The notes beneath the pieces are model-generated. The model was not told the DNA's origin. It saw only the letters and a list, made by a program, of their open reading frames with translations, and ran no database searches. The position numbers and the translations under genes are program-made. A stretch of 64,000 nt of DNA. Source: Myxococcota bacterium. GTDB lineage: Bacteria; Myxococcota_A; Bradymonadia; UBA7976; UBA1532. Location: positions 248,001 through 312,000 of the forward strand of contig CAUJDF010000058.1 of assembly GCA_963169045.1 (NCBI GenBank). The letters are read 5' to 3'. Below, one piece after another: positions 1 to 64,000 of the stretch. Numbering within the stretch: position 1 is the stretch's first letter; each line of letters opens with the position of its first letter.

Positions 1-278
1 GCCTTCCGGTCGTCATCGCCCGGCAACACCGCCTCGTCGGCGAGCACCAGCACTCGATCGGGCCCCACCTCGGCCATGCCGCCGCGGATGTAGACCGTGC
101 CCTCGCCCCGCGGGCCGCCGTAACGCACCGCGCCACCGCCGAGCATGACCAACGCCGGCCGATGTTCAGGTAGCACCCCGAACTCGCCTTCGATGCCGGG
201 CGCTGACACCCACTCAGCCGCCGTGTCGAGCACCGCGCCCGTCGGCGTGACCACCTCGAGCTTGATGTTGCTCGCCAT
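1..278 (-). CDS. atpC: F1 ATP synthase epsilon subunit (partial, C-terminus off window)
   Basis: Epsilon is the rotor-stalk subunit of F1 that joins gamma to the c-ring and can inhibit ATP hydrolysis. The visible N-terminal 92 residues begin MASNIKLEVVTPTG and carry the epsilon beta-sandwich pattern, including APGIEGEFGVLPEHRPA and a GGxAEV turn. The gene runs off the left edge of the window, so the C-terminal helical hairpin cannot be judged. It starts nine bases after the atpD stop, as expected for the last gene of an atp operon. Confidence 0.93.
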   Translation of the reverse strand, partial: MASNIKLEVVTPTGAVLDTAAEWVSAPGIEGEFGVLPEHRPALVMLGGGAVRYGGPRGEGTVYIRGGMAEVGPDRVLVLADEAVLPGDDDRK

Positions 279-287
279 GATGCGTCC

Positions 288-2649
<2,362 letters not shown>

Positions 2650-2668
2650 GCCGCGTCCCCAGCCGCGC

Positions 2669-4180
<1,512 letters not shown>

Positions 4181-4201
4181 GTACTCCGTCGGCGAACTTG
4201 A

Positions 4202-4750
4202 CTAGGCCCGTGGCTGCTTGAGCCGGCCGCGCAGCGCCTCGAGCTGGCTGCGCACGCTCCCGTCGTAGACCCGGCCGGCGACGTGGGTGATCACGCCACC
4301 GAGGATCGACGGATCCTGCCGCTCGTGCAGCACCACCTGTTTCCCGGTGACCTTCTGCAGCACGGTCTTCAGCCGAGCCTGCTCGGCGGGGCCGAGCGGC
4401 TGAGCGACGACGACCTCGGCGCGGATGCGGCCCGAGCGCGCGTCGGCGAGCTCGTGGTACTTGGCGGCGATCTCGTCGAGGTGACCGATGCGGTTGCGGT
4501 CGATCAGCAGACTGAGGAAGTTGCGCAGGACGGGACTGACGAGCACGCGCTGGAGCAGATCGCCCAGCACGCGCTTGCGCACGTCCGCGTCGAACTTGGG
4601 GCTGCGGAAGAGCTCGCGCAGCTCCGGCGACTGCCGGAACAGGTCGGCCACGCGCTCGAGCTCCCGCCCGAGCTGTTCGTGGTTCTTCCGCTCCAGGCCG
4701 ATCTCCAGGAGCGCTTCTGCGTAGCGCTCGGCGATGATCGGTGCCCGCAC
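4202..4750 (-). CDS. atpH: F1 ATP synthase delta subunit (OSCP-like)
   Basis: Delta is the stator cap that links F1 to the b/b' peripheral stalk. The 182-residue product starts MRAPIIAERYAEALLEIG, the helical N-terminal domain typical of delta/OSCP. It ends with the conserved pattern DPSILGGVITHVAGRVYDGSV, where the GG-(V/I) and D-x-S residues are family hallmarks. It lies between atpF and atpA, which is the expected order. Confidence 0.96.
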   Translation of the reverse strand: MRAPIIAERYAEALLEIGLERKNHEQLGRELERVADLFRQSPELRELFRSPKFDADVRKRVLGDLLQRVLVSPVLRNFLSLLIDRNRIGHLDEIAAKYHELADARSGRIRAEVVVAQPLGPAEQARLKTVLQKVTGKQVVLHERQDPSILGGVITHVAGRVYDGSVRSQLEALRGRLKQPRA

Positions 4751-4784
4751 CGCGATTCCTCCTCGTGAATGGGTGGACGCCCGC

Positions 4785-5393
4785 TTAGGCGCCGGCTCGC
4801 TGTTCGAGCTGGCCGAGGTAGTCGTTGGTCAGCCGGCGCGCATCGTCGGGCGTCAGGCCCTGACGAAGCATCTGCTCGGCGACCTGGATCGCCCGGTCGG
4901 CCACCTCCGCCTCGAGCCGCGCCCGCGCGCGGGACACCTCGTTGGCGGCGGCGCGCTCGGCCTCGCGCGTGACACGCTCCGCCTCGGCCTTCGCTTCTTC
5001 GATCAGGCGGGCCTTCTCGGCCTCACCCTCACGCCGGAACTCGGCGAGAAGCGCCTCGGCCTCCGTCTGGAGTGAGGCCAGCCGCGCCTCGTACTCCTCG
5101 AGCTTCTGCCGCGCCTCTTCGTGCAGCAGGCGCGCCTCCTCGATTTCGCGCGCGACCGTCTCGGCCCGCGCATCGAGGAAGCGACGGATGCCTCGCTTGC
5201 CGAAGTAGACGATGAGGCCGATGAGCAGCGCGAGGTTGGCCGCCTGGGCGATGATCGGCAGCCAGTCGCCGCCGTGCTTCGCCGCATCGGCGCCAGCCGA
5301 GCCATGCTCGTTCGCCTGAGCCAGCGCCGTGCCGGCGAAGCCGAGGACCGCGGCGGCGGCGCCGAACGAAATCACTTCGAGTTTCGCGAACAT
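4785..5393 (-). CDS. atpF: ATP synthase b subunit
   Basis: Subunit b is the membrane-anchored peripheral stalk of Fo. The 202-residue product has an N-terminal hydrophobic stretch ending ALAQA that looks like a signal or extra membrane segment. A second membrane helix follows at about residues 47-66 (LPIIAQAANLALLIGLIVYF), then a long charged coiled coil rich in Glu, Ala and Arg. An extended N-terminus is seen in some deltaproteobacterial b subunits. The gene follows atpF' (b') closely, so the stalk is probably a b/b' heterodimer. Confidence 0.93.
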   Translation of the reverse strand: MFAKLEVISFGAAAAVLGFAGTALAQANEHGSAGADAAKHGGDWLPIIAQAANLALLIGLIVYFGKRGIRRFLDARAETVAREIEEARLLHEEARQKLEEYEARLASLQTEAEALLAEFRREGEAEKARLIEEAKAEAERVTREAERAAANEVSRARARLEAEVADRAIQVAEQMLRQGLTPDDARRLTNDYLGQLEQRAGA

Positions 5394-5401
5394 TGCCGGC
5401 C

Positions 5402-5863
5402 TCAGACGTTCCGACCGAGGATCTTGCGGGCGACCGTGCGGGCGAGGTCGTCGACCTGCAGGAGCATCTGCTCGCGGGCGGCGCCGAACTGCCGGTCGAC
5501 GTCGGCGCGTACCTGCTCGAGGCTGCGGGCGGACGCTTCGCGAGCTTCGCTCACGACGGACTCGCGACGCGTGACGCCCTCGCTGCGCAGGGCCGCGCGC
5601 GCCGAGATCGCCTTCGCTCGCGCCGCGCCCATCTCCTGCTGGTAGCGCGCCGCGAGCTCCTCGGAGCGCGCCGCCAGCGCCCGCGCCTCGCGGCGAGCCT
5701 TCTCGGTCTTGTCGGCGCGCAGCTCGATGCTGGCGAGCACCGGCTTGAAGACCAGCGAACGCATCACGACGAAGAAGGCAAGGAAGAGAACGAGCTGAAT
5801 GACGAACGTCAGGTCGACGTCGATCAGCCCCATCGGGGCAAGGATCAGTTCCTGGGGGGACAT
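5402..5863 (-). CDS. ATP synthase b' subunit
   Basis: This is a second b-type stalk subunit of 153 residues. One membrane segment lies at about residues 14-36 (IDVDLTFVIQLVLFLAFFVV is its core), followed by the characteristic FKPVL turn and a coiled coil of about 110 residues. It is the first gene of the atp cluster. The a and c subunit genes (atpB, atpE) are not upstream, where a divergent ABC gene begins, so Fo must be encoded partly elsewhere. A GGAGG lies about 15 bases before the ATG. Confidence 0.9.
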   Translation of the reverse strand: MSPQELILAPMGLIDVDLTFVIQLVLFLAFFVVMRSLVFKPVLASIELRADKTEKARREARALAARSEELAARYQQEMGAARAKAISARAALRSEGVTRRESVVSEAREASARSLEQVRADVDRQFGAAREQMLLQVDDLARTVARKILGRNV

Positions 5864-5899
5864 GCGCCTGCCGTCACCCTCCGTGTTGAAGGACGCGGG

Positions 5900-5928
5900 A
5901 AGCTAACACCACACCCCCCTTCGGTCAA
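5900..5928 (-). promoter_or_regulatory. Candidate sigma70-type promoter of the atp operon
   Basis: On the minus strand, TTGACC (5923-5928) is followed after 16-17 bases by TTAGCT/TAGCTT (5900-5906). This lies about 37 bases upstream of the b' ATG. The -35 is strong and the -10 is weak. It is the only good candidate in the 160-base divergent spacer facing left. Confidence 0.45.
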
Positions 5929-5967
5929 CTGAAAGTGCCGCTGCGCGGGCTCCGGTGCCCCTTCACC

Positions 5968-5998
5968 TTGACACTTCCCGAAACGCGGACTCTAGACT
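5968..5998 (+). promoter_or_regulatory. Candidate promoter of the ABC-transporter operon
   Basis: A perfect TTGACA (5968-5973) is followed by TAGACT (5993-5998) with a 19-base spacer. TCTAGA (5991-5996) would give a 17-base spacer. The ATG of the ATPase gene is 26 bases beyond the -10. It is arranged back to back with the atp promoter. Confidence 0.5.
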
Positions 5999-6023
5999 CC
6001 CCCGCTCACCCGCGCGTGCAGGC

Positions 6024-6959
6024 ATGATCCGCGTCGAAGGCCTCACCAAAATCTATCCCGGAACGGTGGCGCTCGACGGCCTGACTTTCGACGTCTTGCG
6101 GGGCCAGATCCTCGGCTTTCTCGGTCCGAACGGCGCCGGCAAGACGACGACGATGAAGATCCTCACCGGCTACATCGCGCCGAGCGGCGGACGCGCCGAG
6201 GTGGCCGGCTACGACGTCGTCCGAGAGAGCCTGGCGGTGCGACGTCGCGTGGGCTATCTGCCCGAGAACGCGCCGCTCTACGGCGAGATGCGCGTGGTCG
6301 ACTACGTGCGCTTCGTGGCCGGCGTCCGCGACGTCCCGCCGAAGCGCCGCCGAGCCGCAGTGGAAGCCGCCCTCGAGGCCTGCGGGCTCGGCGACGTGGC
6401 GCGCCGCCCCATCGGCCACCTCTCGAAGGGCTACCGGCAGCGCGTCGGCCTCGCGCAGGCGATGGTGCACGACCCCGACCTGCTCGTCCTCGACGAGCCC
6501 ACGGCGGGCCTCGATCCCAACCAGCTCGGCGACGTGCGGGCGCTCATCCGCCGCCTGGGACGCGAGAAGACCGTCGTGTTCAGCAGCCACATCCTCCAGG
6601 AGGTCGAGGCGATCGCCACCCGCGTCGTCATCATCAACAAGGGACGCCTCGTCGCCGACGACACGCCCACCGCGCTGCGATCGCGGCTCGGCGGCCACCG
6701 CCCCCTCCATCTCACGGTCGCCGGCGCTTCCGCCGACGAGGTTCGTGCGCGACTCGGCGCCGTCGCCGGCGTCACCGATGTCCAAGCCACCGAGCGCGGG
6801 GGGGAGGCTGCGGTGGTCGTCGAGGCCGCGCCCGACGCCGACGTCCGCGCCGGGCTCTTCCGCGCCGTCGTCGAGGCCGGCTGGGTCCTGCTCGAGATGC
6901 GCTCCGAGACGGCAGATCTCGAGACGGTCTTCCAGAACGTCACTCGAGGCGCCGCGTGA
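6024..6959 (+). CDS. ABC transporter ATP-binding protein (GldA/NosF-like)
   Basis: This is the cytoplasmic ATPase of an ABC export or gliding-type system. The 311-residue product has Walker A GPNGAGKT at residues 34-41, a signature motif in LSKGYRQRVGLAQ, Walker B LLVLDEPTAGLDP and a switch histidine in FSSHILQEVE. A C-terminal domain of about 90 residues follows, as in GldA-type ATPases. The start was placed at MIRVEGLTKIYPG because the upstream 23 codons do not fit the family. The stop overlaps the GTG of the permease gene (GTGA). Confidence 0.9.
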   Translation: MIRVEGLTKIYPGTVALDGLTFDVLRGQILGFLGPNGAGKTTTMKILTGYIAPSGGRAEVAGYDVVRESLAVRRRVGYLPENAPLYGEMRVVDYVRFVAGVRDVPPKRRRAAVEAALEACGLGDVARRPIGHLSKGYRQRVGLAQAMVHDPDLLVLDEPTAGLDPNQLGDVRALIRRLGREKTVVFSSHILQEVEAIATRVVIINKGRLVADDTPTALRSRLGGHRPLHLTVAGASADEVRARLGAVAGVTDVQATERGGEAAVVVEAAPDADVRAGLFRAVVEAGWVLLEMRSETADLETVFQNVTRGAA

Positions 6960-7669
6960 GGACGCTCCTCGTCGCGCGCCGCGAGCTCGCCGGTTACCTC
7001 GACCTGCCGATCGCCTACGTCGTGCTGCCGTCGTTCCTGGTGCTCGCCGGCACCTGGTTCTTCGTGCTCAACCCCTTCTTCGCCAACGGCCAGGCGACGC
7101 TGCGACCGTTCTTCGAGCTGGTGCCGTTCCTCTTCACCTTCTTCGTGCCCGCGATCACGATGCGTCTGTTCGCCGAAGAGCGCCGGAGCGGCACGCTCGA
7201 GGTGCTGTTGACGTGGCCGCTTCGCGACTGGGAGGTGGTGACCGGCAAGTTCCTCGGCGCGCTCGGTCTGCTCGCGACGGCGACGCTCCTGACGCTGCCG
7301 TTCGCAGCAACGGTCGCGGCGATGGGTCCATTGGACTGGGGGCCGGTCGTTGGTGGTTACCTGGGCCTGCTTCTGCTGGGATCGGCCTACGTCTCGCTCG
7401 GACTCCTCGCGAGCGTATGGACGAGCAACCAGATCGTCGCCTTCATCGTGGCGTTTCTGATCTGCTTCGCCTTCTATGTGGTCGGTCGCGCGCTGCCTAT
7501 GGTACCGCAGGCGCTCGCCGGTCCGCTGGAGGCGCTCAGCTTCGAGCTGCGATTCGACCGCGTCGCCCGCGGGGTCGTCGACTCGCGGGACGTCGTGTTC
7601 TTCGTCTCGGTCGTGGCGGTGGCGCTCGGCCTCGCCGCCGAGACGCTCCGCGCGCGGCGGTGGCGATGA
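6956..7669 (+). CDS. ABC-2 type permease (GldF-like)
   Basis: The 237-residue protein has about six hydrophobic segments, e.g. IAYVVLPSFLVLAGTWFFVL, VPFLFTFFVPAITMRLF and VAFIVAFLICFAFYVVG. It contains the ABC-2 motif EERRSGTLEVLLTWPL that contacts the ATPase. It starts with GTG overlapping the ATPase stop and ends in an ATGA overlap with the next gene, so translation is probably coupled. The family is known from gliding-motility and copper/nitrous-oxide ABC systems. The substrate here is unknown. Confidence 0.88.
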   Translation: MRTLLVARRELAGYLDLPIAYVVLPSFLVLAGTWFFVLNPFFANGQATLRPFFELVPFLFTFFVPAITMRLFAEERRSGTLEVLLTWPLRDWEVVTGKFLGALGLLATATLLTLPFAATVAAMGPLDWGPVVGGYLGLLLLGSAYVSLGLLASVWTSNQIVAFIVAFLICFAFYVVGRALPMVPQALAGPLEALSFELRFDRVARGVVDSRDVVFFVSVVAVALGLAAETLRARRWR

Positions 7670-9267
7670 AGGCGCGTCGCCGCGAGGCCTTCGAGACGTT
7701 CCTCGCCGCAGGGCTGCTGCTGCTGGCCGCCGTGCTGGCGAACCTCGTGGCGGCACGCTGGCCGGCGCGCGCCGATCTCACCGCCGAGGGGCGCTTCACA
7801 CTCGCGCCCGAGACCCGGGCGCTCCTCGACACCCCCGAGGCAGACGTCGAGGTCCGCGCGTACCTGCCCGAGAACGTGGCGGCGCCGTACGGCACGGTCG
7901 TGCGCGCCGTCCGGGACCGCCTCGAGGAGTACCGCGCGGCCTCCGGCGGCCGCCTGCGCATCGTCTGGCGCGACCCCACCGATCCGGCGCTCGACGCGGC
8001 CGGCCGCGCTGCCCTCGCCGCCGAGGCCAAGGGCTACGGTATTCGCGAGGCCGACCTGCAGGTGATGCAGGCCGACCGCCGGGTGCGACAGCGCGTCCTG
8101 ATGGGCGTGGTGTTCCTCTACCGGGACCGCCAGGCCGCCACGCCGCCGATCGAGGATCCCGACCGCATCGAATACGCGCTCACGCGGGCGCTCCGCGATG
8201 TGCTGCGAGGGCCGCGACGTCAGCCCGTCATTGGCGTCACCCGGGGACACGGCGAGCCCGATCTGCTCGCCGGTCCGCTCTCGGAGGTCCTCGGCGCGAG
8301 CGGCACGCTGCGCGATGTCGAGATCGACGGCCGCCCTTTGCCGAACGACGTCGACGTGCTCGTCGTGTTGTCGCCGACGCGGCCCTTCAGCGCCCGCGAA
8401 CGGTACGTCGTCGACCAGTTCCTCATGCAGGGTCGCGCGCTCATCCTCCTCCAGGACCATCGACAGCAGAGCACCGTCTTTCCCGACGTCCTCGTGCCGC
8501 AGGTCTCGGGCCTCGAGCCCCTGCTCGCCCACTACGGCGTGAAGATCGACGCCGACGCGACGATCCTCGACCGCGAGCACAGCCTGCCGGTGCCGTTTGG
8601 ACGCGACGCCGGCGGGCGGCCGATGACGGTGCACCACCCGCTCTTCGCCTCGACGGACGCCATCGACCGCGCCCACCCCGTGACGCGCGGGCTGCCCTCG
8701 CTCGTGTTGCCGATGGCGGCGCCCATCGAGGTCGCCGCAGGCCCGCTCGAGGTGACGCCGCTCGTCCGGACGAGCGCCGGCGCGCGCGCCCGCAGGAACG
8801 TCCGCAGCCTCGATCCCCAGCCGCTGATCGAGGGAAAGGACGCCGGGGCCGAGCAACCGGGTCCCTTCACCGTGGTGGTCGCTGCGAGCGGGGAGCTCGC
8901 GTCCGCCTGGGCGGATCCGCAGGTGGCGGTCCCACCGCCGCCGAGCCGCGGCGAAGGACCCCCGGCGGCGGACGAGCCGCTCGTCCGAAGGTCGCAGGGC
9001 GAGGTCCGCCTCGTCGTCGCGACTGCCGGACTGCGCATGCTCGGCCTCGATCGCAACGCGCTCCTCCTGTTCCAGAACGCGGTCGACTGGGCGCTGATCG
9101 ACACCGATCTCGTCGGCATCCGCGCCCGGCGCGCGACCGACCCGCCGCTCGACGCGGTCGAGCCCGGGCTGCGCAAAGTGGCGAAGTTCGGCAACATTCT
9201 CGGCCCGCCCGCCCTGGTGATCGCCTTCGGGCTGGTGCGCGGCTGGCGACGGCGGAGGACGCGGTGA
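7666..9267 (+). CDS. GldG-like ABC system auxiliary protein
   Basis: The 533-residue protein has one N-terminal membrane helix (about residues 10-27) and one near the C-terminus (FGNILGPPALVIAFGLVRGW). Between them lies a large extracytoplasmic domain of the GldG / DUF4350-like class (LTAEGRFTLAPETRALLD, YLPENVAAPYGTV). It overlaps the permease gene by four bases and the DUF4340 gene by four bases. This four-gene arrangement (ATPase, permease, GldG, DUF4340) is widespread outside gliding bacteria and its function there is not established. Confidence 0.85.
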   Translation: MKARRREAFETFLAAGLLLLAAVLANLVAARWPARADLTAEGRFTLAPETRALLDTPEADVEVRAYLPENVAAPYGTVVRAVRDRLEEYRAASGGRLRIVWRDPTDPALDAAGRAALAAEAKGYGIREADLQVMQADRRVRQRVLMGVVFLYRDRQAATPPIEDPDRIEYALTRALRDVLRGPRRQPVIGVTRGHGEPDLLAGPLSEVLGASGTLRDVEIDGRPLPNDVDVLVVLSPTRPFSARERYVVDQFLMQGRALILLQDHRQQSTVFPDVLVPQVSGLEPLLAHYGVKIDADATILDREHSLPVPFGRDAGGRPMTVHHPLFASTDAIDRAHPVTRGLPSLVLPMAAPIEVAAGPLEVTPLVRTSAGARARRNVRSLDPQPLIEGKDAGAEQPGPFTVVVAASGELASAWADPQVAVPPPPSRGEGPPAADEPLVRRSQGEVRLVVATAGLRMLGLDRNALLLFQNAVDWALIDTDLVGIRARRATDPPLDAVEPGLRKVAKFGNILGPPALVIAFGLVRGWRRRRTR

Positions 9268-10556
9268 GCCGGCGCATTCATGTGCTCGCCGCCCTCTGTG
9301 CGGCGCTGGCCGGGGCGCTGCTCTTCGGGCGCCGCGAGGCCGCCACGCCCGCGGGAGAGGTCTACACCCTCCCGGGTGACTTCGATCGCATCACCATCGA
9401 GCGCCCCGGCGATCCCGCCGTGGTGATCGAACGTCGCGCGGACGCCTGGATCGTCGCCGCCCCCGTCGCCGCGCCCGCCGACGCCGAGGCGATGCGCGCG
9501 ATCGGCGAAGCCTTCGCCGCACCGGTCGCCATGGACCAGGACGCGCCCCTCCCGGCGGACGAGCGCGGCCGCTATGGCCTCGGCGGGGAAGGTGTGGTCG
9601 TCACCCTCGCCAGCGGCCCGGAGACGCGGGCACGCTTCCGCCTCGGCAAGGTGGTGGCCGGCCAACGCACGTTCATCCTCGCCCTCGATCGACCGGACCG
9701 TGTGTTCCGTGCGCGCGCCAACCTCGTGCGGCTCTTCGACCGTCCGGTCGAGTCGTGGCGGGAGCGTCGCCTCTTCCGAGTGACGACCGAGGATCTCGCG
9801 CGGCTCGAGTCGAGCCGCGGGGGCGTCGTCCGCTGGAGCGCCGTTCGCGACCGCGGCCAACCGTGGCGCTTCGAGATCCCCACCGGCGCCGAGGCCGGAG
9901 ACGCGGAGATGAGCGGGCTGGCCCACGCGTTCACCACGCTCGCCGCCGACGCCTTTCCGCCCTCCGAAACGGCGTTCACACCGCTGCTGCGTATCGACGC
10001 GGCGACGTTCGACGGCACGAAGTTGAGCGTGGAGCTCGCGCCGCAGGCCGGCGGCGCCATGCTGGCGCGTCGGGCGGGCACGACCGAGCTCGTCCGCATT
10101 CCGGCGCACCAGGCCGCGTTCCTCGATCAGGGCGCCGAGGCGCTCCGCGACCGCCGCCTCTTCGCCTTCGGGGCACGAGAGGTCCGCGGCGTCGCGGTCG
10201 AAGGCGACGTCCGCCTCGTCCGCGACGAGGACCACACGTGGCGGCTCGAAGCGCCCGTCACCATCAACCCCGTCCCGCCGGACCGTGTCATGCCCTTCCT
10301 CGAGGCCATCGCCGGCCTGCGGACGGCGGGCTTCCCCGAGGACGTCCCGGGCGACGCGTTCGCCACCCCCGCGTTGCGCATGGAGATTCGGCTGATCGAC
10401 GACCGGGTGGTGACCTTGACGGTAGGCGCCGAGTACCTGAACGGCGCGCGGTTCGCGCGGACGGACGAGCGCCCGGAGCGGACCTACGTCCTCGGCCCGG
10501 GCATCGTGCGTGGATTGCGGCCCGGCGCCGACGCCTTCCGCCCGCCATCGCCCTGA
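9264..10556 (+). CDS. DUF4340 domain protein
   Basis: The 430-residue protein starts at a GTG overlapping the GldG-like stop (GTGA). It has an N-terminal signal anchor (VLAALCAALAGALLFG) followed by repeated beta-rich units typical of DUF4340, for example FDRITIERPGDPAVVIERR (its first half) and the later YLNGARFARTDERPERTYVL. It probably works with the preceding ABC genes at the outer face of the membrane. Its last 73 bases overlap the convergent DnaC-like gene, which is on the other strand. Confidence 0.82.
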   Translation: MSRRIHVLAALCAALAGALLFGRREAATPAGEVYTLPGDFDRITIERPGDPAVVIERRADAWIVAAPVAAPADAEAMRAIGEAFAAPVAMDQDAPLPADERGRYGLGGEGVVVTLASGPETRARFRLGKVVAGQRTFILALDRPDRVFRARANLVRLFDRPVESWRERRLFRVTTEDLARLESSRGGVVRWSAVRDRGQPWRFEIPTGAEAGDAEMSGLAHAFTTLAADAFPPSETAFTPLLRIDAATFDGTKLSVELAPQAGGAMLARRAGTTELVRIPAHQAAFLDQGAEALRDRRLFAFGAREVRGVAVEGDVRLVRDEDHTWRLEAPVTINPVPPDRVMPFLEAIAGLRTAGFPEDVPGDAFATPALRMEIRLIDDRVVTLTVGAEYLNGARFARTDERPERTYVLGPGIVRGLRPGADAFRPPSP

Positions 10557-11319
10557 TCGGCGAGCATGCGGCGATAGTCGTCTCCGCTCATGTACTTGAA
10601 CTCGCACATCTCGACGAGCCGCGAGTAGATGCGCTCACCGACGCGATCGGGCAGGCCGTTCTCGTTCGGCAGGTAGTTGCTCGTGAACAGCGTCGTGCGG
10701 CCGGCGTTGTAGCGCTTGGAGATCAGCTCGTCGAGCACCTGGAGCTCCCACTCGGAACCACGCCCCTTGCCGAGCTCGTCGACGGCGAGCACCGGCACCT
10801 CGACGAGCGGTGCCATGACCTGCTCGGCGCTGCCGGCGTCGCCGAACGTCGCGCGCAGGTCCGAGAGCAGGTGCATGAACTCGACGAAGCGCACCGGGCA
10901 GCCGAGCCGCAACACGAGGTGGCGCAGGATGCCGATGAGCAGGTGCGTCTTGCCCGTCCCGCACGGCCCGTAGAACAGGATGCCGCGCGCGCCCGGTTGA
11001 TACACGTTCGTGAACTGATACGCCTCGTACCGAATCTGGTTCTTGGCGGCATCGGTGTTCTGGAACGACTGCAACGTCGCCGCGTGATAGCGCGCCGGCA
11101 GCTTCGCTTGGTTGAAGAGGCGCGCGCGCCGTTCGAGCTTCTGGCACTCGCAGGCGACCGCCACTTCGTAACCACGGGCGTCGGCTTTGAAGTGGTAGCC
11201 GGCGTCGCGGCAGTGGGGGCACGGTGAGCGGCAGGTGCAGCGCTCGGCGACGGCGTAGTCGCCGGCCGCCTTCACGAGCAGCCCGTTGTCGGCTCCGCAG
11301 CGCGCGCACTCGACCCGCA

Positions 11320-11320
<1 letters not shown>
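10484..11320 (-). CDS. DnaC/DnaI-like AAA+ ATPase, putative helicase loader
   Basis: The 278-residue protein has an N-terminal cysteine cluster (CARC, CTCRSPCPHC, CEC) that looks like a zinc-binding domain. An AAA+ core follows with Walker A GPCGTGKTHLL, Walker B VLAVDELG and the sensor-like TTLFTSNYL. This architecture matches DnaC/DnaI/IstB-type ATPases that load the replicative helicase. The start was placed at MRVECARCG, whose ATG overlaps the stop of the upstream unknown gene by one base. Location in the dnaA-gyrB cluster supports a replication role. It could instead be an IstB-like protein, but no transposase is nearby. Confidence 0.75.
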
Positions 11321-15066
<3,746 letters not shown>

Positions 15067-15070
<4 letters not shown>

Positions 15071-16794
15071 CTCCCCCGGGCCTTCGCCGGCGTCGGCGCG
15101 GCCGTCTGCGTCTCACCGCGCTTGAGCATGTACCACTGCTGCGCGATGCCGAGCGCCGTGTTCACGAGGATGTACAGCACGAGGCCGCTGGGCAGGAACG
15201 CCATCATCGCCGTGAACATGATCGGCATGAAGTACATCATCATCTTCTGCGTCGCGGCGTCGCCCTGCGTGGGGCTCAGGCGCGCCTGGACGAGCATCAG
15301 GACGCCCAGCACGATCGGCAGGATGAAGAAGGGATCCATCTCGGACAGGTCGTGGATCCACAGACCGAGGTCGGCCTTGTACAGTTCGACCGCCGAATAA
15401 ATCGTCCGGTAGAGCGCGAAGTACACCGGCATCATCATGACGACCGGCAGACAACCCGAGAGCGGGTTGACGTTGTGCTCCTTGTACAGCTTCATCATCT
15501 CCTGCTGGAGACGGAGCCGGTCGTCCTTGTACTTCTCCTGCAGCGCCTTGAGCTGCGGCTGAACCTTCTTCATCCCGGCCATCGACTTGTACTGCTTCTG
15601 CGTCAGCGGCCAGGTGAGCAGCTTGACGACGATCGTCAGCAGGATGATCGCGAGGCCCCAGTTCGGGATGAGCTCGAAGAACTGGCGCATGAGCCACAGC
15701 ATGGGCAGCGAGATCACGCGGAAGATGCCGAAGTCGACCGAGCCGGTGAGCGGCGGCTCCGTCGTCTTGAGCACCTCGTACTTCTTGGGGCCGCCGAAGA
15801 GGCGCACCGTGCGCGCGACCTGTCCGCCCGCCGGGACGGTGCCGCCCTCGAGCTCGAGCCGCACCGCGACGTAGGACATGCGCGGCGCCTTGTCGGCCTC
15901 GGCCACCTTCGCCGCTTCGGCGCCCGTGAACATCTCGCAGGCTTCGATCGGCTGCCCCTCGGGGAGCAGGGCGGAGAGGAAGTAGCGGTTGTCGACGCCG
16001 CCCCAGCGCACGCCCTGCGTGAAGCGGGCCGACTCCTCGGGGTCCTTGCGGATCTTGGTGACGGCGTCGATCTGCTCGCGCTCGAGGTCATCGGCCTGCC
16101 CGCACAGCGCCTCGTAGAGGTAGATCGGCGGGCTGAACATGTTCCCGCTCGCCTCGTCGGCGTGCTGGGAGGCGCGGATGAGGCCCGCGAGGTCGTAGGG
16201 GACCGGCGCGCCGCCCGGGTTCTCGAGCGTGACCGTCGCGACGACCTCGTACTTTTCGGGATCGAGCGTGTACTTGCGGGTGATGCGCACGCCCGTCTTC
16301 GGGTCGGTGGCGCTCATCACCGCGACGTCGCCCTGCTGCGCGCCGGTGTAGACCAGGTCGGAGGCCTCACCGCCCAGCTGCAGCTCGAGCAGCGGCGGCA
16401 GGAAGGTGCCGCGCGCGGCCGACCGCTCCGGCGGCTGGGCGAGCACGAACGCGCCCTGGCGGTCGCGGTACTGCGACTCGAGGATCGACCAGCGGCGGAT
16501 GTCGCCGTTCAGGTTGCCGAACTCAACCTCCTGCCGGTCGGGGACGGTGAGCGTGGCCACCGTCGTCGCCTTCTCCCCGGCGAAGGCCGGCGCCGTCGCC
16601 GGCGCGGCGGAGCCGGGCGCCGCGGGCGTCGAGGCGGGGGCGCCCGAGGCGGTCGCCGCGCCCGAGGCCGGCGCGCCGCCCGGCGGCTGCGGCTTGGGGG
16701 CGGTCGGCGGGAAGAGGGCATACCAGAGGAGCAGGATGCCGGTGCTGATGACGACGGCCAGGATCAGCCGCTTCTGGTCGCTCGGAGGGTTCAT
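15067..16794 (-). CDS. yidC: Membrane protein insertase YidC
   Basis: YidC inserts and folds inner-membrane proteins, including ATP synthase subunits. The 575-residue product has an N-terminal membrane anchor (LILAVVISTGILLLWYALF), an Ala/Pro-rich linker, a large periplasmic beta domain and the conserved C-terminal five-helix core. That core includes NWGLAIILLTIVVKLLTWPL with its key Arg/Lys region and LSGCLPVVMMMPVYFALYRT. This is the Gram-negative type. The start MNPPSDQKRLIL overlaps the yidD stop. Confidence 0.96.
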
Positions 16795-17006
16795 TCGGCG
16801 TCCACCGGGTCGAAGCCGCCCGGGTTCCACGGGTGGCAGCGGCAGAGCCGGCGCACCGTGCGCGCCGAGCCGCCGAAGAAGCCGTGGCGCTCGTAGGCCT
16901 CCACGGCATATTGGGAGCAGGAGGGCACGAACCGGCACGCGGCCGGCAGCATCGGCGAGGCGACGCGCTGGTACAGGCGGATCAGCAAGATGCAGAGGCG
17001 CCGCAT
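16791..17006 (-). CDS. yidD: Membrane protein insertion efficiency factor YidD
   Basis: This small 71-residue protein starts MRRLCILLIRLYQRVASPML and carries the family core CRFVPSCSQYAVEAYERHG with the CRCHPWNPGG cysteine/histidine tail. It lies between rnpA and yidC, overlapping yidC by four bases. YidD is a peripheral inner-membrane protein that helps YidC-dependent insertion. Confidence 0.95.
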   Translation of the reverse strand: MRRLCILLIRLYQRVASPMLPAACRFVPSCSQYAVEAYERHGFFGGSARTVRRLCRCHPWNPGGFDPVDAE

Positions 17007-17016
17007 GTGCCTCGCC

Positions 17017-17406
17017 CTATCGCCGGCGTTGACGATCGCCGCGCCGCTCGGCGGCCATCTGGCCTTCGAGGCGACGGGCGGCGCCGAGCAGTTCTTCGAC
17101 CACCTGTCGGAAGTCGTCGGCGGGTCGTTCGTTGCGGGCGACGAACACCAGGTCGAGCCCGCGCGGCATTTCCCCACGGTGCCGTCGGAAGGCCTCTCGC
17201 ACCAGGCGCTTGACCCGGTTGCGAACGTGAGCCTTGCCCACCTTCCTGCTGACCGTGATGCCGAGCCGGGTCGGACGGCCGCCGTTCGGACGGCCATACA
17301 CGATGAAGTGACCCGTGGGCGCTCGTCGACCGCCGCGCTGGACCGAAAGGAACTCCCGTCGCCTCCGCAGACGGAGCCGCTTCGGGAAGCCCTCGCCCTC
17401 GGTCAC
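17017..17406 (-). CDS. rnpA: RNase P protein component
   Basis: RnpA binds the catalytic RNase P RNA in 5'-end processing of tRNA. The 129-residue product shows the signature [20 protein letters not shown], the basic RNA-binding helix. It starts with a GTG that overlaps the rpmH stop (GTGA), giving (M)[19 protein letters not shown]. The coding frame is open upstream through rpmH, but that part is not RnpA-like. Confidence 0.95.
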
Positions 17407-17555
17407 TTGCGGTAGCTGGTCACCGCGAGACGGGCGCGACCCTTCTGCCGGCGACGCTTCAGCACGGTGCGACCCTGCTTGGTCGACATGCGCGAGCGGA
17501 AGCCGTGGGTGCGGAGCCGGGAGGTGTTGCTCGGCTGGAAGGTGCGCTTGGACAT
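17403..17555 (-). CDS. rpmH: 50S ribosomal protein L34
   Basis: The 50-residue protein begins [20 protein letters not shown] and ends [18 protein letters not shown], an almost standard L34. GAGGAG stands nine bases upstream of the ATG, which fixes the start. It is the first gene of the leftward rpmH-rnpA-yidD-yidC-jag block and diverges from dnaA, as in many bacteria. Confidence 0.97.
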
Positions 17556-17615
17556 CGTCGGTCTCCTCGACAGCGGGCCGGCGCGAGGTGCGCGCCGCCG
17601 CAAAAATGGCGGGAC

Positions 17616-17644
17616 AAGTAATCACAGGCGCCCGCAGGAGTCAA
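17616..17644 (-). promoter_or_regulatory. Candidate rpmH promoter
   Basis: On the minus strand TTGACT (17639-17644) is followed after 17 bases by TTACTT (17616-17621), within TGTGATTACTTG. It lies about 60 bases before the rpmH ATG. The -35 is good and the -10 is weak but preceded by a TG-type extension. Confidence 0.45.
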
Positions 17645-17885
17645 CCCCGCGCCCACCCCCCGCCGTTTCCCCCGGGTGCCCGCCGCGGAACCTCCCCGTG
17701 CCTGACGCGGTACACGAGGTGCTGTGAGGCAAGGAGCGAAGATCTCGGGCTTTTGTGGAAAGCCGGAAATTGAGCTTGCGGCTCGCGGAAGCCGGCTGAT
17801 AGATCACCGGCCCTCAGCCCCGGGTCGGCCCGGGAGCGCCGCACGTTTCATCGAGACAACCAGGAGTCGGGCGCTGACCCACCCA

Positions 17886-17909
17886 TTTGTCCACAGATCT
17901 GTGGACAAA
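17886..17909. promoter_or_regulatory. Palindromic double DnaA box upstream of dnaA
   Basis: A perfect 24-base palindrome with half-site TTTGTCCACAGA contains two head-to-head copies of TTGTCCACA, one mismatch from the canonical DnaA box TTATCCACA. A further TGTGGA half-site follows at 17911-17916. The site is 41 bases upstream of the dnaA GTG, a classical place for dnaA autoregulation and an origin element. Confidence 0.7.
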
Positions 17910-17949
17910 CTGTGGAGAGGTGCGCCCGCCACGCGATGGATTTGTACCC

Positions 17950-19293
17950 GTGAACGCGATCTGGCAAGCCGCGTTGGAATCCATCCGCAGCCGCGTCACC
18001 GGCGAGAACTTCGCCACCTACTTCGAGCCGCTGCGCTTCGTCGGCCTCGACGCCGGCGTCCTGCGTCTCGAGGTCGACGACCCCTTCTTCGGCGACTGGG
18101 TGCGCGACCACTACACCGACCTGTTGCGGGCGGCCGCCGCGCACGCCGCCGGCGGAGAGCTCGACGTCGAGATCGTCGTCGGCGCGCCCGCGCCGCTCCG
18201 TCAGGCCATCGCGGTCACCGGCCCCGTGGCCGAGGCTCCGCCCGAGCCGCGCCCCGCGGCCGACGATTCGCAGTTCCCGCTCAACCCCTTCTACCGCTTC
18301 GAGAACTTCGTCGTCGGCCCGTCGAACCAGTTCGCGCACGCCGCCTCCGAGTCGGTGGCGAACCAGCCCGCGCGCGCCTACAACCCGCTGTTCATCTACG
18401 GCGGCACCGGCCTGGGCAAGACGCACCTCCTGCACGCGATCGCCCACCGCATCCTCGAGCGCGACCCGTCGCAGCGCGTCACCTACGTGAGCGGCGAGGA
18501 GTTCACGAACCAGGTGGTGAAGGGCATCTCGCGGCAAGAGATGGACAAGTTCCGCGAGCGGTACCGCGCCGGCTGCGACGTGCTGCTCGTCGACGACGTC
18601 CACGTGCTCGCCGGTCGCGAGCGCACGCAAGAAGAATTCTTCTATACGTTCAACGCCTTACACGCCGCCCAGAAGCAGATCGTCCTCACGAGCGACAAGT
18701 TCCCGCAGGAGATCCCGGGACTCGAGGAGCGGCTGCGCTCCCGCTTCCAGTGGGGCCTCATCGCCGACATCAAAGCGCCCGAGCTCGAGACACGCGTCGC
18801 CATCCTCAAGCGCAAGGCGGAGCGCGACCGCATCGATCTGCCCGACGAGATCGCGTTTTTCCTCGCGCAGAACATCTGGCGCAACGTGCGCGCGCTCGAG
18901 GGCGCGCTGATCCAGCTCGCCGCCTACGCCAGCCTCACCGGCCGTCCGCTGACGCAGGGCCTGGCGCGCGAGGCCCTGCGCTACCTCCTCGAGAGCCAGG
19001 ACAAGGCGCTCACCGTCGAGTCGATCCAGAAGCTCGTCGCCGAGCACTTCGACGTGAAGGTCGCCGACCTGCGCGGGCAGCGCCGCCACCGAGTGATCGC
19101 GCACCCGCGCAGCATCGCCATGTACCTGTGCCGCAAGCACACGCAGGCTTCGTTCCCCCAGATCGGCGAGCGCTTCGGTGGCAAGGACCACTCCACGGTG
19201 ATCGCCGCCGTCCGCAAGGTCGAGAAGGCCATCGGCAGCGATCCCGCCGTGCGCAACGAAGTCGAAGCCCTCGAGCGCAAGCTCCCGCGCTGA
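17950..19293 (+). CDS. dnaA: Chromosomal replication initiator DnaA
   Basis: DnaA binds origin boxes and melts DNA to start replication. The 447-residue product has domain I at residues 1-80 (IWQAALESIRSRVTGENF), a short Pro/Ala linker, an AAA+ domain with Walker A GGTGLGKT at 151-158 and Walker B VLLVDDVHVL. The DNA-binding signature reads FGGKDHSTVIAAVRKVEK. The start is a GTG giving (M)NAIWQAALESI; no strong ribosome site precedes it. An earlier in-frame ATG-like opening would run through the DnaA-box palindrome and is unlikely. Confidence 0.96.
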   Translation: MNAIWQAALESIRSRVTGENFATYFEPLRFVGLDAGVLRLEVDDPFFGDWVRDHYTDLLRAAAAHAAGGELDVEIVVGAPAPLRQAIAVTGPVAEAPPEPRPAADDSQFPLNPFYRFENFVVGPSNQFAHAASESVANQPARAYNPLFIYGGTGLGKTHLLHAIAHRILERDPSQRVTYVSGEEFTNQVVKGISRQEMDKFRERYRAGCDVLLVDDVHVLAGRERTQEEFFYTFNALHAAQKQIVLTSDKFPQEIPGLEERLRSRFQWGLIADIKAPELETRVAILKRKAERDRIDLPDEIAFFLAQNIWRNVRALEGALIQLAAYASLTGRPLTQGLAREALRYLLESQDKALTVESIQKLVAEHFDVKVADLRGQRRHRVIAHPRSIAMYLCRKHTQASFPQIGERFGGKDHSTVIAAVRKVEKAIGSDPAVRNEVEALERKLPR

Positions 19294-19652
19294 CCTCTCC
19301 CCGTCGCCTCCCGTCGTCCCGTGCCGCGCCCGCCTGCCGGGCGACGTGCGTCCGCGCAGCCACGCCGCGCGCGGTGCTCCGGTCGGCGAGCCCCTGTGCG
19401 GAACCCTGTGGGAACCCGCGGCCACATCCCCGTGAATTCGCTGTGGATTGTTTGTGGGGTCCGCGACGGCGCGGTGTCTCCCCGGCGCGTCCACATCGAT
19501 CATCCCCACCGTCGGGGGAGAAAACCTGCCGTCGAATTCGGGGGTTGTACCGGTTGTCCACAGATTCACAGCCCCTACGACCACGACGATCTACCTTCTC
19601 TTTGATTGTTCCCTGTACTAGAACAGCCCGAATCGAGCCTGTGGAGACCGGC
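19294..19652. other. dnaA-dnaN spacer with DnaA-box-like sites, candidate oriC
   Basis: This is a 359-base non-coding spacer. It contains TTGTCCACA at 19554-19562, the same box as in the palindrome before dnaA, and the reverse-orientation TGTGGATTG at 19442-19450. Weaker GCCACA and GTCCACA cores occur near 19421 and 19489. A less GC-rich stretch (about 19590-19625) lies next to dnaN. I see no strong dnaN promoter. Many bacteria place oriC in exactly this interval. Confidence 0.5.
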
Positions 19653-20768
19653 ATGAAGTTCGTCGTCAACCGGGACCTGTTCGCGCGCAGCCTGTCGCGC
19701 CTGCAGGGCGTGCTCAACCGGAAGGCCACTCTGCCCGTGCTGTCGAACGCGCTCCTCGAGGCGCGTCCCGAGGGCACGCTGCGGGTGGCGGCGACCGATC
19801 TCGACGTGACCTTCGACGGGCGCATCCCGGCGCGCGTCGAGGCGCCCGGCCGCATCACGGTCGACGGCAAGCGCCTCTACGACATCGCGCGCAGCCTGCC
19901 CGGCGAAGAGGTGGCGATCACCGTCACGCCCGAGCAGCAGATCCAGCTGAAGTGCAAGAACGCCGAGTTCGTGCTCCTGGGGCAGGGCGCCGAGGCGTAT
20001 CCGACGCTGCCGAGCGCCGAGGGTGTCGAGCTCACGCCCATCGACGGGGTCGCCCTGCGCGAGCTGATCGACCGCACGGCGTTCTCGGCCTCGACCGACG
20101 AGTCGCGCCCGAACCTGAACGGCGTCTACTTCCAGTGCCTCGGCGAGGGCCGCGTCCGCATGGTGTCGACCGACGGGCACCGGCTCAGCCAGGGCGAGCG
20201 CGACGCGCGGCGCGAGAAGGACATCCCGGCGCGCGACGGCGTGATCATCCCGCGCAAGGGCGTCGGCGAGCTCAAGCGCCTGCTCGACGAGGCCGGGGCC
20301 GAGGTGAGCTTCGGCTTCCTCGAGAACAACCTGGTGATGGCCACCGGCGAGCTGCGCCTGTTCGTGCGCCTCATCGACGCGGCCTTCCCCGACTACAAGC
20401 AGGTCATCCCGAAGTCGACGCAGCGCAACGTGGTGCTCGAGCGCGGCACGTTCCTCGGGTCGCTCAAGCGCATCGCCATCCTGGCCAGCGAACGGACGCA
20501 CGGCGTCCGCGTCGAGCTGAGCGGCGAGCGGATGGTGCTCACGAGCGACAACCCCGACCTCGGCAAGGCGCGCGAGGAGCTCCCCCTCGACGGCTACACC
20601 GGGGGCGACATGAGCATCGCCTTCAACTCGAAGTACGTCGTCGAGATCCTCGGCGTGCTCGCGGGCGACAAGGTCGAGATCGCGCTCAACGAGGCGCTCT
20701 CGCCGGGCCTCTTCCGCGAGCACGGCAACCCCGACTACCTCTTCGTGGTGATGCCGATGCGCCTCTGA
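19653..20768 (+). CDS. dnaN: DNA polymerase III beta sliding clamp
   Basis: The clamp encircles DNA and tethers polymerase III. The 371-residue product starts MKFVVNRDLFARSLSRLQGV. It contains three clamp folds with the conserved SNALLEA, VSTDGHRLS and the C-terminal NPDYLFVVMPMRL, where the terminal MPMRL contributes to the ligand cleft. The length is standard. It is followed 19 bases later by recF. Confidence 0.97.
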   Translation: MKFVVNRDLFARSLSRLQGVLNRKATLPVLSNALLEARPEGTLRVAATDLDVTFDGRIPARVEAPGRITVDGKRLYDIARSLPGEEVAITVTPEQQIQLKCKNAEFVLLGQGAEAYPTLPSAEGVELTPIDGVALRELIDRTAFSASTDESRPNLNGVYFQCLGEGRVRMVSTDGHRLSQGERDARREKDIPARDGVIIPRKGVGELKRLLDEAGAEVSFGFLENNLVMATGELRLFVRLIDAAFPDYKQVIPKSTQRNVVLERGTFLGSLKRIAILASERTHGVRVELSGERMVLTSDNPDLGKAREELPLDGYTGGDMSIAFNSKYVVEILGVLAGDKVEIALNEALSPGLFREHGNPDYLFVVMPMRL

Positions 20769-20787
20769 GCGCGCCCACCGCCCGCCC

Positions 20788-21867
20788 TTGCACCTCACCC
20801 GCCTCCTCATCCGGGACTTCCGCAACCTCGCCGCCGTCGACCTGACGCCGCACGCGCGCTTCAACGTCCTCGCCGGCGACAACGGCCAGGGCAAGACCAA
20901 CCTGCTCGAGGCGCTTTACTGGCTCGCGACGCTGCGGCCGCTGAGGGCCGCGCGGCTGCGCGAGCTGGTGCGCTGGGGCGCCGACGGGACGTCGGTGAGC
21001 GCGCGGGTGCGCGCCGACGGGCTCGAGCACCGGCTGGAGGTGCGGGTCAGCGACGGCGATCGCGCAGCGCTGCGCGAGGGCAAGAGCGCGCGGGCGGCGG
21101 AGTACTTCGGCGCGCTGGCGGTGGTGGTGTTCACGCCCGAGGACGTGGGCCTCGTCGGGGCCAGCCCGCAGGCGCGGCGCGGGTTCCTCGACCGCGCGGT
21201 GTTCAACACGCGGCCCGTGCACCTGGGCGACGTGAACGACTACCGGCGTGCGCTCGACTCGCGCAACACGCTGTTGCGCCAGGGCGCGTCCGCGGCCGTC
21301 GTGGAGGCGTACGAGACGACGCTGGCGGGCGCGGGCGGGCGCGTGATGCGCTCCCGGGCGAGCTACGTCGAGCGGTTCGCGCCCGTGTTCGCCAGCGCCT
21401 TTCGCGGCATCGTCGGCGACGACATCGAGGCCGAGGTCCGCTACCGACCCTCGGTCGAGGACCCCTCGACGCTGGCGACGTTGTGGGCGAGCGACCGGGA
21501 GCGCGACCGACAACGCGGCTTCACCCAGCAGGGGCCGCACGCCGACGACCTCGAGCTGAAGCTGCTCGGACGCTCGGCGCGGGCCTACGCGAGCCAGGGA
21601 CAGCGCCGGGCGCTGGTGCTGGCGCTGAAGATCGCCGAAATCCGCGTACTTACGGAGACGGCGGGCTTGACGCCGGTGCTGCTCCTGGACGACGTCTCGA
21701 GCGAGCTCGACGCCGTGCGCAACGAGCGACTTTTCGAGTTCCTGCACGGGTTTCCGGGGCAGGTCTTCATCACGACGACCGACGCCGCCTGGCTGCGCCT
21801 CGAGCGCGACGTGCGGACGTTCAGCGTGGCGGCCGGACAGGTGATCCCGGCCGCCGGGAGCGATTGA
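20788..21867 (+). CDS. recF: DNA repair ATPase RecF
   Basis: RecF is an SMC-like ATPase that helps load RecA at gaps. The 359-residue product has Walker A GDNGQGKTN at residues 30-38, the ABC signature around TQQGPHADDLEL / YASQGQRRALVLALK, and Walker B PVLLLDDVSSELD. Translation apparently begins at TTG (MHLTRLLIRDFRN). The stop overlaps or abuts the TTG start of murA, so the two are probably coupled. Confidence 0.95.
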   Translation: MHLTRLLIRDFRNLAAVDLTPHARFNVLAGDNGQGKTNLLEALYWLATLRPLRAARLRELVRWGADGTSVSARVRADGLEHRLEVRVSDGDRAALREGKSARAAEYFGALAVVVFTPEDVGLVGASPQARRGFLDRAVFNTRPVHLGDVNDYRRALDSRNTLLRQGASAAVVEAYETTLAGAGGRVMRSRASYVERFAPVFASAFRGIVGDDIEAEVRYRPSVEDPSTLATLWASDRERDRQRGFTQQGPHADDLELKLLGRSARAYASQGQRRALVLALKIAEIRVLTETAGLTPVLLLDDVSSELDAVRNERLFEFLHGFPGQVFITTTDAAWLRLERDVRTFSVAAGQVIPAAGSD

Positions 21868-21869
21868 CC

Positions 21870-23153
21870 TTGGAGAAGTTCGTCATCGAAGGGCGTCGCC
21901 CGCTGAACGGGACGGTGACGCCGGGCGGCAACAAGAACGAGGCGCTGCCGGCGCTCGCGGCGACGCTGCTGACCGAGGAACCGGTGATCCTCGACAACGT
22001 GCCCCGCATCCGCGACGTGCACGTGATGTGCGACGTGCTCACGAGCCTCGGCGGCACGGTCGAATGGATCGAGCCGAACAAGGTGCGCATCTGCAATGCC
22101 AAGGTGCGCGCGACGACGCTCGACGAGGAGCTCTGCCGGCGCGTGCGGGCGTCCATCCTCTTCGCCGGGCCGATGGTGGCGCGCTTCGGACACGTGAAGC
22201 TGCCTCCGCCGGGCGGCGACGTCATCGGCCGACGGCGCGTCGACACACACTTCCACATCCTGCAGGCGCTGGGCGCGGACGTGCGCGTCGAGGGGGCGTA
22301 CGAGATCCGCGGCGAGCAGATGCGGGGCGGCGACGTCCTCCTCGACGAGGCCTCGGTCACCGCGACCGAGAACGGCCTCATGGCGGCCGCCCTGACGCCC
22401 GGCAGGACGCTGATGCGCAACGCGGCCAGCGAGCCCCACGTCTGTGGCCTCGCGCGCCTCCTGGTGGCCATGGGGGCCCAGATCCGGGGCATCGGGAGCA
22501 ACACCCTCGAGATCGAGGGCGTCGAGCGCTTGCACGGCTGCGAGCACCGCATCGGCACCGACTATCTCGAGGTCGGCAGCTTCATGGGGCTCGCCGCGGT
22601 CACCGGCGGCGACGTGACCATCGAGCGCGTGCAGCCCGAGGACATGCGCATGATCCGCATGGTCTTCGAGCGCCTCGGCATCCAGGTGACGATCGACGGC
22701 GACCGCATGCACGTGCCGCCCGCCCAGTCGCTCGCGGTGCAGCGGGACTTCGGTGGTCACGTCCCCAAGGTCGACGACGCGCCCTGGCCGGCCTTTCCGA
22801 CGGACCTGATGTCGATCGTCATCACCGTGGCGACGCAGTGCAAAGGCACGGTGCTCTTCTTCGAGAAGATGTTCGAAGGGCGCATGTTCTTCGTCGACCA
22901 CCTGCAGAGCATGGGCGCGCAGATCATCCTGTGCGACCCGCACCGGGTCGTCGTCGTGGGACCGTCGGTGCTGCGGGGCTGCCGGGTCGAGAGCCCGGAC
23001 GTGCGCGCGGGCATGGCGCTGCTCATCGCCGGGCTGTGCGCCGAGGGCCAGACCACGATGTACAACATCCACCAGATCGATCGCGGCTACGAGCGCGTGG
23101 ACGAGAAGCTGCGGCGCCTCGGCGCCAGCATCCACCGCTTGCCGGTGGACTGA
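21870..23153 (+). CDS. murA: UDP-N-acetylglucosamine 1-carboxyvinyltransferase MurA, Asp-type
   Basis: MurA transfers enolpyruvate from PEP to UDP-GlcNAc in the first committed step of peptidoglycan synthesis. The 427-residue product has the N-terminal MEKFVIEGRRPLNG and the Lys22 motif GGNKNEALP. The loop PPPGGDVIG has Asp117 where most MurA enzymes have the catalytic Cys (Cys115 in E. coli). Asp at this position is known in Mycobacterium and Chlamydia and gives intrinsic fosfomycin resistance. The C-terminus IDRGYERVDEKLRRLGASI is classical. It starts at TTG; another TTG two codons upstream would overlap recF. Confidence 0.93.
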   Translation: MEKFVIEGRRPLNGTVTPGGNKNEALPALAATLLTEEPVILDNVPRIRDVHVMCDVLTSLGGTVEWIEPNKVRICNAKVRATTLDEELCRRVRASILFAGPMVARFGHVKLPPPGGDVIGRRRVDTHFHILQALGADVRVEGAYEIRGEQMRGGDVLLDEASVTATENGLMAAALTPGRTLMRNAASEPHVCGLARLLVAMGAQIRGIGSNTLEIEGVERLHGCEHRIGTDYLEVGSFMGLAAVTGGDVTIERVQPEDMRMIRMVFERLGIQVTIDGDRMHVPPAQSLAVQRDFGGHVPKVDDAPWPAFPTDLMSIVITVATQCKGTVLFFEKMFEGRMFFVDHLQSMGAQIILCDPHRVVVVGPSVLRGCRVESPDVRAGMALLIAGLCAEGQTTMYNIHQIDRGYERVDEKLRRLGASIHRLPVD

Positions 23154-23529
23154 CGCGGCCGATTCCGGGCCAGGAGGCCCCGTCGGCGAAGCCGGCGCAG
23201 AGGCGAAGCCGCAGACTTGCGGCGGCGAGCCTCGGCTCTGCCCCCCGCAGCGAGAGCACTCGGCCAGGAGTCCGAGTGCGGGTCTCAGATTCGAGCTTCG
23301 CCGTTTCGGCGTCGACGAGGCCGAGCAACGACCGAGTCGCAGCAAGGAAGGCGAGTTTCGGTCGAAGGCGTGCTTGATGCACGTCGAGACCGAAATGCGC
23401 CGCGCGCAGCGAAGCGACCGACCCCTTCGGGCAGACTCGCCACCGCAAGACGGCGGCTTCGCCTGTGGGAGCAAGCTGCGTCGGCCGGTCGGGGCCGGCC
23501 GCAGGCAGCCGATGATGTCGAAACTCGAG
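23154..23529. other. Non-coding spacer between convergent murA and metK with inverted repeats
   Basis: These 376 bases lie between two convergent genes, and no plausible protein is encoded (short frames have no start signal). The sequence is rich in nested inverted repeats such as GGCGAAGCCG runs, CGCC-GTTTC-GGCG around 23300 and the hairpin at 23356-23395. A GGCCGG-rich hairpin lies near 23482-23500. I see no T-tract that would make a simple intrinsic terminator. Confidence 0.6.
23356..23395. repeat. Inverted repeat / RNA hairpin candidate
   Basis: TTTCGGTC (23356-23363) pairs with GACCGAAA (23388-23395). Inside, CGTGC (23369-23373) pairs with GCACG (23379-23383) around a five-base TTGAT loop. 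The result is a two-stage stem with an internal loop. It reads as a stem on either strand. Confidence 0.65.
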
Positions 23530-24699
23530 TCAGAGCCCGGCGGCTTCGCGGAGCTCGGCGGCCTTGTCGGTGAGCTCCCAGCGGAAGCCCATGTCCTCGC
23601 GGCCGAAGTGTCCGTAGGCCGCCGTCTTCTTGTAGATGGGCTGCAGCAGGTCGAGGTGCTCGATGATGCCGCGCGGCTTCAGCGGGAAGTGCGCGCGGAT
23701 GAGCTTCTCGATCTTCGTCGGATCGACGCGCTCCGTGCCGTAGGTGTCGACGCAGACGCTGACCGGCTCGGCGACGCCGATGGCGTAGGCGATCTGGACC
23801 TCGGCCTTGTCGGCGAGGCCGGCGGCGACGACGTTCTTCGCCACGTAGCGCGCCATGTAGGCGGCCGAGCGGTCGACCTTCGACGGGTCCTTGCCCGAGA
23901 AGGCGCCGCCGCCGTGACGGCCCATGCCGCCGTACGTGTCGACGATGATCTTGCGCCCGGTGAGACCGCAGTCGCCCATGGGCCCGCCGACCACGAAGCG
24001 CCCGGTGGGGTTGATGTAGTACTTCGTCTCGGCGTCGAGCATCTCGCGCGGCAGCACGGGGTCGATCACGTGCTTGCGGACGGCCTCGCGCAGTTCCGCG
24101 GTCGAGATGGAGTCGGCGTGCTGCGACGAGATGACGACCGCGGTGATGCGGACCGGCTTGCCGTCGGCGTACTCGACCGAGACCTGGCTCTTGCCGTCGG
24201 GGCGCAGGAAGGGGAGCGTGCCGTCCTTGCGGGTGCGCGAGAGGCGCTGCGTCAGCTTGTGCGAGAGCGAGATGGGGAGCGGCATGAGCTCCGCCGTCTC
24301 GTTGACCGCAAAGCCGAACATCAGGCCCTGGTCGCCGGCGCCCTGCTCTTTGGTGGCGTTCGTGCCCTCGTCGACGCCCATCGCGATGTCGGGCGACTGC
24401 CGGTCGATGGCGGTGAGCACCGCGCAGGTGTCGGCGTCGAAGCCCATGTTCGAGCTCGTGTAGCCGATCTCGCGGATGGTCTCCCGCACGATCTGCGGGT
24501 AGTCGAGGACGGCGCGAGTGGTGATCTCGCCGGCGACGTTGACGTAGCCGGTCTTCACCAGCGTCTCGCAGGCGACGCGGCTGTGGCGGTCCTGGGTGAG
24601 GATCGCGTCGAGGATCGCGTCGGAGATCTGGTCGGCGATCTTATCGGGATGACCTTCGGTCACCGACTCGGACGTGAAGATGAAGCGACGGCCGGACAT
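23530..24699 (-). CDS. metK: S-adenosylmethionine synthetase
   Basis: MetK makes SAM from methionine and ATP. The 389-residue product starts [20 protein letters not shown] and shows the ATP loop [10 protein letters not shown] and the P-loop-like [19 protein letters not shown]. The start was set at MSGRR because GGGGAG lies seven bases upstream; the ten-residue upstream extension is not conserved-looking. No SAM or SAH riboswitch is visible in the short leader. Confidence 0.97.
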
Positions 24700-24737
24700 C
24701 GTGGGCTCCCCATGTGGGTCAAGCGACAAAGAGTGCC

Positions 24738-24766
24738 ATTCTTCGAGCGCGTCGTGTGGAAGTCAA
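24738..24766 (-). promoter_or_regulatory. Candidate metK promoter
   Basis: On the minus strand TTGACT (24761-24766) is followed after 17 bases by AAGAAT (24738-24743), about 38 bases before the metK ATG. The -35 overlaps the stop region of the upstream gene. Confidence 0.4.
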
Positions 24767-25284
24767 TGGAACCAAAGGGGGAACCCGAAGGCGCCGAGCC
24801 CCAGGCCCGCCGCGGCCCCGAGGACGAACCACCAGGCCCGGCCGCGGGCCAGACGCTGCTCGAGCGGGAATTCGACGCGGTGGAGGCGCCCGCGTTCCGC
24901 GTCGAAGAGCAGGACGCCGTCGACGTCGAACCCCATCGCGTATTCGAGCAGCTGGCGGCGGGTGGCGCGGCGCGCGGGGTCCGCGCCCTGTCCCGACTTC
25001 ACCTCGACGAGGAAGCGGCGCCCACCGCGCGCGACGAGGTAGTCGCCCTCGAGCCGCATCGGGCGCGGCTCGCCGTCGACGTGCAGATCATACTCGGCGA
25101 TCGGCCGGTGACGGACGAGCCGGAAGCCGGCGCGCGCGAGCGCCTTCGGCGCCTCCGACTCGAGGCGCCGGCCCCGGAGGCTGCGCCGCAGGCCGCGCCA
25201 TCGCCGCCAGCGCGCGACCGCCAACGCGACCAGGGCGGCGAGCGTGATCCCCGCGGCGAGGCCCAGGATCAGGTCGGGACGCAT
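24763..25284 (-). CDS. Membrane-associated PD-(D/E)XK-like protein of unknown function
   Basis: The 173-residue protein has an N-terminal membrane helix (DLILGLAAGITLAALVALAV) and a C-terminal hydrophobic stretch (WWFVLGAAAGLGLGAFGFPL). Between them is a domain with Glu/Asp and an EVKSG motif: EYDLHVDG, LEGDYLVARGGRRFLVEVKSG. That pattern fits the PD-(D/E)XK nuclease-like fold (D...EVK). A membrane-bound nuclease-like protein could act on incoming or periplasmic DNA, but this is inference. It diverges from the encapsulin operon. Confidence 0.6.
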   Translation of the reverse strand: MRPDLILGLAAGITLAALVALAVARWRRWRGLRRSLRGRRLESEAPKALARAGFRLVRHRPIAEYDLHVDGEPRPMRLEGDYLVARGGRRFLVEVKSGQGADPARRATRRQLLEYAMGFDVDGVLLFDAERGRLHRVEFPLEQRLARGRAWWFVLGAAAGLGLGAFGFPLWFH

Positions 25285-25297
25285 GGGGTGTCGCGCC

Positions 25298-25326
25298 TTG
25301 CGGGCAGGGGAGGCTCCGGCTAGAGT
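25298..25326 (+). promoter_or_regulatory. Candidate promoter of the encapsulin operon, apparently leaderless
   Basis: TTGCGG (25298-25303) and TAGAGT (25321-25326) are separated by exactly 17 bases. The cargo-gene ATG starts at 25334, only seven bases after the -10, so transcription would begin at or next to the start codon. There is no ribosome site between the -10 and the ATG. Confidence 0.5.
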
Positions 25327-25333
25327 GCGCGCC

Positions 25334-25672
25334 ATGGCCGAGGCGGACGATCGCGCGCTCGTGCGCAGGTTCATCGCACGAGAGCTCGAAACCATCAACG
25401 AATACGAGCAGTTCGCCGCCCAGGCGACCTCGCCGGCCCTCAAGCGCTTTTTCGAGCACGTCGCGCAGGAAGAGCGCGAGCACGTCGCCGAGGGCATGCA
25501 CGAGCTGCTCGCGCTCGACCCCGCCCAGCAAGCCATCGTCGACTACCACGAAGCCCACGCCCTCCCGAAGGCGTCCGCTCCCGCGAAGGCCGCGGCGCCG
25601 AGCGACGGCCTCCTGCAGGGGTATACCCGTCTCACTGTCGGCAGCCTGCGCGCCCGAGGACCTCAACCATGA
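25334..25672 (+). CDS. Encapsulated ferritin-like cargo protein (EncFtn)
   Basis: The 112-residue protein has a compact two-helix ferritin-like core. Acidic and His residues sit where encapsulated ferritins bind iron: FIARELETINEYEQF (E17/E19, Y24) and QEEREH (E47, H50). A flexible Ala/Pro/Lys linker leads to a C-terminal LTVGSLR at residues 100-106, the typical encapsulin targeting peptide that docks the cargo inside the shell. EncFtn proteins form an annular decamer and oxidise Fe(II). The stop overlaps the shell-gene ATG (ATGA), so cargo and shell are co-translated. Confidence 0.9.
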   Translation: MAEADDRALVRRFIARELETINEYEQFAAQATSPALKRFFEHVAQEEREHVAEGMHELLALDPAQQAIVDYHEAHALPKASAPAKAAAPSDGLLQGYTRLTVGSLRARGPQP

Positions 25673-26514
25673 TGGGCAACTTCTTCAGCCACGAGGAGAA
25701 CCCGCTCACGCCCGAAGAGTGGGAGAAGCTCAACGCGATCGTCGTCGAGGAGGCGCGGCGCCAGCTGGTGGGGCGCCGCTTCATCGACGTCTACGGCCCG
25801 CTCGGACCGGGCGTGCAGGCGATCGCCTTCGACGAGTTCCGCGGGGTGACGGCGGGCGCGGTCGACCTCGTCGGCGAGGCCGACACGGGCACCGTCTTCC
25901 CCGACAACCGGCGCTTCAAACCGATCCCCTTGATCTACAAAGACTTTCTCGTCCATTGGCGCGACATCGAGGCGAGCCGGGCCAACAACTACCCGCTCGA
26001 CGTCTCGGCGGCGGCCGGCGCGGCGACCTTCTGCGCGCGCAAAGAGGACGAGATCATCTTCTACGGCGTCGAGAAACTCGGCTTCGAAGGGCTGATGAAC
26101 GCCCACGGCCGCGAGATCATCAAGCTCGAGCCGTGGGACGAGGCGGGCTCCGGTTTCCGCAACATCCTGCGGGCGGTCGAGAAGCTGCTCAGCGGGCACC
26201 ACTACGGTCCGTACGCGCTCGTGCTGAGCCCCGATCGCTTCGCCGAGCTGCACCGCATCTACGAGAAGACGGGCACGTTCGAGATCGACAGCATCCGCAA
26301 GCTGGTGACCGACGGCGTCTTCCAGTCGAGCGTGCTGCGGCCCGACTCCGCGGTGGTCGTCGCCACCGGGCGCGGCAACCTCGATCTGGCAGTCGCGCTG
26401 GACCTGTCGGTGGCCTACCTCGGCAGTGAGCGGATGAACCACCCCTTCCGCGTCGTCGAGGCGGTGGCCCTGCGCATCAAGCACCCCGACGCCATCTGCA
26501 CGCTGGAAGTCTGA
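25669..26514 (+). CDS. Encapsulin shell protein (family 1)
   Basis: The 281-residue protein has the HK97-fold encapsulin pattern: an N-terminal helix (LTPEEWEKLNAIVVEEARRQ) that binds cargo peptides, FIDVYGPLGPGVQA, the E-loop region (FKPIPLIYKDFLVHWRDIEA) and the C-terminal FRVVEAVALRIKHPDAICTL. The size is near T. maritima and M. xanthus shells. Family-1 encapsulins form 24-42 nm cytoplasmic icosahedral cages; with EncFtn they store iron and protect from oxidative damage. Two ATG codons (25669, 25672) are in tandem. Confidence 0.95.
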   Translation: MMGNFFSHEENPLTPEEWEKLNAIVVEEARRQLVGRRFIDVYGPLGPGVQAIAFDEFRGVTAGAVDLVGEADTGTVFPDNRRFKPIPLIYKDFLVHWRDIEASRANNYPLDVSAAAGAATFCARKEDEIIFYGVEKLGFEGLMNAHGREIIKLEPWDEAGSGFRNILRAVEKLLSGHHYGPYALVLSPDRFAELHRIYEKTGTFEIDSIRKLVTDGVFQSSVLRPDSAVVVATGRGNLDLAVALDLSVAYLGSERMNHPFRVVEAVALRIKHPDAICTLEV

Positions 26515-26521
26515 GAGCGCG

Positions 26522-27637
26522 TTGCGCCGTCTCGTCCCCGTCGTCGTCGCGCTGACCCTCGCCGCCTGTGATCTGCAGCAGCTTCAGGAGCAGGCCGGGC
26601 AGGGGGTCGCCCTGAAGGAGGGCCTCGAGGCCGCCGAGAAGGCCGGTCGCCCGCCCGCGCTCACCCCGGAGGCGGTGGACGAGCGCGCCGAGCTCCTGGC
26701 GGTGCTCGCCCGCCCCCCCGCCCGGGCGATGCCGCGCCTGGGCGCGCTGCGGCAGACGCTCGAGGCGTCGTTCCTCCTCGAGGCCGACGGCGAGCGGGAG
26801 GTGGCGCTCGACGAGAAGCTGGAGCTTCGGCACGACGCGAAGGGCCAGTACGCGCTGCGCCACGACAACACGTCGTGGTCCGCCGAGGACCGCGAGGCGC
26901 GCGGCGGCCGCGCGTGCTGGTGGGTGGACGGCCGCTTCTACACGGCGCGCGCGCAGGGACCGGCCACCGAGGTCCCGGTGCGCGCCTACGAGCAGGAGCG
27001 CTGCCTCGAGAGCGCGACGGAGCCCTTCGTCGGTCTGTTGCGCCTGCTCGGCGGGCACCTCGTGACGTCGCCGGGCGTGCCGACCGAGGTGGCGGGACGC
27101 AAGGCGTTGCGCATCGCGCTGACCCGGGACGGTGTCGCCCAACCGCCGACGTCGCAGGTGCCGCTGGCCTGGCCCCCGGGCGACGCCGGCGTCGAGTCCG
27201 CCGCCATCTACGGTCCGCGCCCGCCGCTCGTCGAGCTTCATGCGCGCCCCCGGGAGATGAAGGGCGAGGTGATCCTCGACGTCGAGACGGGCGCGGTGCT
27301 CGCCGGCGAGATCCAGGGGGCGCTCGTCGTCCGAAAGGCCAATCGCGACGCGACTTTGCAGCTGCGGGCGAAGCTCGTGGCCGAGCCGCTCGACGTCGCG
27401 ATCACGCCGCCGGAGGGTGCGCGCGTCTACGGGCCGAGGCAGCGTGTCTTCGAAGACCGCCGCGCCCTGCTCGGCGAAGTCTTCAAGAAGCGCGAGAAGG
27501 TCCAGCTCCCGAAGCCGGGCGACGCCCCGCCGCTGCGGCTCGGCGCCACCGAGGACGACGTCGTCCCGCCCGAGGGCGAAGGGGAGGCCGGCGCGCCCGA
27601 CGACGGCGACCCCCCCGCCGAAGGGACACCGCGATGA
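26522..27637 (+). CDS. Lipoprotein of unknown function
   Basis: The 371-residue protein has a signal peptide with lipobox LAAC at residues 13-16 (MRRLVPVVVALTLAAC), so it is predicted to be lipid-anchored. The mature part is beta-rich with two further cysteines (ACWW and RCLE). The C-terminal 40 residues are an acidic Pro/Glu/Gly tail. I do not recognise a domain. It begins at TTG seven bases after the encapsulin stop and overlaps proB by ATGA, so it is in the same transcript. Confidence 0.75.
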   Translation: MRRLVPVVVALTLAACDLQQLQEQAGQGVALKEGLEAAEKAGRPPALTPEAVDERAELLAVLARPPARAMPRLGALRQTLEASFLLEADGEREVALDEKLELRHDAKGQYALRHDNTSWSAEDREARGGRACWWVDGRFYTARAQGPATEVPVRAYEQERCLESATEPFVGLLRLLGGHLVTSPGVPTEVAGRKALRIALTRDGVAQPPTSQVPLAWPPGDAGVESAAIYGPRPPLVELHARPREMKGEVILDVETGAVLAGEIQGALVVRKANRDATLQLRAKLVAEPLDVAITPPEGARVYGPRQRVFEDRRALLGEVFKKREKVQLPKPGDAPPLRLGATEDDVVPPEGEGEAGAPDDGDPPAEGTPR

Positions 27638-28746
27638 GCAGCCCGTCCGACCTGGCGCAGGCGCGCCGGGTCGTCGTCAAGATCGGCAGCGGCGTGCTCC
27701 GGGAAGGTCGCCGCTTCGACCGGGTCACCTTCGCCTCGCTCGTGCGCGACCTCGTCGCGCTCCGCGAGGCCGGCAGCGAGGTGGTGGTCGTGTCGAGCGG
27801 CGCCGTCGCCCTCGGCATGGAGCGCCTCGGCGCCACGGAACGCCCCGTCGAGATGGCGCGCCTGCAGGCGACCGCCGCCATCGGCCAGGGTCGCCTCATG
27901 CGCCTGTGGGAGGACGAGCTCGGCGGCTACGGCATCCTCGCCGCGCAGGTGCTGCTCACCCACGACGACCTGCGCAGTCGCCGCCGCTACCTCGCGGCGC
28001 GACACGCGCTGCGCGCCGTCCTCGAGCTCGGCGCCATCCCCGTGATCAACGAGAACGACACGGTCGCCATCGACGAGATCAAGATGGGCGACAACGACAT
28101 GCTGTCCGCGCAGGTGGTGAACCTGGTCGAGGCGGACCTGCTCGTGCTGCTCTCCGACGTGGATGGGCTCTACGACCGGCCGCCGAAGGAGCCGGGTGCA
28201 GTGCGACTGCCGCGCGTCACGCGCGTCGACGCCGAGGTCGCGCGCATGACCGGCGGCAGCGGCTCCGTCTTCGGCAGCGGCGGGATGCGCACCAAGGTCG
28301 AGGCGATGCGCCAGGTCAACCGCCGCGGGATGCCGGGGATCATCGCCGGCGGCAAGACACCCGGCGTGCTGCGGCGGCTGCTCGCCGGGGAGGCGCTCGG
28401 CACCTGGTTCGAGCCCGAAGAGAACCCGATCCAGAGCCGCAAGCAGTGGATCGGCTACGCGCTCCGCCCGAACGGGACGCTCCGCATCGACGCCGGCGCG
28501 GTGCGCGCGCTGCGCGAGAAGGGATCGAGCTTGCTGCCCGTCGGTGTGGTCGCCGTCGAGGGAGAGTTCGGCGTCGGCGACGCGGTGCGTGTCGTCGGAC
28601 CCGACGGCGAGGAGGTCGCGCGGGGGCTCGTCGCCCACGAGGCTGAAGCCGTGCGCGCGGCGATGGGTCGCAAGGGCAGCCTCGACACGTCCGCGCCCGA
28701 GGTCATTCACCGCGACGATCTCGTCACCCTGCCCCGAGGCGATTGA
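27634..28746 (+). CDS. proB: Glutamate 5-kinase
   Basis: ProB phosphorylates glutamate as the first step of proline synthesis. The 370-residue product has the kinase motifs VVVKIGSGVL, VVSSGAVALG, PVINENDTVA and SGGMRTKVEA. A C-terminal PUA domain begins at about residue 280 (RIDAGAVRALREKGSSLLPVG). The partner proA is in the same window but 16 kb away, on the other strand (44203-45465), so the pro genes are split. Confidence 0.96.
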   Translation: MSSPSDLAQARRVVVKIGSGVLREGRRFDRVTFASLVRDLVALREAGSEVVVVSSGAVALGMERLGATERPVEMARLQATAAIGQGRLMRLWEDELGGYGILAAQVLLTHDDLRSRRRYLAARHALRAVLELGAIPVINENDTVAIDEIKMGDNDMLSAQVVNLVEADLLVLLSDVDGLYDRPPKEPGAVRLPRVTRVDAEVARMTGGSGSVFGSGGMRTKVEAMRQVNRRGMPGIIAGGKTPGVLRRLLAGEALGTWFEPEENPIQSRKQWIGYALRPNGTLRIDAGAVRALREKGSSLLPVGVVAVEGEFGVGDAVRVVGPDGEEVARGLVAHEAEAVRAAMGRKGSLDTSAPEVIHRDDLVTLPRGD

Positions 28747-28817
28747 GCGCCCGGTCGATTTTTCTGCGACACGCGCCTTCCCTGTCCGAGAGATCCCGTG
28801 CGGAACGGAGGTGACCC

Positions 28818-29540
28818 GTGCGCACGATGCTCCTCGGCCTGTGGAACGGCCTCCTCGCCCTCACGTGGCCCGTCGACTGCCTGGCCTGCGGTGCGCTCGT
28901 CACCGTGCCCGGCTTCTGCGCCGACTGCGCGTTGCTGGTGGCGCCGCGGTCGGGGCCGGCCTGTCGGACGTGCGACGCCGAGGCGGTGGCCGGCGGGACG
29001 TGCGGCCGCTGTCGGGCGCGGCCGCCGCCGTATGCCCGGGCCTGGGGCCGCTTCGACTACGCGGGGCCCGTGGGCGACGCGGTCCGGGCGGCGAAGTACC
29101 GCGGCCGCCCCGACGGGGTGCCGGCGGTGGCGCGTCTGCTGGCGGCGCACCTGCCGCTCGAGCTGCGCGCGGACGCACCGACCGTGATCGTACCGGTGCC
29201 GCTGCATCCGCGGCGCGTGGCGGAGCGCGGGCTCCACGTGCCGCACCTGCTCGCGGCGGCGGTGGCGCGCGCGCTCGACGTGCCGCTCTCGCCGCGCACC
29301 CTGCGTCGCGTGCGGTATACGCCGGCCCAGGCCGGGCTGGACGACGACGCTCGGCGGCGCAACGTGGCGGGCGTGTTCGTGTCGTGTCGGCCGGCGGAAG
29401 GCGCCGACGTGCTGTTGATCGACGACGTGGTGACGACCGGCGCGACGGTGGCCGAGGCCACCCGCGTGCTGCTCGAGGCGGGCGCGGTGCGGGTCCGGGT
29501 GCTCGCGGCGGCGCACGTCACGCGGAGGACGGCTGCCTGA
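28818..29540 (+). CDS. comF: ComF family phosphoribosyltransferase-like protein
   Basis: The 240-residue protein has an N-terminal double zinc-ribbon (CLACGALV, CADC, CRTCDAE, CGRC) and a type I PRT domain with VIVPVPLHPRRVAERGL and the PRPP loop VLLIDDVVTTGATV. ComF proteins help natural DNA uptake or transformation in some species. The GTG start has a strong GGAGGTG five bases upstream. It lies 71 bases after proB and converges on truD. Confidence 0.88.
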   Translation: MRTMLLGLWNGLLALTWPVDCLACGALVTVPGFCADCALLVAPRSGPACRTCDAEAVAGGTCGRCRARPPPYARAWGRFDYAGPVGDAVRAAKYRGRPDGVPAVARLLAAHLPLELRADAPTVIVPVPLHPRRVAERGLHVPHLLAAAVARALDVPLSPRTLRRVRYTPAQAGLDDDARRRNVAGVFVSCRPAEGADVLLIDDVVTTGATVAEATRVLLEAGAVRVRVLAAAHVTRRTAA

Positions 29541-29552
29541 GGTGGCGCTCGC

Positions 29553-30596
29553 TCACTCGAAGGGCGCGCGCAGGTCCGCCGCGGGGTGGACGAGCTCGCC
29601 GAGGACGACTGTCGCGTAACTGCCCGAAGGGAGGGTGAATTCGGCGACCAGATCCGCGCCGTCGAGGCGCAGGTCGAGGTCCGCGGGGACGAGGCGCGCG
29701 ACGCGGCGCGTCCCCGGCGCGAATCGTGCGAGCTGACGCAACGCCTGCTCGTCGTAGCCGAGCGCGTCGAGCGCGCGCTGCTCGCGCGCCGCCGCCTCGT
29801 CGCTCGCGGGCATCATCTTGGCGCCCGGCATGGGTCCGGCGGGGTCGACCTCCCCGGCGCGCACACGCGCGGCGTCGGCCTCGGCGTCGTCGCTGCGGAA
29901 CATGCCGCCCGTCTCGCGCTTGCGCAGGACGTCGCCGGGCACGAGCGCATGCAGGCGCCCGTCCATGACGCGGTCGCCGAGCCAGCGGTTGAAGACGGCG
30001 GCCTGCGCGATCGACGCCGCGAAGCGCGGGTCGCGGACGCGTGCGTTGCGCAGGATCCGCGCGGCGTCGCCGAGCGAACGCCCCTCGTGGCCGAAGCGCT
30101 GCGGACCGAAATAGTTCGGGACGCCGGCCCGCAAGCGCTCGTCCAGCGCCGGCAGGCGCTCCGCGGCCGCGGGGTCGACGTCGCGCACGCGAATGACGAA
30201 GCGATTCGCGCGCACGTGCCCCGTCCGCAGCTTGTGCGGGTGGCGGGCCACCGCGAGCAGCGAGAGGCGCTCGTCGCCCGGATCGACAGGCTCGCGCGGC
30301 ATCGACAGCCACTGCGTCGTGACGGCGTGCTTGTCCTTGCGGCCGGCGTAGCCGACGTCGCGCGGATCCACGCCGGCGGCCTCCGCGAGCAGCCGCACCG
30401 CCTCCGTCGTCTCGAGCCCCCGCTTGCGGATGCGGACGAACCAGTGGTCGCCCTCTCCGCTCGGCGCATAGGCCGGGATCTCGTCGACGATGAAGTCTTC
30501 GGGGTCGAAGTGGAGGCGGCCGCCGAGACCGGGCAGGTCCGCCGTCGCCCAGGGACACGACGGCCCCCCAGGGCGGACGAGGTCGAAGGGGATCAG
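29553..30596 (-). CDS. truD: tRNA pseudouridine-13 synthase TruD
   Basis: TruD makes pseudouridine 13 in tRNA-Glu and some mRNA sites. The product shows the catalytic block GYAGRKDKHAVTTQW (Asp in KD), NRFVIRVRDV and VPNYFGPQRFG, all family signatures. The C-terminal half ends LPSGSYATVVLGELV. Oddly, no ATG, GTG or TTG lies in frame upstream of the conserved core before the preceding gene. The coordinate given uses a CTG that overlaps the FeS-gene stop (CTGA), so the start is uncertain. Confidence 0.85.
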   Translation of the reverse strand: MIPFDLVRPGGPSCPWATADLPGLGGRLHFDPEDFIVDEIPAYAPSGEGDHWFVRIRKRGLETTEAVRLLAEAAGVDPRDVGYAGRKDKHAVTTQWLSMPREPVDPGDERLSLLAVARHPHKLRTGHVRANRFVIRVRDVDPAAAERLPALDERLRAGVPNYFGPQRFGHEGRSLGDAARILRNARVRDPRFAASIAQAAVFNRWLGDRVMDGRLHALVPGDVLRKRETGGMFRSDDAEADAARVRAGEVDPAGPMPGAKMMPASDEAAAREQRALDALGYDEQALRQLARFAPGTRRVARLVPADLDLRLDGADLVAEFTLPSGSYATVVLGELVHPAADLRAPFE

Positions 30597-32680
30597 CTGT
30601 TCACACGGCGGTCGAGGAGCTCGGCCACGTCGACGACCTCGACCTCGCCGACCTTGTCGCGCGCCTTCACGCCATCGTCGATCATGGTCATGCAGAAGTT
30701 GCACGCGACGGCGATCGTGTCGGCCTTGGTCTCGAGGAGCTCGTCGGTGCGCACGTAGTTCATGCGCTCGCCGAGGTTGTTCTCCATCCACATCTGGCCG
30801 CCGCCGGCGCCGCAGCACAGGCCCTTCTGCTTGGTACGCGGCGGCTCCACCCGCTGCACGCCGAGCGAGTCGATGATCTGCCGCTGCGGGTCGTACATGT
30901 CGTTGTAGCGACCCAGGTAGCAGGAGTCGTGGTAGACGACCTTCTTGCTCGCCTGGTCGTGCTCGCTCTTGTCCTCGGGCTTCAGCTTGCCCTCCTGAAC
31001 CAGGTTGTTCAGGAACTCGGCGTGGTGCACGACCTCGTAGTTGCCGCCGAACTGCGGGTACTCGTTCTTCAGCGTGTTGAAGCAGTGCGGGCAGTGCGTG
31101 ACGATCTTCTTCACGCCCATCTCTTCGAGCGTGGCGATGTTCTCGCTCGCCATGTTCTGGAAGAGGTACTCGTCGCCGAGGCGGCGCGCCGAGTCGCCGG
31201 TGCAGCGCTCTTTGTTGCCGAGGATGGCGAAGTCGACGCCGGCCTTGGTGAGGAGTCGCGCGGTCGCCTGGCTGACCTTCTTGGCGCGGTCGTCGTAGGA
31301 CCCGGAGCAGCCCACCCAGTAGAGCACCTCGGCGTCGCCCGCCTGCTTCCAGCGCTTGATCTCGACGCCGGCGCCCTGCGTCCAGGCCTCGCGGTCGCCC
31401 TTCGGCATGCCCCACGGGTTGCCCGAGCGCTCCATCTTCTTGAGCGCATTGGACGCGCCGTGACCGACCTCGCCCATGGTCATGGTGAGGTAGCGGCGCA
31501 TGTCGAGGATGGGCGGCACGTGCTCGTTGCCGACCGGGCAGACCTCCATGCAGGCGCGGCACGTGGTGCACGACCACAGCACCTCGGGGTCGATCACCGA
31601 GTCCTCGCCGCCGGTGAGCCACACCTTCGTGTCCTCGGCGAGGTTCGGCGCATCGCCCTTGCGCGCCTTGTAGCGGTGCTCCATGTGGTGCTTGAGGTCG
31701 ACGATGACGTGCATCGGGCGCAGCGGCTTGCCGCTGATCGCCGCCGGGCAGTTGTCGGTGCAGCGGCCGCACTCGGTGCACGACAGGCCGTCGAAGACGT
31801 TCTTCCAGCTGAGGTCCTCGAGGGTGCGCGCGCCGAAGTACTCGGTCTCCGCCTCGGGGTCGATCTCGAGCTTCCGGAGGGCACCCTTCGGCTCGATGGT
31901 CATGAAGAACATGTTCAGCGGCGCGGCGAACACGTGGCTGTGCTTGCTGTAGGGGACGTAGTTGCTGAAGGCGAGCAGGTTGACCAGGTGCGCCCACCAC
32001 GCCGCTTGGAAGCCGACCGAGAGCGTCTCCTGCGAGAGGCCCGAGAACGTCCGCGCGAAGATGCCGCTGAACCAGACGTAGCCGGCGCGCTCGGGCGTCG
32101 CGTGGGTGACCGACTGCACCATCGCCAGGTGGAACGCCTGCTGTAGCGTCTCGAACACCATCAGGCCGAGGATGAAGAACAGCGTGTACATCGCGTCGCG
32201 CGTCAGCGGCAGGCGCTTCGGCCGGATGACGAGCCGGTTCACGAAGGCCATGCCGAGGCCGACGATGCACAGGAAGCGGAACGTGTCGGCGACGAACTGG
32301 TAGCCGGTGTCGGTGAAGGGCAGGTGGAACGCCGCGGTCGGGATCGGCGCGCCGCGGGCGACGTCGAAGGTGCGCAGCGTGCCGTCGATGATGAAGTTGA
32401 CGGTGTCGACGCTGAGCACGACGAACGCGCCGAAGATGAAGATGTGGAGGATGCCGCTGTACCAGTAGCCGTTCTTCGGCAGCCGGTACTGGCCCATCAC
32501 GAAGACCATGAAGTTCTTGATGCGCTGCGGCACGTCGTTCCAACGGACATCGGGCCGCTTCGCCTGCATCAACTGCCGGTAGCGCATGAGCACCGCGTTG
32601 ACGAACAGGGCGCCGCCGACACCGAGGGCGGCGACGAAGGCCACCGCTCCGAGCCAGCTGGAGACGGGGTGGAACTGCAT
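30593..32680 (-). CDS. Membrane FeS oxidoreductase (NarI-like plus two CCG domains; EMO-like)
   Basis: The 695-residue protein has an N-terminal membrane domain with about six helices, in the NarI/nitrate-reductase gamma style. A ferredoxin domain with two 4Fe4S motifs follows (CTECGRCTDNCP and CTTCRACMEVCP), then two cysteine-rich CCG domains (CCGAGGG at the end). This layout matches the DUF224-type proteins thought to pass electrons from ETF to the quinone pool in anaerobic acyl-CoA oxidation. No ETF genes adjoin it here, so the electron donor is inferred. The truD frame overlaps its stop. Confidence 0.82.
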   Translation of the reverse strand: MQFHPVSSWLGAVAFVAALGVGGALFVNAVLMRYRQLMQAKRPDVRWNDVPQRIKNFMVFVMGQYRLPKNGYWYSGILHIFIFGAFVVLSVDTVNFIIDGTLRTFDVARGAPIPTAAFHLPFTDTGYQFVADTFRFLCIVGLGMAFVNRLVIRPKRLPLTRDAMYTLFFILGLMVFETLQQAFHLAMVQSVTHATPERAGYVWFSGIFARTFSGLSQETLSVGFQAAWWAHLVNLLAFSNYVPYSKHSHVFAAPLNMFFMTIEPKGALRKLEIDPEAETEYFGARTLEDLSWKNVFDGLSCTECGRCTDNCPAAISGKPLRPMHVIVDLKHHMEHRYKARKGDAPNLAEDTKVWLTGGEDSVIDPEVLWSCTTCRACMEVCPVGNEHVPPILDMRRYLTMTMGEVGHGASNALKKMERSGNPWGMPKGDREAWTQGAGVEIKRWKQAGDAEVLYWVGCSGSYDDRAKKVSQATARLLTKAGVDFAILGNKERCTGDSARRLGDEYLFQNMASENIATLEEMGVKKIVTHCPHCFNTLKNEYPQFGGNYEVVHHAEFLNNLVQEGKLKPEDKSEHDQASKKVVYHDSCYLGRYNDMYDPQRQIIDSLGVQRVEPPRTKQKGLCCGAGGGQMWMENNLGERMNYVRTDELLETKADTIAVACNFCMTMIDDGVKARDKVGEVEVVDVAELLDRRVNS

Positions 32681-32712
32681 GGTGAGTGCTCTCCGGGACG
32701 CTAAACGGCTCC

Positions 32713-32741
32713 GCCTAACACGCGGACGGCCGGGGCGTCAA
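32713..32741 (-). promoter_or_regulatory. Candidate promoter of the FeS oxidoreductase-truD unit
   Basis: TTGACG (32736-32741) and TTAGGC (32713-32718) on the minus strand have a 17-base spacer and lie about 33 bases before the ATG. The -35 is good and the -10 is weak. Confidence 0.35.
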
Positions 32742-32809
32742 CCAAAGTCCAGTGGTTCCGGGGGGTTCAGGACGAATCGTCCCCCCGAGCGGGGCATCGG
32801 GGGAAGCCC

Positions 32810-33856
32810 GTGAGGCGCTCCGGGAGGCGCTCCGGGAGGCGCTCCGGATGGATGCTCGCCGCCGTCGGAGGGTTCGCCGTCGCTGGCGCCGCCTGGACGT
32901 GGTGGTGGACGGATCGCGCCGCCGCGCACGAGCGCACCGCCCGCTGGCGCGCCGCCGCCGAGTCGCTCGCGCGCACACCCCGGGCGCCGCCGTCCGCTTC
33001 GGTCGACGCTGAGCGCCTCATGGCCGATGTGCACACGCTCGCGTTCCCGCGCCACGCCCCCGCCGATCGCGCCCGCGCCCGCGCCTTCATCGCCGCGCGC
33101 CTGCGCGCCCTCGGCTGGACGCCCGTCGAGCTGCCTTTCGCCACCGGCGTCAACCTGCAGACGGAGCGCCCCGGTCCCGGCGGCACGCTGCTGGTGTCGG
33201 CCCACTACGACACCGTCGCCGGCTCGCCCGGCGCCGACGATGACGCCACGGGCGTCGCCGCGCTGCTCGAGCTCGCGCGCCACTTCGCCGCCCACGACGG
33301 CCCGCGCGGCCTGCGTCTCGTCTTCTTCGACCGGGAGGAGGCCGGCCTCGAGGGGAGCCGCGCCTACGCCGCCCGCGACGAACTCGTCGCCGGCCTCGTC
33401 GGCGCCGTCTCGCTCGAGATGCTCGGCGTCGCCTGCCGCGCCCCCGGGTGCCAGCGCTTCCCGCCCGACCTGCCGCTCGCCCCGCCGTCGGACCGCGGCG
33501 ACTTCCTCGCCGTCGTCGGCAGCGCCGAGCACCCGCCGCTCCTCGCCGCGTTCGCCGCCGCCAGCGCGCCGGGGCGGCCGAGGGTGCTCGCCCTGCCCGT
33601 GCCCGATCGCGGCCGGTCCCTGCCCGACACCCGCCGCAGCGACCACGCCCCGTTCTGGGATCGCGGCCTCGGCGCGGTCATGGTCACGGACACCGCCGAC
33701 CTGCGCTTCCCGCACTACCACACGCAGTTCGACGTGCCTTCGATGATCGATCCGGCCTTCTTCGCAGGGGCGACGGCGATCGTGATCGACGCCGTGGCGA
33801 CGCTCACGGGCAGCTCGGGTGGCGCTCCCGCATCGGCTCCAGGTTCGTCTCGGTGA
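32810..33856 (+). CDS. M28-family zinc aminopeptidase, signal-anchored
   Basis: The 348-residue protein begins with an Arg/Ser/Gly repeat tail and one membrane helix (WMLAAVGGFAVAGAAWTWWW). A peptidase M28 domain follows: metal ligands in SAHYDTVAGSPGADDDATG (H and D) and the base/ligand DREEAG. Later conserved Asp and His occur in DHAPFWDRG and FPHYHT. It probably cleaves peptides outside the cytoplasm. The GTG start includes a 12-base repeat (x3) that encodes RRSG; an ATG at 32852 (MLAAVGG) is an alternative start. The last 53 bases overlap the convergent lipoprotein gene. Confidence 0.8.
   Translation: MRRSGRRSGRRSGWMLAAVGGFAVAGAAWTWWWTDRAAAHERTARWRAAAESLARTPRAPPSASVDAERLMADVHTLAFPRHAPADRARARAFIAARLRALGWTPVELPFATGVNLQTERPGPGGTLLVSAHYDTVAGSPGADDDATGVAALLELARHFAAHDGPRGLRLVFFDREEAGLEGSRAYAARDELVAGLVGAVSLEMLGVACRAPGCQRFPPDLPLAPPSDRGDFLAVVGSAEHPPLLAAFAAASAPGRPRVLALPVPDRGRSLPDTRRSDHAPFWDRGLGAVMVTDTADLRFPHYHTQFDVPSMIDPAFFAGATAIVIDAVATLTGSSGGAPASAPGSSR
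32812..32847 (+). repeat. 12-base tandem repeat (three copies) at the M28 gene start
   Basis: Three exact copies of GAGGCGCTCCGG run in tandem from 32812 to 32847, coding RRSG three times. Copy-number change would alter the N-terminus in frame. Confidence 0.85.
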
Positions 33857-34670
33857 GCACGAACTGCACGTTGGCCGAGTCCTTGAACTGCCACTGCACC
33901 ACGCCCACGCCGGGCTGCACCCAGTACTGACGCGTCAGGAAGCCCGACTCGTCGTCGGACACCTCGATCTGGCGCACGTTCTCTCGATACTTGCCTTGGA
34001 TGAGCAGGATCTTCTTGTCGGCGCTCGTGACGACACGCAGGTCGATGATGTAGCTGCCGTCCTTCGGCTCCGCCTGGCCCGCTTCCTGATCGGTCCGGAT
34101 GATGCGCGTATCGGCGCTCGAATAGTTGTTGTCGAACTGCCCGGTCGCCCACGCGTCGGAGATGAACTGATACACTGGCAGATAGGAACGATCGGACGTG
34201 CGGACGAACGCCTGCGTTTCGAGCTCGCGCTCCTGCAGGTTGAAGCTCTTGTAGTTGATGCGCGGTCCGACCCCACCCATCTCGGGCTCGACCACGAACG
34301 TCTCCTGAATGACCTGACGGACGCGCTTCGTCTCGCCACCCACGCCGACGTCGAGCACGGCGACGGTCTCGCGCAGGTACTCGTCCTCCTCGCCGTCGAC
34401 CTTCTTCAGGGTCACCTCGGCGCCGGTGGTCGTGTCCTCCTCGGCGCCCTTGCGGCGGTAGCGCCAGACGCCCTCGGCGAGGGGGAAGTGGCTTCGGCAG
34501 TCGCTCTCCGACATCGAGGCGAGGGGCGCGAGGTCGCCCTCGAAGGGCGTGCCGCCACCACCCCCGCCTCCACCTGCGCCTCCGCCGGCGCCGTCGTCGT
34601 CACCGCCTCCGCCGCCGCAGCCCGCCGCGAGCGCGGCCACGAAGCACCACCCGAGTCGCCGAGACGCCAT
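33804..34670 (-). CDS. Lipoprotein of unknown function with Gly-rich linker
   Basis: The 288-residue protein has a lipobox (AALAAGC) right after its start and a Gly/Asp linker (GGGGGDDDGAGGG and more). A beta-rich domain with no recognised family follows; it includes CRSHFPLAEGVWRYRRKG, a pattern often seen in Myxococcota-type surface lipoproteins. It follows the Tim44-like gene by one base, so it ends a leftward operon. It overlaps the M28 peptidase gene tail by 53 bases. Confidence 0.75.
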   Translation of the reverse strand: MASRRLGWCFVAALAAGCGGGGGDDDGAGGGAGGGGGGGGTPFEGDLAPLASMSESDCRSHFPLAEGVWRYRRKGAEEDTTTGAEVTLKKVDGEEDEYLRETVAVLDVGVGGETKRVRQVIQETFVVEPEMGGVGPRINYKSFNLQERELETQAFVRTSDRSYLPVYQFISDAWATGQFDNNYSSADTRIIRTDQEAGQAEPKDGSYIIDLRVVTSADKKILLIQGKYRENVRQIEVSDDESGFLTRQYWVQPGVGVVQWQFKDSANVQFVLTETNLEPMRERHPSCP

Positions 34671-34671
34671 C

Positions 34672-35313
34672 CTACCCCTCGCCCTCGTTCGCCGATGAAC
34701 GCCGCCACGCCGTGATCGGCGGCGGCGGCGCGCGTTTCGCCAGGTCGGTGCGATCCTCGGTGGCCGGCCGGATCGAGTGCAACTGCCACTGATCGCCCGT
34801 GTGGCGGAGCGTCCAGAACTGCTGCATCTCGCGCTCGCCCGCCTGCCCGGCGGCGCGCACCCCGCCCGGCCCCTCGAGCAGGTCGACGCCGCGCACCTCG
34901 ACGCGCAGCTCCACCTCGACGCCGCGGGGCGCCGGCCCCTCGCCGGTCATGGTCAGCCCCAGCGTGTGCACCTTCAGGATCTTGCCGAGCCGCGCGTCGC
35001 GCACCTGCCCCTGCCGCGTCTCCTCGGCGAAGCGCGCCGTCTCGGCTGCGCAGAATTCGGCGGACGCGAACTGCGGGATGACGCCGAGATCGCGCGTGCG
35101 CGAGGCGCGCCAGACGTGCGGCGCCGCGCGCTCCACCCAGGCCCGGATCGCCAACGGCTCGAACTCCGGATAGAACGGCCCGATGCCGCGTCCGAGCAGG
35201 CGCATCGTGCGCCACTCGTGGATCTGCTCGCGGAACAGGAAGTACGCGGCGACGCCGACGATGAGCATCGCGCCGCACCAGAACAGGAACGTGCCGAAGA
35301 AGCCGTACTTCAC
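34672..35313 (-). CDS. Tim44-like domain membrane protein
   Basis: The 213-residue protein has an N-terminal membrane helix (FGTFLFWCGAMLIVGVAAYF). A Tim44/MBA1-like lipid-binding-type domain follows, ending FWTLRHTGDQWQLHSI, the typical end of this fold. Such proteins associate with the inner membrane, and their bacterial role is not established. It starts at GTG overlapping the helicase stop (GTGA), so the two genes are coupled. Confidence 0.7.
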   Translation of the reverse strand: MKYGFFGTFLFWCGAMLIVGVAAYFLFREQIHEWRTMRLLGRGIGPFYPEFEPLAIRAWVERAAPHVWRASRTRDLGVIPQFASAEFCAAETARFAEETRQGQVRDARLGKILKVHTLGLTMTGEGPAPRGVEVELRVEVRGVDLLEGPGGVRAAGQAGEREMQQFWTLRHTGDQWQLHSIRPATEDRTDLAKRAPPPPITAWRRSSANEGEG

Positions 35314-37304
35314 GGGGCCTCGGCGATGCGCCAGACCTCGAGGAGCGACGCGTCGGTGAGCGGCAGCTCGGCGAGGAAACGGCTCGGCCGCTGGAGCACG
35401 CGCATGCGGTCGCGGTCGACGGCCCATTGGGTGTGGCACAGGTACAGGTCGCGGCGCGCCCGCGTCACGGCCACGTAGAAGAGGCGCCGCTCCTCCTCCT
35501 CTTCCTCCTGCGTCTTCAGCGCGCGCCCGAGCGGGAAGCGCCCGTCGCTGAGGTGCAGCACGAAGACGACGTCCCACTCGAGGCCCTTCGCCTGGTGCAC
35601 CGTCGAGAGCAGCAGGTGCTCGTCGGGATCGGCGCCGCGCTGGATCTCCTCGGCGGAGACGTTCTCGACGAGCGCCAGCTCCTCGAGGAACGCCGTGTAG
35701 TCGTCGAACTGCGAGGCGAAGTGGCCGAGCTGGCGGATGTCCTCGACGCGCTGCTCGCCGTTCGGGTAGCTGTCGCGCAGGTGCCGCTCGTAGCCGCGAT
35801 CGAGCAGATAGTCGAACATCGACGCGGGGTTGCCGGTCATGCCCGGCTGGCCGAGCGCCAGCAGCGTTTCGCGCACCTGCCCGAAGCCCTTGCGCGCCCG
35901 CGACGAGAGCCCCGGCGGCTCGACACCCGTCTGCAGCGCCCGCCACGGATCACCGTGCACGCTCAGCGCGCTGAAGATGTTGTTGGCGTGGGCGTTGCCG
36001 ATGCCCTCCTGCAGGCGCAGCACGCGCGTCCATGCGAGGCGGTCGAGCGGGTTGAACAGGACGCGCAGGTGCGCGAGCAGATCGCGGATGTGCGCCTGCT
36101 CGAAGAACCGCAGGCCGCTGCGCACCACGAACGGGATGCCGCGCCGCTGCAGCTCGAGCTGCAGCTCCATGGCCTGGTAGTGGGCGCGGTAGAGCACCGC
36201 CATGCTCTTGAGCTCGGTGCCTTCCTCGCGCAGCTCGAGCACCCGCTGCGCCACGAAGCGCGCCTGCTGCTCGCCGTCGATCAGCGACACGCACGCCGGC
36301 CGCTCGCCCTCGTCGCGCACCGCCTCGAGCGTCTTCTCGAACTGCCGCCGGTTGAAGCGGATGCTGCGGTTCGCCACCGCCAGGATCTGCGGCGTCGAGC
36401 GGTAGTTCGTCTCGAGCCGGTGCACGACCGCGCCCGGAAAATGTTTAGGAAAATCGAGGATATTTGCCACATCGGCGCCGCGGAACGAGTAGATCGACTG
36501 GCAGTCGTCGCCCACGGCCATCACGTTCCCGTGCCGCGACGACATCAGCTTCACGAGCGCCGCCTGCAGCTTGTTCGTGTCCTGGTACTCGTCGACGAGC
36601 ACGTGCACGAACTGCTCGGCGTAGGCGGCGCGCACGTCGGGGTGGTCTTCCAGCAACAGGCGCCAGTTCACCAGCAGGTCGTCGTAATCCATCAGGTTCA
36701 TCTCGACCTTGTGCTCGAGGTACCGCGTCATGACACGGTCGAGCTGGGGGAGATGGCTGATGAACTGCGGCCAGCGCTCCTGAACCACGGAGGCCAGCGT
36801 ACGGTCGACGTTGACCGCCGTGGACAACATCGAGAGCGCCACGTCCGCTTTCGGAAACCGTCGCCCCGACGGATCACCGACGACCTCGCCGAGCGTCGCG
36901 CCCATGAGGTCGCGCGCCTCCTCGCTGTTCACGATGCCGAAGTTGTTGCCGTAGCCGAGGCGCTCGGCGTGGCGGCGCAGGATGCGGTTGCCGATGTGGT
37001 GGAACGTGCCCGCCCAGATCTTGTCGGCGGCGATCGGCACCAGCTTCGCCACGCGCTCCTTCATCTCGCGCGCGGCCTTGTTCGTGAACGTGAGCAGCAG
37101 GATGCGGTCGGGGTCGACGCCGCCGTCGATCAGGTGGGCGGTGCGGTAGACGAGCGTGCGCGTCTTGCCGGTGCCCGCGCCGGCGATGACGAGGAGCGGC
37201 CCCGGGCCGGCCTCGGCGACACGCCGCTGTTCGTCGTTGAGATCACTGAGGAACCCGGGCCGGCGGACGCCGACTCTCGGGGCCTCGAGCACGTATCGCC
37301 GCAT
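35310..37304 (-). CDS. UvrD/Rep/PcrA-type ATP-dependent DNA helicase
   Basis: The 664-residue superfamily-1A helicase shows the motif I P-loop AGAGTGKT at residues 41-48, motif Ia TFTNKAAREM and motif II VLVDEYQDTN. Also visible are motif III GDDCQSIYSFRGA, motif IV LETNYRST, motif V TVHQAKGLEWD and motif VI VAVTRARRDLYL. It unwinds DNA 3'-5' in repair and replication restart. UvrD, PcrA and Rep cannot be told apart from sequence alone. It follows the GH57-like gene after about 40 bases. Confidence 0.92.
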   Translation of the reverse strand: MRRYVLEAPRVGVRRPGFLSDLNDEQRRVAEAGPGPLLVIAGAGTGKTRTLVYRTAHLIDGGVDPDRILLLTFTNKAAREMKERVAKLVPIAADKIWAGTFHHIGNRILRRHAERLGYGNNFGIVNSEEARDLMGATLGEVVGDPSGRRFPKADVALSMLSTAVNVDRTLASVVQERWPQFISHLPQLDRVMTRYLEHKVEMNLMDYDDLLVNWRLLLEDHPDVRAAYAEQFVHVLVDEYQDTNKLQAALVKLMSSRHGNVMAVGDDCQSIYSFRGADVANILDFPKHFPGAVVHRLETNYRSTPQILAVANRSIRFNRRQFEKTLEAVRDEGERPACVSLIDGEQQARFVAQRVLELREEGTELKSMAVLYRAHYQAMELQLELQRRGIPFVVRSGLRFFEQAHIRDLLAHLRVLFNPLDRLAWTRVLRLQEGIGNAHANNIFSALSVHGDPWRALQTGVEPPGLSSRARKGFGQVRETLLALGQPGMTGNPASMFDYLLDRGYERHLRDSYPNGEQRVEDIRQLGHFASQFDDYTAFLEELALVENVSAEEIQRGADPDEHLLLSTVHQAKGLEWDVVFVLHLSDGRFPLGRALKTQEEEEEERRLFYVAVTRARRDLYLCHTQWAVDRDRMRVLQRPSRFLAELPLTDASLLEVWRIAEAP

Positions 37305-37345
37305 GGCGCGCGATGGTAGTGGTCGGCCGCCCCCCGGACAACCGT

Positions 37346-38740
37346 TCAGCGTCCCCAGGCCTGCGGGTCGAGCGCGGGGAAGAGCGGCCAGCGCGCCTCG
37401 CGCTCGGCGAGGAACGACTCCTCGGCGCCGTCGGCCAGGCGGTGGAACGCGGCGAGGTGGTCGCGCAGCTGCGCGACCGCGCCGTCGACGTCGTCGCCGC
37501 GGTGCAGGCGCTCGGGCCAGTCGGCGGCCTGCGCCAGCAGCAGCTCGCGGGCGGCCTGGGCGAGCCGCCGCCGGTCGGCCCCCTCGCGCGCCAGGCTGCG
37601 CAGGCGATCGGCGGCGTGGTGCAGGTGCGGGACGATCCACTCGCTGCCGGGCGTGCACAGCGCCTTCGCGTGCCCCCCGGGCGCGGTGCTCGAAGGCGCC
37701 GGCCGCGTCTCCTGCAGCAGGCGCCCGCCCGCCAGCCACGCCGCGGGCGTCGTCGCCTCGAGGCGCCGCGCGTGCAGGCGCCGGAAGAGGTCCTCGATCA
37801 GCCAGGCGGCCTCGTCGCGCCGCGCCTCGAGCTCGACCAGGAAGATCGGCGACTGCATGTGGCGTCGAACGGCCTCGCTGTGGCCCTCGAAGCGGTCGAT
37901 CAGGGTGGTCGCGAGCTCGGTGGCACGCGCGCGGGCCGCCGCGGCATCGTACAGCGCTTTGTGGGGCGTCGGCCCGGTCTGCCGCCAGGGTGTGTCCGGG
38001 AGTCGCCAGGTCGGCTCCCGCGCGGCGGCGGCCTCGATCTCGCGGGTGAGGCCCTCGTGCCGCGCGAACGCCGCCACGCCGCCGGCGACGACCGGCGCGA
38101 ACACCCCGAACACCGGCGGGCTCGCCGCGTCGAGCAGGCCGTGCGGCGCGACCGCGAACCAGCGCAGCCCGGCCTCGGCGAAGACCTCCTCGCAGCCCGG
38201 CGCGTAGCCGCACGCGGGGGGGCGGATGCCGGCAGGCGGGCGGCCGAAGTGACGCGTGTGCTCGGCGACGGCCACCTCGACCTGGCCGCGCAGCGCCGCG
38301 CGGTCTTGTAGGAGCGGCAGGAAGCCGCGCGTCGCGGTGGTCGTCGCCACCTCGACGCGGTCGAGGTCGGCGAGGCGCCGGTACTCGGCGACGACGTCCC
38401 CGCCGAGCGTCTCGAAGAGCCGGAAGTGTGCGTCGAGCAGGTCGCGCAGCTGCACCGCCGTCGCGTGCATCGGCGCGTCGTGCCGCGTGCGTTCGACCTC
38501 CGCGTCGGCCTGCAGGAGCGTCGTCTCGACCCCGACCCGGATCGCGTCGCGCTCGCGCTCGAGCATGGCCAGCGCCGTCGGCGACAGCACCACGGTGAGC
38601 GGCGAGCGCACGGCGTCGGTCTCGAGGCGCCGCAGCGCCGCCAGGAGCGGCAGGTGCACGCCGAGGGTCGCCGCGACCGCCGCGCGCGCGTCGCCCGGGG
38701 CAAACGGCAGGTGGTGCTCGACGACGAGGGCGAGGCTCAT
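37346..38740 (-). CDS. GH57 / DUF1957-like protein lacking catalytic residues
   Basis: The 464-residue protein resembles the GH57 alpha-glucan branching-enzyme-like family over its length: ATTTATRGFLPLL, GIRPPACGYAPG and a C-terminal SEWIVPHLHHA plus LLLAQAADWPERL. The usual nucleophile motif W-L-x-E-C-G-Y reads R-P-P-A-C-G-Y, so the catalytic Glu is Ala176. The acid/base segment Y-D-x-E-L-F-G-H-W is not preserved (LVELEARRDEAAWL). It is therefore a likely pseudoenzyme with a sugar-binding or scaffold role. It overlaps the DUF4912 gene by ATGA. Confidence 0.75.
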   Translation of the reverse strand: MSLALVVEHHLPFAPGDARAAVAATLGVHLPLLAALRRLETDAVRSPLTVVLSPTALAMLERERDAIRVGVETTLLQADAEVERTRHDAPMHATAVQLRDLLDAHFRLFETLGGDVVAEYRRLADLDRVEVATTTATRGFLPLLQDRAALRGQVEVAVAEHTRHFGRPPAGIRPPACGYAPGCEEVFAEAGLRWFAVAPHGLLDAASPPVFGVFAPVVAGGVAAFARHEGLTREIEAAAAREPTWRLPDTPWRQTGPTPHKALYDAAAARARATELATTLIDRFEGHSEAVRRHMQSPIFLVELEARRDEAAWLIEDLFRRLHARRLEATTPAAWLAGGRLLQETRPAPSSTAPGGHAKALCTPGSEWIVPHLHHAADRLRSLAREGADRRRLAQAARELLLAQAADWPERLHRGDDVDGAVAQLRDHLAAFHRLADGAEESFLAEREARWPLFPALDPQAWGR

Positions 38741-39408
38741 CGGAAAAGCTCCGCCGCGCTCAGGCGCCGCAGCGCCTCGGTCTCGACCCCGGCCGGCACC
38801 GGATGACGCGCGCCGGACGCGTCGACAAAGCGGACCGGGTCGCTCCCCGGTCCGGCGTGGGGCAGCTGCACCGGGTTCGAGCGCGCGACGCCTACGAAGC
38901 CGTCGCCCGCACGGAAACCGACGGCGGCGGTCAGCCGCAACCCATCGTGATCAAATGAGATTCTGCGATGGCCGAGCCAGACGCCGACCGGCGCGTCGCG
39001 GATCTCCGTCTCGTCGCCGCGGCCGATGAGATACAGGCGCAAGATGAGCTCCACGCCGTGCTCGGCCCCGCCGAGGCTGGCGCGGGCGCGGGTGAGGCCC
39101 TCGGAGGTGAGCTCCCAGTAGAGGAGCGCGGAGCGCGCGTCGATCGGGACGGCGACGATGTGGTCGTGGCCGGTGACGACGGGGAGCGCCGGCCAGTCCG
39201 CCGGCGCCGGTGTGCGCCAGGCGGCGGGCGCCTCGGGGAGCGGCGCCGGCGCCTCGGGGAGCGGCGCCGGCGCCTCGGCCGGCTTGCGGCGCGCGCGGGG
39301 CTTCGCGGGTGCGGCCGGCGCCTCGGCCGGCTTGCGGCGCGCGCGGGGCTTCGCGGGTGCGACCGGCGCCTCGGCGATCTTCTTCTCGCGCTTCTTCCGC
39401 TCGGCCAT
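38737..39408 (-). CDS. DUF4912 domain protein with Ala/Pro/Lys repeat linker
   Basis: The 223-residue protein starts MAERKKREKKIAEAP and has a basic, repetitive Pro/Ala/Arg/Lys N-terminal half coded by two 48-base and two 21-base tandem repeats. A DUF4912 domain follows (DHIVAVPIDARSALLYWELT, LRLYLIGRGDETEI, GVWLGHRRISF). DUF4912 genes often adjoin GH57 branching-enzyme genes, as here. The domain's role is unknown. It leads the operon with GH57-like, UvrD/Rep and Tim44-like genes. Confidence 0.78.
   Translation of the reverse strand: MAERKKREKKIAEAPVAPAKPRARRKPAEAPAAPAKPRARRKPAEAPAPLPEAPAPLPEAPAAWRTPAPADWPALPVVTGHDHIVAVPIDARSALLYWELTSEGLTRARASLGGAEHGVELILRLYLIGRGDETEIRDAPVGVWLGHRRISFDHDGLRLTAAVGFRAGDGFVGVARSNPVQLPHAGPGSDPVRFVDASGARHPVPAGVETEALRRLSAAELFR
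39229..39366. repeat. Tandem repeats in the DUF4912 gene (2 x 21 and 2 x 48 bases)
   Basis: Two 21-base units (39229-39249, 39250-39270; PAPLPEA in the protein) are followed by two 48-base units (39271-39318, 39319-39366) that differ at a single base. The larger unit encodes 16 residues of the type APAKPRARRKPAEAP. They may vary in number between strains. Confidence 0.85.
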
Positions 39409-39436
39409 CGTGGCACTCGCCCCCCGGGGTCGTGGC

Positions 39437-39465
39437 GTCATAAGTCGCCCCACCGGACGTGTCAA
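39437..39465 (-). promoter_or_regulatory. Promoter of the DUF4912 operon
   Basis: A perfect TTGACA (39460-39465) is followed by 17 bases and TATGAC (39437-39442) on the minus strand, about 28 bases before the ATG. This is one of the best promoter matches in the window. Confidence 0.6.
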
Positions 39466-39545
39466 CCGCCCCCACCGATGAGGCACCGGCGCGTCCGGAT
39501 TCGCCTGCGATTCGCGGACATGAGACCCGGGTCGCCCACCGTGGG

Positions 39546-39563
39546 TGGGTAAAACTGTACCCA
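39546..39563. promoter_or_regulatory. Inverted repeat near the two-component operon promoter
   Basis: TGGGTA-AAACTG-TACCCA forms a perfect 6+6+6 palindrome. It overlaps the -35 position of a TAAAAT -10 box at 39578-39583 that lies upstream of the response-regulator gene. The position suits an operator. Confidence 0.45.
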
Positions 39564-39618
39564 CAGCACCACCCGGCTAAAATCGGTCGGCCCCGATCAC
39601 CGTACGAAGAGTGCACGA

Positions 39619-39638
39619 GGTCCACCGTTCCGTGGACC
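39619..39638 (+). promoter_or_regulatory. Leader hairpin next to the ribosome site of the response-regulator gene
   Basis: GGTCCAC (39619-39625) pairs with GTGGACC (39632-39638) around a six-base loop. It stands directly before the GGGGAGG ribosome site (39639-39645) and the GTG start at 39651, so it could affect translation. Confidence 0.5.
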
Positions 39639-39650
39639 GGGGAGGCCACC

Positions 39651-40187
39651 GTGTCCGCTTCGACCCGCGAACAGCCGCTGCTCCTCATCGTCGACGACGA
39701 GGACAGCGTGCGCAACGCGCTCAGGCGCGCCCTGCGCCGGGAGCCGTATCGGGTGCAGCTCGCCGGCTCCGCCGCCGAGGCGCTCGAGATGATGCGGGCG
39801 GAGCGCCCGGATCTGCTCGTGAGCGACCACCTGATGCCGCAGATGACCGGCATCGAGCTCATGCGGCGCGTGCGCCTGCTCTACCCGGACGTGGGCCGCA
39901 TCGTGCTCACCGGCCAGGCCGAGCTCGACACGGTGATCGCGGCGATCAACGAGGGCGAGGTGTTCCGCTTCCTGCGCAAGCCGTGGGACGACGCCGAGCT
40001 CAAGCTGGTGCTCCACCTCGCCTGGCAGTCGGTGAGCGAGGAGCGCGAGAACCGCCGGCTGCTCGAGCGCCTCAAGTCGCAGGCCGACTTCCTGCGCAAG
40101 ATGGACGCCGAGCATCCCGGCCTGTCGTCGATCCGCCGCGATGCGAGCGGCGCGATCCTGCTCGACGAGGAAGTGACGGGATTCTGA
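39651..40187 (+). CDS. Single-domain (CheY-like) response regulator
   Basis: The 178-residue protein has one receiver domain with the acidic pocket (VDDED), the phospho-acceptor Asp59 (LLVSDHLMP), a Thr in LTGQAE and Lys in KPWDD. A short helical tail follows with no DNA-binding domain. The GTG start has GGGGAGG six bases upstream. Its stop overlaps the kinase ATG by one base. It may relay phosphate among the three genes of the operon. Confidence 0.9.
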   Translation: MSASTREQPLLLIVDDEDSVRNALRRALRREPYRVQLAGSAAEALEMMRAERPDLLVSDHLMPQMTGIELMRRVRLLYPDVGRIVLTGQAELDTVIAAINEGEVFRFLRKPWDDAELKLVLHLAWQSVSEERENRRLLERLKSQADFLRKMDAEHPGLSSIRRDASGAILLDEEVTGF

Positions 40188-41824
40188 TGTCCGGCGAGTT
40201 CCTCAGGCCCCGACCGACGCCCGGCGCCCGCGACCGCTTCCCACCCATCGTGGAGACGCCCGCGGTGCTGTTCGTCGACGACGAGCCGCTCGTACGCCGC
40301 ACCGTGCAGCGCACGCTGTGGCGCGACGGCTTCGTCGTGCACCTCGCCGAGAACGCGCACGACGCGTTGGCGAAGCTCGAGTCGGGGGAGCTCGCCGTCC
40401 AGGTGGTCGTCAGCGATCTGATGATGCCCGGCATGGACGGCATCACCTTCCTGGCGCTCGTCCGCGAGCGCTGGCCGCGCCTGCAGCGCATGCTGCTCAC
40501 GGCGAGCGACGAGACGGACAAGATCCAGCGGGCGATCAACGAAGCCGGCGTCCACCGCTTCGTCCACAAGCCGTGGGAGCCGGCGATGCTGTTCGCGACC
40601 GTCCGCGACTGCGTCGAGCAGTGGGCGGTGCTCGCCGAGCGCGACCGTCTGCAGGAGATCACGAACAAGCAGAACGAGGCGCTGCTCTCGCTGACGCACG
40701 AGCTCGAGCACAAGGTCCAGCAGCGGACGGCGGACCTCGAGCGCGCGAGCCGCGACTGGCGGCGCACCTTCGACTCGATCGCCGATCCGCTGACCATCGT
40801 CGACGGCAAGCTGCGCATCAAGCGGGCCAACACCGCGGTCGCCCAGCACGCCCGCGAGGACATCCGCCGCATCGTCGGCCGCCGCTGTCACGAGGTGCTC
40901 TTCGGCCGGCCGGATCCGTGCGAAGGCTGCCCGCTCGCGCAGGGCGAGACCGGCGAGGAGAGCATCCGCCTCACCGACGCCCGCAACGGGCGTCAGTGGC
41001 GGGTGACCACGTGGCCGCTGCACGACAGCGATCCGGAGGACCGCGACGAGGGCATGTCGGTGTGCCACTACGAGGACATCACCGACCAGGTCGCGCTGCA
41101 GCAGCAGGTGATCTCGCTCGAGAAGATGGCGGCCATCGGCGAGCTCGCCGGCTGCGTCGCCCACGAGCTGAACAACCCGCTGACGGCGATCTCGAGCTTC
41201 ACGCAGATCATGCAGCGCATGGTCGGCGGCAACGAGGACCTGAAGGCGTTCACGACGGACATCCTCGAGGCGGCGCAGCGGTGCACGAAGATCGTGCAGA
41301 GCCTGCTCGACTACGCGCGCCCGAGCCCGGCCGCCGACGCCTTCATCGACGTCGATATCGGTCAGGTGCTGACCGGCTGCCTGCGCCTCGCCGAGGTGCA
41401 GCCGATGGTGCGGCGCGGCCACCTGAAGTTCGCGACCCGTGTGCCATCAGACCTGTGGCGTGTGCGGGGCAACCCCGACGCCCTCAAGTCCGTCTACCTG
41501 AACCTGATCAACAACGCGATCCAGGCGATGAGCGGCGAGGGAACGCTGTCCATCGACGCCGAGAACGTGGCCGCCGATCGGGTGGTTCGGGTGCGGGTGA
41601 GCGACACGGGGCCGGGCGTGCCCGACGCCCTGATGCACAAGATCTTCGAGCCGTTCTTCACCACCAAAGCGAAGAACGAGGGGGGGACCGGCCTCGGCCT
41701 GGCGATCGTCGCCAAGGAGATCCGGACCCACGGTGGCGACATTTCGGTCGAGAACCTCGCGGAGGGCGGGGCATGTTTCGAAGTGAACCTGCCCGCAATC
41801 GTCCCGCAACAGGAAGAGACATGA
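40187..41824 (+). CDS. Hybrid sensor histidine kinase with N-terminal receiver domain
   Basis: The 545-residue soluble kinase has a receiver domain at residues 1-150 with Asp77 (VVVSDLMMPGMDG) and a coiled-coil linker. A PAS domain with a conserved Cys pair follows (CHEVLF, PCEGCPLAQG). The HisKA box is LAGCVAHELNNPLTAIS, with an HATPase that has the N-box NLINNAIQAM and DTGPGVP, ending GTGLGLAIVAKEI. There is no membrane segment, so it senses an internal cue. It overlaps the next regulator gene by ATGA. Confidence 0.92.
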   Translation: MSGEFLRPRPTPGARDRFPPIVETPAVLFVDDEPLVRRTVQRTLWRDGFVVHLAENAHDALAKLESGELAVQVVVSDLMMPGMDGITFLALVRERWPRLQRMLLTASDETDKIQRAINEAGVHRFVHKPWEPAMLFATVRDCVEQWAVLAERDRLQEITNKQNEALLSLTHELEHKVQQRTADLERASRDWRRTFDSIADPLTIVDGKLRIKRANTAVAQHAREDIRRIVGRRCHEVLFGRPDPCEGCPLAQGETGEESIRLTDARNGRQWRVTTWPLHDSDPEDRDEGMSVCHYEDITDQVALQQQVISLEKMAAIGELAGCVAHELNNPLTAISSFTQIMQRMVGGNEDLKAFTTDILEAAQRCTKIVQSLLDYARPSPAADAFIDVDIGQVLTGCLRLAEVQPMVRRGHLKFATRVPSDLWRVRGNPDALKSVYLNLINNAIQAMSGEGTLSIDAENVAADRVVRVRVSDTGPGVPDALMHKIFEPFFTTKAKNEGGTGLGLAIVAKEIRTHGGDISVENLAEGGACFEVNLPAIVPQQEET

Positions 41825-43275
41825 ACGCAGCGACGACGAAGTCACACGTCGAGAACGTCACGTCGGTCCTCGTCGTCGACGACGAGCCCCAGATCCGGCG
41901 CGCCTGGAAGTGGATGCTCGTCTCGGACGAGTTCGAGTTCTACGAGTGCGCCAACGCGCTCGAAGCGCTCCACCTGCTGGCGAGCCAGCGCATCGACGTC
42001 CTCGTCACCGACGTCATGATGCCCGGCATCGACGGCCTCGAGCTCCTGCGGCGCGTCAAGGCGGAGCGGCCGGAGATCGAGGTCATCATCATGACCGGCG
42101 CCGGCAGCATCCCCGACGCGGTGCGCGCTACGCGCGACGGGGCCTTCGACTATCTGACGAAGCCCTTCAGCGACATCGAGGACTGCATCAAGAAGGTGCG
42201 GCAGGCGGCGCAGCTCAAGCGGCTGCGCGACGAGAACCTCCAGCTGCGCCAGCAGGTGGAGTCGAGCCCGCAGGGGCCGCTTCTCGACAGCGAGAACCCG
42301 GCGATGAAGGCCGTCAACCAGCAGATCGGCCAGATCGCTCGCGTCGGCTCGACGGTGCTGATCACCGGCCCGACCGGGTCAGGCAAGACGATGATCGCCC
42401 GCGCGATCCACGACGCCAGCCCGCGGCGCAACGGTCCGTTCGTGGTCATCGACTGCGGTCAGATCCCCAAGGACCTCATCGAGTCCGAGCTGTTCGGTCA
42501 CAAGAAGGGCGCGTTCACGCACGCCCTGACCGACAAGGCCGGCCTCTTCGAGGCGGCCAACGGCGGCACGCTCTTCCTCGACGAGATCGGGAACATGCCC
42601 ATGGACCTGCAGCAGAAGCTGTTGCGGGTGCTGCAGGACTCGATCGTGCGTCGCGTCGGTGAGACGACCAAGGAGGTCAAGGTCGACGTGCGCGTCATCG
42701 GCGCGACCAACGCCGACCTGCAGAAGGCGGTGGACAGCGGCCAGTTCCGATCGGACCTGTACTTCCGCCTCAAGGTCGTGCAGCTCCGCCTGCCCGCGCT
42801 CGCCGACCGGCGCGAGGACATCCCCAAGCTCGCGTACCACTTCCTGCGCAAGCACACCGCGCAGATGGGCAAGACGATCAAGACGATCTCGCCCCGCTGC
42901 ATGGACGTGCTGCGCAACAGCCGGTGGAGCGGCAACATCCGCGAGCTCGCGGCGGCGATCGAGCGCGCCGTCGTCTTCGAGACCGGGGAGGAGCTCACCG
43001 AGCGCCACCTGCCGCCGGAGCTGCAGCAGGGCGCCGAGTCGCCGACGGTGCTCGAGTCCTTCTCGGGGCAGGTCGACCTGACGCTGCCGTTCGCCAAGGC
43101 GCTCGAGCAGGCGGAGACCGCGTATCGCGTGGCCTATCTGACCGGCGTGATGAACAAGTACCGCAACGTCTCGGCGGCCGCGCGCCACGCCGAGGTCGAT
43201 CGCGCCAACTTCCGGCGGCTGCTCCGCCGCTACGGCATCACCGACTACCCCAAGGGGCACGTCCAGACCCGGTGA
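41821..43275 (+). CDS. NtrC-family response regulator with altered GAFTGA loop
   Basis: The 484-residue protein has a receiver domain with Asp64, an AAA+ domain with Walker A GPTGSGKT (183-190) and Walker B LFLDEI, and a C-terminal helix-turn-helix ([20 protein letters not shown]). The sigma54-contact loop reads GAFTHA (230-235) instead of GAFTGA. The invariant second Gly is lost, which in characterised proteins usually abolishes sigma54 contact. It may work with sigma70 or by oligomerisation only. It ends the two-component operon. Confidence 0.9.
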
Positions 43276-43338
43276 GCGATGGGCGATTCGCTCGCCCGAA
43301 GCAGGCGCACCCGGCGAACTCCGGGCGCCGGCGCCGGC

Positions 43339-43809
43339 TCAACGATGGTAGGGCCACCCCTGCAGGATCGTCCCCGCCCGGTACAGCTGCTCGACCAGCA
43401 CCAGCCGCGCCAGCTCGTGCGGAAACGTCAGCAGGCTCAGGCTCCACACCAGGTTCGCCCGCTCGCGCACCGACGGGTCGTGCCCGTCAGGGCCGCCGAT
43501 CAGGAACGCGATCTCGCGCACGCCGGCGTCGCGCTGCTTGCCGAGCCAGCGTGCAATATCTTGTGAATTCATGGACTTGCCACGCTCGTCGAGCGCGACG
43601 ACCAGCGCGCCGGGCGGGACAGCGGCGAGGAGGTGCTTCGCCTCCTCGCTCCGCCATTTCTCCGGATCGCCTTTGGGGTGCCGCTCGACGTCACGCACCT
43701 CGATCTCGCGCGCCGGCAGCAGCGGCGCGGTGCGCTCGAGGTAGTCGTCACAGCCGGCGCGGGCGTAGGGCGTCCGCAGCCGGCCGACGGCGATGACCGT
43801 CAGCCGCAA
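43339..43809 (-). CDS. rlmH: 23S rRNA (pseudouridine1915-N3)-methyltransferase RlmH
   Basis: RlmH methylates pseudouridine 1915 in helix 69 of 23S rRNA on the assembled ribosome. The 156-residue SPOUT-family product has FLIGGPDGHD, the glycine-rich SAM knot, and ends with the typical LVLVEQLYRAGTILQGWPYH. It follows rsfS by six bases, as in the common rsfS-rlmH pair. Confidence 0.95.
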   Translation of the reverse strand: MRLTVIAVGRLRTPYARAGCDDYLERTAPLLPAREIEVRDVERHPKGDPEKWRSEEAKHLLAAVPPGALVVALDERGKSMNSQDIARWLGKQRDAGVREIAFLIGGPDGHDPSVRERANLVWSLSLLTFPHELARLVLVEQLYRAGTILQGWPYHR

Positions 43810-43815
43810 CGCCGT

Positions 43816-44202
43816 TCAGTGCAGGCTGGCGGCGTGCTGGCCGGGCGTGTTCTCGGGCGGGTGGTAGTCGACGCGCGGCGCGTCCTCCCACAGCCCTTCG
43901 AGGTCGTAGAACGCCCGCTCCGGCTCACGGAACACGTGCACCACGACGTCGCCGAAGTCGATCAGCGCCCACTGGCCGCGCTCGATGCCCTCGGAGCCGA
44001 CGGGCTTGCGCCCCGTCGCCGCGCGGTACCCATCCATCACCCCTTCGGCGAGCGCGCCCACCTGGCGCTCGGTCTTGCCGGAGGCGATCACGAAGAAGTC
44101 CGTGTAGCTGACGAGCTCCTGGACATCGAGGATCGTGATCTCGATGCCTTTCTTGTCGGACAGGCGGTCGGCGAGGAAGAGTGCGAGGTCTCTGGCTTCC
44201 AT
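43816..44202 (-). CDS. rsfS: Ribosome silencing factor RsfS
   Basis: RsfS binds L14 and blocks subunit joining in starvation. The 128-residue product shows DVQELVSYTDFFVIASGKTE, WALIDFGDVVVHVF and FYDLEGLWEDAP, all family hallmarks. Its ATG follows the proA stop directly. nadD, often placed between proA and rsfS, is absent here. Confidence 0.95.
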   Translation of the reverse strand: MEARDLALFLADRLSDKKGIEITILDVQELVSYTDFFVIASGKTERQVGALAEGVMDGYRAATGRKPVGSEGIERGQWALIDFGDVVVHVFREPERAFYDLEGLWEDAPRVDYHPPENTPGQHAASLH

Positions 44203-45465
44203 TTAACTCCTGGTCTGCCCCGACCCGTAGATGACGTACTTCCGGGCGGTCAGGTCTTCGACCCCCATCGGCCCGTAGGCGTGCAGTCGGGTCGTGCTGA
44301 TGCCGATCTCGGCGCCCAGCCCCATCTGCCCGCCGTCGGCGAAGCGCGTCGAGGCGTTGGCGATGACGACCGAGCTGTCGACCTGCTCGAGGAACCGGCG
44401 AACCTGCGAATAGTCCTCCGAGACGATGGCCTCGGTGTGGCTGGATCCGTAGGTCTCGATGTGCTCGATCGCCGCGTCGATGTCGGGCACGACGCGCACG
44501 GCGAGGATCAGGTCGAGGAACTCGGCGTGGTAGTCGTCTTCGGTGGCGGGACGGGCCGTGGGAACGAGGCCGCGCGTCACCGGGCAGCCTCGGATCTCGA
44601 CGCCCGCGGCCGCGTACTGCTCGGCCATGCGGGGAAGAAATGTCGGTGCGATGGCTTCATGAACGAGCAGGGTCTCCATCGCATTGCAGACGCCGGGACG
44701 CTGCACCTTCGCATTGTAACAGATGTCGTACGCCTTCTGCAGGTCGGCCCGGGCGTCGACGTAGACGTGGCAGACGCCCTTGTAGTGCTTGATCACCGGC
44801 ACCCGGGCGTTCTCGGCCACGAACCTGATGAGCGCCTCGCCGCCGCGGGGGATCGCGAGGTCGATCCACTGCTCGGCCTGTAGCATGGCCACGATCCATG
44901 CGCGATCGGTGGAGGGCAGGGTCATCAGCGCGTCGGCGGGCAGGCCGACGGAGGCCACGGCCTGGCGCAGCACCTCGAGCAGGGCGTCATTGGAGTGCGC
45001 GGCCTCGCTCCCGCCGCGGAGGAACACCGCGTTGCCGGCCTTCAGGCACAGGCCGGCAGCGTCGGCGGTCACGTTGGGCCGCGCTTCATAGACGATCCCG
45101 ATGACGCCGAGCGGGATGCGGACCTGCCCCACCTGAATGCCGTTCGGGCGCGTGCGCAGGCCGAGCACCTCGCCCACCGGGTCGGGCTGGGCCGCGATCT
45201 CGCGCAGGCCGGCGGCCATCTCCGCGATGCGCTTTGGGTTCAGGGCGAGCCGGTCGCGCAGCGCGCCGGTCACGCCGCGGGCGTCGGCGGCCTCGAGGTC
45301 CCGCGCGTTCGCCGCCAGGATGCGCTCGTGGGAGCGGTCGAGCGCGTCGGCCATGGCCACGAGCCCCTCGGCGCGCTTGCGTCCGCCGGCGCGGGCGACA
45401 TGGCGCGCGGCCTGGCGCGCCCGCCGCCCGAGGGCGTCCATGTGCTCTCGGTGCTCCTCGTTCAT
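44203..45465 (-). CDS. proA: Gamma-glutamyl phosphate reductase
   Basis: ProA reduces glutamyl-5-phosphate in proline synthesis. The 420-residue product has the catalytic Cys region RPGVCNAMETLLV, the NAD(P)-binding LGVIGIVYEARPN and the end segment GPMGVEDLTARKYVIYGSGQ. It leads the proA-rsfS-rlmH operon. The partner proB is at 27634-28746. Confidence 0.96.
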   Translation of the reverse strand: MNEEHREHMDALGRRARQAARHVARAGGRKRAEGLVAMADALDRSHERILAANARDLEAADARGVTGALRDRLALNPKRIAEMAAGLREIAAQPDPVGEVLGLRTRPNGIQVGQVRIPLGVIGIVYEARPNVTADAAGLCLKAGNAVFLRGGSEAAHSNDALLEVLRQAVASVGLPADALMTLPSTDRAWIVAMLQAEQWIDLAIPRGGEALIRFVAENARVPVIKHYKGVCHVYVDARADLQKAYDICYNAKVQRPGVCNAMETLLVHEAIAPTFLPRMAEQYAAAGVEIRGCPVTRGLVPTARPATEDDYHAEFLDLILAVRVVPDIDAAIEHIETYGSSHTEAIVSEDYSQVRRFLEQVDSSVVIANASTRFADGGQMGLGAEIGISTTRLHAYGPMGVEDLTARKYVIYGSGQTRS

Positions 45466-45472
45466 GGCCGCG

Positions 45473-45501
45473 CGTTACCACGGAAAGCAAAAGCTTGGCA
45501 A
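45473..45501 (-). promoter_or_regulatory. Candidate proA promoter, back to back with the lipoprotein promoter
   Basis: TTGCCA (45496-45501) and GTAACG (45473-45478) on the minus strand are 17 bases apart, just before the proA ATG. The -35 overlaps the -35 of the divergent lipoprotein gene, because TTGGCAA reads TTGCCAA on the other strand. Confidence 0.35.
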
Positions 45502-45525
45502 CCGCACCGGCCCCTCACCTACCAT
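45495..45525 (+). promoter_or_regulatory. Candidate lipoprotein-gene promoter, short or no leader
   Basis: TTGGCA (45495-45500) and TACCAT (45520-45525) are 19 bases apart. The ATG is seven bases after the -10, so the transcript would be nearly leaderless. Confidence 0.35.
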
Positions 45526-45532
45526 CACCCGC

Positions 45533-46555
45533 ATGCACTCAGCACGATGGTGGGGGCTCCTCGCGACGGCGGCGCTATACGCCGGCTGCGCGTCGAGCGA
45601 CGGGGGCGCCGGCGACGATGATTCGTCCGCCCAGCAGGGAACGCAGGACGCGCGGGTCGGCAGCGGCGACGATGCCGAGGCGCCCGCGTCCGATGGCGGC
45701 CCCGACTCGGGCGTTCATCGGGAAGATGCCGCGACGGACGGGGCGGTCACGCCCCCCCCCGACGGTCAGGTGCCGCCCGATCCCGACATGGCGGTCGGCC
45801 CGACGCCCGATGGCGGTCCCGACCACGGCCCGCGGCCGGTGCGCCTGCGCGCCTCCATCGTGCTGACGCGGACGCCCCAGGCCGACACCGGCACGGCGTC
45901 GGCGGCCATCACCGAGCCCATCGCCATCGAGGCGCCGCCGGGCTGCCGGGTGGCCGACGTCGACCCGAACGCGGCGCCGCCTGCGCCGCCCCGCGGCTAT
46001 GACGGTGGCGAGCTGACGGTCTCGGGCGTGAACGGTGGAGACCTGCGCTTCCGCCTCTCGGGCGACGCCGCGGCCGGCTTCACGTACGCGCCCGACCGCA
46101 ACGTCGGCGAGAACCTCTTCGGCGACGGCGCGACGCTGCGCGTGACCGGCGCTGGCGGCGCGCACTTCGGTCCGTTCGAGCTCTCGTTGCCGGCCCCCGC
46201 GTCCATGCAGCTACAGTCTCCGCGCGAGTTCGGCGAGACCCACGACAAGGAGGATCCGCTCTCGGTGCGGTGGGTGCCGGGCCAGTCGGAGAGCCTCCTG
46301 CTGCTGATGATCCCGACCGAGCCGCTCTCCACCGAGCCGGCCCGCGGCAACTGGGGGTATTGCGTGATCCCCGACAGCGGTCAGTTCGACGTGCCGCCCG
46401 ACGTGCTCTCCTCGGTCGCGCGCGGCGGCGGGCCTTTCGGCCGCAGCGTGCTCCTGGTGCTCACCCGGACGCGCGTCGCCCAGACGTCGGTCGGCGCCGA
46501 CGACGTCGTCTTCACCGCGTCCGCGAGCCATGGCGCCTCGATCACCCTCCGTTGA
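45533..46555 (+). CDS. Lipoprotein of unknown function with Asp/Gly/Pro-rich linker
   Basis: The 340-residue protein has a signal peptide ending in a lipobox (LYAGC). A long low-complexity linker of Asp, Gly and Pro follows (about residues 22-105). The C-terminal domain is beta-rich (SGVNGGDLRFRLSGDAAAGF, LLLLMIPTEPLS) and has no family I recognise. Such linkers are common in surface lipoproteins of Myxococcota. Confidence 0.78.
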   Translation: MHSARWWGLLATAALYAGCASSDGGAGDDDSSAQQGTQDARVGSGDDAEAPASDGGPDSGVHREDAATDGAVTPPPDGQVPPDPDMAVGPTPDGGPDHGPRPVRLRASIVLTRTPQADTGTASAAITEPIAIEAPPGCRVADVDPNAAPPAPPRGYDGGELTVSGVNGGDLRFRLSGDAAAGFTYAPDRNVGENLFGDGATLRVTGAGGAHFGPFELSLPAPASMQLQSPREFGETHDKEDPLSVRWVPGQSESLLLLMIPTEPLSTEPARGNWGYCVIPDSGQFDVPPDVLSSVARGGGPFGRSVLLVLTRTRVAQTSVGADDVVFTASASHGASITLR

Positions 46556-46590
46556 GCGGCAGGCGAATTCGACCGTGCCGCCTCCGGTGT

Positions 46591-46596
46591 TAGACT
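46591..46596 (+). promoter_or_regulatory. Possible -10 element of the TPR gene
   Basis: TAGACT lies eight bases before the ATG at 46605, echoing the leaderless spacing seen at the encapsulin operon. TTCGAC 17 bases upstream is a poor -35. Confidence 0.3.
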
Positions 46597-46604
46597 CGGC
46601 CGTC

Positions 46605-47580
46605 ATGGGCTCCCAAGTGCGAGAGGCGCAGGTCTGGCGCGCGGTCGCCGACGACCTGCGGCGCGTCATGGACTCGCTGCGGAGCAGCCGCGACCGCGCG
46701 TTCCACGCGCCGCTCCACCTCCGTATCGGCCGCATCCGGCTGCAGGCGGCGCTGCTCGAGGAGGCGGCGACGATCGTGCCGCGGCTGGCCGCCGAGGCGA
46801 ACGCGGCCCCCGACGTGGTGGCGAAGCTCGCCGTTGCGCTGTCGGTGCAGCTCTCCGGCCGTCAGGCGGACCGAGCGGTGCTCGAAGCGCTGCCCCCCGG
46901 CGTGCGCGTGGCGGCGACGGCCGACGTGACGGCGGCGCTGCAGGCCGATCCCGGCCACGAGCCGGCGCTGCAGGCCGCCGCGGCGCTGGCGGTGGTCTCC
47001 GGGCGCTGGCCCGAGGCCGTCGCCTGGTACGAGCGCCTCGCGCGCCACGCCAAGGAGGCCGAGACGGCGGGGATGGCGCTCGTGTCGATGGGCGACATCC
47101 ACTCGCGGAAGCTGGGGCGGCTCGAGGCGGCGCGTGATTGCTACCTCGAGGCGCGCGCCGTCGTCGGCGACGATCCGGTGCTGCTCGACAAGCTGCTGAA
47201 GCTCGAGCTCGAGCTCGAGCGATGGCCGGCGGCGATCGAGACGTGCCGCCGGCTGCTGCAGCTGCTGCGCGAGGCCGGGGGGCGCGCCGAGGCAGCGGTC
47301 ACCTACCTGCTCACGCTCGGCGAGATCCACCTCTACGGGCTCGAGGACGCCGCCGGCGCGATCGACCACTACCTCGAAGCGATCGGAGGGGCGCCGGGTT
47401 ACGACCTCGCGTACACGCTGCTCCAGGAGCTGGTCGAGTCGTCGGAGCGCGCGAAGATCCTGGCCGCGCTCGGCCAGGGCGAGGGCGAGCGCGCGCGCCT
47501 CCGGGCGCTCCTCCGCGGCGCGCTCGAGAAGACCCCCGACGACGTGCCCGCCGCGCTCGACGAGCTGCGGCGCGGCGCCC

Positions 47581-47591
<11 letters not shown>
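46605..47591 (+). CDS. TPR-type helical repeat protein of unknown function
   Basis: The 328-residue protein is all-helical, with tetratricopeptide-like units such as EPALQAAAALAVVSGRWPEAVAWYERL and LLTLGEIHLYGLEDAAGAIDHY (split over conserved Ala/Gly/Tyr positions). No signal peptide or membrane segment is visible. The start was placed at MGSQVREAQ; an upstream in-frame ATG is unlikely because it lies within the preceding gene. The last 11 bases overlap the convergent kinase gene. Confidence 0.75.
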
Positions 47592-49728
<2,137 letters not shown>

Positions 49729-49811
49729 GGGCGCCTCCGGGCGGAGTCCACCTCCCGGTTTCGGCGCTCGGGGTAGGAACGGCTACGCTGCGGGTCGCGC
49801 GGGACCCTGTG

Positions 49812-50603
49812 TCAGCGGCACGTCTTTTTCGTATCGGCGAGCTTCTTCTTGGCCTCGGCGGCGCGCGACGACTTGGGGTAGTCGGCGAGGAGCGTCTCGA
49901 GGAAGGGCTGCGCGTCCTTGCAGCGGCCGAGCGCGACGAAGTCGTCGTGCATGAGGATCAGCGCGTCGTCGACCTTGTCGCCCTGGGCGTACGACTTGAG
50001 GATCGCCTGCAGCGCGCGGATCGAGCCCGTGTAGTCGGCCTTGGCGAACTGGCACTCCGCGAGCAGGAACAGGGCGTTGTCGGCCTGCTTCGAGCCGGGG
50101 TACTTCGTCGCGAACTGGGTGAACGCGCGGATGGCGTCGTCGCAGTTGCCGTCGCGCTTGCGCTCCCAGCCGAAGCGGTAGAGCCCCGCCTCGTCCTCGG
50201 GGAGCGGCGGCGCGCCAGGGGCGGCGGCGTCGGTCGCTCCCGTCACCACCGGACCGAGCGGCCCGGCGTTGTCGAGCTTGTGCTTGATCTCGGCCAGCTC
50301 GCCGCGCAGCTCACGCAGCTCCTGGGAGAGCTTGTCGACCTCGAGCCCGCGGTCGGCCGAGCCGCCCTGCAGCTGGCTGATGGCCTCGCCGAGGCGTTTC
50401 TCGACGTCGGCGATGCGCTCGCCGATCTCGGTGGCCTTCTGCGCCTGCTGCTGGCGAAGCGTCCGCTGACCCTCGGTCAGCGCTTCGACCTGACCCTGCA
50501 GGGCGACGATGCTCTCTTCGTGGTCGGTGCCCTTCCAATAGGGGTAGCAACCGCCGAGGGCGAGCGCGAAGAGGAGCGGAAGGAGGGGCTTACGGGCGGG
50601 CAT
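49812..50603 (-). CDS. cpoB: Cell division coordinator CpoB (YbgF), lipid-anchored form
   Basis: The 263-residue protein has a lipobox (LALGGC) at its start, a coiled-coil trimerisation segment (about residues 27-110) and C-terminal TPRs (CDDAIRAFTQFATKYPGSKQ, ADNALFLLAECQFAKADY). CpoB links peptidoglycan synthesis and Tol-Pal-driven outer-membrane constriction. E. coli CpoB is periplasmic and not lipidated, so the lipobox is a variation. It follows pal by 15 bases; tolQRAB are not in the window. Confidence 0.88.
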   Translation of the reverse strand: MPARKPLLPLLFALALGGCYPYWKGTDHEESIVALQGQVEALTEGQRTLRQQQAQKATEIGERIADVEKRLGEAISQLQGGSADRGLEVDKLSQELRELRGELAEIKHKLDNAGPLGPVVTGATDAAAPGAPPLPEDEAGLYRFGWERKRDGNCDDAIRAFTQFATKYPGSKQADNALFLLAECQFAKADYTGSIRALQAILKSYAQGDKVDDALILMHDDFVALGRCKDAQPFLETLLADYPKSSRAAEAKKKLADTKKTCR

Positions 50604-50618
50604 CGGGCCGGCAGGGCC

Positions 50619-51389
50619 TCACTGCTGCGTTTCGATCTCGACGCGACGGTTGCGCGACCAGGCGCCCTCGTCCTCGCCCTGGGCGGCGGGGCGCTCCTCA
50701 CCGTAGCTGATGGTGGAGAGCTTGTTCGAGGGCACGCCCTGGTTCTGCAGGTAGCGCTTGGCCGAGTCGGCGCGGCGCTGGCCGAGCGCGAGGTTGTACT
50801 CCTCGGTGCCGCGCTCGTCGGCGTGCCCGGCGAGCTTGGCGCTGCTGATCTTCGCGTCCCTCAGGCAGACGGCCGCGTCGTTCAGCTTCTGGCGCTGGTC
50901 CTCGCGGATGTCATAGCGGTCGAAGTCGAAGTAGACCGGGTCCTCGCCGCAGCTGACGCGCGGCGTCTCGCACCGGCCGTTGACGCAGTTCTGGCCCTCG
51001 GGGCACGCCGGGTTGGTCGCGTGCTCGCCGCACTGGGGACGGGACGTGCAGCTGCCGGCCTCGCAGTACTGGTCGGCCCCGCACTCGCCGTCGCCGAGGC
51101 ACTCGGCGCCGCACTCGTTGTCGCGGCACTTCTGCTTGCCCGGGCACGGCGTGCTCTCGTCACAGTAGCCGGCGCGGCGCGCGCACTTGCCGGACTGGCA
51201 GATCATGCCCGGGCCGGTGCACTGGCTGTTGTCACGGCACTGCTGACAGGTGCCGTTGACGCAGAATTCGCCTTTGTCGGCGCAGTGCTCGTCGTTGTCG
51301 CACTTCGGGTACGTGGGACCACAGCCCGAAACGGTCAGGGCGGCGCCACCGATGAACACGGCAGTCAGCAGAACGCGTGCGGCTCGCAT
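50619..51389 (-). CDS. pal: Peptidoglycan-associated lipoprotein Pal with cysteine-rich insert
   Basis: The 256-residue lipoprotein has a lipobox (TVSGC) and then an unusual stretch of about 120 residues dense in Cys (e.g. CDNDEHCADKGEFCVNGTC, CRDNSQC, CDESTPCPGKQKC). The C-terminal OmpA/Pal domain is standard (YFDFDRYDIREDQ, GHADERGTEEYNLALGQRRA, SRNRRVEIE) and binds meso-DAP peptidoglycan. The start was put at MRAARVLLTAV. Pal normally has no Cys-rich region; a disulfide-bonded EGF-like insert is likely. Confidence 0.88.
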   Translation of the reverse strand: MRAARVLLTAVFIGGAALTVSGCGPTYPKCDNDEHCADKGEFCVNGTCQQCRDNSQCTGPGMICQSGKCARRAGYCDESTPCPGKQKCRDNECGAECLGDGECGADQYCEAGSCTSRPQCGEHATNPACPEGQNCVNGRCETPRVSCGEDPVYFDFDRYDIREDQRQKLNDAAVCLRDAKISSAKLAGHADERGTEEYNLALGQRRADSAKRYLQNQGVPSNKLSTISYGEERPAAQGEDEGAWSRNRRVEIETQQ

Positions 51390-51457
51390 CGTCCCATCCG
51401 GAGGAAAGGGGGTGAGGAAATGTCTCAAGGAGGCAATCGCCCCCGAACTTCCGGTGG

Positions 51458-51486
51458 ACCGTATTCCAGGCCCGGGCGCTTGTCAA
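51458..51486 (-). promoter_or_regulatory. Promoter of pal-cpoB
   Basis: A perfect TTGACA (51481-51486) and TACGGT (51458-51463) on the minus strand have a 17-base spacer. The pal ATG is about 68 bases downstream of the -10, leaving an untranslated leader of roughly 60 bases. Confidence 0.6.
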
Positions 51487-51524
51487 CGGTACAAGGTCCA
51501 CACGCCGGACGGTATCGTCGGCGC

Positions 51525-52223
51525 GTGCGGCACACACTGCTCATTCTCGCGGCGACGGCCCCGGCAGGCTGCGCTGTGTTCGACGCCGAGCCCGAGGCAT
51601 TGACGGTCGTGACCTCGGCGCCACGCCCCGGCGAGCGCCATCCGGCCGCGGCCCCGCTGCGAATTCGTTTCGATCGATATCTTCATCCAGCGATGAACTG
51701 GGACGCCGCCGTCACATTGTCATCGGCAGACGTCGCGGTCGGCGCCGACGTCGGCTATGACCCGGCGGGTCCCGATCTGGTCGTGATCCCGCGCCTCGCG
51801 CTCCGCCCCGGTCTGGGCTACCGGGTCGCCGTTCGCGCCGACGTGCTGCGCGGCATCGACGGCAGCGAGCTCGAGGAGGACGTCGAGATCGCCTTCGTCG
51901 CCGAGAGGTCGCCGGCCGCGCCGCCGACGGCGCCCGTCGACTTCGAGGCCGACCTCGCGCCGGTGTTCGCACGCGAGTGCGGCTGCCATGGTCCGGAGCC
52001 GAAGGTGTATCCGCCGCTGACGGCCGACGCCCTGCTCGCGCTCGTCCCGCAGCGCGATCCCGAGCTGCCGTTCGTGGCGCCCGGCGCGCCGCTGCGCAGC
52101 CTGCTCGTCCTGAAGGTGCTGCCCGGCTACCCGGGTCTGCTCGGCGAGACGATGCCGCCCGACCATCCGCTGCCGCCGGACGAGATCCGGCTCGTCGTCG
52201 AATGGGTGCGCGCGCTGCGCTAG
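51525..52223 (+). CDS. Lipoprotein with Ig-like (Big_5-type) domain and a CxCH motif
   Basis: The 232-residue protein starts at GTG with a short signal ending in a lipobox (APAGC). An Ig-like domain follows (SAPRPGERHPAAAPLRIRFD, LRPGLGYRVAVRADVL). The C-terminal part contains RECGCHGPEP, which resembles a c-type heme motif but has only one residue between the cysteines (C-G-C-H). Planctomycete-type cytochrome-like domains have a similar layout with CxxCH, so heme binding is doubtful. It diverges from pal. Confidence 0.7.
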   Translation: MRHTLLILAATAPAGCAVFDAEPEALTVVTSAPRPGERHPAAAPLRIRFDRYLHPAMNWDAAVTLSSADVAVGADVGYDPAGPDLVVIPRLALRPGLGYRVAVRADVLRGIDGSELEEDVEIAFVAERSPAAPPTAPVDFEADLAPVFARECGCHGPEPKVYPPLTADALLALVPQRDPELPFVAPGAPLRSLLVLKVLPGYPGLLGETMPPDHPLPPDEIRLVVEWVRALR

Positions 52224-52233
52224 GACCAGGGCC

Positions 52234-53067
52234 CTACTTGATCTTCTTGAGCAGCTCGCGGATGTGCGCCTTGAGCGCGTCGGCGGTCTTGTCCTCGTGG
52301 TAGAGCTTGCCGTTGATGTACAGCGTCGGCGTGCCGGTCAGGCCCGACTTCAGGCCCTCCTGCCGGTCGCGATCGACCGCCTCCTGCGCCGCCGGGCTGT
52401 TCATGTCGGCCTCGAACTTCTTCGTGTTCAGGCCGAGCTCGCGGGCGAAGCCGTGGATCTTGTCGGTCGTCAGCGTCGCCTGGTGGGCGAAGATCATGTC
52501 GTGCATCGGCCAGAAGCGCCCCTGCTGCCCGGCGGCCCACGTCGCGCGCGCCGCGGGCTCCGAGTTCAAATGGGCGCCGAGCGGGAAGTGCTTGAAGTAC
52601 AAGGTGACGTCGTTCGGGAAGGCCGCGAGCACCTCGGGCATGGTCTTCGAGAGCAGGCCGCAGTGCGGGCACTCGAAGTCGGCGAACTCGACGATGACGA
52701 CGCGGCCTTTGGTCGCGCCCTTCGACGGGGTGTCCTTCAGGTCGAAGGTGAAGGTCACGTTGTCGTCGAGGTACTTCTTGACGACGGCCTCGCGGACCTG
52801 GTCGATGCCCAGGCCCTCGCGGAACTTCTTCGCGCCGTAGACGGCCAGGTCTGTCGCCGCCGGGCACGACTTCGCCTGGATGCACTCGGCCATGCTCTTC
52901 TTGGCGTCGCAGGGGCAGGCGCCCTCCTGCATGAGCGTGGTCAGCGCCTGGACGTCGGCGGGCGCGAGGCCGGCGAGGTCGACGCCGGGCAGGCTCTGCG
53001 CCCCGGCCGCCGCGGGCAGCGCCACGGCGACGAAAGCCAGGACGAACGAGAGGGCGAGGGCTCGCAT
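52234..53067 (-). CDS. DsbA-family thioredoxin-fold protein, exported
   Basis: The 277-residue protein has a signal peptide (ALALSFVLAFVAVALPAAAGA) and a thioredoxin-like domain with active site CPHC at residues 133-136 (VVIVEFADFECPHCG). A cis-Pro loop (GTPTLYING) completes the fold. An N-terminal Cys-rich segment (CPCDAKKSMAECIQ) precedes it. It probably catalyses disulfide exchange in the periplasm; the pal Cys-rich insert upstream is a possible substrate. Its ATG follows a strong promoter by about 31 bases. Confidence 0.88.
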   Translation of the reverse strand: MRALALSFVLAFVAVALPAAAGAQSLPGVDLAGLAPADVQALTTLMQEGACPCDAKKSMAECIQAKSCPAATDLAVYGAKKFREGLGIDQVREAVVKKYLDDNVTFTFDLKDTPSKGATKGRVVIVEFADFECPHCGLLSKTMPEVLAAFPNDVTLYFKHFPLGAHLNSEPAARATWAAGQQGRFWPMHDMIFAHQATLTTDKIHGFARELGLNTKKFEADMNSPAAQEAVDRDRQEGLKSGLTGTPTLYINGKLYHEDKTADALKAHIRELLKKIK

Positions 53068-53098
53068 GAACGCTCCGATGGCTTCCGAAGGGCCGAGA

Positions 53099-53128
53099 AC
53101 CGTAGTCAGCGGCTCGGGGCCTTGTCAA
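53099..53128 (-). promoter_or_regulatory. Promoter of the DsbA-family gene
   Basis: A perfect TTGACA (53123-53128) and TACGGT (53099-53104) on the minus strand are 18 bases apart. Both hexamers are the same as those of the pal promoter. Confidence 0.6.
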
Positions 53129-53211
53129 CCGGGGGGGCCGGCGGCACCCTGGCCGCGCCGGACCCGTCGCCCCGGGGGTACGCCGGGCCCGCGTCCCGTA
53201 TTCGGAGTGGG

Positions 53212-53703
53212 ATGAACGCATGCGCGCGAGCATGGATCGGCCTGGGCGGCAACGAGGGCGAGGTCGAGGCGACGCTGGCCGCCGCCCGGGCGGCGCTGCA
53301 GGTCCTCTCGACCGCCCCGCTGGCGGTGAGCCCGCTGTACGAGAGCGCGCCGTGGGGCGTGGAAGGGCAGGCGAATTTCCTCAATCAGGTCGTGGGGTTG
53401 GCGCCGGCGCTCGGCCCGTGGGAGACGCTTCGGGCGCTGCAGGCGATCGAGGCGGCGCTCGGGCGGGTGCGGCGGGTGCGCTGGGGTCCGCGGACGATCG
53501 ACCTCGATGTGTTGTGCTGGCCCGGGTCGACGCTGGACGCGCCGGCGCTGACACTGCCGCACCCTCACCTGGCGGCGCGGCGCTTCGTGCTGGCGCCCTT
53601 TGCCGACGTGGCGCCCGACCTCGTGGTGCCGGGGCTCGGGCGTACGGTGGCGGCGCTCCTGGCCGGCTGCTCGGATGCCTCCTGGGTGCGGCGCTGCTCC
53701 TGA
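53212..53703 (+). CDS. folK: 2-amino-4-hydroxy-6-hydroxymethyldihydropteridine pyrophosphokinase
   Basis: FolK activates the pterin in folate synthesis. The 163-residue product has WIGLGGNEG, YESAPWGVEGQANFLNQVVG, LGRVRRVRWGPRTIDLDVL and LPHPHLAARRFVLAPFADVAP, all conserved. The ATG lies in AGTGGGATGA with only a weak ribosome site. It overlaps the next frame by about 37 bases. Confidence 0.93.
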   Translation: MNACARAWIGLGGNEGEVEATLAAARAALQVLSTAPLAVSPLYESAPWGVEGQANFLNQVVGLAPALGPWETLRALQAIEAALGRVRRVRWGPRTIDLDVLCWPGSTLDAPALTLPHPHLAARRFVLAPFADVAPDLVVPGLGRTVAALLAGCSDASWVRRCS

Positions 53704-54329
53704 GTGGCCCGGCGCGCGCCGCCGATCTCGACGCGGTGCTGGGCCCCGAGACCGCGGCCCCGCCGAAGGGCCGGCTCGTGCCGTTCACGACGCCGCCGCC
53801 GTCGCCGAGCCCCGAGCAGCTGAAGGAGGGTGGCGAGGCGGCCCTTCGCGACCCGAAGACACTCGTGCGCTACCTCGAAGAGGATCCGTCGCGGCTGACG
53901 GTCGAGGGCCGGACGCCGGCGGAGGTGCTCGGCTTCGCGCAGGTCCTGCTGCGGCTCGAGGAGGTCTTCCTCGCGGAGCGGCTGCTGGCGAAGGCGCACC
54001 AGAAGTGGCCGGAGGAGGCGGATCTCGCCGGCGCCTGGGGGCGGGTGCTCGTCAGCCTCGGCCGGCCCGACGCCGCGAAACGGGCGCTCGACGACGCGCT
54101 CGCCCGCCAGCCGGACGACCCGACGCTGCACTACCTGCTGGGACGCGCCCTGCTCGGCATGGAGCCCCGTACGCCGGAGGTCGAGGCGCGCGCGGCGGCC
54201 GCGTTCGAGAAGACGCTGCAGCTGGCGCCGCAGTTCACCGATCCCGACGGCGTGACCGCGACCGACCTGCGCAGCGTCACCGGCCGCCTTCGCGCCGGCG
54301 CCGGTCCAGGTCCGCAAGGCGCGCCTTGA
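53667..54329 (+). CDS. Exported TPR protein of unknown function
   Basis: The 220-residue product has a signal peptide (LLGCLLGAALLLSGPARAADL) and TPR-like helices (WGRVLVSLGRPDAAKRALDDAL and nearby). No ATG, GTG or TTG precedes the signal peptide in frame within reasonable distance. The coordinate given is a CTG overlapping folK, so the start is uncertain. The tail overlaps the convergent rarA by 53 bases. Confidence 0.6.
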   Translation: MLGCLLGAALLLSGPARAADLDAVLGPETAAPPKGRLVPFTTPPPSPSPEQLKEGGEAALRDPKTLVRYLEEDPSRLTVEGRTPAEVLGFAQVLLRLEEVFLAERLLAKAHQKWPEEADLAGAWGRVLVSLGRPDAAKRALDDALARQPDDPTLHYLLGRALLGMEPRTPEVEARAAAAFEKTLQLAPQFTDPDGVTATDLRSVTGRLRAGAGPGPQGAP

Positions 54330-55590
54330 GCGCGGCCTCGTCGCCCGAATCGCGCGGCTCGAAGAGCTTCGTCCCCTTCATCTCGTCGGGCAGGTAGTCC
54401 TCGGGGACGTAGCCGCCCTCGAAGTCGTGCGGGTACTTGTACGCCGCGCCGTGACCGAGCCGTTTCTGGAGTGAAGTCGAGGCGTTGCGCAGGTGCAGCG
54501 GCACAGGGACGCTGCCGTGGTGTTTCACCGCGGTGCGCGCCGCCGCCAGCGTACGCAAGAGGGTGTTGCTCTTCGGCGCGCAGGCCAGGTACGTCGCCGC
54601 CTGCATCAGCGCGAACATGCCCTCGGGCAGTCCCACGAAATGGAACGCCTGCTGCGCCGCGACGGCGACCTGGAGCGCGCGTGGATCGGCGTGCCCGATG
54701 TCCTCGCTGGCGAAGATGACCATGCGCCGCAGCAGGAACAGCGGGTCCTCGCCCGAGTCGACCATGCGCTGCAGCCAGTACGCCGTCGCGTCGGGATCGC
54801 TGCCGCGCATCGACTTGATGAAGGCGCTGATCACCTGGTAGTGCGCGTCGCCGGCCTTGTCGTAGAGCAGCGCGCGCTTGTCGACGGCTTGCCGGACCTC
54901 GTCGGGGCCGAGGTGATCGTGCTGATCGAGCGCCGTCTCGAGCAGGTTCAGCGCGACGCGGGCGTCCCCGTCGGCGGAGGCGACGAGCGCGTCGAAGGCC
55001 TCGGACGCGATCGTGGCCACGGGCCACCGCGCGGCCCGGACGGGATGGGCGAAGGCGCGCTCGAGCAGCGTGCGGACGTGCTCGGGGCCGAGGCGCTCGA
55101 GCACCACGACGCGGGCCCGCGACAGGAGCGCCGCGTTCAGCTCGAAGCTCGGGTTCTCGGTCGTGGCGCCGATGAGCGTGACGGTGCCGTCCTCGACGTG
55201 CGGCAGCAGGGCGTCCTGCTGGCCCTTGTTGAAGCGGTGGATCTCGTCGATGAACAGGATCGTGCGCTGCCGGTGGTACTTGCGGCGCGCCTTCGCCGCC
55301 TCGACGAGCGACCGGATCTCCTTGACACCGCCCATGACGGCCGAGAAGGGCTCGAAGTGGCTGCCGGTGCGCGCGGCGATGATGCGGGCGAGCGTCGTCT
55401 TGCCCGTGCCCGGCGGCCCCCAGAGGACGATGCTCGGCAGCCGGTCCTGCTCGATGGCGCGGCGCAGCCAGCTGCGGGGGCCGACGGCCTTCTCCTGACC
55501 GACGTAGTCGTCGAGGTCGCGCGGGCGGACGGCCTCGGCGAGTGGCGCGCCGGAGGGATCCCGGTGGTTCGCGTGATCGAAGAGGTCCAC
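54277..55590 (-). CDS. rarA: Replication-associated recombination ATPase RarA (MgsA)
   Basis: The 437-residue AAA+ protein has Walker A GPPGTGKT at residues 58-65, Walker B ILFIDEIHRFNKGQQDALLP and sensor I GATTENPSFELN. The C-terminal MgsA domain reads FASEDIGHADPRALQVA, and a tail follows with YKYPHDFEGGYVPEDYLPD. RarA acts at stalled forks. The start is a GTG giving (M)DLFDHANHRD. The first bases lie six bases after the DUF1302-like stop. Confidence 0.95.
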   Translation of the reverse strand: MDLFDHANHRDPSGAPLAEAVRPRDLDDYVGQEKAVGPRSWLRRAIEQDRLPSIVLWGPPGTGKTTLARIIAARTGSHFEPFSAVMGGVKEIRSLVEAAKARRKYHRQRTILFIDEIHRFNKGQQDALLPHVEDGTVTLIGATTENPSFELNAALLSRARVVVLERLGPEHVRTLLERAFAHPVRAARWPVATIASEAFDALVASADGDARVALNLLETALDQHDHLGPDEVRQAVDKRALLYDKAGDAHYQVISAFIKSMRGSDPDATAYWLQRMVDSGEDPLFLLRRMVIFASEDIGHADPRALQVAVAAQQAFHFVGLPEGMFALMQAATYLACAPKSNTLLRTLAAARTAVKHHGSVPVPLHLRNASTSLQKRLGHGAAYKYPHDFEGGYVPEDYLPDEMKGTKLFEPRDSGDEAALKARLADLDRRRREGGR

Positions 55591-55595
55591 GGCGG

Positions 55596-57101
55596 TCAGA
55601 ACGATAGCGCGTAGCGCGCGTACGCGTGGTCGTTGGCGTCGAACAGGCCGCCGGGCGAGTCGTCGGGGCCCTGGAGGAAGACGGCGCCGACCTGCGCCTC
55701 GTGGTTGTCCCGGGGGCGCCAGGCGATCTGCGGGGCGACGAGGACGTCCTCGCGGGTCAGGCCGTATTGAGCGGCGACCTGCAGCGTGAGCTCGTCCTCG
55801 AGCGGCGCCCAGCGGACCTGACCGACGAGGTTCGCGAGGTGCCGGCCGACGAGGTACCAGTCGCGGTCCTCGAGCGGCTTCAGCCCGAACGCCTCGAGGG
55901 TGATCTGGAAGGTGGTGCTCGGCATGTAGTCGACGCCGCCGGCCCAGGAGAGCGAGGCGGCGCGCTCCGGCTCGAGGTCGGCGGTGTAGAGCGTGCGCGC
56001 GGGCGTCCAGGCGACGTCGGCCTTGAACGCGAAGTCGCCGGCCACGTAGACGCCGTCGGCGCCGAACGTCGCCAGGCGGTCGTAGCGGCTCGTGTAGGGC
56101 AGGCCGCCGCCCTGGACGGTGGACTGCAGCTTCGGGAAGAGCCGCGCGAGCGTCGCCAGGTCGTTGTCGCGCACGGCGACGAGCAGCTCGACGAACTCGG
56201 GGTCGACCTCGAGCGAGGGGATGCGGTCCCAGCCGTAGAAGGTGTTCAGGCGCAGGTCGAGGCCGCCGCCGGACCACGCGACGCGCCCGCCGGCGCTCCC
56301 CTGGCGGGGCGACTCGTCGGGCGGGTCCGGCGAGAGCAGCAGGGCCTGTACGTCCTCCTGGGAGGCGGGCGGCACGGCGCCGGCGAGGAACGCCAGCATC
56401 GGCTCGAACTGCGGCTGCGCGGCGACCGGCGCCCAGTCGCTGCCGAACAGCCAGGCGCGGTGCGGCGCGAAGAACGGCACGTACACGCCTTCGAAGGTCA
56501 GCGAGCCGGCCTCGAGCGTGAGGGTGTGCGTGGCCCGGGCCGCGAGCACGGGCACGAGCGGCGTCTCGAGGTCGACGTCGATGCCCTCGCGGTAGTCGAC
56601 GGGGTTGACGACGTCGTTGGGGCTGTTGGCGTCGGTGCTGCCCCAGCGCACGACCTGGTTGCCGACGGAGACGACGGTGGCGCCGAAGCGCCCGGTCGCG
56701 TAGGCCTCGCGCAGCTCGGGCTCGTACTCGTAGCGCGCGCCGTCGAAGTCATAGGCGGGCGTGCGCGCCACGTGGCTCATGCGGCCGGCGACGAGCGCCG
56801 ACAGCGCCGGCGTGATCTGCCCGGCCATCTCGAGGTCGAGGCGCTCGCGCGTCTCGAAGACGTCCTCGCCGTCGCGGTCGTGCGCGAGATCGAAGGCTGC
56901 CTCGAGCCGCAACCGGCCGCCGAACCGTAGGGTGGGCGAGAAGCCCGACGCCATGCCCGGCGCGGGCGGCATCGCCTCGAGATCGGCGTCGCCGGGCGGC
57001 GCCGGCATGCCTTCGAGATCGGCGTCGCCGGGCGGCGCCGGCATGCCCTCGAGGTCGGGATCCCCGGCCTGCAGCAAGGCGACGAGCAGGACGGGGAGCA
57101 A
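55596..57101 (-). CDS. DUF1302-like outer-membrane beta-barrel protein
   Basis: The 501-residue protein starts at TTG, three bases after the stop of the LolA-like gene. A short hydrophobic leader and a repeated 12-residue unit (DADLEGMPAPPG type) are followed by many alternating beta strands (FGGRLRLEAAFDL, FVELLVAVRD, ITLEAFGLKPLED). It ends in Phe after DHAYARYALSF, a barrel-assembly C-terminus. DUF1302 proteins usually pair with LolA-like and RND exporters; the LolA-like gene is next, but no exporter is seen. Confidence 0.8.
   Translation of the reverse strand: MLPVLLVALLQAGDPDLEGMPAPPGDADLEGMPAPPGDADLEAMPPAPGMASGFSPTLRFGGRLRLEAAFDLAHDRDGEDVFETRERLDLEMAGQITPALSALVAGRMSHVARTPAYDFDGARYEYEPELREAYATGRFGATVVSVGNQVVRWGSTDANSPNDVVNPVDYREGIDVDLETPLVPVLAARATHTLTLEAGSLTFEGVYVPFFAPHRAWLFGSDWAPVAAQPQFEPMLAFLAGAVPPASQEDVQALLLSPDPPDESPRQGSAGGRVAWSGGGLDLRLNTFYGWDRIPSLEVDPEFVELLVAVRDNDLATLARLFPKLQSTVQGGGLPYTSRYDRLATFGADGVYVAGDFAFKADVAWTPARTLYTADLEPERAASLSWAGGVDYMPSTTFQITLEAFGLKPLEDRDWYLVGRHLANLVGQVRWAPLEDELTLQVAAQYGLTREDVLVAPQIAWRPRDNHEAQVGAVFLQGPDDSPGGLFDANDHAYARYALSF
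56965..57072 (-). repeat. 36-base tandem repeat in the DUF1302-like gene
   Basis: A 36-base unit (57001-57036) is repeated with divergence at 57037-57072 and before 57000. It encodes copies of DADLEGMPAPPG at the N-terminus of the barrel protein. Confidence 0.75.
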
Positions 57102-57104
57102 GGC

Positions 57105-57878
57105 TCAGCCCTTGGAGAGGTTGTCGGGCGCGAACTCGGCGGGATCGAGCGGCGTCTTCGTGTCGAGGCCGTCGATCGTCAGGAAGGTGCTCGTGCCCTC
57201 CTGCTTGTTCCACATCTGGCTCTTCGTGATGACCCACTGGCCATCGATCTGCTTCGCTTCGTGCAGCTTGAACACCTTGAGCAGCTCTCCCTTGGTGTCG
57301 AAGAACTTGATCTGTTGCGGCAGGAAGTTGTCCTTGCGCACCCAGAGCTCGACCTTGCTGTAACGGTCTTCGCTCTGTTTCGGCGTGGCCAGGACGTGAT
57401 GGCAGTCGACGCCGTCGATCGTCTCGTCGGCCTTCTTGTCGTAGGTGGCGGTCTTCACGTCGCGGCTCTCCATGTCCGCGTACGAGAAGTCGCTGCCCAT
57501 GAACGAGCCGTTCTTCTGGTTGCCCGCGATGCGACGCGTGCGCTTGAGCGCCGGCAGGTAGAGGTACATGTCGTCGGCGGCGTCGCCGGCCTGCTCGAGC
57601 AGCAAGAAGGCCGTCCCCTGCACGTCGGCGGGCGCCAGGAAGCGCATCATGCTCTTGTGCAGGGAGTCCTTGGCGAGCGTGCGCGTGAGCAGCTTGCGCT
57701 CGCGCTTCTCGCCCGACTTCGACTGCAGCACCATCGTGATCTGCGCCTGCCCCGAGTCGAAGCCGAGGCTGTTGCGATCGGTAGCCTTCTGCACGATCTG
57801 CTCGGCGGTGAGGTCCTGGGCGCCCGCCGGCAGGGCGACGGCCAGCAAGAGGGCCACGAGCCGCTTACGCATCTGCAA
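57105..57878 (-). CDS. Outer-membrane lipoprotein-sorting-like protein (LolA/LolB fold)
   Basis: The 257-residue protein has a signal peptide (RLVALLLAVALPAGAQ). The LolA-like fold used with RND-type and DUF1302 systems follows: LTAEQIVQKATDRN, MVLQSKSGEKRERKLL, YLYLPALKRTRRIAGNQKNG and SFMGSDFSYADME. It lies just before the barrel gene and probably delivers lipid or lipoprotein to the outer membrane. The exact substrate is unknown. Confidence 0.85.
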   Translation of the reverse strand: MQMRKRLVALLLAVALPAGAQDLTAEQIVQKATDRNSLGFDSGQAQITMVLQSKSGEKRERKLLTRTLAKDSLHKSMMRFLAPADVQGTAFLLLEQAGDAADDMYLYLPALKRTRRIAGNQKNGSFMGSDFSYADMESRDVKTATYDKKADETIDGVDCHHVLATPKQSEDRYSKVELWVRKDNFLPQQIKFFDTKGELLKVFKLHEAKQIDGQWVITKSQMWNKQEGTSTFLTIDGLDTKTPLDPAEFAPDNLSKG

Positions 57879-57902
57879 ACTCCCGGAAAGAGGGCCGAAA
57901 TC

Positions 57903-59909
57903 TCAGCTGTTCTCGGAGCCGTCCGCGCTCGACGCCGCGAGGTCGATGATGCGCGCGTTGCCCACGTAGGTCTTGGTCTCGTACTTCGTGATGCGGCCGA
58001 TCTTCCGCACGATGTCGGCCATGCGCTGCGCCTCGCGCTGGATCGTGTCGGCGGCCTTGTGGTTCGCGTCCTCGGCCGCGATGCGCCGCTTGAGCAGCTC
58101 GGCGTAGCCCATGATGCTCGTCAGCGGCTGGTTCAGCTCGTGCGCCGCCGTCCCCGCGAGCTCCGCGAGCACGGCCTGCCGCTCGCTCTGCAGCAGCTTC
58201 TCCTGCGTCTGGTGCAGCCGGTTCTCCATCTTGATCCGGTCGCGCAGATCTTGAAGCAGGCCGACGGTGGCCACTTCCTTGCCCTCGACCCTCACGATCG
58301 AGGCCGCGAGCATCACTGGCAGCATGTTACCTTCCGCGTCGATGACGTCGCGTCGCACCGGCGGGAAGATGCGGCCCTCCCCGCCCTGCTCGGCGCCGCG
58401 CAGGGCGGCCATCGTCTCCGCGGCGCCGCCCTCCGGGTAGAAGTGCGTGACGTGGATCTTGCCCACGACCTTGTCGGCGCTGATGCCGAAGAGGCGCTCC
58501 GCCGCCTTGCTGAAGACGAGGATGTTGCCCTCGAGGTCGGTGGCCACCACCGCGTCGTTCGAGGCGTCGACGAGGCTCTGCAGGAAGTCGCGGGTGCGGG
58601 CGAGCTCGCGGGCGAGGGCGCGCTCTGCAGTCACGTCGCGCACGGTGATGCTGTAGCTGTCGCTCTCGCCGGGCAGCCGGGCGACGCTCACGCTCAGCAC
58701 GAGGTCGCTCGCGCCGCCGAGCTGCACGTCGGCGGGGCCGGCGACGTCGCCCGCGCGCGCCTGCTCGATGAGCGCGTCGAGGCTCGGCCGGTCCCCCTCG
58801 ACGAGCAGGTCGCCGAACGACAGGCCGATGCCGAGCGGGCGCGGCAGCGCGAACATGCGATCCGCCTGCCGGTTCATGAAGTGGATGCCGCCCGCCCCGT
58901 CGGTGATGAACATGCCGTCGGCGGAATTCTCGAAGAAATCCTCGTACTTCTGGACGATGCGCAGCCGCTGCTCGACGACGGCCTTGGCCTGGCTCGCGCG
59001 GTCGGACTCCTCTTTGATCTGGGAGAAGTGGCGCGCGTTGGAGACGGCGATGCTCGTGGCGTTGGCCACGATTTGACCGAAGTGGCGCTCGCGGTCGCCG
59101 AACTGGGCGAGCGGGCGCACGGAGCGCAGGAAGAGCACGCCCGTGCAGCGCTGGCCGTCCATCAACGGGAAGAGCGCCACGGAGCGCACGTCGAGCTGCG
59201 CCAGGCGGTCCATCACCGGGTCGAACAGCGGATCGGCGGAGATGTCGGCGATGATCAGCGGCTCGCGTGTCTCGAGGACCCGCTGGATCTCGGGGTAGCC
59301 ATCGACCGAGATCAGGCGGTCGGTGACGCCGGTGTCGTCGGAGGTGGCGACGACGCGGCCGGTGCGGCCGTCCTCTTCGACGAGCACGACGGAGCAGCGG
59401 TCCGTCTTGAGCACGCCGGCCACCAGCGTGGTCACGTCGTGCAGGATCTGGCGCAGATCGAGGCGGCTGGCGAGCCGCTGGCTGATGTCGAGCAGCGAGA
59501 GCACGTCGTTGCGCTTGCTCTCGAGCGCCTGCGCGTACTCGGTGATGCGGATGTGCGCGCGCACGCGCGCCACGACCTCCCCGAGGTGAAAGGGCTTGCT
59601 GATGAAGTCGTCGGCCCCGTCGGCGAGCGCCTCCTGCAGGATCTCCTGGCTGGCGCGCGCGGTGAGCACGATGACCTGCAGGCCGATCGTGTGCGGATCG
59701 CTCCGCAGCGCCCGCAGGACGTCGAAGCCGTCGAGCTTCGGCATCATCAGGTCGAGCAGGACGAGGTCGGGGCGCCGGAACTCGATCGCCGCCAGGGCCG
59801 CCTCGCCGTCGCCGACCGCCGCCACCTCGTAGCCGTGCTCCGCCAGCGCGCGCATGAGCAGGTCGCGGATGAGCTGCTCGTCATCGACCACGAGGATGTA
59901 CGGCTTCAT
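57903..59909 (-). CDS. REC-GAF-PAS-PAS-HisKA sensor protein without HATPase domain
   Basis: The 668-residue protein has a receiver domain with Asp53 (VLLDLMMPKLDG), a GAF domain (about 130-300), two PAS domains and a HisKA box (AAHELNQPLTSIMGYAELL) with His590. It stops 78 residues after that His, and no ATPase domain follows in any frame because the LolA-like gene begins 24 bases later. It may be phosphorylated by another kinase or act as a dimerising scaffold. The ATG overlaps the larC stop (ATGA). Confidence 0.85.
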   Translation of the reverse strand: MKPYILVVDDEQLIRDLLMRALAEHGYEVAAVGDGEAALAAIEFRRPDLVLLDLMMPKLDGFDVLRALRSDPHTIGLQVIVLTARASQEILQEALADGADDFISKPFHLGEVVARVRAHIRITEYAQALESKRNDVLSLLDISQRLASRLDLRQILHDVTTLVAGVLKTDRCSVVLVEEDGRTGRVVATSDDTGVTDRLISVDGYPEIQRVLETREPLIIADISADPLFDPVMDRLAQLDVRSVALFPLMDGQRCTGVLFLRSVRPLAQFGDRERHFGQIVANATSIAVSNARHFSQIKEESDRASQAKAVVEQRLRIVQKYEDFFENSADGMFITDGAGGIHFMNRQADRMFALPRPLGIGLSFGDLLVEGDRPSLDALIEQARAGDVAGPADVQLGGASDLVLSVSVARLPGESDSYSITVRDVTAERALARELARTRDFLQSLVDASNDAVVATDLEGNILVFSKAAERLFGISADKVVGKIHVTHFYPEGGAAETMAALRGAEQGGEGRIFPPVRRDVIDAEGNMLPVMLAASIVRVEGKEVATVGLLQDLRDRIKMENRLHQTQEKLLQSERQAVLAELAGTAAHELNQPLTSIMGYAELLKRRIAAEDANHKAADTIQREAQRMADIVRKIGRITKYETKTYVGNARIIDLAASSADGSENS

Positions 59910-61165
59910 CGACCCTGCTCCCGATCCACGTACGCAGCGATCGCGTGCTGGTACACCGTCTTCAGCGGAACGCCGCGCTCGCGGGCGAGGCGCGCGCAGG
60001 CCTCGTACTCGGGGGCGGCGTTGACCACCTTGCCGTCCCGCCGCGCCACCTTCACCGACACGTCGCCGAAGGGTGTCGACACCGTCACGTGCGCGCGATC
60101 GAGCTTGAGGCGCGTCACCGGGAAGCGCCGCAGGCCGATGGCCGACGACTCGGCGAGCAGCACGTCCTCGATCGCGGCGCGCCGACCGGCGTCGCACAGC
60201 GCGCCAACGAGCAGGCCGGGCCGGTTCTTCTTCATGTGGAGCGGGACGAACCAGGCGTCCTTCGCGCCGGCGTCGAACAGGCGTTCGAGCAGGTAGCCGG
60301 CGATCTCGGGCGACATGTCGTCGACGTTGGCCTCGATCACGGTGCACTCGGCGTCGGCGGGGTCGGTGCGGCCCAGCACGAGGCGCAACAGGTTGGGCCG
60401 GTCGGGAAAGTCCGCGTTGCCGGCGCCCCAGCCCACGCGCTCCACCGTCATCGCCGGGTAGGGCCCGACGCGCGTGGCCCAGGCGCGCACGAAGGCGGCG
60501 CCCGTCGGCGTGACGAGCTCGCGGTCGAGGCCCGACGGCGCGATGGGGACGCCCTGCAGGATCTCGAGGGTGGCCGGGGCGGGGCAGGGGATGCGCCCGT
60601 GGGCGCTGCGGATGAAGCCGCGCCCGATGGGGACCGGGGCCGCCTCGACGCGGTCGACGCCGAGCTGCCAGATGCCCCAGGCCGAGCCGACGATGTCGAT
60701 CACCGAGTCGACGGCGCCGACCTCGTGGAAGTGGACGCGCTCGACGTCGACGCCGTGCACGCGCGCCTCGGCTTCGGCGATGGCGCGAAAGGCGGCGAGC
60801 GCGCGCTCGACGACCGGCGGCGGGAGGCGGCCGCCCTCGATGACCCGCACGATGTCGCGGTAGGCGTAGTCGTCCCGCCGCGTGACGATCGTGGGCTTCG
60901 CCGGCGCCACCGGGACGAAGCGCACTTCCTCGTCGGCGGGGAGGGCGGGCCCCTCGATCACGCCGCCGATCACGACGTCGACGTGCGTGCCGCGCAGGCC
61001 GTTCTTGTGGACGGTGCTCACCTGCAGGTGCCAGCCGCCCAGGTCCAGCGTGCGCAGCGCCTCTTCCAGCCGGCCGGCGTCCAGACCGAGGTCGACGAGC
61101 GCCCCCAGCGTCATGTCGCCGGCCACGCCGGAGAAGCAGTCGAAGTAGAGGATGCGCTCGCTCAC
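59906..61165 (-). CDS. larC: Nickel-pincer cofactor cyclometallase LarC
   Basis: LarC inserts nickel to finish the pincer nucleotide cofactor of lactate racemase (LarA). The 419-residue product begins (M)SERILYFDCFSGVAGDMTLG and contains VHFHEVGAVDSVIDIVG, CPAPATLEIL and VDDMSPEIAGYLLERLFDAG. The start is GTG and overlaps the larB stop. Neither larA nor larE is in the window. Other Ni-pincer enzymes may be served. Confidence 0.93.
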   Translation of the reverse strand: MSERILYFDCFSGVAGDMTLGALVDLGLDAGRLEEALRTLDLGGWHLQVSTVHKNGLRGTHVDVVIGGVIEGPALPADEEVRFVPVAPAKPTIVTRRDDYAYRDIVRVIEGGRLPPPVVERALAAFRAIAEAEARVHGVDVERVHFHEVGAVDSVIDIVGSAWGIWQLGVDRVEAAPVPIGRGFIRSAHGRIPCPAPATLEILQGVPIAPSGLDRELVTPTGAAFVRAWATRVGPYPAMTVERVGWGAGNADFPDRPNLLRLVLGRTDPADAECTVIEANVDDMSPEIAGYLLERLFDAGAKDAWFVPLHMKKNRPGLLVGALCDAGRRAAIEDVLLAESSAIGLRRFPVTRLKLDRAHVTVSTPFGDVSVKVARRDGKVVNAAPEYEACARLARERGVPLKTVYQHAIAAYVDREQGR

Positions 61166-61926
61166 CGGAGCTCCGCCCGGTTCATGAGCGTGGCCGCGAA
61201 CGCCGCCCCGAAGCCGTTGTCGATGTTGACCACGGTGACGCCGGACGCGCACGAGTTCAGCATCGCCAGGAGCGCCGCGACGCCGCCCAGGTTCGCCCCG
61301 TAACCGACGCTCGTCGGCACGGCGATCACCGGACGCGCGACGAGGCCGCCGACGACCGAAGGCAACGCGCCCTCCATGCCGGCGACTACGATCAGAACCG
61401 ACGCGGAACGCAGCAGATCCACTCTTGAAATCAGCCGATGCAGCCCGGCGACGCCCACGTCGTAGAGCGTCTCGACGGTGTTGCCGCACATGCGGGCGGT
61501 GACGACGGACTCCTCGGCGACGGGCAGGTCGCTCGTGCCCGCGGCGACGACGAGCAGGGGGCCGCGGCCCTGGTCCGGGGCGGGCGCGTCCTCGACGCAG
61601 AGGCAGCGCGCGAGGGCTTCGTAGCGCACGGGCAGGCCGGGGAGCAGGTCGGCGATGGCGGCGGCCTTCTCCGCGTCGACGCGCGTGGCGAGCACACGCT
61701 GGCCGCGGTCGTGGAGGACGCGGGCGACGGCGGCGATGTGCTCGGGTGTCTTGCCCTGACCGAAGACGACCTCGGGGATCCCACGGCGCTCGGCGCGCTC
61801 GACGTCGACGTTGGCGAAGCCCAGATCGACGTAGCCGCTCAACGTCCCCGCGGCCTCCGCCACGGCGACGCGCCCCGCCGCCACATCCTCGAGCAGGCGG
61901 CGCAATTCTCTCTCGGTCAGGCTCAT
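61162..61926 (-). CDS. larB: Pyridinium-3,5-biscarboxylate mononucleotide synthase LarB
   Basis: LarB carboxylates and hydrolyses nicotinic acid adenine dinucleotide, the first step of pincer cofactor synthesis. The 254-residue product has a PurE-like fold: VVAAGTSDLPVAEESVVTA, VAGMEGALPSVVGGL and PTSVGYGANLGGVAALL. It begins 22 bases after the CheA stop and overlaps larC by four bases (GTGA). Confidence 0.93.
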   Translation of the reverse strand: MSLTERELRRLLEDVAAGRVAVAEAAGTLSGYVDLGFANVDVERAERRGIPEVVFGQGKTPEHIAAVARVLHDRGQRVLATRVDAEKAAAIADLLPGLPVRYEALARCLCVEDAPAPDQGRGPLLVVAAGTSDLPVAEESVVTARMCGNTVETLYDVGVAGLHRLISRVDLLRSASVLIVVAGMEGALPSVVGGLVARPVIAVPTSVGYGANLGGVAALLAMLNSCASGVTVVNIDNGFGAAFAATLMNRAELR

Positions 61927-61948
61927 GCGATGCGCTCCGGGGGGCGGA

Positions 61949-64000
61949 TCAGACCACCAGGAAGCGCGCCACGTCCACCACGAACACCGGCTGGCCCACG
62001 GGGTCGATCGTCACGCCGAGCAGGCCGTCGATGCGCTCGAGCAGCGGGCCGAGCGGCTTGATCACCGCGTCCTGCTGCCCGACGACGCGGTCGACGGCGA
62101 GGATGACCGGGCCCTCCTCGGTGTTGAAGACGATGCCGGGGAAGGTGCCCTCGAACTCACGGGGCGTCAGACCGAGCAGGTGTCGCAGCGAGTGCAGGCG
62201 CGTGCGCTGGTTGCGGTGGACGACGAGGGCGTGGCCGCGCTCGCGGTGGACGGCCTCGGCCGAGAACATCGCGGTGTTGGAGACCCGGCTCAGGGGCAGC
62301 CCGAACACCTGCGCGTCGGCCTCGACGAGCAGCAGCTTGCTGATGCCGGGCGTGCGCGGCAGGCGCAGGCGGACGGTCGTGCCGGCGCCGAGCTCGCTGA
62401 CCACCTCGACGCGGCCGCCGAGGCCCGTCACCGACTCGTGCACCGCGTCCATGCCCACGCCGCGGCCGCCGAGCGCGCCGGCCTCCTTGTGGGCGGACAG
62501 GCCGGGCAGGCAGACGAGGCGCGTCAGGTCGCGCTCGGCGAGCGACTCGGCGCGCGAGCGCGGCATGATGCCGAGCTCGACGGCGCGATTCACCAATCGT
62601 TTCCTGTCGATGCCGCGCCCGTCGTCCGAGAGCTCGACGACGATCTCGTCGCGCACGCGCGTGCAGGTGAGCGTGAGCAGGCCGGCGGCGCGCTTGCCGC
62701 GGCTCGCGCGCTCCTCCATGGGCTCGAGGCCGTGGTCCACCGCGTTGCGCAAGAGGTGCGTCAGCGGCGAGTCGAGGCCCTCGATGATCGCGCGGTCGAG
62801 CTGCTGGTCGTCGCCGTGTACGACCAGCGACGCGCTCTTGCCGCTCTGGCGCGCCATGTCGCGCACGACCCGCGGCAGCCGGTCGGTCAGCACCGACAGC
62901 GGCATCATGCGCACCGAAAGCGCGTCGGCGTGGAGGGCCGAGAGCACCCGCGAGAGCTCCGAGAGCCCCTGCGTCACGTTCGGGTCGGGACGGTTCTGGT
63001 TCAGCGTCCACAGGCGCTGAGAGATGATGAGCAGGTCGCTCGTGCGGTCGAGGATGGTGTCGAGCCAGTCTGTGCGGACGCGGATGGTGCGGCTCGAGCG
63101 CTTGACGCGCAGGATCGCCGCCGCGGCGCCGCCGTCGTTGGCCGCGCTCTCGATGAGCAGCGACGGCGCGACCTCCTCGGAGTCGCCGGGCGCGAAGTCG
63201 TCCTCGGTGAAGGCGCTGCGGGCGCCGGGCTCCGGCTCCTCGAGCAGCGCCGCCACGAGGTCGGCGTCCCCGGAGGGCGCCGGCGTGGGCGCGCGCGGCA
63301 GCCGCTCCGGATCGCGCGGCGGCGGCGCGTGCGGGCGCGCCTCCACCTTGGCCACGTCGGGGATGAGGCGCAGGAAGGACTCGACCTGCTCCGCCGGCAC
63401 CTTGGTGCGCAGGACGAGGTGCAGCGGGCCCTCGAGGCGCCCGGCCCGCAGCGTGTCCACCGGCGGGTGGCTCGCCCGGATCTCACCGAGATCGTTGATC
63501 TTTCGGTACACCAGGAAGCCGCGGACACCCGGGTCCGGGCAGCCCTCGGCGATGCGCACGGTCACCAGCGTCTCGCCGGGGCCGGCGACGAGGGGCACCG
63601 GGCCCGTGGGGCGACGTGTGATCGGCGTCGGCGCGCGCGTGAAACCCGACGCGGACTCCTCGACCATCGACTGCACGCGGTCGAGCAGCGCCCGCGCGTC
63701 GGCGTCGACCGTCAGCGGCAGGCGCTCCGCCTCGACGTCTTGAACCCAGTGGCCCATGCGGTCGATGGCGGCGAGCAGCACGTCGGCCGCCGGCGAGTTC
63801 ATGGGCGCCTTCTGGCGCCGGAAGCGATCCATCAGGTCCTCGAGCTGGTGCCCGAGGTCGAACATGGGCTGGTAGCCCATCGTGCCGCTCATGCCCTTGA
63901 TGGAATGGGCCAGCCGGAAGACGGTGTCGATCGCCTCGCGGTCGTTGGGGTTGGCCTCGAGCGCCACCACGAGCTGCGCCATGCGCTCGAGGTTCTCCTG
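61949..64000 (-). CDS. cheA: CheA-like chemotaxis histidine kinase (partial, N-terminus off window)
   Basis: The visible 683 residues show an HPt domain with HSIKGMSGTMGY (phospho-acceptor His), a linker and a dimerisation helix pair. An ATPase domain follows with N-box HLLRNAVDHGLEP, DDGRGID and GGRGVGMDAVHESV, and a C-terminal CheW-like domain (FGLPLSRVSNTAMF, VDRVVGQQDAVIKPLGPLL). The gene runs off the right edge. No other che genes lie between it and larB, so the pathway output is not visible. Confidence 0.92.
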   Translation of the reverse strand, partial: QENLERMAQLVVALEANPNDREAIDTVFRLAHSIKGMSGTMGYQPMFDLGHQLEDLMDRFRRQKAPMNSPAADVLLAAIDRMGHWVQDVEAERLPLTVDADARALLDRVQSMVEESASGFTRAPTPITRRPTGPVPLVAGPGETLVTVRIAEGCPDPGVRGFLVYRKINDLGEIRASHPPVDTLRAGRLEGPLHLVLRTKVPAEQVESFLRLIPDVAKVEARPHAPPPRDPERLPRAPTPAPSGDADLVAALLEEPEPGARSAFTEDDFAPGDSEEVAPSLLIESAANDGGAAAAILRVKRSSRTIRVRTDWLDTILDRTSDLLIISQRLWTLNQNRPDPNVTQGLSELSRVLSALHADALSVRMMPLSVLTDRLPRVVRDMARQSGKSASLVVHGDDQQLDRAIIEGLDSPLTHLLRNAVDHGLEPMEERASRGKRAAGLLTLTCTRVRDEIVVELSDDGRGIDRKRLVNRAVELGIMPRSRAESLAERDLTRLVCLPGLSAHKEAGALGGRGVGMDAVHESVTGLGGRVEVVSELGAGTTVRLRLPRTPGISKLLLVEADAQVFGLPLSRVSNTAMFSAEAVHRERGHALVVHRNQRTRLHSLRHLLGLTPREFEGTFPGIVFNTEEGPVILAVDRVVGQQDAVIKPLGPLLERIDGLLGVTIDPVGQPVFVVDVARFLVV

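What the first reader, a model, noticed from the sequence alone, without database searches (positions are those of the whole stretch)
25298..26514. Encapsulin nanocompartment with a ferritin-like cargo
A two-gene ATGA-coupled unit encodes an EncFtn-like iron-oxidising protein with a C-terminal LTVGSLR targeting peptide and a family-1 encapsulin shell. This predicts an iron-storage protein cage. The transcript seems to continue into a lipoprotein gene and proB, an unusual extension. The targeting peptide and the metal ligands are seen directly; cage formation is inferred from the family.
Basis: partly seen in the sequence, partly recalled or inferred. Interest (0 to 1): 0.8.

Follow-up and report, generated by a model that had tools for sequence, protein, structure and literature searches.

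The report
EncA-type encapsulin with ferritin-like cargo
Two overlapping genes encode a virus-capsid-like protein shell and a small iron-oxidising protein tagged to go inside it, a close cousin of the Myxococcus iron-storage cage, apparently acquired by a distantly related bacterium that lacks the usual bacterial iron-storage protein.

Summary
The finding is real and its reading is right in essence. Cargo (25334-25672, 112 aa) and shell (25669-26514, 281 aa) overlap by ATGA. The shell is a family 1 encapsulin nearest to Myxococcus xanthus EncA (about 63% identity; model TM 0.92-0.94). The cargo is nearest to M. xanthus EncB (model rmsd 0.7-0.9 A), not to EncFtn proper: it keeps the HxxxEExEH ferroxidase motif and an LTVGSLR tag but falls below every curated EncB/EncFtn family cut-off.

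The 'unusual extension' has a plain explanation. Lipoprotein-proB is the native gene pair of this bacterial family, present without encapsulin in nine relatives; the cargo-shell pair sits at its head. An EncA-type shell occurs in no other of 57 class genomes searched, so gain by transfer is most likely.

Two leads go further. The genome has no bacterioferritin, although all five other family genomes at least 90% complete have one. A second cargo-like gene, a classical EncFtn with a TVGSLR tail, lies on another contig, ATGA-coupled to a flavin reductase. Across 30 Myxococcota EncFtn loci, a targeting tail is present exactly where the genome has a shell, and its type fits the shell type.

New member of a known kind. 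Cage formation and iron loading are inferred.

The parts
25334..25672 (+). EncB-like ferritin-like cargo, 112 aa; ferroxidase-centre residues E17 (25382-25384), E47 (25472-25474), H50 (25481-25483)
   Evidence: PDB EncB E 3.4e-16; NCBIfam EncB 77.6 bits, below cut-off; E17, E46, E47, H50 invariant in 52 cargos; AlphaFold two-helix model, Foldseek top hits EncB 7s5k/7s5c
25631..25651 (+). C-terminal targeting peptide core LTVGSLR
   Evidence: Direct reading; LTVGSL occurs at this place only, the one other pattern match in the 9 Mb genome encoding LTVGT; same motif at the C-terminus of EncB relatives
25669..26514 (+). Family 1 encapsulin shell protein, EncA type, 281 aa
   Evidence: NCBIfam encap_f1 283.8 bits, cut-off 100; Pfam Linocin_M18 230.7 bits; M. 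xanthus EncA E 3e-119; model TM 0.92-0.94 to EncA T=3 shells
25285..25333 (.). 49-bp space between divergent start codons; the promoters of both directions must lie here or inside the neighbouring genes
   Evidence: Sequence; no sigma-70-like site found
26522..27637 (+). Native lipoprotein gene (lipobox LAAC), no Pfam or NCBIfam family; precedes proB in relatives
27634..28746 (+). proB, glutamate 5-kinase; native gene
   Evidence: TIGR01027 397 bits; up to 68% identical and syntenic in the same family
24763..25284 (-). Divergent ORF next to metK, family-specific; left border of the insertion site
   Evidence: Homologues at the same place in three same-family genomes

Best explanation
This is an EncA/EncB-type encapsulin iron store. 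The shell self-assembles with the HK97 fold, most likely as a T=3 cage of about 32 nm like EncA. The EncB-like cargo is anchored inside through its LTVGSLR tail, assembles (probably as decamers) so that two subunits form a di-iron ferroxidase centre, oxidises Fe(II) with Glu17, Glu47 and His50, and the Fe(III) is deposited in the shell lumen. Shown here: homology, ligands, tail, gene coupling, fold models. Inferred: assembly, cage size, loading, oxidation, storage. The two-gene unit was most likely gained from a Myxococcia-like donor. It was placed at the head of the native lipoprotein-proB pair, with which it is probably co-transcribed, without any functional link to proline synthesis. It probably serves as the main iron store, because the genome lacks bacterioferritin and ferritin, and it may load a second EncFtn cargo encoded elsewhere in the genome.
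For: Shell: encap_f1 284 bits and Linocin_M18 231 bits, EncA E 3e-119, model TM 0.92-0.94. Cargo: EncB E 3e-16, ligands and tag Gly-x-Leu invariant in 52 relatives, model rmsd 0.7-0.9 A to EncB, cargo-upstream-of-shell order shared by relatives. Insertion: lipoprotein-proB intact without encapsulin in nine same-family genomes; EncA-type shell in 1 of 57 class genomes; shell lies within a Myxococcota-dominated clade with support 100/98 and sister to the Myxococcia EncA clade at 91/72; none of the native neighbours lies near any of 80 related shells. Iron-store role: no Bfr in this genome, Bfr in all five other family genomes at least 90% complete, Dps-like gene present. Second cargo: TVGSLR-tailed EncFtn.
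Against: The cargo misses every curated family cut-off. The arginine of the V-xxxx-R spacing modelled for EncA loading (PMC7925596) is here Ala, with Arg on either side. EncA can also form T=1 shells (PDB 7s21), so the size is open. The sister relation to Myxococcia has moderate support. The genome is an incomplete assembly (95.4%), so absence of Bfr and of further cargos is not certain. No expression data.
Confidence: 0.88

Rival explanations
1. The shell encloses the cargo mainly as an oxidative-stress or iron-detoxifying device rather than as a dynamic iron store; Dps and other ferritin-like proteins carry storage.
For: A Dps-like gene and further ferritin-like proteins are encoded in the genome. 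The literature allows a dual role for such systems (PMC8346489).
Against: Absence of Bfr and Ftn with Dps retained matches the pattern reported for IMEF encapsulin genomes, read there as main iron store (PMC6668986); relatives without encapsulin have Bfr.
Confidence: 0.2
2. The encapsulin pair is ancestral to the family and was lost by all sampled relatives, rather than gained by transfer.
For: The shell falls within a Myxococcota-dominated clade, the same phylum; third-position GC of the shell gene is like that of its neighbours.
Against: EncA-type shells are absent from the other 56 class genomes; at this locus relatives have the lipoprotein gene next to metK or the small ORF with no encapsulin.
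Confidence: 0.12
3. The lipoprotein and ProB are functional accessories of the encapsulin, forming one four-gene system.
For: Tight spacing: about 8 bp between shell and lipoprotein genes, ATGA between lipoprotein and proB.
Against: The lipoprotein-proB pair exists without encapsulin in nine relatives, and neither gene is near any of 80 related shells.
Confidence: 0.03

Closest known systems
Myxococcus xanthus EncA-EncB encapsulin (PDB 7s20, 7s2t, 7s5c; PMC12693112)
   Same: Shell about 63% identical, EncB-like cargo directly upstream, LTVGSL tag, ferroxidase motif HxxxEExEH
   Different: Cargo is 112 aa against about 156-164 aa in Myxococcus and lacks most of the Pro/Ala-rich linker; genes overlap by ATGA instead of a gap of about 45 nt; tag followed by RAR instead of RRG; the native neighbours proB and metK are not shared
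EncFtn cargo of Rhodospirillum rubrum and Haliangium ochraceum (PDB 5da5, 5n5f; PMC11202242)
   Same: Two-helix ferritin-like fold (TM about 0.6-0.75) and the same ferroxidase residues E32, E62, H65 by alignment
   Different: Sequence match only E 0.02; tag is LTVGSLR, not SLGIGSLK; classical shells such as that of H. ochraceum are only 20-25% identical to this one
IMEF encapsulins of Firmicutes (PMC6668986)
   Same: Genome without Bfr or Ftn but with Dps, encapsulin as the probable main iron store
   Different: IMEF is a four-helix protein lacking the EXXH motif (PMC11202242), in T=4 shells; here an EncB-like cargo and an EncA-type shell

Membership tests
Family 1 encapsulin shell | Match above the curated cut-off of encap_f1 / Linocin_M18 | tested here: met
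   283.8 of 100 bits; 230.7 of 24.3 bits
Family 1 encapsulin shell | HK97 capsid fold | tested here: met
   Model pLDDT 88; TM 0.92-0.94 to EncA cryo-EM shells
Family 1 encapsulin shell | Self-assembly into an icosahedral cage | not testable with these tools
   Needs expression and microscopy; inferred from EncA
Family 1 encapsulin system | Cargo gene directly upstream, with a C-terminal targeting peptide | tested here: met
   ATGA overlap; LTVGSLR tail
EncB / EncFtn cargo families | Score above curated cut-offs (EncB, EncB_fam, TIGR04535, PF22277) | tested here: not met
   77.6 of 210, 69.1 of 90, 45.7 of 125, 25 of 27 bits
EncB / EncFtn cargo families | Ferroxidase motif HxxxEExEH and upstream Glu | tested here: met
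   H42, E46, E47, E49, H50 and E17; E17, E46, E47, H50 invariant in 52 relatives (motif from PMC11202242)
EncB / EncFtn cargo families | Antiparallel two-helix fold | tested here: met
   Foldseek: EncB rmsd 0.7-0.9 A
EncB / EncFtn cargo families | Decamer with inter-subunit di-iron sites; ferroxidase activity | not testable with these tools
   Needs biochemistry
TIGR04535 encapsulin-associated ferritin-like protein (for the second cargo on contig C79) | Score above cut-off and targeting tail | tested here: met
   141 of 125 bits; PF22277 136 of 27; tail STVGSLRGRKDG

The most novel reading that the evidence does not exclude
A transferred EncA-type shell replaced bacterioferritin in this lineage and works with two cargos from unlinked loci: the adjacent EncB-like protein and a classical EncFtn on another contig whose tail has been retuned from LGIGSL to TVGSLR to fit this shell, and which is ATGA-coupled to an FAD/NAD(P)H reductase acting as a dedicated iron-release partner.
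Probability: 0.3. Interest if true: 0.55.

Novelty: new member of a known kind. Interest (0 to 1): 0.36.

Why it matters
It extends the EncA/EncB iron-storage cage to a class of Myxococcota where it was not seen in any other sampled genome. It also gives a clean example of a whole nanocompartment inserted as a two-gene cassette at the head of a native operon. If the Bfr loss and the retuned second cargo hold, it would show how a cell swaps its iron store and recruits an unlinked cargo by changing a few tail residues.

Tried and rejected
First genome-contig scan with the single shell sequence found no relatives; the scan with a small alignment found 80. A functional link to proB or the lipoprotein was rejected on synteny. 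The G000:C68 ferritin-like hit was rejected as a cargo: no targeting tail. Flanking repeats as a mark of transposition: only weak chance-like matches. GC content: no clear foreign signature. Promoter and Rfam scans: nothing. An N-terminal ferritin-like segment in the C79 reductase was tested and left open (hhalign probability 33%). A reductase next to EncFtn in the two other genomes with unlinked EncFtn was not found. The Structure 2022 paper on EncA/EncB was not held, so tail-pocket residues could not be checked one by one.

Full report
What is there. The window holds two overlapping plus-strand genes. The cargo runs from ATG 25334 to the TGA at 25672 (112 aa) and the shell from ATG 25669 to 26514 (281 aa), overlapping as ATGA.

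Shell. It passes the curated cut-offs of NCBIfam encap_f1 (283.8 of 100 bits) and Pfam Linocin_M18 (230.7 of 24.3). Its best solved relatives are the M. xanthus EncA shells (E about 3e-119), and the AlphaFold model (pLDDT 88) matches EncA T=3 structures with TM 0.92-0.94 at about 63% identity. Classical T=1 shells such as those of T. maritima and H. ochraceum are only 20-25% identical. A T=3 cage of about 32 nm is therefore likely, but EncA can also form T=1 shells (PDB 7s21).

Cargo. Nearest solved relative is EncB (E 3.4e-16); R. rubrum EncFtn is at E 0.02. The model is a helical hairpin with a disordered C-terminal part and matches EncB at 0.7-0.9 A rmsd. The bacterial EncFtn signature HxxxEExEH (PMC11202242) is present as H42-x3-E46-E47-x-E49-H50, with the upstream ligand E17; E17, E46, E47, H50 and the Gly-x-Leu of the tail are invariant in 52 aligned cargos. 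It nevertheless misses all curated cut-offs for EncB, EncB_fam, TIGR04535 and PF22277, so I describe it as working like EncB, and homologous to it, rather than as a member of those families. The tail RLTVGSLRARGPQP matches the EncC and EncB tail consensus in PMC11202242. LTVGSL is found at this place only: the pattern's one other match in the 9 Mb genome encodes LTVGT.

Relatives. Eighty related shells came from the second genome scan; most myxobacterial ones have an EncB-like cargo directly upstream with a VGSL-type tail. Cargos of Myxococcaceae and near kin are mostly 143-168 aa with a gap of about 20-58 nt to the shell, so this cargo is short and its overlap unusual for the group. In the tree the shell lies in a Myxococcota-dominated clade (100/98) as sister to the Myxococcia EncA clade (91/72, moderate).

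Host and insertion site. One class member has a single 8,047,206-base contig and another one of about 5.0 Mb, which fit Persicimonas caeni (8,047,306 bp) and Bradymonas sediminis (5,045,683 bp) (PMC7188933); the class is therefore probably Bradymonadia (inference). No other of 57 class genomes has an EncA-type shell; the one further match is a distant classical shell, 26% identical, in the Persicimonas-like genome. In nine same-family genomes the lipoprotein gene directly precedes proB with no encapsulin before it; where metK is on the same stretch it stands divergent, directly or behind the small ORF. The cassette is thus inserted between the divergent ORF (start 25284) and the lipoprotein gene (start 26522). 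None of the native neighbours is near any of the 80 related shells. Co-transcription is likely from the close spacing but not shown; a functional link to proline synthesis is not supported. Loss in all relatives is possible but less simple.

Iron-store context. This genome has no match to bacterioferritin, while Bfr is present in G002, G005, G006, G008, G009, G011 and G012, including all five other family genomes at least 90% complete; G004 has a ferritin-like Ftn. A Dps-like gene is present here (named from its sequence, not from a family search). This is the pattern reported for IMEF encapsulin genomes (PMC6668986). One genome at 95.4% completeness cannot prove replacement.

A second cargo in trans. 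A profile search of the own genome with 52 cargos found, besides the window gene, a protein at G000:C79:58492-58863: a classical EncFtn (PF22277 136 bits, TIGR04535 141 of 125 bits, R. rubrum EncFtn E about 5e-32) ending in STVGSLRGRKDG, with no shell nearby. In 30 Myxococcota EncFtn loci the tail follows the shell: 13 of 13 in genomes without a detected shell have no targeting tail, 17 of 17 in genomes with a shell have one. The 14 next to a classical shell carry LGIGSL-like tails; the three unlinked ones (this genome, G102, G046), whose only detected shells are EncA-type, carry [ST][VI]GSL tails. These counts ignore relatedness. The gene is ATGA-coupled to an FAD/NAD(P)-binding reductase, a candidate for iron release comparable in role to M. 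xanthus EncD (a ferric reductase, PMC12693112) but of a different size and without a tag. The reductase is not seen next to the other two unlinked EncFtn genes. That contig C79 belongs to the same organism is supported only by binning and by tetranucleotide similarity of 0.90.

Verdict. A well-supported encapsulin iron store of the M. xanthus type in an unexpected host, ordinary in kind, with a clear account of its odd operon position and two testable leads: replacement of bacterioferritin, and a retuned second cargo.

Noticed in passing
G000:C79, L199:5493-5867 (+): Second likely encapsulin cargo: classical EncFtn with tail STVGSLRGRKDG, not linked to any shell; the tail fits the EncA-type shell of this genome.
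   Followed up: yes
L199:5864-6796 (+): FAD/NAD(P)-binding reductase ATGA-coupled to that EncFtn; its first 58 residues resemble the EncFtn helix weakly (hhalign 33%). Possible iron-release partner.
   Followed up: partly
G000 whole genome against G002, G005, G006, G008, G009, G011, G012: Bacterioferritin is present in these same-family genomes but not found in the window's genome.
   Followed up: yes
L206 (G102:C30), L217 (G046:C33): Two other Myxococcota genomes with an EncFtn unlinked to a shell and a [ST][VI]GSL tail, each with an EncA-type shell elsewhere.
   Followed up: partly
L095 (BNCN01000016.1): Record titled Comamonas sp. KCTC 72670 carries a shell and cargo nearly identical to Myxococcus ones; probably a mislabelled or contaminated assembly.
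   Followed up: no
window 26522-27637 and L057-L065: A lipoprotein family without Pfam or NCBIfam match that precedes proB in nine genomes of this bacterial family.
   Followed up: partly

Follow-up and report, generated by a model that had tools for sequence, protein, structure and literature searches.

In GH57 branching enzymes the nucleophile is a Glu and the proton donor an Asp, and a His acts as stabiliser (PMC10346327). Branching-enzyme-like GH57 proteins without catalytic residues are a kind already known, named in 2018 when 60 bacterial sequences lacking one or both catalytic residues were grouped (PMC6037648). Until now, non-catalytic GH57 proteins have been known mainly as sequence groups. 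Here we describe such a protein in its genomic setting; by the window we mean the whole 64,000-nt stretch of DNA that was analysed. The window protein shares with the 2018 group its nearness to branching enzymes and the missing catalytic residues. As the available portion of that paper defines it, the group required five recognisable CSRs, whereas in the window protein CSR-1, 2, 3 and 5 are recognisable, CSR-4 is mostly lost and further cleft residues are gone as well; the same portion describes neither the genomic context of the group nor repeated independent loss within it (PMC6037648). The present analysis adds that catalysis was lost repeatedly and independently at a single operon position, that dead copies remain constrained, and that a link to a helicase gene is independent of catalysis.

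The GH57-like gene (37346-38740, minus strand) encodes 464 amino acids. Both domains expected of the fold, the Glyco_hydro_57 barrel (PF03065, E-value 2.6e-13) and the helical BE_C domain (PF09210, E-value 1.4e-14), score above their curated Pfam cut-offs, with BE_C (residues 372-462; 37355-37627, minus strand) the top-scoring one at 54.8 bits. The AlphaFold2 model is confident (pLDDT 88.7, pTM 0.90), and the top solved structures found with it by Foldseek are known GH57 branching enzymes with TM scores of 0.89-0.91 by query length (best folds 2b5d, 1ufa, 3p0b, 5wu7 and 3n8t; E-value 3.1e-30 to 2B5D), so that the fold landmarks noticed at first reading are indeed kept. Fold and domain order are the same as in Thermotoga maritima AmyC (2B5D), TK1436 (3N8T) and the enzymes of P. 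horikoshii (5WU7) and T. thermophilus (3P0B); compared with these enzymes the window protein lacks the catalytic residues described below, and it is ∼60 residues shorter than its active orthologs. One of the latter, from genome G001, matches T. maritima AmyC at 501.8 bits, and the GH57-like gene descends from an AmyC-type GH57 glycogen-branching enzyme. Since many frames stay open in DNA of 71% G+C, as here, openness of the reading frame means little on its own. Chance openness was ruled out by the GC content at the three codon positions (0.82/0.54/0.96), a coding pattern that resembles that of the neighbouring helicase gene, together with the confidently predicted GH57 fold. An assembly error as the cause of the missing catalytic site was likewise rejected, given many dispersed changes, an intact frame and coding-type GC at the third codon position.

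The window protein was aligned with 20 homologues from the class whose catalytic site is intact. The earlier note had claimed that the nucleophile Glu and the acid/base segment are lost, and the alignment bears this out: Ala176 (38213-38215, minus strand) stands exactly in the nucleophile column (GIRPPACGYAPG versus GIWLAECGYFPG), and the acid/base segment DAELFGHWWFEGP (DAELFGHWW) is shrunk to ELEARRDEAAW, where Glu305 (37826-37828, minus strand) aligns with the acid/base Asp and the LFGHWWFEGP that should follow is deleted or replaced. The loss is wider than first noted. The first His of CSR-1 (H-x-H-L-P in catalytic GH57) is Glu8 (38717-38719, minus strand) and the His of CSR-2 (ATHG) is Arg138 (38327-38329, minus strand); the second His of the H-x-H motif is retained as His10. 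A cleft segment of ∼45 residues, QVWS..GYPGD.YREYYRD...TGLKYHR in the catalytic homologues, is absent, and residues 236-253 (37982-38035, minus strand) replace it with a short, partly low-confidence linker (pLDDT <50 at 241-251 and 253-258). The window protein thus has none of the features that mark an active branching enzyme, namely the nucleophile Glu, the acid/base Asp with FGHWW and the CSR-1 and CSR-2 His residues, whereas the expected site is seen in intact orthologs from the same operon, which makes the window protein a probable pseudoenzyme, as had been proposed. It is barely credible that the protein remains enzymatically active through a relocated catalytic acid: the acidic Glu305 does align with the acid/base Asp, but an Ala at the nucleophile position, the replaced His residues and the missing GHWW loop and GYPGD...KYHR segment would hardly permit catalysis.

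The intact homologues share 114 invariant columns, of which the window protein keeps 49. The invariant W, H, E, D, Y, R, K and N residues were lost in 39 of 49 columns versus 26 of 65 for other residues (Fisher p 2.4e-5), with Trp gone in six of eight, His in five of seven, Glu in eight of nine and Tyr in six of seven. Codons for Trp, Tyr, Lys and Asn are AT-richer than those for Ala, Gly and Pro, and GC-driven drift could give part of the bias, so that the test is supportive, not conclusive. As far as the alignment can tell, the residues for chemistry and sugar handling have been stripped from the cleft, and core residues retained.

The GH57-like protein was searched for in 12 other genomes of the window genome's family and found in all 12. 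G001, G002, G003, G004 and G010 carry an ortholog with the complete set of catalytic residues (WLAEC and DAELFGHWW), in the same position between DUF4912 and UvrD-type genes. The copies in G005, G006, G007, G009, G011 and G012 are degenerate, and each genus has its own replacement of the nucleophile; the G008 copy is split over two contigs, and its pieces match the degenerate G007 copy at ∼50%. With regard to the suggested check on how widespread the A-x-G-Y variant is, that variant turned out to be private to the window genome among the genomes aligned, and most relatives lost the Glu through other residues. In a sample of the phylum, DAELFGHWW was found in all of the 17 best-scoring GH57 homologues that were read, and the Glu motif pattern in 16.

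A tree of concatenated UvrD and rpoB places the window genome beside the active G001-G003 (support 100/100), followed outward by the dead g6, the active G010 and then the dead g5, g7 and g9. A single clade of dead copies is rejected by the AU test on the concatenation (p 0.00176), and is not rejected at 0.05 by UvrD alone (p 0.056) or rpoB alone (p 0.134). In a tree of GH57 alone the family's dead copies cluster together (86-93% bootstrap) on long branches, and we put the cluster down to these, since the gene does not reject a species-like grouping (p 0.168). If a regain of catalysis is impossible, rejection of the single dead clade calls for about three losses or more within the family. A different family of the class includes G041 (L071, L072) and G038 (L082, L083), genomes with one active and one dead GH57 copy each; every dead copy there has its own DUF4912 gene upstream.

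The DUF4912 gene of the window (38737-39408, minus strand) overlaps the GH57-like gene by 4 bp, its stop codon lying within the start codon of the latter in an ATGA (38737-38740, minus strand). The encoded protein of 223 amino acids has an N-terminal tail rich in Ala, Pro and Lys followed by the DUF4912 domain (approximately 38767-39195), a member of PF16258 at 38.0 bits (gathering cut-off 29.4; E-value 2.2e-09) that differs in being paired with a non-catalytic GH57. We found no published function for DUF4912 in the literature. For the domain, AlphaFold2 (pLDDT 88.6) predicts a beta-sandwich of seven strands plus one helix, similar to fibronectin III; most of what Foldseek matched to it are fibronectin type III domains with weak TM scores of 0.4-0.6, and a carbohydrate-binding module is among the weak matches. 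Upstream of the DUF4912 gene lies a divergent cluster (39459-43275, plus strand) that, judged by eye, encodes a response regulator, a hybrid sensor kinase and a sigma-54-type regulator.

DUF4912 had been called a conserved partner, and the comparison agrees. Whether a pair of the class is active or dead, DUF4912 immediately precedes GH57, in most cases overlapping it by 4 bp or separated from it by a short gap (the −4 overlap of the window pair recurs in many pairs of either sort), and in the class as elsewhere in the phylum DUF4912 usually adjoins a GH57 branching enzyme. In G011, DUF4912 and the GH57-like part make one uninterrupted ORF of 718 codons (L041:3880-6033, plus strand), apparently a natural fusion. 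Because the coupling is constant in active and dead pairs and a natural fusion exists, a physical partnership is the simplest guess: the DUF4912 protein and the GH57-like protein probably bind each other, and this binding may well be the function that the dead protein has retained.

The suggestion had been a carbohydrate-sensing or scaffold protein. Of these two, the scaffold is plausible and is the one we prefer. For a sensor, the dead cleft would still have to bind alpha-glucan or an oligosaccharide and signal through the DUF4912 protein; the retained GH57 fold, the presence of GlgA and alpha-glucan phosphorylase in the window genome and the beta-sandwich predicted for DUF4912, with its weak match to a carbohydrate-binding module, are in keeping with such a role. 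Yet the conserved residues lost are preferentially those of the sugar-handling set (W, H, E, D, Y, R, K and N), which disfavours glucan sensing through the cleft, and Pfam recognises no signalling domain in either protein, so that we regard the sensor as decidedly unlikely.

On the other side of the GH57-like gene, 41 bp downstream of its stop codon, a gene of the same strand (35310-37304, minus strand) encodes a UvrD/Rep/PcrA-type SF1 helicase of 664 amino acids (PF00580, 248.6 bits). Both the UvrD-helicase and UvrD_C domains are present, as in known UvrD, PcrA and Rep helicases, while the score is below all equivalog cut-offs (482.5 bits versus 911.2 for PcrA, the others lower). The gene after the helicase (34672-35430, minus strand) encodes a protein that is probably anchored in the membrane and whose Tim44-like match is weak (E-value 0.03). 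A scan for promoters and terminators, which is uninformative for this organism, found nothing.

The coupling to a helicase gene had been described as unexpected. The adjacency is real, but it is not specific to the pseudoenzyme, being shared by the five catalytic orthologs. Of the 12 other family genomes, 11 have a same-strand helicase homologue next to GH57, the exception being G009, where none was found within the 4.7 kb read downstream of GH57. Outside the family, most genomes retain DUF4912 immediately before GH57, and no homologue of this helicase occurs in the flanks read around the pair. In a scan based on UvrD, named relatives (including Bradymonadales/Lujinxingiaceae and Myxococcota) had at most 52% identity, and none of them had GH57 or DUF4912 genes; relatives of this kind make a host in or close to the Bradymonadia probable. 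The order DUF4912-GH57-helicase is thus a trait of the family that is independent of catalysis, and since it is common to catalytically intact orthologs, it gives no pointer to the function of the pseudoenzyme. A DNA-maintenance module in which the helicase uses an exapted GH57 fold as its accessory subunit would account for the co-directional neighbour in those 11 genomes; we consider it highly improbable, as the helicase equally adjoins intact GH57 and the DUF4912-GH57 pair outside the family does without it in the flanks read.

The window GH57-like protein is 37% identical to its G001 ortholog, while the UvrD neighbour is 65% identical; for the active GH57s of G001-G003 the figures are 67% for GH57 and 64% for UvrD. 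Being less conserved than UvrD, unlike the active GH57s, the window protein is clearly under relaxed constraint, and its gene has raised GC at the first and second codon positions. Between two species of the genus g5, both with dead copies, omega is 0.53 (0.34 for the helicase), and within the genus g6 it is 0.50-0.58 for dead copies (0.25 for the helicase). When the g5 gene was simulated under neutrality, with three values of equilibrium GC, omega came out at 1.15-1.5 and stop codons arose in most settings; with such a codon bias the omega estimates are crude, and the comparison with the simulation therefore outweighs the absolute values. The dead copies in g5 and g6 are relaxed yet still under purifying selection, and a like selection presumably acts in the window's own lineage.

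The window genome (9.0 Mb) has GlgA, a GH13 GlgB (946 bits) and alpha-glucan phosphorylase, all of them elsewhere in the genome, so that branching does not depend on the GH57-like gene. A second GH57 of another type (707 amino acids; contig C94, L043:5701-7821, minus strand) has WPAEGSVSPE for WLPEC and belongs to no NCBIfam family. GlgB is present in G009 too. The genomes G005, G006, G007, G008, G011 and G012 have matches to GlgA, and neither a GH13 GlgB above the cut-off nor an intact GH57 of this type was found in them; their glucan is either unbranched or branched by another enzyme, or the gene was missed by the draft genomes. Redundancy with GlgB does not explain the losses in g5, g6 and g9, where the copies are dead without a recognised GlgB.

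A decaying relic, drifting since GlgB made it redundant and retained only because it sits in a translationally coupled operon before an important helicase gene, is a rather unlikely explanation. The strong acceleration relative to UvrD, the raised GC at the first two codon positions, a different nucleophile substitution in nearly every lineage and the presence of GlgB in the window genome are what decay would produce. Against it, omega of ∼0.5 in the dead g5 and g6 copies is far below the neutral expectation, the fold is predicted with confidence, and the frame is open throughout; besides, a place in the operon could guard the DNA against loss but not the amino-acid sequence.

Our preferred reading, which we hold with modest confidence, is that after an AmyC-type ancestor lost catalysis the protein serves as a non-enzymatic folded partner of the DUF4912 protein. 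The ancestor was an AmyC-type GH57 branching enzyme already coupled to DUF4912 and, in the window's family, encoded just upstream of the UvrD-type helicase gene. The window lineage then lost the catalytic and glucan-binding residues, probably once GH13 GlgB had made branching redundant, and the protein would have been retained as a folded scaffold or structural subunit together with the DUF4912 protein. Most likely the helicase gene is simply transcribed along with the pair, as a bystander.

Conceivably, though we think it unlikely, DUF4912-coupled branching enzymes may in general have a second, structural role with DUF4912, which would explain their survival through repeated loss of catalysis in one family and in the second-copy pair of another; in the window's family they may act with the UvrD-type helicase. 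Catalytic and non-catalytic orthologs at one operon position in one family, with independent losses, make a clean natural comparison, and the residues still conserved after catalysis is gone should reveal a second function of DUF4912-coupled branching enzymes.
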